NCBI GenBank assembly: GCA_001803635.1
Contig: MHDU01000047.1
Span: forward strand, 1 to 34,715
DNA from: Nitrospirae bacterium GWB2_47_37
GTDB taxonomy: Bacteria > Nitrospirota > Thermodesulfovibrionia > Thermodesulfovibrionales > Dissulfurispiraceae
Length of the DNA stretch: 34,715 nt
Reading direction: 5' to 3'
Below the pieces are notes generated by a model. The model was not told the DNA's origin. It worked only from the letters and a program-made list of their open reading frames with translations, and searched no databases. This document shows positions 1 to 34,715 of this stretch, one piece after another. The stretch's first letter is position 1, and the number at the start of each line of letters is the position of its first letter. A program made the position numbers and the translations under genes.

Positions 1-603
1 AAGAAATCGATGATCCAAATAAAGTTCATGTCGAAGACGATTGACGACTTCAGGAATTTCTTCAGGCCCGATAAGGAAAGACAGGCATTTGATGTAAAAC
101 TTGCCGCAGGGGATGTCCTTTCTATGCTGTCGGCGCAATTAAAGTCAAACAACATCTCTTACCGCCTTACATGTCATGAGCATAACAAGACAGTCGAGGA
201 TTTCAGGGAAATAATCCCATGCGACGCCTTTAATATTGAGGGTTATCCGAATGAAATGAAGCAGGTGTTTATGAATATAGCAAACAACGCGAAAGACGCG
301 ATACTGCAAAGGCGTGAGGAAGGACTCATGCCGGCAGGTGAAAAGGGGTTAATAGCGTTTGATTTTGAGAAAGAGGGCGACAAGAAAGTCATAAGGATAA
401 CGGACAACGGCGGAGGCATACCCCAAGAGATAATTGACAGGGTATTCGACCCTTACTTTACGACCAAGGAACAGGGCAGGGGAACAGGCATAGGCCTTTA
501 TATGTCGAAGGTGATCATAGAAACCAATATGGGCGGCAGGCTCTCCGTGCGGAATATTGACGGCGGGGCGGAGTTCAGGATAGAGATAACAGTTAATGCC
601 TGA
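1..603 (+). CDS. Sensor histidine kinase, C-terminal part (5' truncated by window edge)
   Basis: The reading frame is open from base 1, so the gene begins upstream of the window; about 200 C-terminal residues are present. They hold the end of the dimerisation region and a full HATPase_c domain. The N box contains NIANNAKDAI, the G1 box is DNGGGIP, and the G2 box is GTGIGLYMSK. The phosphoacceptor His lies off the window. The protein is a close paralogue of the kinase at 5830-7248: the segments around TIDDFRNFF, YRLTCHEHNKT and FDPYFTT are shared almost word for word. By analogy it could also carry an HNOBA sensor domain, but that part is not visible. It sits 19 bases ahead of a receiver-kinase hybrid, the same order as the downstream pair. 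Confidence 0.93.
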   Translation, partial: KKSMIQIKFMSKTIDDFRNFFRPDKERQAFDVKLAAGDVLSMLSAQLKSNNISYRLTCHEHNKTVEDFREIIPCDAFNIEGYPNEMKQVFMNIANNAKDAILQRREEGLMPAGEKGLIAFDFEKEGDKKVIRITDNGGGIPQEIIDRVFDPYFTTKEQGRGTGIGLYMSKVIIETNMGGRLSVRNIDGGAEFRIEITVNA

Positions 604-622
604 TAGGGATATAGGAGGGGAG

Positions 623-1768
623 ATGGAAATCAATGAATCGGAAGATATACTGAAAGGGGTTGCCGTTCTTTTTGTCGAGGACGACGCCGACATCAGGGAG
701 CATCTCGCGGCATTTTTAAAAAGAAGAGTTAAAGACCTCTACACTGCGGTTAACGGCAAAGAGGGCTTTGAGCAGTTTGCCGGGCATAAGCCCGATATTG
801 TTGTTACGGATATAAACATGCCTGTGATGAACGGACTTGAAATGGCGGAGAGGATAAAAAGGATTGACGAACAAGTTCCCGTTATAGTTATAACCGCATA
901 TAACGATCAGAATTTTTTCATGGAGTCGATAGAAATAGGCGTAGACAGGTATATCTTAAAACCGGTAATAGCCGAAGACTTTTTAAGGGTCATCACTGAT
1001 GTTGCGGTTTCTCTCCGGCGGAAAAGGGAGGTGGAACTGCTCAGAAAAGCGCTTGATGACTCCATGAGGCTGCAATCCGTAGCGCAGCTTATAAAGGGAC
1101 TTTCCCACAATTTCAATAATATCCTTGTAGGAATAGTCGGCTATGCAGGACTGATAAGGATGAAACTGTCTCAGATCGAAAATAAAGAAATTTCCGAAAT
1201 ATTGAACTACCTTGACACCGTAGAAAAATCCGCCGGCAGGGCGTCGGAGCTTATAAGGCATTTGATGACATTTTCAGACAGGATTGAATGCGAAAAGAAC
1301 GATATTCATATCAATGACGTTGTCAGGCATGCGATTGAAATGATCGGATTATCATTTCCGAAAAACATAAGGATAGAAACCTCTCTTCCTGACGGCCTTC
1401 CATACATCAACGCAGACGGCAACAAACTGGAGCAGGCGATCCTTAATGTATGCCTGAACGCTAAGGAGGCGATGCCGGAAGGGGGCGAATTAAAAATAGA
1501 GACCTTCAGCAACACGGAAGGAATTACAGCAATAAAAATAGCCGATACGGGATGCGGCATGGATGAGGAGACAAAGAGGATGATGTTCGATCCCTTTTTC
1601 ACGACGAAGGGACTTGTAAGCCATCTCGGTCTGGGGCTGTCGATAACCATGAGCATAATCAGGCAGCACAACGGCTTTATACGCGTGGACAGCGCCGAAG
1701 GCAAAGGCACGGTTTTTACAATCTATCTGCCTGTTTCAAGGGCGGCGACCGCCGAGTTTATTGTTTAG
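623..1768 (+). CDS. Receiver-histidine kinase hybrid (REC then kinase)
   Basis: A 381-residue cytoplasmic protein. Residues about 10-130 form a receiver: acidic pocket VEDD (19-22), phosphoacceptor Asp63 in VTDINMP, and Lys113 in LKPV. A kinase transmitter follows, with H-box His162 in SHNFNN, N box LNVCLNAKEAMPEGG, G1 DTGCGMD and G2 GLGLS. There is no membrane segment. An ATG at 596 is in frame, but 623 is chosen because AGGAGGGG lies just upstream; the 596 start would overlap the preceding kinase and has no such site. The receiver probably takes phosphate from the preceding kinase and controls its own transmitter. No DNA-binding output is present. It is paralogous to the protein at 7281-8387. 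Confidence 0.92.
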   Translation: MEINESEDILKGVAVLFVEDDADIREHLAAFLKRRVKDLYTAVNGKEGFEQFAGHKPDIVVTDINMPVMNGLEMAERIKRIDEQVPVIVITAYNDQNFFMESIEIGVDRYILKPVIAEDFLRVITDVAVSLRRKREVELLRKALDDSMRLQSVAQLIKGLSHNFNNILVGIVGYAGLIRMKLSQIENKEISEILNYLDTVEKSAGRASELIRHLMTFSDRIECEKNDIHINDVVRHAIEMIGLSFPKNIRIETSLPDGLPYINADGNKLEQAILNVCLNAKEAMPEGGELKIETFSNTEGITAIKIADTGCGMDEETKRMMFDPFFTTKGLVSHLGLGLSITMSIIRQHNGFIRVDSAEGKGTVFTIYLPVSRAATAEFIV

Positions 1769-2263
1769 TTCCTCTAATTCCTTTCTTAATGCGCCGATCT
1801 GTTCCGTGGAGTCTTTCTGCATTCCTGCTATCATCTCCGTGCTTATTTTTTGGATTTCAGCCTCTCTTTCCCTTATCCTGCACAATATATCCCTGTCCCG
1901 CATCATCCTCTGAAACCTGAGCAGAAATTCGTCTACGGAAAAAGGCTTGCTTATAAATTCGCTCGCCCCGGCATCGACGGCCTTTGCAGCGGAATATGTA
2001 TCGGTAAAGCCCGTCATTATCATAATAGGCATATCCCTATTTTGCGATCGTATCTTTTCGGTTAAGGAGAGACCGTCCATTTCAGGCATGACAATATCGG
2101 TGATCACGGCGTCGAACTGACCGTTGCGATATTTGTCAAAGGCCTCTTTGCCGTTTGAAGCCGTTTCGCAAATGTGCCCTTTTGACGATAACAGAGGGAC
2201 AAGCAGACTTTTTATAATCTCTTCGTCGTCAACGATGAGAACATTATATCTGAAACATTCCAT
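1736..2263 (-). CDS. Single-domain response regulator with C-terminal coiled coil
   Basis: A 175-residue protein with a receiver over residues about 5-122: acidic pair in VDDEE (11-15), phosphoacceptor Asp56 in VITDIVMP, conserved Thr in MTGF, and Lys106 in SKPF. Residues about 130-172 are charged and heptad-like, so probably a coiled coil; no output domain is visible. It likely acts by protein-protein contact, as a phosphate sink or as an adaptor for the neighbouring kinases. The gene converges on the preceding hybrid kinase and their 3' ends overlap by about 33 bp. It is divergent from the periplasmic-protein operon that starts at 2486, so the 2264-2485 gap probably holds promoters for both directions. 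Confidence 0.92.
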   Translation of the reverse strand: MECFRYNVLIVDDEEIIKSLLVPLLSSKGHICETASNGKEAFDKYRNGQFDAVITDIVMPEMDGLSLTEKIRSQNRDMPIMIMTGFTDTYSAAKAVDAGASEFISKPFSVDEFLLRFQRMMRDRDILCRIREREAEIQKISTEMIAGMQKDSTEQIGALRKELEELNNKLGGRRP

Positions 2264-2321
2264 ATTTTAAGCTTAAAACAATTTTATGTTTTATTTCAAA
2301 TAGGTTAAGGCATATAAGTAA

Positions 2322-2339
2322 TTTTCATGTTCGTGAAAA
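2322..2339. promoter_or_regulatory. Candidate operator dyad in the divergent intergenic region
   Basis: TTTTCA and TGAAAA are separated by six bases, making a perfect 6-bp dyad between the divergently transcribed response-regulator gene and the periplasmic-protein operon. Its position would suit a regulator of either promoter. The call rests only on symmetry and location, and AT-rich dyads of this size can occur by chance. Confidence 0.3.
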
Positions 2340-2410
2340 ATATTGCGGATTCGTGTTATTTTAAGATAAATAAGGGATAAGCGTTATCGCCGACCGCAAA
2401 AGATAAACAG

Positions 2411-2419
2411 TGATATAAT
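2411..2419 (+). promoter_or_regulatory. Extended -10 promoter for the sensory operon
   Basis: TGA-TATAAT is a perfect extended -10 element (TGn plus consensus hexamer) located 67 bases before the start of the periplasmic-protein gene. No good -35 hexamer is visible 16-18 bases upstream, which is usual for extended -10 promoters. A short hairpin (ATAGC 2442-2446 with GCTAT 2451-2455) would lie in the 5' leader. It is the only convincing promoter for the 2486-8387 gene run. Confidence 0.55.
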
Positions 2420-2485
2420 TTTATTAAGGAATAGGGGGCTTATAGCTCTGGCTATGGTCTGCCATGAAAATAAGGAGGGATATAG

Positions 2486-3676
2486 ATGAAAAAGACCGTA
2501 TCGATTCTGATAACCGTCATGTTGGCATGTTTCTGTATTTTAAATATTTCTTTCGCTGCGGACAACATAATATATATCGGCCTCGATGCGGAATTCGGAC
2601 ACGCCACAAGCACATCTGACGACGCGATAAAGCGCGGAATCCTTATAGCAATTGACGAGATCAACCGCGCGGGAGGGGTGCTCGGCGGAAAAAAACTGGA
2701 GCTGATAGAAAAAGATAACCGCTCTGTGCCTGCTCGCGGCGTGCAGAACACTAAAGACCTTGCCGACGTCAAAAACCTTGTCGCTGTTTTCTGCGGGAAA
2801 TTCACGCCGGTGGTTTTAGAAACAATTCCCGTTATTCATCAAATTGGGCTTCCGCTTCTGGACCCGTGGGCCGCTCATGACAAGATAATAGACAATGGTT
2901 ACAGTCCCAATTACGCATTCAGGCTTGGGCTGAGAGACAGTTGGGCTATTGCCGCAATGATGCGTCATGCTGAAAAAAAGGGGGCCAAACGGGTCGGCAT
3001 GCTGACCCCTATCACAAGCTGGGGAAGGGGCAATCACGAGGCAGCGCAGAAATATGCGGCAGCGAATCCTCAAATTACAATCACGAATGTGCAGTGGTAT
3101 AGCTGGGGAGAAAAAACTCTAATAGACAAATATAACGCATTAAGGAAATCCGGAGCAGAGGCGGTTATCCTTATTGCCAACGAAGGCGAAGGCTCTCTCC
3201 TCGTGCGGGAGGTTGCGTCCCTGCCCGAAAAAGAGCGTCTGCCTATCATAAGCCACTGGGGCATCAGCGGCGGAGACTTCCCCGCGCTTACAGGCACTGC
3301 CCTTCAGAAGGTTGATTTCTCGGTAGTGCAGACATACAGCTTTTTCGATGCGCCTGAAAGCGAAAAGGTAAAAAAGATACTCTCGATAGCGAAAAGACTC
3401 TTCAACATAAAGGAATTAAAAGACATCAAATCTCCGGTGGGGCTCGCGCATGCCTATGACCTTACGCACATTCTGGCAAGGGCTATCAACATCGCAGGAA
3501 GCGGCGACCGCAAGGCAGTCCGCAACGCAATAGAACAGGTAAAAGATTACGACGGCCTCATAAAGTTTTACAAACAGCCGTTTACTGATGCGAGACACGA
3601 GGCGCTTTCTCCGGATGATGTGTTTATGGCCAAATTCAGGGCCGACGGCGCAATCATAAGGATATATGACAGATAA
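2486..3676 (+). CDS. Periplasmic ligand-binding protein, branched-chain amino acid/LivK type
   Basis: A 396-residue type I periplasmic binding protein (Peripla_BP_6 / LivK-like fold). It has a clear Sec signal peptide: basic MKK, hydrophobic run to about residue 20, and likely cleavage after SFAA near 24-25. The mature part starts IIYIGLDAEFGHAT and continues with KRGILIAIDEINRAGGVLGG, typical of the family. AGGAGGG sits six bases before the ATG. No ABC permease or ATPase is nearby. The next gene overlaps by 11 bp and encodes a membrane sensor, so this protein more likely presents a ligand to that sensor than feeds a transporter. The ligand cannot be told from sequence. Confidence 0.9.
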   Translation: MKKTVSILITVMLACFCILNISFAADNIIYIGLDAEFGHATSTSDDAIKRGILIAIDEINRAGGVLGGKKLELIEKDNRSVPARGVQNTKDLADVKNLVAVFCGKFTPVVLETIPVIHQIGLPLLDPWAAHDKIIDNGYSPNYAFRLGLRDSWAIAAMMRHAEKKGAKRVGMLTPITSWGRGNHEAAQKYAAANPQITITNVQWYSWGEKTLIDKYNALRKSGAEAVILIANEGEGSLLVREVASLPEKERLPIISHWGISGGDFPALTGTALQKVDFSVVQTYSFFDAPESEKVKKILSIAKRLFNIKELKDIKSPVGLAHAYDLTHILARAINIAGSGDRKAVRNAIEQVKDYDGLIKFYKQPFTDARHEALSPDDVFMAKFRADGAIIRIYDR

Positions 3677-5270
3677 ACAAAATATTAAAACATCTTCCGG
3701 TTATTTCGGAAGGCTGTTTGGCGCAAGCATCTCAACCCGCATAGCCTTTGCGTCCGTGTGCATTGTCATGTTAATAGCCCTGCTCATAGGCTCGGTTTCT
3801 CATATCTTCATACGCTCATATATAATGGAACGGTCTGCGGTTGCAATGGAGCATAATGCCGCTTTTGCAAGACAGAGGCTTGAATATTCGCTTAACGCTA
3901 TAATCCATGATGTTTCCAGCATGTCCGGCAATCTTATCCTCTCCAACGCCCTCGTGGATTCTCAGGGAAGGGACATATATATCCTGCCGTTTTTGAAGGG
4001 CTACAAGATGCCCGAAGGGATAACCTTTGCGCTCACGCTCTGCGATTTTCAGGGCATGCCAATCGCGTCCGGCACGAAAGACAATCCTCCTCCATATAAA
4101 AAACCTGAGATGCTGAAACAGACGCTGAGCAAAGGACTCCCTTATACGGAGATAACAGGAGACCCCCCAAACCCTAATCTGCTTATTGCGTATCCTGTTT
4201 TCTACGGAGCAACAAATAAGCCCGAAGGCATTATTGTAATGGAGATATGCCTCAAAGATATCTTTGACAGGATGGCCTCGACAATCGGCGGCGATACGCG
4301 TAGAAGCATCCGCATTACAAGCGGAGATGCGCTTATATGGACAAACGGCGCAGAGAAAGAAAAGAATTCCGTCATGATCGCAAAAATGCCGAATCTTAAA
4401 GAGCCTTTAAAGGGACTGAACTTAAGGATAGAACTGGCAGAACGACATGCTATACCTTTGAGGAATCTATATGTCTCTTTTATTGTAATAGGGATACTAA
4501 CTCTCGCCCTGACGATTATTTTATCAAGGGCAATCGCCGTGCGCCTTACGAAGAGGCTTGTTGACCTGAGCGAGATCGCAGACCGTATCACGGAAAGCGG
4601 TTTGCCGGATCGGACAGTAAAAGTGGAGGGCAGCGATGAGATCGGGAAGCTCGCCTCTGCGCTTAATAGAATGCTTGAAAAACTGAAGGCCTCGCATGAT
4701 GACCTCGAACGTCTCGTCGGAGAGCGGACTTCAGCCCTCAAGGAGAGGGAAAATTTTCTCCGGACCATTATTGAGACCGAGCCGGAGTGTGTAAAACTCC
4801 TCAATCCGGACTGCGCCCTCCTGACCATGAATTCCGCCGGGCTGTCCATGATAGAGGCCGATTCCCTCGAACAGGTGAAGGGCAAATCGATTCTGCCTCT
4901 CGTGGCTCCCGACTATGTCGAGGCATTCAAAAGGCATGTCGAAGATGTCTTCCACGGCCGGCATGTAACTCTGGAGTTCGAAATAATCGGACTGAAGGGC
5001 ACACGGCGCCGGCTCGACATGCATGCGGTGCCTTTGTGCAACAGCAGTAACGAGATCATCGCTCTCCTCGGTATAACCCGCGATATTACACATAGAAAGA
5101 AGACCGAAGAGAAACTTAAAGACTATATACAAGAGATCGAAAGGTTTAACCGGTTGGCGGTCGGCAGGGAGGAAAGGATGATCGAATTAAAAAAAGAGAT
5201 CAACGAACTCCTCCAATCTATGGGGAAAGAGGAAAAATATAAGATTGCAGAGGGGGGAAAGGAGGTCTAA
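3666..5270 (+). CDS. Membrane sensor: extracytoplasmic Cache-like domain, HAMP, PAS, no kinase domain
   Basis: A 534-residue inner-membrane protein. It has a first transmembrane helix at about 26-49, an extracytoplasmic region at about 50-267 resembling single-Cache domains, and a second helix at about 268-288. A HAMP linker (about 289-343, with DEIGKLASALNRM) and a coiled coil follow. A PAS domain at about 362-477 ends in GITRDITHRKK, and the C-terminal tail is helical (NRLAVGREERMIELKKEIN). It stops there: no HisKA, HATPase, cyclase, GGDEF/EAL or chemotaxis output domain is present. Its start overlaps the periplasmic-protein gene by 11 bp, and its stop lies four bases before the H-NOX start. 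It probably passes a periplasmic signal to the separate kinase encoded downstream. Confidence 0.88.
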   Translation: MTDKQNIKTSSGYFGRLFGASISTRIAFASVCIVMLIALLIGSVSHIFIRSYIMERSAVAMEHNAAFARQRLEYSLNAIIHDVSSMSGNLILSNALVDSQGRDIYILPFLKGYKMPEGITFALTLCDFQGMPIASGTKDNPPPYKKPEMLKQTLSKGLPYTEITGDPPNPNLLIAYPVFYGATNKPEGIIVMEICLKDIFDRMASTIGGDTRRSIRITSGDALIWTNGAEKEKNSVMIAKMPNLKEPLKGLNLRIELAERHAIPLRNLYVSFIVIGILTLALTIILSRAIAVRLTKRLVDLSEIADRITESGLPDRTVKVEGSDEIGKLASALNRMLEKLKASHDDLERLVGERTSALKERENFLRTIIETEPECVKLLNPDCALLTMNSAGLSMIEADSLEQVKGKSILPLVAPDYVEAFKRHVEDVFHGRHVTLEFEIIGLKGTRRRLDMHAVPLCNSSNEIIALLGITRDITHRKKTEEKLKDYIQEIERFNRLAVGREERMIELKKEINELLQSMGKEEKYKIAEGGKEV

Positions 5271-5274
5271 CGGG

Positions 5275-5814
5275 ATGAAAGGCGTTATCAATAAGGGTAT
5301 AAAGGAGATGATAGAAGCGCAGCACGGCATCGACAAATGGGAGGAGGTCAGGAAGAACGCGGGCTGCGAAGATATATTTTTTTCCGTAACTGAAGATTAT
5401 CCCGATGATCTTACCATAAGGCTTTTTCAATCGGCAGGCGAGGCGCTCTCGATGTCCGTGGAAGATTTAATGATGGAGTTCGGGAAATTCTGGATAAACG
5501 AGACCGGCAGGAAGACATATCCGCAGATATTTCAGATCGCAGGGAAAGATGCTCGGAATTTTCTCAGAAATATGAACCGTATACACCTTCAAGCGACGCA
5601 GAGCATTCCTGATGCGGCCCCGCCCCGATTCGAATATGACGATCTGCCTGACGGGAGGCTCGCCATGCATTATTTCGGAAGGAAGGAAACGATTTCCATG
5701 CTGAAAGGGCTTATATTAGGCGTAGGCATATATTTCAATCAGGATATGGAGATAGAGGAAAAGCACGGAATGAGAGACGGCGCATCATGCACAATCATGG
5801 TAAGATTCAAATAG
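5275..5814 (+). CDS. Stand-alone H-NOX (HNOB) heme nitric-oxide/oxygen-binding protein
   Basis: A 179-residue soluble protein covering a complete H-NOX domain. The family opening MKGVINKGIKEMI, the YPDDLTIRL segment and MNRIHLQ are all present, with His104 as the expected proximal heme ligand. Next come IPDAAPPRF and a C-terminal GLILGVGIYF helix. The heme-propionate motif Y-x-S-x-R is altered to Y133-F-G135-R-K137, which is unusual. The distal-pocket Tyr used for oxygen binding in the Thermoanaerobacter (now Caldanaerobacter) protein aligns with Met142, so an NO-type rather than O2-type sensor is inferred. The start is ATG 5275 with GGAGGT eight bases upstream. An HNOBA-domain kinase follows after 15 bases and is the obvious partner. 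Confidence 0.9.
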   Translation: MKGVINKGIKEMIEAQHGIDKWEEVRKNAGCEDIFFSVTEDYPDDLTIRLFQSAGEALSMSVEDLMMEFGKFWINETGRKTYPQIFQIAGKDARNFLRNMNRIHLQATQSIPDAAPPRFEYDDLPDGRLAMHYFGRKETISMLKGLILGVGIYFNQDMEIEEKHGMRDGASCTIMVRFK

Positions 5815-5829
5815 GGACAGGATGATTTA

Positions 5830-7248
5830 ATGGATATAACTATCGACATATCGGTTTTGACGGCCTTTTATCCTTATGCCGTCCTTCTGGATGGGGATTC
5901 CAAAATTTTATGGGCAAGTCTTCTGATGAAAAAGACGCTGACTTACGACCCGGAAGGAAAAAAAATTACGGAGATATTTAATCTTCCGGAATCATGCAGC
6001 GACGTTAAAGACCTCATGCCTTTCTGCCGTGAGATGTTTAGGCTGGAGATAAAATCGTCTCATGGGCGGCTCCCGATTCGTGCGGTATGCCTATGTTCTA
6101 AAGAAGGGGATATTACCGGCATAGCCGGAATGCTTGACATCGGTTGTATAGATCAGCTTGCCGGATTCAATATAGATATTAATGATTTTCACTTCAACGA
6201 TCCCATTATAGATATGCTGTTTCTACGCAGCGAATTGAAAACGGTAAAAGCAGACATTCATAATGCTATAACTAAGGTGAGGCAAAAACAGCTTGAATTT
6301 CAAACAACAGAGTCTTACCGGCAGCAGCTCGATGAAAAGCTGAACGAACTCCAAAAACAGCGCTCGGCAATGCTGAACATACTGGAAGACATGGAGGCCG
6401 GGAGGAAGAAGCTTCGTGAACTCAATATAACACTTGAGGGTCGCGTCAAAAGCGAAATCGACAAAAGACAGGAAAAAGAACAGATGCTTGCCCACCAGAG
6501 CCGCCTTGCCGCGATGGGAGAGATGATAGGGGCTATTGCGCATCAATGGAGGCAGCCGCTAAACGCGTTGGGGCTTATAATTCAGGATATAAAGGACGCG
6601 TATGAGTTCGGAGAGCTTGATAAAAGTTATATTTCCAACTCTGTAGAAAAGGCAATGAAACAGATACAGTTTATGTCGAGGACTATAGACGATTTCAGGA
6701 ACTTCTTCAGGCATGATAAAGAGAAAAAGCCCTTTGATGTCAAGCAGGCTGCCGGAGATGCCTTATCGTTGCTTGCGGCGCAACTGAAGTCAAACGATAT
6801 CTCATACCGTCTTACCTGCCATGAGCACAATAAAACCTTTGAAGATTTTACAGAGATCATTCCCTGCAAAGAGTTTTTAATAGAGGGGTATGAAAATGAA
6901 CTGAGACAGGTATTTTTAAATATTATAAACAACGCAAAGGATGCGATATTGGACGGAAGAGAAAGAGGGCTTATGCCGGCCGGAGAGAAAGGGCGTATAG
7001 CCTTAGACTTTGAAAGGGAAGGAGACAAAGTCATTATCCGAATAAGCGACAACGGAGGCGGCATACCGGAAGGCATAAGTGACAGGATATTCGACCCCTA
7101 TTTCACCACCAGAGAACAAGGCAAAGGCACAGGTATAGGGTTATATATGACGAAGATGATAATAGAGCAGAACATGGGCGGCAGGCTTTATGCAGAAAAT
7201 AAAGACGAGGGGGCGGTATTTATAATAGAACTGCATATGAAGGGATAA
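5830..7248 (+). CDS. HNOBA-coiled-coil-histidine kinase, partner of H-NOX (HnoK-like)
   Basis: A 472-residue soluble kinase. Residues about 1-135 match the heme-NO-binding-associated (HNOBA, PAS-like) domain of soluble guanylate cyclases: FYPYAVLLDGDSKIL at the start, then LAGFNIDINDFHFNDP and FLRSEL at the end. A coiled coil (about 132-225) follows. The transmitter has His238 in AIAHQWRQPLNALG, N box LNIINNAKDAI, G1 SDNGGGIP (407-411) and G2 GTGIGLYM. The layout copies soluble guanylate cyclase with the cyclase replaced by a kinase and the H-NOX encoded separately. The start is ATG 5830 with AGGA seven bases before it. It should phosphorylate the receiver of the next gene. It is a close paralogue of the truncated kinase at 1-603. 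Confidence 0.9.
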   Translation: MDITIDISVLTAFYPYAVLLDGDSKILWASLLMKKTLTYDPEGKKITEIFNLPESCSDVKDLMPFCREMFRLEIKSSHGRLPIRAVCLCSKEGDITGIAGMLDIGCIDQLAGFNIDINDFHFNDPIIDMLFLRSELKTVKADIHNAITKVRQKQLEFQTTESYRQQLDEKLNELQKQRSAMLNILEDMEAGRKKLRELNITLEGRVKSEIDKRQEKEQMLAHQSRLAAMGEMIGAIAHQWRQPLNALGLIIQDIKDAYEFGELDKSYISNSVEKAMKQIQFMSRTIDDFRNFFRHDKEKKPFDVKQAAGDALSLLAAQLKSNDISYRLTCHEHNKTFEDFTEIIPCKEFLIEGYENELRQVFLNIINNAKDAILDGRERGLMPAGEKGRIALDFEREGDKVIIRISDNGGGIPEGISDRIFDPYFTTREQGKGTGIGLYMTKMIIEQNMGGRLYAENKDEGAVFIIELHMKG

Positions 7249-7280
7249 AGTTTTTTCAAAGGCGGTTAGGGAAATGAAGA

Positions 7281-8387
7281 ATGGATATTAATAATACATT
7301 GCTTAAAGATGTTTCAATACTCTATGTGGAGGATGACGAAACCATAAGAGAGAATTTATTCAATTTTCTGTCGAGAAGGTTCCGCAGCGTATATACGGCG
7401 CAAAACGGCGAAGAAGGACTCGAATTGTTCAAAGACAAACTTCCGGATATTGTGATAACGGATATTCAGATGCCGGTGATGGACGGCCTTAGGATGGCGG
7501 AAGAGATAAAGAAAATAAGCGGTGATACGCCTGTGATAATTACTACCGCGTTCGGCGACGTGCCGTATTTGATGAAGGCGATCGAACTCGAAATAGACGG
7601 CTATCTTCAGAAGCCTATAAGATATGAGAAGCTGTTCGATACGGTATGCAAATTCGCCGCGCGCAGAAAAATGGAAGAAGAACTGCTTAAGGCAAAGAAA
7701 CTGGAGTCCATAGGCATCCTTGCGGCCGGCATTGCGCATGATTTTAATAACCTCCTGACGCCGATTTTAGGGCACATTTCCCTCGCAAAGACAAGCCTTG
7801 CTCCGGACGACAAAATATACAAAAATCTCGATGCGGCGGAAAAGGCCTCTTTCATGGCAAAGGACCTTGTTCAACGTTTTATGGTGTTCGCGAAAGGCGG
7901 AGAGACCGTTAAAATGGTAATTTCGATTAAAGAGTTGATAAAGGAGGCTTCGATATTTCTCCCGAACTCGAACGCGGAGTGCGAGTTTCATATCGCCGAA
8001 GACCTCCGGAGCGTTGAAGCCGACAGCGGCCAGATATTTCAGACTATCCATAATATTGTCATAAATGCGTGCGAGGCCATGCCGGATGGGGGAATCGTCA
8101 GCATAAGCGCTGAAAATATCGTCATCGGCAAAAAAGACAATCTTTCGCTTGAAGACGGAATGTACGTAAAGATATCGGTAAGGGATAGAGGCATAGGCAT
8201 TCCCGAAAATCTTCTTCCGAAAATCTTCGATCCCTACTTTACTACAAAAGGAATGGACAGCAGAAAAGGCACCGGACTCGGGCTTGCGACCGCTTATTCC
8301 ATAGTCAAGAGGCACGGCGGATATATTTCGGTCGAATCCGAGGCGGGCGTCGGTACTGTTTTCCATATTTATCTGCGTGCGGTTTAG
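7281..8387 (+). CDS. Receiver-histidine kinase hybrid (REC then kinase), end of H-NOX operon
   Basis: A 368-residue cytoplasmic protein. The receiver (about 8-128) has VEDDE (17-21), Asp61 in VITDIQMP and Lys111 in QKPI. The transmitter has His153 in GIAHDFNNLLTP, N box NIVINACEAMPDGG, G1 DRGIGIP (302-308) and G2 GTGLGLA. It has no membrane helix and no DNA-binding domain. The order receiver-then-kinase is the reverse of classic hybrids and suits a relay step: phosphate from the HNOBA kinase would switch this transmitter on or off. The final target is not encoded here unless it is the single receiver at 1736-2263. The start is ATG 7281; an ATG at 7274 is in another frame and stops after five codons. 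Confidence 0.92.
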   Translation: MDINNTLLKDVSILYVEDDETIRENLFNFLSRRFRSVYTAQNGEEGLELFKDKLPDIVITDIQMPVMDGLRMAEEIKKISGDTPVIITTAFGDVPYLMKAIELEIDGYLQKPIRYEKLFDTVCKFAARRKMEEELLKAKKLESIGILAAGIAHDFNNLLTPILGHISLAKTSLAPDDKIYKNLDAAEKASFMAKDLVQRFMVFAKGGETVKMVISIKELIKEASIFLPNSNAECEFHIAEDLRSVEADSGQIFQTIHNIVINACEAMPDGGIVSISAENIVIGKKDNLSLEDGMYVKISVRDRGIGIPENLLPKIFDPYFTTKGMDSRKGTGLGLATAYSIVKRHGGYISVESEAGVGTVFHIYLRAV

Positions 8388-8423
8388 CAGAAAGTCCGAT
8401 TTTTTAAGAGGTTTCGATTAAGG

Positions 8424-8429
8424 TATAAT
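8424..8429 (+). promoter_or_regulatory. Possible -10 element of a leaderless promoter
   Basis: A perfect TATAAT lies eight bases before the ATG of the SpoU methyltransferase gene. Transcription would then begin about at the start codon, giving a leaderless mRNA. This fits the lack of a Shine-Dalgarno sequence ahead of that ATG. No convincing -35 hexamer is seen. Confidence 0.35.
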
Positions 8430-8437
8430 AATCCTGC

Positions 8438-9256
8438 ATGGAATCCGTAAAAATTACAAGCTCCGCAAACCCTTTAATTAAGGAAGCCCTGAAGATTAAG
8501 GAAAAGCGCGCGCGGTTCAAGCATGAGGCGTTTTTGATCGAGGGCCCTCATCTCATCGAGACGGCGTCGGCATCTCCATCCGTCGAGATAAAAAGGGTAT
8601 TTTTCACGGAGGAGTTTTCGTTAAAACGGGAGGGGCAGAGACTTTTAAGACAGGTTTCAAAAAGAGATGTCGAATTGATCGAAACATCGGCATCTGTTCT
8701 TTCAAAGTTAGCCGATACGGAAACGCCGCAGGGGATCGTCGCGGTTGTATCATATGAAAGTATCGGATTGAATGAAATTAGTTTTAGGGACGTTCCGTTT
8801 CTCGTCGTCTGCGACGGTATTCAAGACCCCGGCAACCTTGGAACGATTATCAGGGCGTCAGATGCGGCAGGCGCGGATGCGGTGATAATCCTTCCCGGCA
8901 CATGCGACGCCTTTATGCAGAAGGCAATACGGGCGACAGCCGGAAGTTTGTTCAATATTCCGGTTATTTATTCCGACGCTGAATCCCTTTCTCATTATCT
9001 CGATTCGCGGAATATTGTTTTGTATGCCGCGGATGTGCATGCAAAGACTTCGATATATGAGGCCGACTTTAAAAGGCCTGCTGTCGTCGCATTCGGCAAC
9101 GAGGCGCACGGCGTGAGCGGGAAACTGCTTAAAACGGCAAAGGGGATAAAAATTCCCATTATCGGCAAGGCCGAGAGCCTGAATGTTGCAATGTCGGCCT
9201 CTATATGTTTATATGAGGTTGTGAGGCAGAGGTTGGATTCCCATTTTTCAGCGTAA
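8438..9256 (+). CDS. TrmH/SpoU-family rRNA 2'-O-methyltransferase
   Basis: A 272-residue SPOUT-class RNA ribose methyltransferase using S-adenosylmethionine. The N-terminal substrate-binding domain opens ITSSANPLIKEALKIKEKR and has FLIEGPHLI. The three catalytic motifs are intact: motif 1 with N133LGTIIR139, motif 2 FGNEAHGVS with Glu222, and motif 3 SLNVAMSASICLYE with Ser247-Leu-Asn249. These are the hallmarks of the RlmB/TsnR group; the exact nucleotide modified cannot be assigned. The ATG at 8438 gives the usual family N-terminus but lacks a ribosome-binding site (see the -10 entry at 8424). rplI follows after 48 bases. Confidence 0.93.
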   Translation: MESVKITSSANPLIKEALKIKEKRARFKHEAFLIEGPHLIETASASPSVEIKRVFFTEEFSLKREGQRLLRQVSKRDVELIETSASVLSKLADTETPQGIVAVVSYESIGLNEISFRDVPFLVVCDGIQDPGNLGTIIRASDAAGADAVIILPGTCDAFMQKAIRATAGSLFNIPVIYSDAESLSHYLDSRNIVLYAADVHAKTSIYEADFKRPAVVAFGNEAHGVSGKLLKTAKGIKIPIIGKAESLNVAMSASICLYEVVRQRLDSHFSA

Positions 9257-9304
9257 TTGGTTATACTAATCCATACCAAAATCGAGTCGAAAGGAGAATT
9301 TCAG

Positions 9305-9748
9305 ATGCAGGTTATTCTTAAAGACAATGTGAAGGATGTAGGCCATATAGGGGATATGGTAAACGTCAAGGACGGGTTTGCGAGGAATTTTTTGATACCG
9401 AAAGGGTTTGCGGTCGAGGCCAATCCCAAGAATCTCAAGGCCCTAGAGCATGAAAAGAGAAAGATACAGGAGCTTGTGAAAAAGGCCAAGTCGGCGGCCG
9501 AAGATATGGCCGCGAAGATATCGGGGACATCTATAACGATAAAGGCAAAGTCCGGGGAAGAAGATAAGCTTTTCGGTTCCGTTACGGCCATGGATATTGC
9601 CGAGGCGTTGAAAAAAGAGGGGCTCGATGTAGATAAAAAGAAAATCGTGATCGATGAGCCGATAAAAAGGCTCGGCAGCTATACGGTCAGCGTAAAGATT
9701 CATCAGGAGGTTTCGGCTCAGGTGAATGTTCAGGTTGTAAGCGAGTAA
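9305..9748 (+). CDS. rplI: 50S ribosomal protein L9
   Basis: A 147-residue protein of standard L9 length. The N-terminal rRNA-binding domain reads MQVILKDNVKDVGHIGD, then VKDGFARNFLIPKGFA. A long charged central helix follows, then the C-terminal domain with KLFGSVTAMDIAEAL and ending in a VSVKIHQEVSAQV strand. A longer in-frame start at 9257 exists, but ATG 9305 gives the conserved L9 start and has AGGAG eight bases upstream. It stabilises the L1-stalk side of the large subunit. It is followed by dnaB, a neighbour pairing common in bacteria. Confidence 0.97.
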   Translation: MQVILKDNVKDVGHIGDMVNVKDGFARNFLIPKGFAVEANPKNLKALEHEKRKIQELVKKAKSAAEDMAAKISGTSITIKAKSGEEDKLFGSVTAMDIAEALKKEGLDVDKKKIVIDEPIKRLGSYTVSVKIHQEVSAQVNVQVVSE

Positions 9749-9772
9749 TAAGTAATAGATTAGGGGGTAGTT

Positions 9773-11167
9773 TTGAGAGAGGTCAATTTAAGTTCAAGGG
9801 ATATGCCGGGAAATATGATTGACAAGCTGCCCCCCCAGAATATAGAGGCGGAGCAGTCCGTTCTCGGCGCGATCATCCTCGATAACGAGGCCCTTCCAAA
9901 AGCCCTCGAAGTACTCGGCTCCGAGGACTTCTATAGGGATACCCACAGGCGTTTATACAATGCTATGACGGGTCTTTTCGAGAAGAACGAGCCGATAGAT
10001 ATTATTACCCTTACGGATTATCTAAGAAGAAGCGATGAACTCGATTCCATAGGCGGCATTTCTTATCTTTCCAATCTTGCTAATGCCGTTCCGACGTCCG
10101 CTAATATCCGTTATCACGCGAAGATAGTAAGGGAAAAGGCGCTGCTGAGGGCTTTAATAAAAACCGCTACCCAGATTACTACAGAAGTCTATGAGGACAG
10201 CCGCGACGCTGACGAAATGGTGGATTACGCGGAGAAGATGGTATTCGATATCGCGGACAAGAGGACAAAGACGTCATTTGCGAGCCTGAAGGACGTTATT
10301 AAAGATACCTTTAAGATGATAGAGCATCTGTATGACAAAAAAGAGGCCATTACAGGCGTTCCTTCCGGATTTAAGGACATTGATGAACTGACAGCCGGAT
10401 TTCAGCCCGGCGATTTGATAATCATCGGCGGCAGGCCCGGCATGGGAAAGACCGCCTTTGCCCTTAACATAGCCCAGCATGTGGCAATCAATCTCAAAGA
10501 GCCTGTGGCCGTATTCAGCCTCGAGATGTCGAAGGAGCAGCTTGCGATGAGGATGCTGTGCGCGGAGAGCATGGTGAATGCCTCCCATGTGAGAAAGGGT
10601 TTTATAGGCAAGCAGGACTGGCCGAAACTCACCAACGCGGCAGGAAGGCTCGCTGACGCCCTTATATTTATAGACGATTCGTCCGCCATTACAGTGCTTG
10701 AAGTTCGCGCAAAGGCGAGGAGACTGAAAATGGAGCACGGAGCGTTGAGTCTTGTCGTAGTCGACTATCTCCAGCTCATGAGGAGCAGGGGTAATTTTGA
10801 GCGCAGGGAACAGGAGATATCCGAAATATCGAGGTCTTTGAAGGCCCTTGCAAAGGAACTGAAGGTTCCTGTTGTCGCCCTCAGCCAGTTGAACAGGGCC
10901 GTCGAGCAGCGTGGAGAAAAGAAACCCACGCTTGCGGATCTCAGGGAATCAGGGGCAATAGAGCAGGACGCGGATGTGATAATGTTTATTTACCGTGATG
11001 AGTTATACAATAAAAACAATCCCTCCAATAAAGGCAAGGCAGAGGTGAATATCGCAAAGCAGAGAAACGGGCCTACCGGCACGGTAAATCTCACCTATCT
11101 CGCGGACAGCACGAGATTCGTCGATTTCGCTAATGTCTCGTACGAATCCGAAGAGGATGCCTATTAA
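9773..11167 (+). CDS. dnaB: Replicative DNA helicase DnaB
   Basis: A 464-residue hexameric 5'-3' helicase of normal size, with no intein. The N-terminal domain starts LPPQNIEAEQSVLGAIILDN. The RecA-like domain has Walker A G220RPGMGKT227, Walker B VVVDYLQLM with Asp331, and the LSQLNRAVEQR and DLRESGAIEQDADVIMFIYR motifs carrying the arginine finger. A TTG at 9773 is taken as start because a G-rich site (GGGGGT) precedes it at suitable spacing; ATG 9803 or 9815 would trim 10-14 residues without harming the domain. The stop overlaps the next ATG by one base (TAATG). Confidence 0.96.
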   Translation: MREVNLSSRDMPGNMIDKLPPQNIEAEQSVLGAIILDNEALPKALEVLGSEDFYRDTHRRLYNAMTGLFEKNEPIDIITLTDYLRRSDELDSIGGISYLSNLANAVPTSANIRYHAKIVREKALLRALIKTATQITTEVYEDSRDADEMVDYAEKMVFDIADKRTKTSFASLKDVIKDTFKMIEHLYDKKEAITGVPSGFKDIDELTAGFQPGDLIIIGGRPGMGKTAFALNIAQHVAINLKEPVAVFSLEMSKEQLAMRMLCAESMVNASHVRKGFIGKQDWPKLTNAAGRLADALIFIDDSSAITVLEVRAKARRLKMEHGALSLVVVDYLQLMRSRGNFERREQEISEISRSLKALAKELKVPVVALSQLNRAVEQRGEKKPTLADLRESGAIEQDADVIMFIYRDELYNKNNPSNKGKAEVNIAKQRNGPTGTVNLTYLADSTRFVDFANVSYESEEDAY

Positions 11168-11988
11168 TGTCGAAGACCGCGCCGTGGAAGAGGTCGCCTG
11201 CAGTGTCAGGACAGTTTTATTACGGTACCGCGTCGAAATTGAGGAGTCAGGTCGAGCAGTATATCCTTGCGGAAGCGGCAAAAGAAAAGGTCATAGGCAT
11301 TATGTCTCCCCACGCGGGGTTGATGTATTCCGGACATGTAGCGGGCGCAGTATATTCCTCCATTGAATTTCCGAAGACATTCGTGCTTATCGGGCCGAAT
11401 CACACCGGACTCGGTTCGAATGTATCGATTATGACTTCCGGGCAGTGGGAAATTCCCGGCGGAACTTTCGAAATAGACGAAGAACTTGCAGGAAAGACGG
11501 CAAAGGCGGCGCCGGCTATAACGGAGGATGCGAAGGCGCACCTGTTCGAACATTCCATTGAAGTGCAGTTGCCTTTTATAGCCTATTTTTCCGAGGATGT
11601 TAAGATTGTCCCTATAAGCGTCATGAGCGCTTCGGTTCAGGAGTGCAGGGAAATAGGAGAGGGTATTGCGGATGCCGTAAAAGAGGCTGGTTATGACGTT
11701 GTCATCGCGGCAAGTTCCGATATGAGCCATTATGTGCCTGATGATATAGCCCGTAAATTCGACAATCTTGCGATTGCCGAAATTCTCGGCCTTAATCCCG
11801 AAGGTCTGTATAACACCGTAAAAAAAGAAAATATTTCGATGTGCGGTTTCATGCCCGCAACCATAATGCTCTATGCCGCAAAGGCGTTGGGCGCACGGGA
11901 TGCCCGGCTCGTTAAATACGCGACATCCGGGGATGTGAGCGGCGATTACGAGCATGTGGTGGGATACGCTGGCGTGGTTGTGAAATGA
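11167..11988 (+). CDS. amrB: MEMO-family protein (AmmeMemoRadiSam system protein B)
   Basis: A 273-residue MEMO1-like protein. Family marks are APWKRSPAVSGQFYYG near the start, MSPHAGLMYSGHVAG, LIGPNHTGLG, EHSIEVQLPFIAYF, ASSDMSHYVP, and the C-terminal CGFMPATIMLYAAKALGA region. The His, Asp and Cys residues of the metal site in the MEMO/extradiol-dioxygenase-like fold are present. Its usual partners, an AMMECR1-domain protein and a radical-SAM protein, are not in this window, so function is by family only. It is translationally coupled to dnaB upstream and to the MobA-like gene downstream (ATGA overlap). Confidence 0.9.
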   Translation: MSKTAPWKRSPAVSGQFYYGTASKLRSQVEQYILAEAAKEKVIGIMSPHAGLMYSGHVAGAVYSSIEFPKTFVLIGPNHTGLGSNVSIMTSGQWEIPGGTFEIDEELAGKTAKAAPAITEDAKAHLFEHSIEVQLPFIAYFSEDVKIVPISVMSASVQECREIGEGIADAVKEAGYDVVIAASSDMSHYVPDDIARKFDNLAIAEILGLNPEGLYNTVKKENISMCGFMPATIMLYAAKALGARDARLVKYATSGDVSGDYEHVVGYAGVVVK

Positions 11989-12581
11989 CAGGCGTTATTT
12001 TGGCGGGCGGTGAAAACCGGAGATTCCCCACACTCAAGGGTTTTATAAAGACATGCGGTTCCACGATAATAGAAAAAAACCTTTCCCTCATGAAAGGCAT
12101 GTTCGATACTGTCTTTATCAGCGCTAATATGCCGGAAAAATATTTTTTCTTAGGCGTGCCGCTCGTAGGTGACGCGCTTCCTTCTCAAGGCCCGATGTCC
12201 GGTATTTATTCATCCTTGATTAACGCGAAGGAAGACTGTATTTTTGTAGTTGCCTGCGATATGCCGTTTGTAAGCGGAGATGTTATCTCTCTTATCTGCC
12301 GTAAACATGAAGAAGCTTATTCGACTTCTAACGGGGTTGACGCCGTAATCGCCATACGTAACGGGGAGCCGCAGCCTTTGCTCGGCATTTATTGCAAGAG
12401 CGTGTTGCCCCGCCTTGAAGACCTGATTTTAAAGGGCAGGACGTCCATGAAACGGTTTTTGAGCGAGATTAAGACCAATTTTATCGAGGAGTCTGTTATA
12501 ATGACGGTAGACCCAGCCGGCACGTCATTTGTTAATATAAATACGCTTGAAGATTACGAAAAATTAATGGCTATACGCTAA
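11985..12581 (+). CDS. mobA: MobA-like molybdenum cofactor guanylyltransferase
   Basis: A 198-residue NTP-transferase. It starts [13 protein letters not shown], a variant of the LAGGxSxRMG nucleotide-binding loop with Asn for Ser and Phe for Met. It continues with LKGFI (the Lys of the signature), [10 protein letters not shown], and VACDMPFV with the metal-binding Asp, then [11 protein letters not shown] and [11 protein letters not shown]. These match MobA, which adds GMP to molybdopterin. The divergent first loop leaves some doubt about the exact substrate. Its ATG overlaps the MEMO stop (ATGA). The next gene is tatA; many Mo enzymes are Tat substrates, so the pairing makes sense. Confidence 0.85.
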
Positions 12582-12594
12582 AGAGGAGGTAGGT

Positions 12595-12807
12595 ATGTTC
12601 GGTCTTGGAATGCAGGAGTTAATAATAATACTGGTGATCATTTTGATCCTGTTCGGGGCAAAAAGATTGCCGGAGCTTGCAGGAGGCATCGGCAAGGCGA
12701 TCAAGAGCTTTAAAAAGGGAATGAGCGAGCCTGAGGAAATTGATGTAACGCCCAAGCAGAGCTCGGCGGAAGGCAAGGAAGAGGTAAAAGAAGAAAAAAA
12801 GGCTTAA
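12595..12807 (+). CDS. tatA: Sec-independent translocase protein TatA
   Basis: A 70-residue TatA/TatE protein. It has the short N-terminus [13 protein letters not shown], one transmembrane helix to about residue 20, the FGAKRLPEL hinge, then an amphipathic helix [14 protein letters not shown] and an acidic/basic tail. This is the full family layout. A GAGGAGGT ribosome-binding site lies a few bases ahead of the ATG. It forms the size-variable pore for folded, twin-arginine-tagged proteins together with TatC, which is not in the window. Confidence 0.95.
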
Positions 12808-12813
12808 TATCAA

Positions 12814-13905
12814 GTGAACAGGGGCCTTACCGCTGAAATAGATTTAAACGCCGTCTCGCATAATCTCAAGGTTATAAAAGATATTGCCCGTAATCTGCCC
12901 GTAATAGCCGTTGTAAAGGCCGATGCTTACGGCCACGGCGCCGTAAAGATTTCCGGAAGGCTGATTAATGACGGCGTGGAATATCTTGCGGTCGCCTTTA
13001 CCGGAGAAGCAAGAGAATTAAGAGATTCAGGCATAAACGCCCCTATACTCGTTCTTTTCGACCCCGACGCAGAAGATATTTTCAAATACGGCCTTGTCCC
13101 TGTAATCGGCGACAAAAAAACAGCGGATGCTTTGTCTAAAGAGGCTGAAAGGCGCAATACTGCCTTGAATGTTCACCTCAAGATAGATACCGGCATGGGC
13201 AGGCTCGGTTTCGCAGGCGATCCTGTCAAAGAGATACTCGAAATAGCAGGCATGAGGGGCATAAACGTTGAAGGCGTGATGAGCCATTTTTCAGAGGCGG
13301 ATATCAAGGATGAATCTTTCGCCCGCATGCAGATCGCTTCGTTCGATTCGGTTAGAAAAGAACTTTTACAAAAGGGTTTGCAAATAAGGCTCTTTCATAT
13401 AGCCAACAGCGCCGCTGTCGAATCCCTGCACGAATCTAATTTCGACGCCGTAAGGCCGGGGATAATGCTGTACGGCTATTCGCCGGTCCTAACTTCAAAC
13501 TTGCAACTCATTCCCGTTATGACTGTTAAAGCAAAAATCCTGACCATAAGAAGGCTGCCTGCAGGCGCTCCGATAAGCTACGGGAGGACGTTTATTACAA
13601 AAAGGGAAAGCCTTATAGGAGTGATGGCGGCAGGTTATGCGGACGGTTTGAGCAGGCGGCTTTCCAATAACGCGGAAGTTATTGTAAGGGGTAAAAGGGT
13701 TCCGGTTGTAGGGCGTGTCTGCATGGATTTGACTATGATAGATCTGACGGACATAGGACATGTCGAAGCAGGTGATGAGGCGGTAATTATAGGAAGACAG
13801 GGAAACGAATCGATAGATGCCGATGAATTGGCACGCAGGGCGGATACCATCCCTTATGAAATACTTACGTCGATTGGATATAGGGCGAAAAAGGTGTATT
13901 ATTAA
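12814..13905 (+). CDS. alr: Alanine racemase
   Basis: A 363-residue fold-type III PLP enzyme that makes D-alanine for peptidoglycan. It starts RGLTAEIDLNAVSHNL and has the PLP lysine Lys35 in VVKADAYGHGAV. Other family motifs are HLKIDTGMGRLG, VRPGIMLYGYSP, PISYGRTF and VPVVGRVCMDLTMIDL. The start is GTG 12814, six bases after the tatA stop; the Shine-Dalgarno is weak, perhaps AAGG inside the tatA tail. A multi-hairpin palindromic element follows the stop codon. Confidence 0.95.
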   Translation: MNRGLTAEIDLNAVSHNLKVIKDIARNLPVIAVVKADAYGHGAVKISGRLINDGVEYLAVAFTGEARELRDSGINAPILVLFDPDAEDIFKYGLVPVIGDKKTADALSKEAERRNTALNVHLKIDTGMGRLGFAGDPVKEILEIAGMRGINVEGVMSHFSEADIKDESFARMQIASFDSVRKELLQKGLQIRLFHIANSAAVESLHESNFDAVRPGIMLYGYSPVLTSNLQLIPVMTVKAKILTIRRLPAGAPISYGRTFITKRESLIGVMAAGYADGLSRRLSNNAEVIVRGKRVPVVGRVCMDLTMIDLTDIGHVEAGDEAVIIGRQGNESIDADELARRADTIPYEILTSIGYRAKKVYY

Positions 13906-13916
13906 ATTAGATTGAG

Positions 13917-14053
13917 CAAGACAGAAGACAAAGCATTTCCGCTTCATTCTCGAAAGGCATCCGAGCCTTTCTCTGAAGCTACGCCAGCCCGCTTAAACAT
14001 CCATGTTACGCTTGGGCTGCCGAAGTCGCTACAATACTTTGTCTTCCGTCTTG
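13917..14053. repeat. Palindromic multi-hairpin element (REP/MITE-like)
   Basis: Arms 13917-13937 and 14033-14053 are inverted repeats matching at 19 of 21 positions. They enclose two further hairpins. The first is nested: GCTTCA 13941-13946 with TGAAGC 13974-13979, and inside it GAAAGGC 13952-13958 with GCCTTTC 13965-13971. The second pairs CAGCCC 13985-13990 with GGGCTG 14014-14019 and AACAT 13996-14000 with ATGTT 14003-14007. The whole makes a closed three-way cruciform. Both outer mismatches become G-U pairs if the minus strand is transcribed. It could be a dispersed palindromic repeat, a transcription end for alr, or an RNA. No coding potential is seen. Confidence 0.7.
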
Positions 14054-14066
14054 ACTGTTCTGATTT

Positions 14067-14126
14067 ATGAATAATAAAGATATGGAGGCATGGGTAGATA
14101 AAAGGCTTTACCTCGCCACATTATGA
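14067..14126 (+). CDS. Possible 19-residue leader ORF coupled to mlaE
   Basis: ATG 14067 opens a 19-codon frame beginning MNNKDMEAWVDKRLY, whose TGA overlaps the mlaE ATG (ATGA). The mlaE start itself has no good Shine-Dalgarno, so coupling from this short frame could explain how it is translated. The short frame also lacks a clear ribosome-binding site. Supported only by position. Confidence 0.25.
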   Translation: MNNKDMEAWVDKRLYLATL

Positions 14127-14893
14127 AATTTATAGAGTTAATAGGCAGGTATATTATCCGTTTTACGGGCGAACTGGGCAATGTTTTGATATTGCTCCGG
14201 CATACGGTAAAACAGGCGCTCGTTCCTCCCTATGAGATAAGGAGCGTCCTGAAACAGATAATTGAGATAGGCATAAAATCCCTTCCCGTAGTTCTTATCA
14301 CCGCCGTTTTTACAGGCATGGTCATGGCGCTTCAGACTTACACCGGATTTAAGAGATTTAACGCGGAGTCTATGGTGGGGTTCGCCGTGGCCCTATCGAT
14401 AACGAGGGAACTCGGCCCTGTCCTAACAGGAATTATAGTTGCCGGCAGGGCAGGAGCGGCGATGGCCGCGGAACTCGGTACAATGAGGGTTACGGAGCAA
14501 ATAGACGCGCTTGAGACGCTTGCGGCCAATCCTGTTAAATACCTGATCGTTCCGAGGTTCTTAGCCGGCATGGCGGCCCTTCCGGCGCTTGCTGTTGTCA
14601 CGGATATTGTAGGCATCATGGGCGGCTATACCGTTACCGTCGGTTTCTTCGGCGCAAGCTCCGCGACATACTGGAAGAAGACATGGGACTTCATAGAGCT
14701 TGAAGATATATACTTCGGACTTGTCAAGGCGGGTTTTTTCGGAGCGTGCATAGCTTTGATAAGCTGTTATAAGGGGTTTTACTCCGAAGGAGGAGCCGAA
14801 GGGGTAGGCAAGGCGACAACAGGCGCTGTGGTTCTTTCGTCGATGACTATACTCATATCCGACTATTTTCTTTCAGCGTGGATGTTCAGATGA
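14123..14893 (+). CDS. mlaE: MlaE-type ABC permease (phospholipid transport)
   Basis: A 256-residue inner-membrane permease of the MlaE/YrbE family with about five hydrophobic segments. Family signatures are GMVMALQTYTGFKRF, SITRELGPVLTGIIVAGRAGAAMAAELGTM, VTEQIDALE, and the C-terminal SSMTILISDYFL. With MlaF and MlaD it forms the inner-membrane complex moving phospholipids between inner and outer membranes. Its stop overlaps the mlaF ATG (ATGA), and mlaD follows the same way. This indicates a diderm organism. MlaB and MlaC homologues are not adjacent. Confidence 0.94.
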   Translation: MKFIELIGRYIIRFTGELGNVLILLRHTVKQALVPPYEIRSVLKQIIEIGIKSLPVVLITAVFTGMVMALQTYTGFKRFNAESMVGFAVALSITRELGPVLTGIIVAGRAGAAMAAELGTMRVTEQIDALETLAANPVKYLIVPRFLAGMAALPALAVVTDIVGIMGGYTVTVGFFGASSATYWKKTWDFIELEDIYFGLVKAGFFGACIALISCYKGFYSEGGAEGVGKATTGAVVLSSMTILISDYFLSAWMFR

Positions 14894-15651
14894 TAGAAAT
14901 TACGGATCTCTATAAATCCTTCGGTCAGAAATATGTGCTTCGGGGAGTGAACCTCAAGGTGCGTAAGGGCGAAAGCATGGTGGTTATCGGGGGCAGCGGT
15001 TCTGGAAAAAGTGTCCTGATGAAGCATATAATAGGATTGGTTAAGCCCGACAGGGGAAATGTGATGGTTGACGGCAGGGATATATCAAACATAGATGAAA
15101 AGGGTTTATATGAGACGAGGAAAAAGTTCGGCATGCTTTTTCAGGGCGCGGCATTGTTCGATTCCATGAAGGTGTGGGAAAACGTCAGTTTTGTTCTCAT
15201 GAGGGAAAGAGGAATGAGCAGAGAAGATGCGCGGCAGACGGCTATTCAAAAACTCAAGATGGTAGGTCTTGACGGCGTGCAGGACCTTATGCCGTCGGAG
15301 CTTTCGGGCGGCATGAAAAAGAGGGTCGGCCTTGCGAGGGCCATTGCCCATGAACCGGAGATACTTCTTTATGACGAACCTACGACGGGACTCGACCCCA
15401 TAATGGCGGACGCCATAAACGACCTGATAATAGAAATGAACAAAAGGCTTTCGGTTACTTCCGTTACCATAACCCACGACATGCACAGCGCATATAAAAT
15501 AGCGGACAGGATTGCGATGCTCTATTCAGGCAAGATTATAGAGATCGGCGCTCCTGATGACATAAAGAGCACGGAAAACCCCGTAGTAAGACAATTTATA
15601 AGCGGCAGCGCCGTAGGCCCCATAACCGGCGCGCCCATGTTAATGCAATGA
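14890..15651 (+). CDS. mlaF: MlaF-type ABC transporter ATP-binding protein
   Basis: A 253-residue ATPase. Walker A is GGSGSGKS ending at Ser41, Q-loop FQGAALFDSM, signature LSGGMKKR from 138, Walker B EILLYDEP with Glu163, and H-loop ITHDM with His196. The SALFDSM-like and LSGGMKKR forms are typical of MlaF/Ttg2A. A GTG at 14878 is in frame, but ATG 14890 overlaps the mlaE stop as ATGA and gives the usual IEITDLYKSFG start, so it is preferred. It powers the MlaE permease. Confidence 0.95.
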   Translation: MIEITDLYKSFGQKYVLRGVNLKVRKGESMVVIGGSGSGKSVLMKHIIGLVKPDRGNVMVDGRDISNIDEKGLYETRKKFGMLFQGAALFDSMKVWENVSFVLMRERGMSREDARQTAIQKLKMVGLDGVQDLMPSELSGGMKKRVGLARAIAHEPEILLYDEPTTGLDPIMADAINDLIIEMNKRLSVTSVTITHDMHSAYKIADRIAMLYSGKIIEIGAPDDIKSTENPVVRQFISGSAVGPITGAPMLMQ

Positions 15652-16628
15652 AAGGACAGATTAAAAAATTATCAGCCGAACTTAAGGTAGGCATTTTCGC
15701 CTTGATCGTTTTAGTGCTGCTCGCGTTTATGACCTTTAAGATCGGGGACATAGAACTGTTCAAAGGCGGGGGATATACGATTTATGCCTATTTTAACAAC
15801 ATCATAGGGCTCGATCAAAAGACAAAGGTGAGGGTTGCCGGAGTTGATGCCGGAATCATAACCGGCATAACACTCGAAAACGGCAGGGCAAAGGTGGCGA
15901 TAAGGATGCACGAGGGAGTTAAGCTTTACAGTGACGCTGCCGCTTACATCAAAATTACCGGATTTTTGGGAGATAAGTTTCTTGAGATAAAACCCGGCTC
16001 CCAACCGCCGCTTTTGAAGCACAGGGATACGCTTGTCAATGTCATGGAGGTTACGGACATCGACGGCCTGATAAGGAATCTTTCCGCGCTTTCTAAGGAT
16101 ATCAGCGCTCTTTCATCGTCCATCGATGAAATGGTAGGGTCGGAAGAAGCGAAACAGTCATTCAAGGAGTCGATAGCCAATGTGAGGGAGATTACCAGAA
16201 AAGTAGGCTCGGCTATAGATTATAACGATAAGAGCCTCAGGAAGGTTCTTGACGACATAAACGAGCTTATAAAAACGAATAAAGACCTTTTTAACGCTAC
16301 AATGTCTAATTTGAACAATCTGTCGGATAAGGGGCCGTCTCTCGTCGAAAAACTCGATAAGGCCGCAAAAGAACTGAATGCGCTCCTTGAGGAAAGTAAG
16401 CCGGGATTAAAAAACAGCATCGAACGGCTGGATAGGGTTACCGGAAAGATCGAGAGAGGGGAAGGCACGGTCGGCAAGCTTATAGCCGACGATGAACTCT
16501 ATGAATCCGCGGAAAAGACAATGAGCGGGACAAAAGAGCTTATAGATTCGGCAAAAAAAACATGGCCTCTAAGGTCATACATAAAAGAGCCTGAAGAAAA
16601 AAAGCTGAAGATTGACAGCTACGAATAA
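15648..16628 (+). CDS. mlaD: MCE/MlaD-family substrate-binding protein
   Basis: A 326-residue protein anchored by one N-terminal helix (about 13-31) with the rest in the periplasm. The MCE domain (about 38-118) has YFNNIIGLDQKTKVRVAGVD and ITGFLGDKFLEI. A long helical tail (about 140-300) carries repeated Leu/Lys/Asp heptads and RVTGKIERGEGTVGKLI, a common MCE tail feature. MCE proteins form hexameric lipid-binding rings with MlaEF. The start overlaps the mlaF stop (ATGA). It is longer than E. coli MlaD because of the tail, more like MCE proteins of diderm non-enterics. Confidence 0.93.
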   Translation: MKGQIKKLSAELKVGIFALIVLVLLAFMTFKIGDIELFKGGGYTIYAYFNNIIGLDQKTKVRVAGVDAGIITGITLENGRAKVAIRMHEGVKLYSDAAAYIKITGFLGDKFLEIKPGSQPPLLKHRDTLVNVMEVTDIDGLIRNLSALSKDISALSSSIDEMVGSEEAKQSFKESIANVREITRKVGSAIDYNDKSLRKVLDDINELIKTNKDLFNATMSNLNNLSDKGPSLVEKLDKAAKELNALLEESKPGLKNSIERLDRVTGKIERGEGTVGKLIADDELYESAEKTMSGTKELIDSAKKTWPLRSYIKEPEEKKLKIDSYE

Positions 16629-16662
16629 TACGAATAATTTGCAGAGAGAGGAGGTGGAAGCA

Positions 16663-17055
16663 ATGAATATTCCGTTAATGAAAGAGGTAACATGGTATCT
16701 TGTATTTGCGATGTTTATTATCGGTATAGTCCCGAGGGTTGAGGCCGGTTTCGCACCTTCGGAGTTGATTGCTCTGTCAAAAGCCGACAGGGCTGCAGAT
16801 TTTGAAAAAATACAAAAGGTTCTTGAAACAAAGATGATAAGGGAAAGGCTCGAAAAGTTAGGTTTTACGCAGGAGGAGATAAACAACAGGCTTTCACAGA
16901 TGAGCGATCAACAGGTGCATAAGTTTGCTCTCCAGCTTGACGACCTGAAGGTCGGAGGAGACGGCCTCGGTATTATAATCGCCCTTCTCGTGATAGCGAT
17001 ATTGGTCGTATTATTGCTGCAATTGACAGGGCACAGGGTTGTGGTGACAAAGTAA
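16663..17055 (+). CDS. PA2779-family small membrane protein
   Basis: A 130-residue protein with an N-terminal signal or anchor helix (about 8-28) and a C-terminal helix (about 100-123). Between them lies FEKIQKVLETKMIRERLEKLG, then FTQEEINNRLSQMSDQQVHKFA, and D-D-L-KVGGDG just before the last helix. This pattern matches the PA2779 (DUF6627) family, and the next gene is a PA2778-like peptidase, the known partner. ATG 16663 is chosen for its GGAGGT site; the upstream in-frame start at 16612 lies inside mlaD. Function is unknown; an envelope role is inferred. Confidence 0.8.
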   Translation: MNIPLMKEVTWYLVFAMFIIGIVPRVEAGFAPSELIALSKADRAADFEKIQKVLETKMIRERLEKLGFTQEEINNRLSQMSDQQVHKFALQLDDLKVGGDGLGIIIALLVIAILVVLLLQLTGHRVVVTK

Positions 17056-17062
17056 AAGGTAA

Positions 17063-17611
17063 ATGCGGGGAAGGCGGTATATAAAGGGAATTTTAAGTCT
17101 CATTTTTTTTCTCGCCTTTCCCGCGTTATTTTTTTCTTCATGCTCGGGCGTATCCGTTCAGATCGAAAAGACCATACTTCTCAATAAAGTCCCCTTCTAT
17201 CCGCAGGAGGATTATCAGTGCGGCCCCGCGTCATTAGCCGGAGTAATGAATTACTGGGGCGTCGATATAAAGCCTGAAGATATAGCAAAGGAAATATATA
17301 GCTCATCGGCACGTGGAACGCTCGACATCGATATGCTTATTTACGCAAACAAAAAAGGGTTTCACGCGCGGCAGTATGCCGGGAACTGGGAAGACCTGAA
17401 AACGAAGATAGACGGCGGGTATCCTTTAATAGTCCTTGTCGATTACGGATTCTTCGTATATCGGGCCGATCATTTCATGGTAGTGGTAGGATATAACGAA
17501 GACGGCGTGACGGTAAATTCGGGCAAAACCGGACACGCATTTATAGAGAAAGAAAAATTTTTGAGGTCATGGGGAAAAGCGAATTATTGGACGTTGTTTA
17601 TAAAAAAGTGA
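17063..17611 (+). CDS. PA2778-like C39-family cysteine peptidase lipoprotein
   Basis: A 182-residue secreted lipoprotein. The signal peptide ends in lipobox FFSSC with Cys27. The papain-like C39 domain has oxyanion Gln52 and catalytic Cys53 in YQCGPASLAGVMNYWG, His137 in DHFMVVVGYN, and Asn152 in VNSGK. In Pseudomonas PA2778 this domain is fused to TPRs; here the TPR part is the next gene. C39 domains elsewhere remove leader peptides from exported peptides. The substrate here is unknown. Its TGA overlaps the GTG of the TPR gene. Confidence 0.85.
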   Translation: MRGRRYIKGILSLIFFLAFPALFFSSCSGVSVQIEKTILLNKVPFYPQEDYQCGPASLAGVMNYWGVDIKPEDIAKEIYSSSARGTLDIDMLIYANKKGFHARQYAGNWEDLKTKIDGGYPLIVLVDYGFFVYRADHFMVVVGYNEDGVTVNSGKTGHAFIEKEKFLRSWGKANYWTLFIKK

Positions 17612-18090
17612 CGAACTGGGAGTTGCGGGTTACGAGTTTTAAAAAAATCTATTTGATACTCGTTGCCTGCTGCTTGTTGTTCGTTACTTCCTGTTCCTTT
17701 CCACGGATAGTCATCCTCGATGATCCCCTGACGCCTGAAGAGCATATAAATCTGGGCATAGCATACGAGAAAAAGGGAGAGATCGATAACGCCGTCGAGG
17801 AATTCAAAAAAGCATCTAAAAACCTTCCGCTTGCTTATCTTTATCTCGGCAACGCGTATATGCAAAAAGGCGATTTAGGCGAGGCAGAGAGCTATTATAA
17901 GAAGGCGATAAAAAAACGGCCTGATCTCGCCGATGCCTATAACAACCTTGCATGGCTTTATCATACGAAAAAAGAAAACCCTGAAGAGGCGGAAAACCTT
18001 GTCTTGAAGGCATTGGAGCTAAACCCATCAAATGAGAATTATAAGGATACGCTGAATAAGATAAGAGAATTAAAGGGTTCCGGCATCTAA
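17608..18090 (+). CDS. TPR-repeat lipoprotein
   Basis: A 160-residue lipoprotein. A hydrophobic signal ends in lipobox FVTSC, and about three tetratricopeptide repeats follow. Repeat signatures include AYEKKGEIDNAVEEFKKA, GNAYMQKGDLGEAESYYKKA and YNNLAWLYHTKKENPEEAE. An ATG at 17569 gives 13 more residues but lies inside the peptidase gene. GTG 17608 overlaps the peptidase stop (GTGA) and puts the signal peptide at the N-terminus, so it is preferred. Together with the peptidase it equals a split PA2778. Confidence 0.82.
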   Translation: MTNWELRVTSFKKIYLILVACCLLFVTSCSFPRIVILDDPLTPEEHINLGIAYEKKGEIDNAVEEFKKASKNLPLAYLYLGNAYMQKGDLGEAESYYKKAIKKRPDLADAYNNLAWLYHTKKENPEEAENLVLKALELNPSNENYKDTLNKIRELKGSGI

Positions 18091-18168
18091 TATTGTCTTT
18101 TTCATTTTTTTGACCTCACAAAGTCTGCCTTTTTTCAACTTTTATTTTATATGGCCGCAACGGCAAAA

Positions 18169-18528
18169 CTATCCGGCGCGCAGTTTTTTTGCGCGTCCGG
18201 TTGAATGTTTTGATAGGCGTGCAGTTGGAACCAGTTTAATTTCTAAATTACAACCTACTGCCTTGGCGTATTTTTTAAGAGTGGTAAGGGATGGTGCATG
18301 TTTACCCACTGCTTCAAGGCGAGAAACTGCACTTTTGGTCGTCCCCATCAGTTCGGCAACTGCTTCTTGAGTAAGGCCGGACTGAGAGCGTGCGGCGAGC
18401 ATCCGGCGAACAAGAGTATACTCATCTTCAAGGTTCAGATACTCTTTCTTGAACCCCTTGCGCCTCATGGCTTTATTGAGGAACGCATCATGATCATGGG
18501 CTACCGGTTGATATTTTAATTCAGCCAT
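18169..18528 (-). CDS. higA: HigA-type XRE antitoxin
   Basis: A 119-residue DNA-binding antitoxin. A helix-turn-helix of the XRE/Cro class lies at about residues 50-75: SGLTQEAVAELMGTTKSAVS, followed by RLE. The C-terminal part (AVGCNLEIKLVP) is typical of HigA proteins paired with Gp49-like toxins. The gene overlaps the end of the toxin gene by 8 bp. It should neutralise the toxin and repress their shared promoter at 18855-18883 through the palindrome there. Confidence 0.9.
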   Translation of the reverse strand: MAELKYQPVAHDHDAFLNKAMRRKGFKKEYLNLEDEYTLVRRMLAARSQSGLTQEAVAELMGTTKSAVSRLEAVGKHAPSLTTLKKYAKAVGCNLEIKLVPTARLSKHSTGRAKKLRAG

Positions 18529-18847
18529 TTTGTACCTCCTTCATTCTTTTCCGTGCAATTTTTAATTCATGCTCCGGAGTATCCTGTGTTTTCTTTATGA
18601 AAGCGTGAAGAATTACAACACGTTGACCAATGACAAAACAGTAGAATGCCCGGCCTGTGCCTTCACGTCCTTTTGGCCTCAATTCAAAAAGCCCGCCGCC
18701 CATAGCCCGTGAATGCGGCATGCGCAAATTAGGCCCGAACTCCATCAAAAGCTCCACAATCTTCGCATAGTCAGCCAGTATGCCATCAGGCCAGTTTTCA
18801 ATCTCAGCTTTTATGCGTGGATGAAAGTATTCGACGGTATAATTCAT
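18521..18847 (-). CDS. higB: HigB/Gp49-like (RelE superfamily) toxin
   Basis: A 108-residue RelE-superfamily toxin of the phage Gp49-like (DUF891) type. Key motifs are PHSRAMGGGLFELRPKG, RAFYCFVIGQRVVILHAFIKKTQDTP and a helical end ELKIARKRMKE. Such toxins cut mRNA on the ribosome. The toxin gene comes first and the antitoxin second, the usual HigBA order. ATG 18847 follows a strong sigma70-like promoter. Confidence 0.9.
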   Translation of the reverse strand: MNYTVEYFHPRIKAEIENWPDGILADYAKIVELLMEFGPNLRMPHSRAMGGGLFELRPKGREGTGRAFYCFVIGQRVVILHAFIKKTQDTPEHELKIARKRMKEVQNG

Positions 18848-18854
18848 CGTTATT

Positions 18855-18883
18855 ATGTTAGCAATTATGCTAACTTATGTCAA
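18855..18883 (-). promoter_or_regulatory. higBA promoter with operator palindrome
   Basis: On the minus strand TTGACA (18878-18883) is followed by a 17-base spacer and TAACAT (18855-18860). A palindrome GTTAGCAATTATGCTAAC (18857-18874) has perfect 7-bp arms; it fills the spacer and overlaps the -10. That is where an autorepressing HigA dimer would bind. The toxin ATG lies just downstream. Confidence 0.75.
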
Positions 18884-18906
18884 TTGAGATGTTGAAAAAT
18901 GCACTG

Positions 18907-18951
18907 GTAGGCTGAACTCGAAGGGTTAGCTCTCACTTTGACGTTGCCTAC
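18907..18951. repeat. Hairpin at the 3' end of the kinase gene
   Basis: GTAGGC (18907-18912) and GCCTAC (18946-18951) form a perfect stem, which AAC/GTT extend past a small bulge. The loop contains one copy of the 12-bp inverted repeat described at 18925. It sits between the stop codon of the APH-like kinase gene and the higBA promoter. It could be a 3' RNA structure or part of a recombination site; no T-run follows, so it is not a classic terminator. Confidence 0.45.
18925..18936 (+). repeat. 12-bp inverted repeat, left copy
   Basis: GTTAGCTCTCAC here is the exact reverse complement of 20772-20783. Similarity continues inward in part (the next bases share TGAC, TG and CT at the same offsets). 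The two copies bracket the AT-rich kinase gene closely. They may mark the borders of a mobile cassette. Confidence 0.6.
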
Positions 18952-18953
18952 AC

Positions 18954-20390
18954 CTATTGAATATTTCCAGCTCCAGGTTTTCCCACAAGATCGAAATACA
19001 GCCCAGAAATCATGAGCCGGTACAGCTTAACGTCGAGGGGGAAGAAGTATTTGATTGCCTTTATCGAGCTATATGCCAACCCAGTGTAATACTGTTCCTT
19101 CCGATCAGGAAAGTTCATAAATGCCATATTGCGTATAGTTGTCACAAGCTTATAAACTTTTAGCAGTCTTGAGTCCTTGTAAGTCTGAGACTCCTTGTCG
19201 AGTTCAAGGCCATTAACGTGATACTTAATTATGTCCTTTTCGAGCTGCTTAAGTAAATTTAGCCCAGAATTGGAAATATCCTTTGAATCATTTCTCGTCA
19301 GCCTATCGGTGTCACCGCTAATATGCCGAGAACATAGGATGTCGTATCTTATTGAAAGCTCAAGATCAATGAAGTCTCTAAATATATGACCAAATCCCGT
19401 ATAGTAAAAGTCGATCAAGAAGCATTTGTTTTCATTGGTTTTGGCATCGGTTCCAATCAAAATATTGTTTGCATGTAAGTCGCCATGGACCAAGGAGAGG
19501 TCGATCCTTTTTGTATATGGCAACATCATGTATTTGACTGGGTTTGGTATTGTTAGGCTTATCGGCGCAATAGTTATGGTCTTCTTTGTGTCATCCACCT
19601 TGAGTACCTTTGCTCCGCGCTTAATACTTAGTTCGTTTAAGCTCGCTGTTAGTTTCTCAAATTCGTTGGTGATTGATTCTTCGGTTGCCCTAATTCCATA
19701 GTCAATGTAGTACGTTTGGGTATCTGTCGGCACTTTGTGTTTATACATCGTGCCGTCAATCGCGAGCCAATGTTTATTTTCAGTTGAAAATAATTCCTCA
19801 ATTATGTTGCAAGACATTTCGACATTTTTTGTTCTAACAAAATCAGCAAAAGATACAAATCCACGGTCAGAATCCATTGGAAAACCGTAAAGCAAGCCAG
19901 CAAAGTTTGCTGTCTCTTCATATGCAATTTTTTTGACCGTTTGTTGGACGGTCAAAAACCATTCAACATATTTGTCGTAGTTATGTGATTCCAGCTTCAC
20001 CTCGAACTTAGGGCCAAACTTAAGTACAGCGTATTTGCGGAGAGACGAATTAAGATTTACTCGTGGCGCGAGCTTAAACAGATACGCAGAAGATTTACCT
20101 GATCCGATCAGTGTTTCAACGTCAATTGTTGACGATATCGGTTCGTTATCTGATGCCCCAAGAAATAGCTTTTTAATTACTATTTCAAGCTCTCGCCTAA
20201 TTCTTGTGTTTGACAACCTAAATGACTTGCTGGAAATGTTTTTCCAAAACTTTGAAAAATTACTTATTGTTTCCTCGATGTCATCAGCATAGTTAATCTT
20301 TATCTTATTGTACGCATTATCAATATCCTCCATAAATATCTGGCAATGATCGAGTAAATCGCTTATTTTGTACTCATCTTTTGATCCCAA
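18954..20390 (-). CDS. APH-like protein kinase domain protein (main ORF, N-terminus frameshifted)
   Basis: A 478-residue frame with an aminoglycoside-phosphotransferase-like kinase fold. It has a glycine loop LIGSGKSSAYLFKL (94-107), a probable ATP lysine Lys124 in AVLKFGPK, a catalytic loop HGDLHANN (302-309) and metal-binding Asp327 in LIDF. A helical region (about 10-80) precedes it. It may belong with the ternary-complex-associated kinase-like domains of predicted conflict systems, but that is tentative. The nominal TTG start is not convincing: the frame is open upstream to 20603 and joins, after one frameshift, a well-initiated N-terminal part (20391-20709). The gene is visibly more AT-rich than its neighbours, suggesting acquisition by transfer. 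Confidence 0.75.
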   Translation of the reverse strand: MGSKDEYKISDLLDHCQIFMEDIDNAYNKIKINYADDIEETISNFSKFWKNISSKSFRLSNTRIRRELEIVIKKLFLGASDNEPISSTIDVETLIGSGKSSAYLFKLAPRVNLNSSLRKYAVLKFGPKFEVKLESHNYDKYVEWFLTVQQTVKKIAYEETANFAGLLYGFPMDSDRGFVSFADFVRTKNVEMSCNIIEELFSTENKHWLAIDGTMYKHKVPTDTQTYYIDYGIRATEESITNEFEKLTASLNELSIKRGAKVLKVDDTKKTITIAPISLTIPNPVKYMMLPYTKRIDLSLVHGDLHANNILIGTDAKTNENKCFLIDFYYTGFGHIFRDFIDLELSIRYDILCSRHISGDTDRLTRNDSKDISNSGLNLLKQLEKDIIKYHVNGLELDKESQTYKDSRLLKVYKLVTTIRNMAFMNFPDRKEQYYTGLAYSSIKAIKYFFPLDVKLYRLMISGLYFDLVGKPGAGNIQ

Positions 20391-20709
20391 AGATGCATCC
20401 GCATAATCATTTGGTGCGCTTATTATTTCATTTATGAGCTTATGCCGATCCTCGTTGCTAATTACAATAATTTGCGTTTCAGAGGTTTGCTCGCGTATTT
20501 TGTGGAGATATTTCTTCGGATCGGTCAGGGCTGATACGTTGATAACTGCAACTGGATAGAATTGTGTAGTTATATCTTTCTTAAAGTTATCCGGATCACC
20601 GAATTATTTCGTGAACACAGTAATTCCGATCAGCGCAGTATTCCTTAAAGCTACTGGCATACTCCTCGTCAGTCTCAAGAAATATAATGCAATTTTCATG
20701 TTTTTCCAT
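20391..20709 (-). pseudogene. Frameshifted N-terminal pseudo-receiver part of the kinase gene
   Basis: ATG 20709 has GGGAGGT upstream and opens a frame (MEKHENCIIFLETDEEYASS) that meets a TGA at 20596-20598 after 37 codons. The main kinase frame is open from 20603 downward and reads on as DPDNFKKDITTQ, then FYPVAVINVSALTDPKKYL and QIIVISNEDRHKLINEI. Joined by a +1 shift within 20596-20606, the two pieces make a receiver-like domain of about 110 residues. Its acidic pocket is LETDEE and Asn stands in place of the phosphoacceptor Asp, so it is a pseudo-receiver. Either a real mutation, an assembly error or programmed frameshifting could explain it. Confidence 0.7.
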
Positions 20710-20771
20710 TATCAACCAACCTCCCGAGATGTGATGGTTCTAATCGGTTCGCTAATCCAGACATTGTCATT

Positions 20772-20783
20772 GTGAGAGCTAAC
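20772..20783 (-). repeat. 12-bp inverted repeat, right copy
   Basis: GTGAGAGCTAAC on the plus strand, the perfect reverse complement of 18925-18936. It lies in the predicted 5' leader of the kinase gene, between its promoter (20817-20845) and its start codon. In the mRNA the two copies could pair with each other. Confidence 0.6.
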
Positions 20784-20816
20784 ATTCATTTTTATCTTTC
20801 TTCTGCATTTAGGAAG

Positions 20817-20845
20817 ATTTTATATAACAACGGATGTCTTGTCAA
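20817..20845 (-). promoter_or_regulatory. Promoter of the pseudo-receiver/kinase gene
   Basis: On the minus strand TTGACA (20840-20845), a 17-base spacer and TAAAAT (20817-20822) make a near-consensus sigma70-type promoter. Transcription would start near 20810, giving a leader of about 100 bases before ATG 20709. It lies back to back with the vapBC promoter, whose -35 starts 26 bases away. Confidence 0.65.
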
Positions 20846-20871
20846 GCGAAACCGGCTAAAGCGACAACTGT

Positions 20872-20908
20872 TTGACAGATAATTTTAATGATGTATATAC
20901 TATACATC
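20872..20908 (+). promoter_or_regulatory. vapBC promoter with operator palindrome
   Basis: TTGACA (20872-20877), an 18-base spacer and TATACT (20896-20901). A palindrome GATGTATATACTATACATC (20890-20908, perfect 8-bp arms around 3 bases) covers the -10. This is the expected place for autorepression by a VapB dimer. AGGAGGT (20911-20917) follows as ribosome-binding site. Confidence 0.75.
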
Positions 20909-20924
20909 AAAGGAGGTTTGAATT

Positions 20925-21173
20925 ATGGCAACCTTAAGAAGAACGCAAATGTATCTGCCTGAAGATATACTTTTGGAATTGAAAAGAAAATCCAATAAAG
21001 AAAAGACGACCATTGCCCATATTATAAGAAATGCGGTATCAGATTTTCTTAAGAGAGAAAAGGAGAAAGACTGGGAAAAAGATCCCCTTTGGAACATGGT
21101 AGGTGCCGGAAGTTCGCAAGGAGGCAATATTTCCGAGGAACACGATAAATATCTCTACGGTAAAGATAAATGA
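20925..21173 (+). CDS. vapB: VapB-type ribbon-helix-helix antitoxin
   Basis: An 82-residue antitoxin. The N-terminal ribbon-helix-helix reads RRTQMYLPEDILLELKRKS, then TIAHIIRNAVSDFLKRE. The C-terminal part, rich in acidic and polar residues, would wrap the toxin. The ribosome-binding site AGGAGGT is seven bases ahead of the ATG. The stop overlaps the toxin ATG (ATGA). It likely binds the palindrome at 20890-20908. Confidence 0.9.
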   Translation: MATLRRTQMYLPEDILLELKRKSNKEKTTIAHIIRNAVSDFLKREKEKDWEKDPLWNMVGAGSSQGGNISEEHDKYLYGKDK

Positions 21174-21571
21174 AGATATTTGTCGATACATCCGCGTGGT
21201 TTGCCCTTCACGACATCAAAGACCAAAATCACAAAGAAGCCGTTTCAAAGAGTTTTGAGATAAAGAAGCGTAAAATTGAACTTGTCACATCGGAATACGT
21301 CATGGACGAGAGCGTAACCCTTATACGCTGCAAGGTTTCTCATAAAGCAGCCGTTATTTTCGGGGAGTCTCTTTTGTTCAGCGATATAGTTACGATACTC
21401 GATGTGTCTCAAGAGGACAGGTTAAAGGCCTGGGAGTTGTTCAAAAAATATGAAGACAAGAGCTTCAGTTTCACGGATTGCACAAGTTTTGTTTTAATGA
21501 AGAATTCAGATTTACGAAGAGCGTTTACTTTTGATGAGCATTTCAAGCAAATAGGGATAGATATTTTTTAA
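21170..21571 (+). CDS. vapC: VapC-type PIN-domain ribonuclease toxin
   Basis: A 133-residue PIN-domain RNase. All four acidic active-site residues are in place: Asp6 in FVDTSAW, Glu47 in YVMDESV, Asp103 in FTDCTS and Asp122 in TFDEHF. It is coupled to the antitoxin by an ATGA overlap. VapC toxins cut tRNA or rRNA; the target here is unknown. The aspC start lies only 18 bases downstream, so the toxin-antitoxin promoter probably reads into aspC. Confidence 0.92.
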   Translation: MKIFVDTSAWFALHDIKDQNHKEAVSKSFEIKKRKIELVTSEYVMDESVTLIRCKVSHKAAVIFGESLLFSDIVTILDVSQEDRLKAWELFKKYEDKSFSFTDCTSFVLMKNSDLRRAFTFDEHFKQIGIDIF

Positions 21572-21589
21572 TTAAGGAGGATTTTCAGT

Positions 21590-22780
21590 ATGCTTTCCGA
21601 AAGGGCTAAAAAGATCAAACCGTCCCCCACGCTTGCCGTTGACGCGAAGGCTAAGGCTATGAAGGCTCAGGGGATTGATGTCGTGAACTTCGGCGTCGGC
21701 GAGCCTGATTTCGATACGCCGGAACACGTGAAAGAGGCTGCGATCAAGGCGATCAGGGACGGTTTTACAAAATACACTCCTGTAGGCGGTATCGACGAGC
21801 TTAAAGACGCGATTGTCCGGAAACTTAAACAGGATAATAATCTTGAGTATGCAAAAGAAGAGATAATCGTTTCCTGCGGGGCAAAGCACAGCCTTTACAA
21901 TACGGCTCAAGCCATTTACGGACCCGGAGATGAAGTGATAATCCCGTCTCCTTATTGGGTATCTTATCCGGATCAGGTGCTGCTCAACGATGCGTCCCCG
22001 GTTTTTATTAAGACATATGAAGAAGATAATTTTATGCTGAGGCCCGATGTCCTCGAATCAAAGATAACAAAAAATACAAAGGCGATAATACTCAATTCTC
22101 CTTCAAATCCCACGGGGCTTACTTACGATAAAAAGACAATAGAGGCTATTGCCGGCATAGCGTTAAGGCATAATATTTTCATTATTTCGGATGAGATTTA
22201 CGAAAAACTCGTTTACGACGGCGCCGAATTTTTCAGTGTCGCGTCTCTCGGCAAAGAGATAAAGGATAAGACGATCGTTATCAACGGGCTCTCGAAATCC
22301 CACGCCATGACAGGTTGGAGAATAGGCTATGCCGCCGGGCCCAAGGAGATCATAAAGGCGATGACCAATATCCAGAGCCAGTCCACGTCCAATCCTAACT
22401 CTATCGCGCAGAAAGCGGCCGTGGCAGCGCTGAACGGGCCGCAGGATTTTATAAACACAATGCGCGCCGAGTTCGACAAAAGGAGAAAATTTTTAACGGC
22501 CGGCCTGAATTCCATCGAAGGCGTAAGCTGTTTGAAGCCCAACGGCGCGTTTTACGCATTCCCGAACGTTTCAAAGCTTTACGGTAAAAAGGCCGGAGAC
22601 AGGGCCATAAATTCATCTCTCGATATGGCGATGTATCTACTTGAAGACGCGAAGGTTGCGCTGGTGCACGGCGAGGCGTTCGGAGACGACAATTTTATCC
22701 GCATATCCTATGCAACCTCGATGGAGAATATAAAGAAAGGGCTGGATAGGATAAGAGAAGCTCTGGCAAATCTAAAGTAG
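21590..22780 (+). CDS. aspC: Aspartate aminotransferase (class I, subgroup Ib)
   Basis: A 396-residue PLP aminotransferase. It starts LSERAKKIKPSPTLAVDAKAK and has FGVGEPDFDTPEHVKEA, YTPVGGIDEL, SPYWVSYPDQV, NSPSNPTG with Asn173, and SDEIYEKLVYDG with Asp201 and Tyr204. PLP-binding Lys236 sits in NGLSKSHAMTGWRIGY. This is the Thermus/Bacillus-type (Ib) enzyme, interconverting aspartate and oxaloacetate with glutamate; some members also act on prephenate. AAGGAGG precedes the ATG. No promoter is visible in the 18 bases after vapC. era starts right after its stop codon. Confidence 0.93.
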   Translation: MLSERAKKIKPSPTLAVDAKAKAMKAQGIDVVNFGVGEPDFDTPEHVKEAAIKAIRDGFTKYTPVGGIDELKDAIVRKLKQDNNLEYAKEEIIVSCGAKHSLYNTAQAIYGPGDEVIIPSPYWVSYPDQVLLNDASPVFIKTYEEDNFMLRPDVLESKITKNTKAIILNSPSNPTGLTYDKKTIEAIAGIALRHNIFIISDEIYEKLVYDGAEFFSVASLGKEIKDKTIVINGLSKSHAMTGWRIGYAAGPKEIIKAMTNIQSQSTSNPNSIAQKAAVAALNGPQDFINTMRAEFDKRRKFLTAGLNSIEGVSCLKPNGAFYAFPNVSKLYGKKAGDRAINSSLDMAMYLLEDAKVALVHGEAFGDDNFIRISYATSMENIKKGLDRIREALANLK

Positions 22781-23665
22781 ATGGAAAAATTTCGCAGCGG
22801 TTATGTTTCTCTTACAGGAAGGCCGAATGTCGGCAAATCCACTTTGCTTAATGCGATATTAGGCGAAAAGGTCGCCATCGTTTCTCCAAAACCCCAGACC
22901 ACGAGGAACAGGATAGTCGGCGTTAAAACGCTGCCTGACGCCCAGATAATATTCATAGACACTCCCGGAATCCATAAGCCGAAACACAAGCTCGGAGAAC
23001 TTATGGTCAAAGAGGCAAGGGAATCGGCAAAGGAAACGGATGTGATACTTTTTATGGTCGAACCCGGAGAACCCGGCAGCGGAGATAAGTTTATAATCGA
23101 TATTCTGAAGGATTTAAATAAACCCGTATTCCTGCTGATAAACAAAATCGATACGGTTAAAAAGCCGGAGGTGCTGCCGCTTATAGACGCCTACAGCAGG
23201 CTTTATCCGTTTAAGGAGATAATACCGCTCTCCGCGCTTGCCGGCGACGGAGTTGACGGCTTAATAAAGACGGTTACGGATTATCTTCCGGAAGGGCCTA
23301 AATATTATCCCGACGATATGCTGACGGATCAGCTTGAACGGTTTATGGCGGCGGAGATAATCAGGGAGAAGATCATCAGGCATACCGAAGACGAAATACC
23401 GCATTCCGTCGCGGTGGAAATAAAGCACTGGTCGGAGAGGGAGAACGGGGTCGTAGTTATCGATGCGAATATTTATGTTGAAAGAGAGGGGCAGAAGGGT
23501 ATTATAATAGGAAAAGGCGGGTCGAAACTTAAATCTATCGGGACAGCCGCAAGGCTCGATATAGAAAAGCTGCTCGATACGAGGGTTTTTATAGAACTGC
23601 GGGTGAAGATCAAAAAGGACTGGCGCGGAGACGAACGCATATTAAAGGAACTGGGGTTTAATTAA
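22781..23665 (+). CDS. era: GTPase Era
   Basis: A 294-residue GTPase that binds 16S rRNA and aids 30S assembly. The G domain has G1 GRPNVGKS (13-20), G2 around Thr40-Thr41 in PQTTRNR, G3 DTPGIHKPKHKLG from Asp60 and G4 NKID. The C-terminal KH domain has GIIIGKGGSKLKSIG. The ATG abuts the aspC stop with no gap, and the stop overlaps the next ATG by one base, so translation is coupled along aspC-era-BFN-recO. Era and recO in one operon is common. Confidence 0.97.
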   Translation: MEKFRSGYVSLTGRPNVGKSTLLNAILGEKVAIVSPKPQTTRNRIVGVKTLPDAQIIFIDTPGIHKPKHKLGELMVKEARESAKETDVILFMVEPGEPGSGDKFIIDILKDLNKPVFLLINKIDTVKKPEVLPLIDAYSRLYPFKEIIPLSALAGDGVDGLIKTVTDYLPEGPKYYPDDMLTDQLERFMAAEIIREKIIRHTEDEIPHSVAVEIKHWSERENGVVVIDANIYVEREGQKGIIIGKGGSKLKSIGTAARLDIEKLLDTRVFIELRVKIKKDWRGDERILKELGFN

Positions 23666-24117
23666 TGCTCATTCAGATGAAAGTGGAAGGTTTGCTTTTC
23701 GATCCGAGAAGCGGCATGTATATCCTGCTATTGCATCAGATAGACGGCGCCGAGACCCTTCCCATATGGATAGGCAAACCGGAGGCCGATGCGATAGCCC
23801 TCGCCCTCGGAAAGGTGATTACTCCGAGGCCCCTTACCCACGACCTCGTTAAGAATGTATTCGACGGCTTTAATGTCAAGATCACAAAGATAGTGATTAC
23901 CGAAATCGTCGACAATACTTATTATGCCGCTATCCACGGAAGCGACGGCAAAAAGGACGTGAACGTAGACTCGAGGCCTTCGGATGCGGTCGCTGTCGCG
24001 CTCAGGGCAAGCGCGCCTATTTTCGTCGAAGAGAGCGTGCTTGAGGTAAGGATAGCCGACGAACTCGAGGAATGGCTGAAAAACCTGAAACCCGAGGATT
24101 TCGGGAATATTATGTGA
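23665..24117 (+). CDS. Bifunctional nuclease family protein (DUF151/BFN)
   Basis: A 150-residue protein of the BFN/DUF151 family, compact and soluble. Hallmarks are LLHQIDGAETLPIWIGKPEA and ALALGK near the N-terminus, RPLTHDLVKNV in the middle, and VDSRPSDAVAVALRASAPI near the end. Plant members have been reported as DNase/RNase; the bacterial role is not settled. Its start overlaps the era stop by one base and its stop overlaps the recO ATG (TGATG). Confidence 0.9.
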   Translation: MLIQMKVEGLLFDPRSGMYILLLHQIDGAETLPIWIGKPEADAIALALGKVITPRPLTHDLVKNVFDGFNVKITKIVITEIVDNTYYAAIHGSDGKKDVNVDSRPSDAVAVALRASAPIFVEESVLEVRIADELEEWLKNLKPEDFGNIM

Positions 24118-24884
24118 TGCTGAAAAGAACGGAAGGAATTGTCCTGAAAAATTCCTTATTCGGCGAAGCGGACCTCATAGTTACATATCTTACCCGCGAT
24201 TACGGCTTGCTCAAGGTATTTGCCAAAAGTCCCAGAAAGATTAAAAGCAGATTCGGAAGCAGTCTCGAACCGCTTACCTATTCCAATATCTCATTTATGG
24301 GCAAAGAGGACGCGAATCTGCCCCGCCTGACCCAGTCGGATATAATAAAGACCTTCCATACTCTTCGGGACGATTTTAAGCGCCTCCTGAATGTTTCCGA
24401 AATGCTGGAACTCAGCCTTAAGTTCATGCCGGAAAGGGAGCCTCACTTCGCCGTTTTTAAGCTGTTGCTCGGCACGCTGACTAAACTCGAACCGGACTCC
24501 GAGAATGCGTTGTATTTCCTGTATTATAAAATAAAATTTCTCGAGATTTCCGGATACGCGCCGAGGCTCGATATGTGCGGCAGATGCGGAACTACATCTT
24601 ATAATGGGTCTTGTAACGGGCATAATAATTTTTATGTCTCTCACGGTTCGATAATCTGTGAAAAATGCATCCGTGACAGGGAAGGCTCGATACGCCTGTC
24701 CGACGGGACAGTGAGACTCTACAACAGCCTTATAAAATGGCGTCTGTCGAATATAAACAGGGTAAAAGCGCCTGCGTATATGCTGTCCGAAATAGGGCAG
24801 GTCATAAATTCCCATGTCGCCTATATCTTAGGCCGGTCGAAACAATTAAGGAAAGAGAATTTTGCAGTAGGGATAACTCCTTGA
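24117..24884 (+). CDS. recO: DNA repair protein RecO
   Basis: A 255-residue RecO. It has the N-terminal OB fold with RTEGIVLKNSLFGEADLIVTYLT and GLLKVFAKSPRK, then the helical domain. The zinc site is CGRCG with CEKC further on. It loads RecA on SSB-coated DNA with RecR. An in-frame ATG at 24072 lies deep in the upstream gene; ATG 24117 gives the normal N-terminus and a one-base overlap, so it is used. The TTGACA of the next promoter covers the recO stop codon. Confidence 0.92.
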   Translation: MLKRTEGIVLKNSLFGEADLIVTYLTRDYGLLKVFAKSPRKIKSRFGSSLEPLTYSNISFMGKEDANLPRLTQSDIIKTFHTLRDDFKRLLNVSEMLELSLKFMPEREPHFAVFKLLLGTLTKLEPDSENALYFLYYKIKFLEISGYAPRLDMCGRCGTTSYNGSCNGHNNFYVSHGSIICEKCIRDREGSIRLSDGTVRLYNSLIKWRLSNINRVKAPAYMLSEIGQVINSHVAYILGRSKQLRKENFAVGITP

Positions 24885-24910
24885 CATAAGTGCATGAGTT
24901 AATTTATAAA
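24881..24910 (+). promoter_or_regulatory. Promoter of the hsp20-ino1-PIS operon
   Basis: TTGACA (24881-24886), an 18-base spacer and TATAAA (24905-24910) make a good sigma70-type promoter 39 bases ahead of the hsp20 start. There is no sigma32-like CCCCAT box and no CIRCE repeat, so heat control, if any, would be by other means. Confidence 0.6.
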
Positions 24911-24948
24911 ATCCTGTTTATGATTTTAACTCCGGGGGTCTGAAAAAA

Positions 24949-25356
24949 ATGGAAAAATGGGACCCGTTTCCGTTGAGGGAAAGGATCAATAAGCTTTTTG
25001 ACGTTTCGCAGGCCGGCAGGGGAATTGCCGACCAACCGGCATGGCTGCCTGTAGTGGATATTTATGAGACTCCGGAGGATTTTACGGTTAAGGCCGAGTT
25101 GCCTGAAGTCTCCGAATCCGATATTAATATTAAGGTTGAGGGCAATACGCTTAAATTAAGCGGGGAGAGGAAGTTCCGCTGCGAGGGCAGGAATTATTAT
25201 CAGGTGGAAAGGGCATATGGTTCTTTTTCCCGGTCGTTCTTATTGCCCGGCGATGTGGATCAGGATAAAATAAGGGCTACGCTGAATGACGGCATTTTAA
25301 GAATAGTCCTTCCTAAAAAAACTAAAGATATACCGAAACATATAGAAATAAAATAA
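24949..25356 (+). CDS. Small heat shock protein, Hsp20/alpha-crystallin family
   Basis: A 135-residue chaperone. The short N-terminal arm is followed by an alpha-crystallin domain from about residue 33: [49 protein letters not shown] and [12 protein letters not shown]. The C-terminal tail ends in an I-x-I motif (IEI). It should hold unfolding proteins in an ATP-independent way. It heads an operon with inositol-phosphate synthase, 19 bases downstream, an unusual partner. Confidence 0.93.
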
Positions 25357-25375
25357 TCGAGGAGATATTAACGGA

Positions 25376-26479
25376 ATGGGCAAGATACGGATTGCGATTG
25401 CCGGGGTCGGCAATTGCGCAAGTTCTCTGATTCAGGGCATAGAATATTACAAGTCGTTACGGGAGGACAGCCCTGATATATCTATCGGCCTTATGCATCA
25501 TGACCTCGGCGGATATATGCCCGGGGATATCGAGGTCGTCGCGGCATTCGATATAGATGCAAGGAAGGTGAACAAGCCGTTAAAGGAAGCCGTATTCGCC
25601 GGGCCGAACTGCACTAAGGCGTTTTATTCCCAAATCCCGGATTATCCGGTAAAGGTACGGATGGGCGAAATCCTCGACGGCATTTCTTCGCACATGGCCG
25701 ACTATCCCGACGGTAAAAGATTTATCGCGGCAGATGAAAAGCCGTGCGATGCGGTAAAGGCGCTTAAGGAAAGCGGAGCGGATATGCTTATCAACTATTT
25801 GCCCGTGGGCTCCGAGCAGGCCGCAAAGTATTACGCTGACGCGTGCCTTGAGGCAGGCGTCGCCTTTATTAACTGCGTTCCGGTTTTTATAGCATCCGAA
25901 GATTCATGGATAAGGCGTTTTGAAGAAAAAGGCATACCCATAATCGGCGACGATATAAAATCTCAGGTCGGCGCGACCATCATTCACAGGATGCTCACGA
26001 AATTATTCATGGACAGGGGCGTAAAAATAGACCATACCTATCAGTTGAACGTGGGAGGCAATACCGATTTCCTGAATATGCTCAACCGCAACAGGCTCAA
26101 ATCTAAAAAGATATCTAAAACAGAGGCGGTTCAGTCTCAGGTTACGCACGGGATGACCGACGACGATATACACATAGGCCCTTCGGATTACGTGCCGTGG
26201 ATGGACGACAACAAGGTCTGCTTTTTACGGATAGAGGGACGCGGTTTCGGAAATATACCTATGCATTTAGAGATGAGGCTGTCCGTTGAAGACTCTCCCA
26301 ACAGCGCGGGCGTCGTTATAGACGCAATAAGGTGCTGCAAGATCGCAAAGGACAGGGGCGTGGGCGGCGCTCTTCTTTCCCCTTCGTCTTATTTCATGAA
26401 GCATCCGAGGACGCAGTTTTCGGACGAGGAAGCAAGGGAAATGACGGAAGAATTCATAGCGAATAAAAGGGAGAGGTAG
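25376..26479 (+). CDS. ino1: Inositol-3-phosphate synthase
   Basis: A 367-residue NAD-dependent enzyme turning glucose-6-phosphate into inositol-3-phosphate. The Rossmann start is [21 protein letters not shown]. Later motifs are [47 protein letters not shown] and [10 protein letters not shown]-like [15 protein letters not shown]. This is the short bacterial/archaeal type, as in actinobacteria. GAGGAG precedes the ATG. The next gene follows directly and encodes a CDP-alcohol phosphotransferase, so the product is probably used to make inositol phospholipid. Confidence 0.92.
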
Positions 26480-27058
26480 TTGATAAGCGCGAAGCTCGGG
26501 CATTTTCTCGATGAGCCTTTTGCTCCTTTAGCAAAGCGCATAGCCGTAAGTCCGAATATCCTCACCGGTGCCGGTTTTCTGATAACGGCGGCAGCGGCTT
26601 TGGTTATACCGTTTAATACCCTTGCCGGTGGTCTCTTGATAATCGCCGGAGGCTTTTTCGATATGCTCGACGGCATTGTCGCCCGCACTAACGGTAAAAG
26701 CACCAGATTCGGCGCGCTCCTCGATTCTACCCTCGACAGGTATTCCGATTCCTTTATTTTTATAGCAATAGCATGGTTTTTTTTCGACAGGAATAATCTC
26801 GCCGGGGTTATGTTGAGCATAGGCAGCCTTGTCGGAGCCTTTGTGATAAGTTATGTAAGGGCAAGGGCCGAGGGCATAGGGATCGAGTGCGCGGTGGGGA
26901 TTATGGAGAGGCCCGAGAGGGTGGTGCTCTTAGCCTTCGGCTGTATTACAGGATGGTTGTTTCCCGTTATCGTATTGTTGTTCCTCTTGAGCCATATAAC
27001 CGCTGTTCAAAGAATACTCCACGTCCGCAAGATGACAAAGCATAACAATAATCCGTAG
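26480..27058 (+). CDS. CDP-alcohol phosphatidyltransferase, probable phosphatidylinositol-phosphate synthase
   Basis: A 192-residue membrane enzyme with several hydrophobic helices. The family motif D-x2-D-G-x2-A-R-x8-G-x3-D-x3-D is complete: DMLDGIVAR, then FGALLDSTLD. Such enzymes swap CMP of a CDP-diacylglycerol for an alcohol phosphate. Next to inositol-3-phosphate synthase, the likely acceptor is inositol phosphate, as in mycobacterial PIP synthase. The start is TTG 26480, directly after the ino1 stop, with GGAGAGG just ahead. No later Met gives the full first helix. Confidence 0.88.
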   Translation: MISAKLGHFLDEPFAPLAKRIAVSPNILTGAGFLITAAAALVIPFNTLAGGLLIIAGGFFDMLDGIVARTNGKSTRFGALLDSTLDRYSDSFIFIAIAWFFFDRNNLAGVMLSIGSLVGAFVISYVRARAEGIGIECAVGIMERPERVVLLAFGCITGWLFPVIVLLFLLSHITAVQRILHVRKMTKHNNNP

Positions 27059-27135
27059 TCATCATGATGTGAGGCATACTTCTCTACGAACCATAGGCAA
27101 AAGCCTTTAATAACACAAAGCGCAAATCCGCAATC
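27059..27135. repeat. Left fragment of MITE-like repeat
   Basis: GATGTGAGGCATACTTC from 27066, then AAAAGCCTTTAA after a 16-base insert, resembles the terminal repeat of the elements at 27313 and 31958. The matching right end is not seen next to it. It appears to be an end left over from a decayed copy. No gene is seen here. Confidence 0.5.
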
Positions 27136-27304
27136 AAGGTATGGAAGGCACGGCTTCAAAGCCTTTACAAGTGCCGGTTTGCGTTCAGAGCATAGATATT
27201 CAACGAATCGCCAAATAAGAGAGCACCGATGCGGATGACGGGAAGGCGTATGTTAGTTGAATATTTCGTCGGTAAAGTCTTTTCCGCCATACCTTCCATA
27301 CCTT
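27136..27304. repeat. MITE-like element with 31-bp imperfect terminal inverted repeats
   Basis: 27138-27168 (GGTATGGAAGGCACGGC and on) and 27272-27302 are inverted repeats matching at about 25 of 31 positions. A second inner pair (ATATTCAAC near 27189, GTTGAATAT near 27256) adds structure. The element is about 165 bp, carries no gene, and lies between two pieces of the other repeat family. Its repeat ends share the AAAGnCTTTAC core with that family. Confidence 0.6.
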
Positions 27305-27312
27305 CGATCCAG

Positions 27313-27488
27313 CATTTTAACGGGATGTGAGGCGTGCTGAAAAAGCCTTTACTCATATGAAATGTCATAACAACATTCTCTTTCTCGTGAGCTACAACAT
27401 TGCTTTCTTATTGGATGATACAAATGTAATCTTCGGATTGCACCGGCAACTACACTTAGTAAAGGCTTTTGAAGGATGCCTCACATGC
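27313..27488 (-). repeat. MITE-like repeat, copy 1
   Basis: A 176-bp block whose reverse complement matches 31958-32131 along its length, with a divergent middle. Its own ends are imperfect inverted repeats: GATGTGAGGCGTGCTG then AAAAAGCCTTTACT at the left, and AGTAAAGGCTTTTGAAG then GATGCCTCACATGC at the right. The short frames inside it match those in the other copy only because the DNA is repeated. No transposase is present, so it would be mobilised in trans. Confidence 0.8.
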
Positions 27489-27531
27489 AATCAATACTTT
27501 TTGGCTTTGAAGACGTGTCCAAACATTTTTA

Positions 27532-27559
27532 TTGATTTTCGGCTGATGCGTGATATAAT
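27532..27559 (+). promoter_or_regulatory. Promoter of the HDOD/HD-GYP operon
   Basis: TTGATT (27532-27537), a 16-base spacer, and TGA-TATAAT (27551-27559), an extended -10 identical to the one at 2411-2419. It lies 37 bases ahead of the first gene of the operon. The shared nine-base -10 form could reflect a common promoter style in this genome. Confidence 0.6.
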
Positions 27560-27595
27560 TTGCATATCTTCTTCGTAAGGGCGGTAGGGTAGGAC

Positions 27596-27886
27596 ATGCA
27601 AAGAGTGAGCATTGATGAAGTGAGGCCGGCCATGGTGCTTGCCGTGACCATAAAAGATAATAACGGCAATATCCTGTTCCTCAAGGGTGTCGAGTTGACG
27701 GATAGGCATACAGTTCTCCTGAATAATAGGGACATACGAAAAGTGGTCGTTGAAGGCCGTCCAGTGAAAAGGGAAGAAAACGAAATTGAAAAGCTGCACA
27801 AGGAGATAGACGAGAGGTTTGTTACAGCAGGCCCGAACTCCATCGTCCTGAAAATAAGGGACATAATCAAGGATCTATTGACGTGA
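27596..27886 (+). CDS. Small protein of HD-domain-associated type, unknown function
   Basis: A 96-residue protein. It opens VSIDEVRPAMVLAVTIKDN, then GNILFLKGVELTDRHTVLL and DIRKVVVEG. This resembles the small beta-rich domain often fused in front of HD-GYP and related domains (I-x-L-x-P-G-M-V-L-A ... G-x-x-L-x-x-x-G). Its tail is a charged helix. It is probably a separate regulatory piece for the HD proteins that follow; the stop overlaps the HDOD start (GTGA). No catalytic residues are recognised. Confidence 0.75.
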   Translation: MQRVSIDEVRPAMVLAVTIKDNNGNILFLKGVELTDRHTVLLNNRDIRKVVVEGRPVKREENEIEKLHKEIDERFVTAGPNSIVLKIRDIIKDLLT

Positions 27887-28737
27887 CACCGGTTGCCGCC
27901 GACATCAAAGAAAGACTCTTCAACATAAGGGAATTGCCTACAATCCCGGTACTCCATAACCGCATACTTAAGTTGATGGACGGGGGCAATTATTCTCTGG
28001 ACGACTTAAGCAACCTGATAGAAAGGGATCAGGTGTTATCCGGTAAGGTATTGAAACTCGTCAATTCGCCTTTTTACGGCCTTTACAGCAGGGTGGCATC
28101 CGTAGGCAAGGCAATAGTCCTTATAGGCTCCAATCCGGTCAGGGGCATAATACTGAGCACATCCCTCTTCGACATCGCCGATGAAAAACTTCCGGGGCTG
28201 TGGGACCACTCATACTGTTGTTCGGTAGTATCGGGTTTTCTGGCGAACAGATTTAACATGAAAGACATCGGGGAAATAATGACCGCCGCGCTGCTTCATG
28301 ATATAGGGAAGGTGCTTATAAGAAAGCAACTGCCGGAAGAATCGGCGGAGATCGACAAGACCGTTCAATCCCGCGGGATAAGCGTTATGGATGCGGAAAA
28401 GATGATAATAAATGTTACACACGATGCTGTGGGGTCATGGATCGCCGGGCAATGGAACTTTCCTCCGATAATAAACGATATTATCGCTTATCATCATAAG
28501 CCCGGCCTTTGCGGCACGTACCCGAAAGAAGCAGCTATAGTACACCTGTCCGATATTATAGTGAAGGGCATCGGCGTCTCTGCTTCTATGGATCGGGCGG
28601 TTCCCCTGTTTGATGAACAGGGCTGGAAAAACCTCGCCTTGCCGGAAGACGAGCTTATGGATATTCTGTCGGAAGTGCTCGATATAATAGAAGCCGAACC
28701 CGCCTTTTCGCAGTATTTGTCGAAAGAAAAAAGATGA
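27883..28737 (+). CDS. HDOD-domain signalling protein
   Basis: A 284-residue cytoplasmic protein. The HDOD domain fills about residues 8-215: IRELPTIPVLHNRILKLM, LIERDQVLSGKVLKLVNSPFYG and VGKAIVLIGSNPVRGIILS. Unlike many HDOD proteins it keeps an HD pair in ALLHDIGK, and later YHHKP. HDOD proteins usually act as signalling scaffolds. GTG 27883 overlaps the previous stop (GTGA) and the stop overlaps the next ATG (ATGA), so the three genes are coupled. Confidence 0.9.
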   Translation: MTPVAADIKERLFNIRELPTIPVLHNRILKLMDGGNYSLDDLSNLIERDQVLSGKVLKLVNSPFYGLYSRVASVGKAIVLIGSNPVRGIILSTSLFDIADEKLPGLWDHSYCCSVVSGFLANRFNMKDIGEIMTAALLHDIGKVLIRKQLPEESAEIDKTVQSRGISVMDAEKMIINVTHDAVGSWIAGQWNFPPIINDIIAYHHKPGLCGTYPKEAAIVHLSDIIVKGIGVSASMDRAVPLFDEQGWKNLALPEDELMDILSEVLDIIEAEPAFSQYLSKEKR

Positions 28738-30302
28738 AAGATAAAGAGATCCAAAATTTCTTTCAGAGGCTTTCCCTGATTATAAGCGTATTTAAGGATG
28801 CCGAAAACATGTGCACGGAGGTGGTGAATTTAATCGCCCCGTCCTCGGATTTCAAGAGGGCCGTAATTATTATGAAGGGGTGGCACGGCGAATTCCATAC
28901 AATGGCCGTATCCGGCGGTGCAAGGGGAGAGAGGATCGAGCTTAAACATATCAGATGTCATGATGATATAACTAAATTCATAATGGACGGCATGAAGGAT
29001 AAAAATACGATAGTAGTAGATTTCCTGCCTAAAGAGCTGTGTTCGTCTGAAATAACTGCGGATGCCATTGTAAGCCCAATAACCAGCAAAGGGAAAGAGA
29101 TGGGAGTTCTGATAGCAGAGACGGATGAAGCGGATGAAATGAAGGTGCAATTAATAGATTCTGCCGCCAGATATGTATCTATGGGGCTTGAAAACCATAC
29201 CATTTATACGGAATGGATGGAAAACCGCATAGAGATGACCCATGAGATCGAGACCCTTCAACTCATGTATGAAATAGGGAAAGAGATACTATCAAACCTT
29301 AATGCGGAAGAGATAATAGAGACCGTCGTGCTGATGATAAGGAGGATAATCCCCTGCGATGGCGTTTCGATGGCGGTAGTCGCGGATGACGACGGGAATG
29401 CGCTTAAGGTGACCGCTTCGTGGGGCACCGGCATGGATAAAGGCGAAAAAATGGGGAACGACGTCCCGTTTTTTGCAATTCTTAATAAGGGAAAATCGTT
29501 TTATCAAAACGACATCACCCTCGATTTCAAAAAATCTCCGGCATTGTTGAAATGGGCCGAGGGAAAGCATGTCTATTCTTATTTCTGCGCGCCGTTGATG
29601 ATTAAGGACAAACTATTCGGGGCATTTATTCTGTCGAGTGTCCGGCCCGCGTGGTTGACGAATATACATATAGCGATAATAGAAAAGGTAGCGACTCAGG
29701 TCGGCATCGCCCTTGAAAACGCGAAACTTATGGAAGACCTTGAAGAGGTATTCATGGGAACAATCAAGTCCCTTATAGCCGCCATTGACGCGAAATCTCA
29801 GTGGACTAAAGGACATTCGGACAGAGTGGTGAATTACTCATATAAAATAGGCGAAAAACTCAGGCTCAATAAGGATACTATGGAGAGACTCCAGTTAGCG
29901 GCTATTCTCCATGATGTAGGGAAGATCGGGACGTACGAGGCGGTGCTGGACAAGGCAGGGAAACTGACGCCGGAAGAGATGGAAATGATAAGGAAACATC
30001 CGGCGCAGGGCGCGGAGATACTCATGCCTCTCAAGGGTCTCAGGAATATCATCCCTATCATGAAACACCATCACGAAAGATACGACGGCACGGGATACCC
30101 CGACGGCCTTGCCGGCGATGATATACCTCTTGAGGCGCGGATTTTGGCGCTTGCCGATGTATATGACGCAATGAAATCGGACAGGCCTTACAGGGAAGGG
30201 CTTACCAAAGAGGCGGCTATGGAAGAGTTGAAAAACGGGGCAGGCACACAGTTCGACCCCGCCCTCGTAAGAGTGTTTACGGATATATTAAATCAGGGAT
30301 AA
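28734..30302 (+). CDS. GAF-domain HD-GYP cyclic-di-GMP phosphodiesterase
   Basis: A 522-residue soluble protein. An N-terminal GAF-like region spans about 15-160, a clearer GAF domain about 180-335, and HD-GYP about 345-515. Metal and catalytic residues are intact: His361 in KGHSDRVV, His393-Asp394 in LHDVGKIG, and HHERYDGTGYP (446-456) with the GYP triad, then ALADVYDAMKSDRPYR. It should break down cyclic-di-GMP under control of a small ligand bound by the GAF domains. It is coupled to the HDOD gene (ATGA). Confidence 0.92.
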   Translation: MKDKEIQNFFQRLSLIISVFKDAENMCTEVVNLIAPSSDFKRAVIIMKGWHGEFHTMAVSGGARGERIELKHIRCHDDITKFIMDGMKDKNTIVVDFLPKELCSSEITADAIVSPITSKGKEMGVLIAETDEADEMKVQLIDSAARYVSMGLENHTIYTEWMENRIEMTHEIETLQLMYEIGKEILSNLNAEEIIETVVLMIRRIIPCDGVSMAVVADDDGNALKVTASWGTGMDKGEKMGNDVPFFAILNKGKSFYQNDITLDFKKSPALLKWAEGKHVYSYFCAPLMIKDKLFGAFILSSVRPAWLTNIHIAIIEKVATQVGIALENAKLMEDLEEVFMGTIKSLIAAIDAKSQWTKGHSDRVVNYSYKIGEKLRLNKDTMERLQLAAILHDVGKIGTYEAVLDKAGKLTPEEMEMIRKHPAQGAEILMPLKGLRNIIPIMKHHHERYDGTGYPDGLAGDDIPLEARILALADVYDAMKSDRPYREGLTKEAAMEELKNGAGTQFDPALVRVFTDILNQG

Positions 30303-30308
30303 ATGTGT

Positions 30309-30314
30309 TATACT
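30309..30314 (+). promoter_or_regulatory. Possible extended -10 ahead of the DUF948 gene
   Basis: TGT-TATACT lies about 20 bases before the ATG of the DUF948 gene, with AAAGGAGG in between. No good -35 is visible. It would allow the small envelope genes to be transcribed apart from the HD-GYP operon. Confidence 0.35.
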
Positions 30315-30333
30315 TTTTGAGAAAGGAGGCAGG

Positions 30334-30735
30334 ATGGCTGATCAATCATGGGTAGTAATTTTGAGCGTCGGTTTTTTTATAACGGCGCTCGGTTTTTCCG
30401 CCGCCGTATTTTTTCTTATTTACGCGTCGCTGGAAATAAGAAGGGCTGCTGCCGCTTTTAAGGAATTCACGAAGAACACGGAAGAGAGGATGGAGCCGGT
30501 TCTGAAAGAAGCGGAACAGACACTGAAAAGCCTGCGCAAGGTGAGCGACGACGTGGGAACCGCAACCGGCAATGTCAGGGAGCTTTCCGATGCGGCTTAT
30601 GAAATAGTAGAAAATGTGAAGGCATTAAGCGGTATTGTTCATGGTGTAAGGGAAGGGATATCATTGAGGGCTTTCGGCATAAAGGCCGGAGTTAAGGCGG
30701 CCCTTAATGTTTTGTTAAAAGAGTTGAGGAATTAG
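30334..30735 (+). CDS. DUF948-like membrane protein
   Basis: A 133-residue protein with one N-terminal transmembrane helix (about 8-32) and a long helical region with the pattern of DUF948 proteins: EEAEQTLKSLRKVSDDV-like segments and TATGNVRELSDAAYE. A strong AAAGGAGG site precedes the ATG. DUF948 genes are often next to YtxH genes, as here. Function is unknown; a membrane-associated stress role has been suggested for relatives. Confidence 0.75.
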   Translation: MADQSWVVILSVGFFITALGFSAAVFFLIYASLEIRRAAAAFKEFTKNTEERMEPVLKEAEQTLKSLRKVSDDVGTATGNVRELSDAAYEIVENVKALSGIVHGVREGISLRAFGIKAGVKAALNVLLKELRN

Positions 30736-30763
30736 TATTAATTATAGAAAGGAGGTTATGACT

Positions 30764-31066
30764 ATGAGACACGAAGAAGACGGCTTTAGCGCGGGTTCGG
30801 TACTGCTTTCATTTCTTTTGGGCGGCATGGTAGGCGCCGGCGTTGCCCTCCTTATGGCGCCTCAATCCGGAGCCGATACGAGGAGAAAGATACGCGAGAT
30901 GGCGGATGAAGCGAAGGAAAAGGCAACGGATTATGTAAGCCACGCCAAGGATATGGTCTCATCGACCGTTGAAAAAGGGAAAGGCATATACGAAGAGAGA
31001 AAGTCGGCTATCACCGCGGCTCTTGAGGCGGGCAAGGACGCTTACGAGAAAGAAGTGCATAAGTAA
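30764..31066 (+). CDS. YtxH-domain protein
   Basis: A 100-residue protein. It has one glycine-rich membrane helix (FLLGGMVGAGVALLMAPQSGADTRRKI covers residues about 18-44, given here as a family hallmark region) and then a charged amphipathic helix. Two ATGs lie close together: 30758 is one base after GGAGGT and too close, 30764 has seven bases of spacing and is preferred. YtxH proteins are small general-stress proteins of unknown mechanism. Confidence 0.85.
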   Translation: MRHEEDGFSAGSVLLSFLLGGMVGAGVALLMAPQSGADTRRKIREMADEAKEKATDYVSHAKDMVSSTVEKGKGIYEERKSAITAALEAGKDAYEKEVHK

Positions 31067-31069
31067 GAC

Positions 31070-31420
31070 ATGCATGAAGTTTTCATTGCCGAGAGTCTCC
31101 TCGAAACGGCTATTTGGAAATGTAAAGACAGCGGGTTTAGTCTGATAAAAAACATAGAAGTAAAGATTGGAAAGGCCTCGGCGGTATCAGCCGAGGCCTT
31201 GATTTTTAACTTCGATGCCCTGAAGGCAGGGAGCATTGCAAGCGATGCGTCCCTTACGATTGTCGAAACGCCTACAAGCGGCCGCTGTAAAAGCTGCGGC
31301 GGAGAATTCTGCGTGGATAAAGATTTTGTCTTCGAATGTCCGGATTGCGGGAGCGATTCGGTTGTAATAGAATCCGGAAACGGAGTGGAATTAACGGGAT
31401 TGGAAGTAGAGAACATTTGA
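31070..31420 (+). CDS. hypA: HypA-like hydrogenase nickel-incorporation protein
   Basis: A 116-residue metallochaperone. It begins MHEVFIAESLL, with the N-terminal Met-His-Glu that binds nickel. The zinc site is C73xxC76 (CKSCG) and C90xxC93 (CPDCG). HypA hands nickel to NiFe-hydrogenase (or urease) with HypB. No hypB or hydrogenase gene is in the window, so it is an orphan here. It starts three bases after the YtxH stop and four bases before tadA. Confidence 0.87.
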   Translation: MHEVFIAESLLETAIWKCKDSGFSLIKNIEVKIGKASAVSAEALIFNFDALKAGSIASDASLTIVETPTSGRCKSCGGEFCVDKDFVFECPDCGSDSVVIESGNGVELTGLEVENI

Positions 31421-31424
31421 TAAA

Positions 31425-31874
31425 ATGACCCCGGATATAGATTTCATGAGGCTTGCCCTTAAAGAGGCTGAAGCCGCCTTCAATGAGGGCGAAGTTCCGG
31501 TAGGGGCCGTCCTTGTTATAAATAATGAAATAGCAGCGAGCGCCCATAATTGCAGGGAATCGACCTTTGATCCCACGGCGCACGCGGAAGTTCTTGCGCT
31601 GAAGGAAGGAGCGCGCAAGGTCGAAAACTGGCGGCTTACAGATGCTGTCCTTTATGTGACCAAAGAACCGTGCATAATGTGCGCGGGCGCGATGGTGAAT
31701 GCCCGGCTGGGAAGGCTTGTGTACGGATGCGGCGATATCAAGGCGGGCGCGGTTCAAAACCTTTATAGGATACTTTCGGATAAAAGGTTGAACCATCAAG
31801 TTGAAGTTGTTTCGGGCGTGTTGGAAGAGGAGTGCGCGGCGCTGCTGAAAAGGTTTTTTCAAGAGAGGAGATGA
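31425..31874 (+). CDS. tadA: tRNA-specific adenosine deaminase TadA
   Basis: A 149-residue zinc deaminase that makes inosine at position 34 of tRNA-Arg(ACG). The active site is His53-Ala-Glu55 in TAHAEVLAL and Cys83/Cys86 in EPCIMCAGAM. Other marks are GEVPVGAVLV near the start, RLGRLVYGC, and a C-terminal FFQERR helix. Standard length. The second MITE copy starts 83 bases after its stop. Confidence 0.94.
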   Translation: MTPDIDFMRLALKEAEAAFNEGEVPVGAVLVINNEIAASAHNCRESTFDPTAHAEVLALKEGARKVENWRLTDAVLYVTKEPCIMCAGAMVNARLGRLVYGCGDIKAGAVQNLYRILSDKRLNHQVEVVSGVLEEECAALLKRFFQERR

Positions 31875-31957
31875 TTTCCGTAAAGGCATATGGCTCAATT
31901 TCTTTGCAAAAAAACTACTCTTATGCAAGCGCGTATTATTATTTGACCATAATGTAA

Positions 31958-32131
31958 GGATGTAAGGCATACTTCAAAAGCCTTTACTAAGTGTAATTGC
32001 CGGTGCAATCCGAAGATTACCTTTGTTCCATTCAATAAGAAAGCAATGTTGTAGCTGACGGGAGAGAGAATGCAGTTGCCACATCTTGGCAGTAAAGGCT
32101 TTTTCAGCACGCCTCACATCCTGTTAAAATG
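31958..32131 (+). repeat. MITE-like repeat, copy 2
   Basis: A 174-bp block matching the reverse complement of 27313-27488. Ends are GGATGTAAGGCATACTTC then AAAAGCCTTTACT at the left, and AGTAAAGGCTTTTTCAGC then GCCTCACATCC at the right. The match runs about 11 bases beyond the right inverted repeat (CTGTTAAAATG). It fills most of the gene-free gap between tadA and the tRNA; the flanks of the gap show nothing else. Confidence 0.8.
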
Positions 32132-32187
32132 TCTGATGTGCTATTCCTTAATTATATCGTTTTGGTTTAAACTAATATTCGTTTCAT

Positions 32188-32274
32188 GGAGAGGTGGCAG
32201 AGCGGTTGAATGCGGCGGTCTCGAAAACCGTTGTGGGGGCGACTCCACCGGGGGTTCGAATCCCCCCCTCTCCG
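32188..32274 (+). tRNA. tRNA-Ser (anticodon CGA)
   Basis: Acceptor arms GGAGAGG (32188-32194) and CCTCTCC (32267-32273) pair fully, and G32274 is the discriminator. The anticodon loop CTCGAAA places CGA at 32222-32224, reading UCG. There is a long variable arm (GTGGGGGCGACTCCAC region), as in serine tRNAs, and a normal TTCGAAT T-loop. CCA is not encoded. The VWA gene starts 46 bases downstream. Confidence 0.95.
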
Positions 32275-32320
32275 TTTTGTGCTATAGTTTTATGTAAGAA
32301 TTCCGATAAAAATAATAGCT

Positions 32321-33790
32321 ATGAAAAAAGTGCGCATTCTAACTACTATTGTTCTCTGTGCATTTCTGCTGTCCGCAGCATACGCTGCGGATAAGCCTCC
32401 CGCTGAAAAGAAAGAACCCGCTAACCCTCAACAACAGGTCGAACAAAAGCAGCCCGACAAAGGCGGTTTTGATATTATTATTCTGATGGACAGTTCGGGA
32501 AGCATGAAAAAGACCGATCCTCAGAGCTACAGAAAACCCGCGGCGCGGCTTTTTATATCCCTTTTAGGCGCGGATGATAATGTCGGAGTTATAAGTTTCG
32601 GAGATTCCGCGAAGGTGCTGGCGCATCTTACACAGAACACAAAGAAAAATCAGGGAAGGCTTTTCAATGCCGTTAACAGCGTAACCTCAAAGGAGTTTTC
32701 CACTAACATTACCGATGCCGTGAAAAAAGGGGTTGAAGAGATTAAATCTTCAAGTAGAAACAAGGTGCTTATTCTGATGTCGGACGGCAAGCTTGCGCTC
32801 GGCTCAAAAGAGAAGGACGACGCGGCATTCGCAGAGTTGTCGGGGCTTTTGCCCGGACTGGCCAAGGCCGGCATAAAGCTATATTCCATAGCCTTTACCG
32901 AGTTGTCCGATGCAAAGCTCCTCGAGGATATGGCAAAGGCCACAGGAGGCTTTTTCAGGCTCGCAAAGGAGGATAAAGACCTTCATATTATATTCGCTTC
33001 TATCTTTGAAAAGATGAAATCACCGGATACAGTGCCTATTGAAGGTGATTCCTTCACTATCGACAAGGATATAAACGAAGCTATACTTCTTATCAGCAAG
33101 ACGCCCGGAACTTCCACTACACTTATCGATCCCTCTAAAAAGAAACACGGCCCGGCAAAATACGGGAAAAACATGCAGTGGTACGAAACAAAGACATTCG
33201 ATATGATTACCATCAAAGAGCCGGCAACCGGGGCATGGAGAGTGAAGCTCAGCACTAAAGAGGGGAACAAGGTCTTTGTAATAACTAATCTCAGCCTTAA
33301 AAGCTCTTTTGACAAGGGTTTCGTCAATAAGGGAGACTCCATAAAAATTGATGCGTGGCTTGAAAAAGAAGGGGGCGTATTGGCGGAGAAAGCCGTGCTC
33401 GATCAAGTCTCTTTTGCCGCCGAGATCACGACCCCTGACGGCAAAAGCACAAAACTCGAACTTAAGAACGGAGCTAAGGACGGAAGGTATTCCGTTGTTT
33501 TTGCGGTCGGCAGCGCCGGTGAACACGCGCTTAAAATAGCCGCGGAAAGCAAGACGTTCAAGCGCGAGAAGGTGATTCAATTCAAATCGGTCGAACCTCC
33601 GCCTCAAAAGGCTGCGCAGCCTGCCGTGAAGACAAAAGGTAAAAAGGATGATGCGTCGTGGAATAGGGTGCTTATTGAATTCGGCATTATAAACCTTTCG
33701 ATTTTAATTGCCGCAGGCATATTTTTGTTTGCGAGGAAGGCGCGTATTATGAGAAAATTAAAAACCAAAAAGAGGAAGGAAAAGAAATGA
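32321..33790 (+). CDS. Secreted, membrane-anchored VWA-domain protein
   Basis: A 489-residue protein with a signal peptide (cleavage near SAAYAA, residue 23) and a Gln/Pro/Lys-rich linker. A von Willebrand A domain covers about 49-240 with MIDAS motif Asp57-x-Ser59-x-Ser61 (MDSSGSM) and Asp155 in LMSDGK. A beta-rich middle follows (about 245-420). A transmembrane helix (about 455-472) and a basic tail RKARIMRKLKTKKRK close it. The bulk should face the periplasm. No clear Shine-Dalgarno precedes the ATG. Its stop overlaps the next ATG (ATGA). Confidence 0.88.
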   Translation: MKKVRILTTIVLCAFLLSAAYAADKPPAEKKEPANPQQQVEQKQPDKGGFDIIILMDSSGSMKKTDPQSYRKPAARLFISLLGADDNVGVISFGDSAKVLAHLTQNTKKNQGRLFNAVNSVTSKEFSTNITDAVKKGVEEIKSSSRNKVLILMSDGKLALGSKEKDDAAFAELSGLLPGLAKAGIKLYSIAFTELSDAKLLEDMAKATGGFFRLAKEDKDLHIIFASIFEKMKSPDTVPIEGDSFTIDKDINEAILLISKTPGTSTTLIDPSKKKHGPAKYGKNMQWYETKTFDMITIKEPATGAWRVKLSTKEGNKVFVITNLSLKSSFDKGFVNKGDSIKIDAWLEKEGGVLAEKAVLDQVSFAAEITTPDGKSTKLELKNGAKDGRYSVVFAVGSAGEHALKIAAESKTFKREKVIQFKSVEPPPQKAAQPAVKTKGKKDDASWNRVLIEFGIINLSILIAAGIFLFARKARIMRKLKTKKRKEKK

Positions 33791-34587
33791 TAATAGCTAT
33801 AGATGCCCTTTATTTCCTGCTGCTTGTCGAGTTTGCGCTGATAATGCTGCCGTTGACGATATATTTCTTTTTGAAAAACAGAAAACACTCTATGCTTTAC
33901 CGGAAGACCCTGAAGGAACTCGTCGACGTAAAGAATACAGCCGAAGGACAGACCGGCGGGGAAGCAGCACAGGTTTCAGAGAGGGTAGAGGCGAGACAGC
34001 CTGAAGAGGCGGCAGAAGCAGCCGGTGAAGGCTCTTTGGCAGTCAAGGTCAATAAGATGCATAGAATAATCGATTTTCAGAAGGGCAAGATACTGGATTT
34101 GATGTGTTACAAGGATATATTCGACGGCGCGCAAAAGAAGCTGTCGTCGATTCAGGACGGCTATAATAGCCTGAAGAGCAGGCTTGTTACTATGTTCGGA
34201 GAGTCGCCTGAAAATAAGGGTGTTACGGAAATGATGGAGACGTTTGACGGCAATAACAAGGATCTCGAATCGTATATTGAAATACTCTCGAAAGAAAACG
34301 AAAACCTCAGCGAAAAGTTCAGGGCATGGGAAGACGAATTGAAGAAGATATGGGAAGAGGCCGAAGATATAGAGGGCGTAAGCGCGGGTATGGATGAAAG
34401 CAAATATGGTGAGTTGATGCAGGAAAGGGAAAAGTTGAGGCAGACATTGGCGGAATTCGAGGCCAAGCTTCAGGAAAAGGGCAAGATGTTCGATGATATG
34501 CAGAAGCAGTATGAGGATATGGAAAAGGAATACATGATTTTATACAAGCAGCAACAAGAGCAACAGCAACAGCAGCAGCCTGAGTAA
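33787..34587 (+). CDS. Membrane-anchored coiled-coil protein, unknown function
   Basis: A 266-residue protein. One N-terminal helix (about 8-28) is followed by a basic stretch, so the rest is probably cytoplasmic. A low-complexity acidic/alanine linker (about 50-80) leads to a long coiled coil (about 150-258) with many Glu, Lys, Leu and Met. It ends in a Gln-rich tail with CAG/CAA codons. It is coupled to the VWA gene by ATGA, so the two may form a complex across the membrane. No enzyme motif is recognised. Confidence 0.82.
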   Translation: MIIAIDALYFLLLVEFALIMLPLTIYFFLKNRKHSMLYRKTLKELVDVKNTAEGQTGGEAAQVSERVEARQPEEAAEAAGEGSLAVKVNKMHRIIDFQKGKILDLMCYKDIFDGAQKKLSSIQDGYNSLKSRLVTMFGESPENKGVTEMMETFDGNNKDLESYIEILSKENENLSEKFRAWEDELKKIWEEAEDIEGVSAGMDESKYGELMQEREKLRQTLAEFEAKLQEKGKMFDDMQKQYEDMEKEYMILYKQQQEQQQQQQPE

Positions 34588-34611
34588 TAAAGCTCAATTA
34601 TTGCCGGTCCG

Positions 34612-34638
34612 ATTTTTTCGTGAAAGGATTGAAAAAAT
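34612..34638 (+). terminator. Weak hairpin after the coiled-coil gene
   Basis: ATTTTTTC (34612-34619) and GAAAAAAT (34631-34638) form an 8-bp A/T stem with an 11-base loop, 25 bases after the stop. It lacks a GC core, so it is only a weak candidate for a transcription end. Confidence 0.25.
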
Positions 34639-34685
34639 ATCCCGCCTTGGGTTATTTTAAATGCTGTTTGCGTCATAATAAAAAT

Positions 34686-34715
34686 ATGAAGGTATCAGGC
34701 TATAAAATACTTATC
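34686..34715 (+). CDS. Possible start of the next gene (cut by window end)
   Basis: ATG 34686 opens a frame reading MKVSGYKILI up to the window edge. It is spaced as the next plus-strand gene would be, but it has no visible Shine-Dalgarno and only ten codons. Product unknown. Confidence 0.3.
   Translation, partial: MKVSGYKILI

Follow-up and report, generated by a model that had tools for sequence, protein, structure and literature searches.

H-NOX systems are commonly portrayed as a gas sensor coupled to one effector. In the window (the whole 34,715-nucleotide stretch of DNA that was analyzed), a stand-alone H-NOX gene and a histidine kinase (HK) gene lie together with genes for a periplasmic binding protein (PBP) and a membrane sensor that has no transmitter. 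The question raised by this locus is whether a single kinase responds to both an intracellular and a periplasmic signal.

The gene cluster

Five co-directional genes are found on the + strand at positions 2486–8387: PBP, membrane sensor, H-NOX, HNOBA-type HK and receiver-HK. The features of the locus and of the region upstream are:

1–1768, + strand: upstream paralogous module, C-terminal part of a second HK and its receiver-HK (sequence comparison, Pfam)
1736–2263, − strand: divergent single receiver protein, REC and coiled coil (Response_reg, 8e-30)
2486–3676, + strand: type-I (LIV-type) periplasmic ligand-binding protein with signal peptide (Peripla_BP_6, 5e-33; solved relatives)
3666–5270, + strand: transmitter-less membrane sensor, TM – dCache – TM – HAMP – PAS – C-terminal tail (HAMP and PAS by Pfam; dCache by model and Foldseek)
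5082–5252, + strand: C-terminal stretch of the sensor with the conserved tail, IERFNRLAVGREERMIELKKEINELLQSMGKEEKY (tail profile A4)
5275–5814, + strand: stand-alone H-NOX (HNOB match; alignment to Nostoc H-NOX 4iah/2o09; group alignment)
5830–7248, + strand: soluble HK, N-terminal HNOBA/H-NOXA PAS and coiled coil, then HisKA/HATPase (Pfam; predicted structure)
7281–8387, + strand: receiver-HK with no DNA-binding or effector domain (Response_reg, HisKA, HATPase_c)

The original prediction listed five co-directional genes, and all are present on the + strand at the above positions. The gaps it gave (−11, 4, 15 and 32 nt) are the same when the H-NOX start is placed at ATG 5275, which has an AGGAGG 9 nt upstream. 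Intrinsic-terminator-like sites are absent from the intergenic gaps of the cluster, and the frequency of such sites is not above that in shuffled sequences. An Rfam scan of the window yielded one tRNA only. Judging by spacing, the five genes appear to be co-transcribed as one operon. The GC content is close to that of the neighbours (0.44–0.49). A recent insertion of an H-NOX gene of foreign composition was considered and rejected, as its GC content does not stand out.

The divergent single receiver gene, 222 bp from the PBP start, is a possible downstream partner of the module. The upstream paralogous HK has a 74% identical catalytic region, and its sequence continues on contig C73 via an exact 81-base overlap.

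The periplasmic binding protein and membrane sensor

The Peripla_BP_6 match agrees with the periplasmic ligand-binding protein that had been predicted, and the closest solved structures are LIV-binding proteins. The PBP was also considered as a component of ABC transport; this was rejected because no permease or ATPase genes are present in or beside the five-gene cluster. The nearest ABC genes, at positions 14123–16628, are Mla/Ttg2-like in appearance as read from the sequence.

The second gene had been described as a Cache-like membrane HAMP/PAS protein without an output domain, and Pfam finds HAMP and PAS in it and no HisKA/HATPase; its cytoplasmic HAMP-PAS-tail part spans residues 291–534. 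The “Cache-like” part gives zero Pfam matches. Its modelled structure (block pLDDT mostly 73–91, 62–64 in places) matches the dCache sensors KinD, DctB, LuxQ and PctA/C in Foldseek, and a dCache fold is thus predicted.

A PBP homolog is found immediately 5′ of a homolog of the dCache sensor in 8 of 9 other loci (7 of 8 genomes). The sensor homologs in these 8 PBP-adjoined loci are fused to their own transmitter. In the ninth locus (L299) the transmitter is of the HK subfamily that includes the window HK. Pfam detects the transmitter in the sensor homologs L298, L299 and L300. An evolutionary pairing of the window PBP and dCache sensor is supported by these loci.

The H-NOX protein and the kinases

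The predicted stand-alone H-NOX is borne out by a match to HNOB (PF07700) over the whole domain (positions 1–162 of 163; 2e-42, 145 bits), and the protein is similar to Nostoc H-NOX (E 5e-29). The proximal heme-ligating residue His104 aligns with Nostoc His105 and is conserved in the H-NOX group. The distal residues Trp73 and Met142 are Nostoc-like in the alignment with 4iah/2o09, and this pair suggests an H-NOX of the type that does not bind O2. The heme-propionate motif YxSxR is not kept; it is YFGRK in the window and in genome G008, and YFGRR in genome G354. Other H-NOX proteins of the phylum that were checked retain Y-x-S-x-R. The presence of G and K in this motif could weaken heme retention. 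Heme retention is therefore in doubt, and assignment to the family rests on the whole-domain match together with the proximal His.

In the HNOBA-HK, boxes H, N, G1, F and G2 are intact by eye. Pfam detects HisKA/HATPase_c, and the HNOBA profile gives 16.3 bits against a cut-off of 23.4. Only the G354 homolog passes this cut-off, with 24.5 bits when its frame neighbours are included and 20.9 otherwise. The model of HK residues 1–240 matches the Nostoc punctiforme H-NOXA (2p08) with Z 12.6 over 105 residues and the sGC beta PAS and coiled coil with Z 11.8, and all other PAS domains give Z 9.0 or less. The top Foldseek matches of the same model are to sGC. The HNOBA label is thus sustained by a predicted H-NOXA PAS and coiled coil fold preceding HisKA, with the profile score below the Pfam cut-off. 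The fifth gene, termed a receiver-kinase, has Response_reg and HisKA/HATPase_c by Pfam.

A proposed two-input kinase

We propose that the locus is a two-input module, in which the HNOBA-HK takes signals from both the H-NOX and the PBP-gated sensor; the probability given to this reading, with physical coupling presumed, is about 0.5. The stand-alone H-NOX would bind NO (or CO) at ferrous heme in the cytoplasm, dock on the soluble HK at its HNOBA/coiled-coil region and shift its kinase/phosphatase balance. The LIV-type PBP would act like LuxP toward LuxQ and deliver a small ligand to its membrane partner at the dCache domain. Because the sensor has no transmitter of its own, its signal would run through HAMP, PAS and the conserved helical tail at its C-terminus and reach this HK in trans. 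Next, the HK may phosphorylate the receiver of the neighbouring receiver-HK, with the divergent single receiver as a conceivable second target. In this scheme we infer heme occupancy, the ligands of the heme and of the PBP, tail-to-HK docking, the sign of regulation and the phosphotransfer route; action of the membrane protein on the HNOBA-HK is likewise presumed.

Conservation of the gene order

About 390 genomes of the phylum were sampled, with 31 genomes in the window's family and 175 in its order. An H-NOX of the window subgroup together with an HNOBA-HK is found in only 3 of the ~390 genomes, and any H-NOX in only 2 of the 31. Neither the window-type H-NOX without the HNOBA-HK nor the reverse was found in the ~390 genomes. 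A scan of genome contigs with the H-NOX group gave two loci, none beyond those already found.

The order transmitter-less tail PAS sensor, H-NOX, HNOBA-HK is present in all three genomes, which represent two families, and wherever the HK has the window-type N-terminus (3 of 3) the H-NOX is directly upstream. Identities among the three are 69%–88% for H-NOX, 48%–61% for the HK and about 29% for the sensor. The patchy spread could also point to chance assembly, i.e. a mobile H-NOX-HK pair that landed behind an unrelated sensor. This is very improbable, since a second family shows this gene order along with another class of PBP, the spacing is tight (4–15 nt) and the GC content is close to that of the neighbours.

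G354, from the other family, has a non-homologous PhnD-type PBP (PF12974) directly upstream of the sensor with a 5 nt gap. Thus the class of PBP varies and the architecture holds. That a similar layout recurs in so distant a relative with another type of PBP suggests a single kinase responding to both inputs. In G008 the core has neither a PBP beside it nor a large extracytoplasmic domain, so the periplasmic branch is optional.

The core without a PBP would also fit two independent systems that are merely co-transcribed. Here the PBP and tail sensor would signal to another kinase, e.g. the upstream paralog, and the H-NOX alone to the HNOBA-HK. Further kinases of the same subfamily are indeed present elsewhere in the genome, one of which lies ~2 kb upstream and is accompanied by a tail sensor of its own. 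However, the sensor/H-NOX/HK order is kept in two families with H-NOX between sensor and kinase, and tail sensors elsewhere often precede HKs. Separate systems are thus rather unlikely.

The five-gene order as a whole is not conserved in relatives: H-NOX is rare in the family and a PBP is missing next to the G008 core. Only the window shows a receiver-HK immediately behind the HNOBA-HK; the G008 contig ends inside the HK, and in G354 a receiver-HK-receiver gene is located upstream of the PBP and not after the HK. The two-input reading of the original prediction consequently stands in part. The PBP-dCache pair, the tail sensor 5′ of H-NOX-HK in 3 of 3 genomes and the PhnD-type PBP of G354 speak for it; strict conservation of the five-gene order was looked for and not found.

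The C-terminal tail of the sensor

Tail profile A4 matches proteins in 57 of the 175 genomes of the order Thermodesulfovibrionales. In the loci read, the tail is at the C-terminus, 0–19 aa before the stop codon, and none of the tail proteins read has a transmitter after it. The conserved tail marks a class of transmitter-less PAS proteins that is widespread in the order. A tail-kinase fusion, which would be proof of coupling, was not found. A search of solved structures with the tail profile gave no convincing relative.

An HK is present within the next two co-directional genes in 13 of the 26 best-scoring tail proteins. Within the kinase coiled coil, the motif LN[IM].ED at first seemed specific to HKs that follow tail sensors (3 of 15 versus 0 of 21). 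It is missing from the L180 kinase and was therefore rejected as a general docking signature.

Contig C60 of genome G173 displays a PhnD-type PBP, a tail sensor, a short HK of the window-HK subfamily and a REC, without H-NOX, and this gene set speaks for the two-input reading. A receiver-HK adjoins the PBP and tail sensor there. This adjacency, and the receiver-HK within the same apparent operon of the window, would suit a scheme where the sensor acts on the receiver-HK (7281–8387) and the H-NOX on the HNOBA-HK, with convergence by phosphotransfer at the receiver. Parallel convergence of this kind is known from Vibrio, where NO/H-NOX (HqsK) and AI-2/LuxPQ inputs converge on LuxU (PMC6759604). 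The position of the G354 receiver-HK-receiver gene and the end of the G008 contig inside the HK stand against it, and we regard it as improbable, somewhat more so than separate systems.

Relationship to known systems

In Shewanella HnoK and Vibrio HqsK/HahK, NO-H-NOX regulates autophosphorylation of the adjacent HK (PMC6759604, PMC8738867). A stand-alone H-NOX gene is beside the kinase gene in these systems, as in the window. Unlike them, the window-type locus has a transmitter-less membrane sensor before H-NOX, a PBP in 2 of 3 genomes and a kinase with an H-NOXA/HNOBA N-terminus. The Nostoc punctiforme HK (2p04/2p08) has the same H-NOXA PAS fold as the window HK, at a low identity of 13%–15%. 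We know of no membrane sensor partner of the Nostoc kinase.

The window also resembles LuxP-LuxQ in having a PBP gene beside a HAMP sensor with a dCache-like periplasmic domain between two TM segments, and LuxQ and LuxP-LuxQ entries are among the Foldseek matches of the dCache model. LuxQ however has its own transmitter, whereas the window sensor ends in PAS and tail. Inputs in Vibrio converge at an Hpt protein and not at one kinase, and the window PBP is LIV-type.

Some tail sensors near an HK have a V4R protein in the place of H-NOX. Five loci of the same order (L184, L189, L192, L193 and L195) show a tail PAS sensor, a stand-alone V4R protein of ~175 aa and a hybrid-HK. With hhalign, no sequence similarity was detectable between the H-NOX and V4R groups, and no HNOBA-like N-terminus was detected in the kinase downstream of V4R. 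The shared fold of V4R and H-NOX thus rests on the literature (PMC10933270).

In a literature search that covered mainly openly accessible papers, no H-NOX operon that includes a PBP or a transmitter-less sensor was found to be described. If the two-input reading is true, a PBP-gated transmitter-less sensor would share the kinase of an H-NOX, and integration at a single kinase could be tested directly with purified parts. Such sharing would also point to a function for the numerous output-less PAS proteins of Thermodesulfovibrionales that end in the same tail. More tentatively, the tail may define a class of Thermodesulfovibrionales sensors that connect in trans to shared kinases, alongside a cytoplasmic H-NOX or V4R sensor. 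The window operon would then be one instance of a general, modular two-input design combining a periplasmic metabolite with intracellular NO at one kinase.

Organization of the gene cluster

The original prediction described positions 2486–8387 (+ strand) as five co-directional, tightly spaced open reading frames, and this is borne out in the window sequence. The predicted gaps of -11, 4, 15 and 32 nt are confirmed, with the H-NOX start at the ATG at position 5275 behind an AGGAGG. No intrinsic-terminator-like sites are found in the gaps separating the five genes; such sites are no commoner than in shuffled sequence.

Genes of the cluster with Pfam matches
Gene 1, + strand: periplasmic binding protein (PBP); Peripla_BP_6
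Gene 2, + strand: membrane sensor; HAMP and PAS, without HisKA/HATPase
Gene 3, start ATG 5275, + strand: H-NOX; HNOB, 145 bits
Gene 4, + strand: histidine kinase (HK); HisKA/HATPase_c
Gene 5, + strand: receiver-HK; Response_reg, HisKA and HATPase_c

For the HNOBA label given to the gene 4 kinase, the Pfam match is sub-threshold, but the predicted structure is closest to H-NOXA and to the sGC beta PAS and coiled coil. The AlphaFold2 model of residues 1–240 (pLDDT 81.5, from a thin alignment) displays a PAS domain and a long coiled coil. Closest to it are 2p08 (Z = 12.6) and 2p04 (Z = 12.1), both from the H-NOXA domain of a histidine kinase in Nostoc punctiforme; the sGC beta PAS + CC follows with Z = 11.8, and no other PAS domain exceeds 9.0. 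The nearest relative of the window H-NOX is the Nostoc H-NOX, of which the proximal His and the equivalents of distal Trp74/Met144 are kept. The YxSxR position reads YFGRK in the window and YFGRR in G354, a genome of another family in the same order; the Ser is kept in the other phylum H-NOX proteins checked.

The periplasmic pair

The extracytoplasmic part of the sensor, labelled Cache-like from sequence, is indeed modelled as a dCache domain (predicted structure, thin alignment), with structural matches to KinD, DctB, amino-acid chemoreceptors and LuxQ, LuxP-LuxQ complexes included. LuxP-LuxQ is a PBP-gated sensor. The PAS part gave a poor model.

Homologs of sensor residues 1–290 were found at nine places in eight other phylum genomes. 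In eight of the nine loci (seven of the eight genomes) a homolog of the window PBP lies immediately 5′ of the dCache homolog, with ends that overlap or touch (phmmer 4e-147 in L298; 3e-69 to 5e-84 in L300–L306). The exception, L299, has a weaker LIV-type PBP nearby that does not immediately precede the dCache gene. According to Pfam, the homologous dCache is joined to a transmitter in these proteins: it is of HisKA_2 type in L298, belongs to the window kinase's own subfamily of HKs in L299, and is part of a hybrid HK in L300. L301–L306 appear similar, judged on length and matches. Because the PBP adjoins transmitter-fused dCache homologs elsewhere, the two window proteins seem to form a cognate signaling pair whose output has moved to another polypeptide.

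At L300:2872–7799, and similarly in L301–L306, large periplasmic proteins (714–721 aa), DctP (TRAP family 7) fused to Peripla_BP_6, lie directly 5′ of dCache hybrid kinases, with two solute-binding domains within one signaling protein. The fusion is Pfam-shown in L300; for L301–L306 it is judged from protein size and from how they match the window PBP.

Phylogenetic conservation

H-NOX of any kind is present in 2 of 31 family genomes and 27 of 396 phylum genomes. The window genome, G008 (same family) and G354 are the only members of the close H-NOX group (69%–88% identity) among 176 order genomes, and the only genomes with the HNOBA N-terminus among 392 of the phylum. All three display the order PAS sensor ending in the conserved C-terminal stretch (the tail), H-NOX, HNOBA-HK. 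The five-gene set as predicted is not kept, but this core is: G354 has a PhnD-type PBP 5 nt 5′ of an sCache-HAMP-PAS sensor, and in G008 no PBP adjoins the sensor, here a short PAS protein with several TM segments. Thus the core is conserved and the PBP class exchangeable, in a sample of one phylum with the core in three genomes, on MAG contigs. Because the three gene orders share ancestry, they cannot be counted as independent of one another; no single observation speaks more strongly for a functional link than the exchange of PBP class.

The G008 tail sensor (L064:1399–2169) is apparently frame-shifted over its last 15 residues.

The tail and the proposed mechanism

Of 175 order genomes, 57 have matches to the tail profile, A4, and the sites number more than 100 in all. 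In every such protein among the loci read the tail is the C-terminal end, 0–19 residues from the stop, and none has a transmitter after it; two have a second, internal match. An HK lies within the next two co-directional genes for 13 of the 26 best-scoring tail proteins (17 of 42 overall), and several weaker-scoring ones stand alone or precede HD-GYP proteins. Behind a tail protein at L178:1–4089 come a GNAT protein and an NMT1-type binding protein, and behind these a further tail sensor.

Two parallels to the window cluster are notable. In one, at G173:C60, a PhnD-PBP, a tail sensor, a 2TM-HK of the window kinase's subfamily and a REC protein occur without H-NOX. In the other, clusters of a tail sensor, a V4R protein of ~175 aa and a hybrid HK recur in the order (L184, L189, L192, L193, L195), with several of the genomes belonging to families f6 and f1. 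These appear to mirror the H-NOX arrangement, with V4R taking the place of H-NOX. V4R and H-NOX reportedly share a fold, on the basis of TRAPPC3 comparisons (PMC10933270); sequence-profile comparison here did not detect the likeness.

Adjacent HKs are under H-NOX control in known systems (PMC6759604, PMC8738867). The reading with the most support gives the HNOBA-HK both inputs: the H-NOX (gas) input would be received on its H-NOXA/coiled-coil region, and the PBP-dCache-PAS-tail input would reach it in trans. Gene order, pairing, co-occurrence and PBP exchange are the observed part of this reading; tail–HK docking, ligands, sign and phosphotransfer are the inferred part. The H-NOX and periplasmic branches might instead be independent. 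Alternatively, the branches might converge at the receiver-HK, by analogy with LuxU in Vibrio, or, least probably, the cluster might be a chance assembly.

Genomic surroundings

The window starts inside a paralogous HK gene. Positions 1–81 are an exact 81-base overlap with the end of contig C73, inside a kinase gene. This fits an assembly that broke off in repeated kinase sequence; the join itself is putative. Read across the overlap, a second module lies 5′ of the cluster: tail sensor, Tll0287-PAS-HK, receiver-HK. At L063:7564–12725, just 5′ of the window contig, two nearby kinases with near-identical Tll0287-like domains and a CxxCH heme-c motif adjoin another tail sensor.

The window genome also has nine PhnD-type (PF12974) binding-domain matches on at most eight contigs (including C70, C72 and C51); C72 has two matches within a single frame. 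Some of the PhnD-type binding domains of this organism may serve signaling, not transport.
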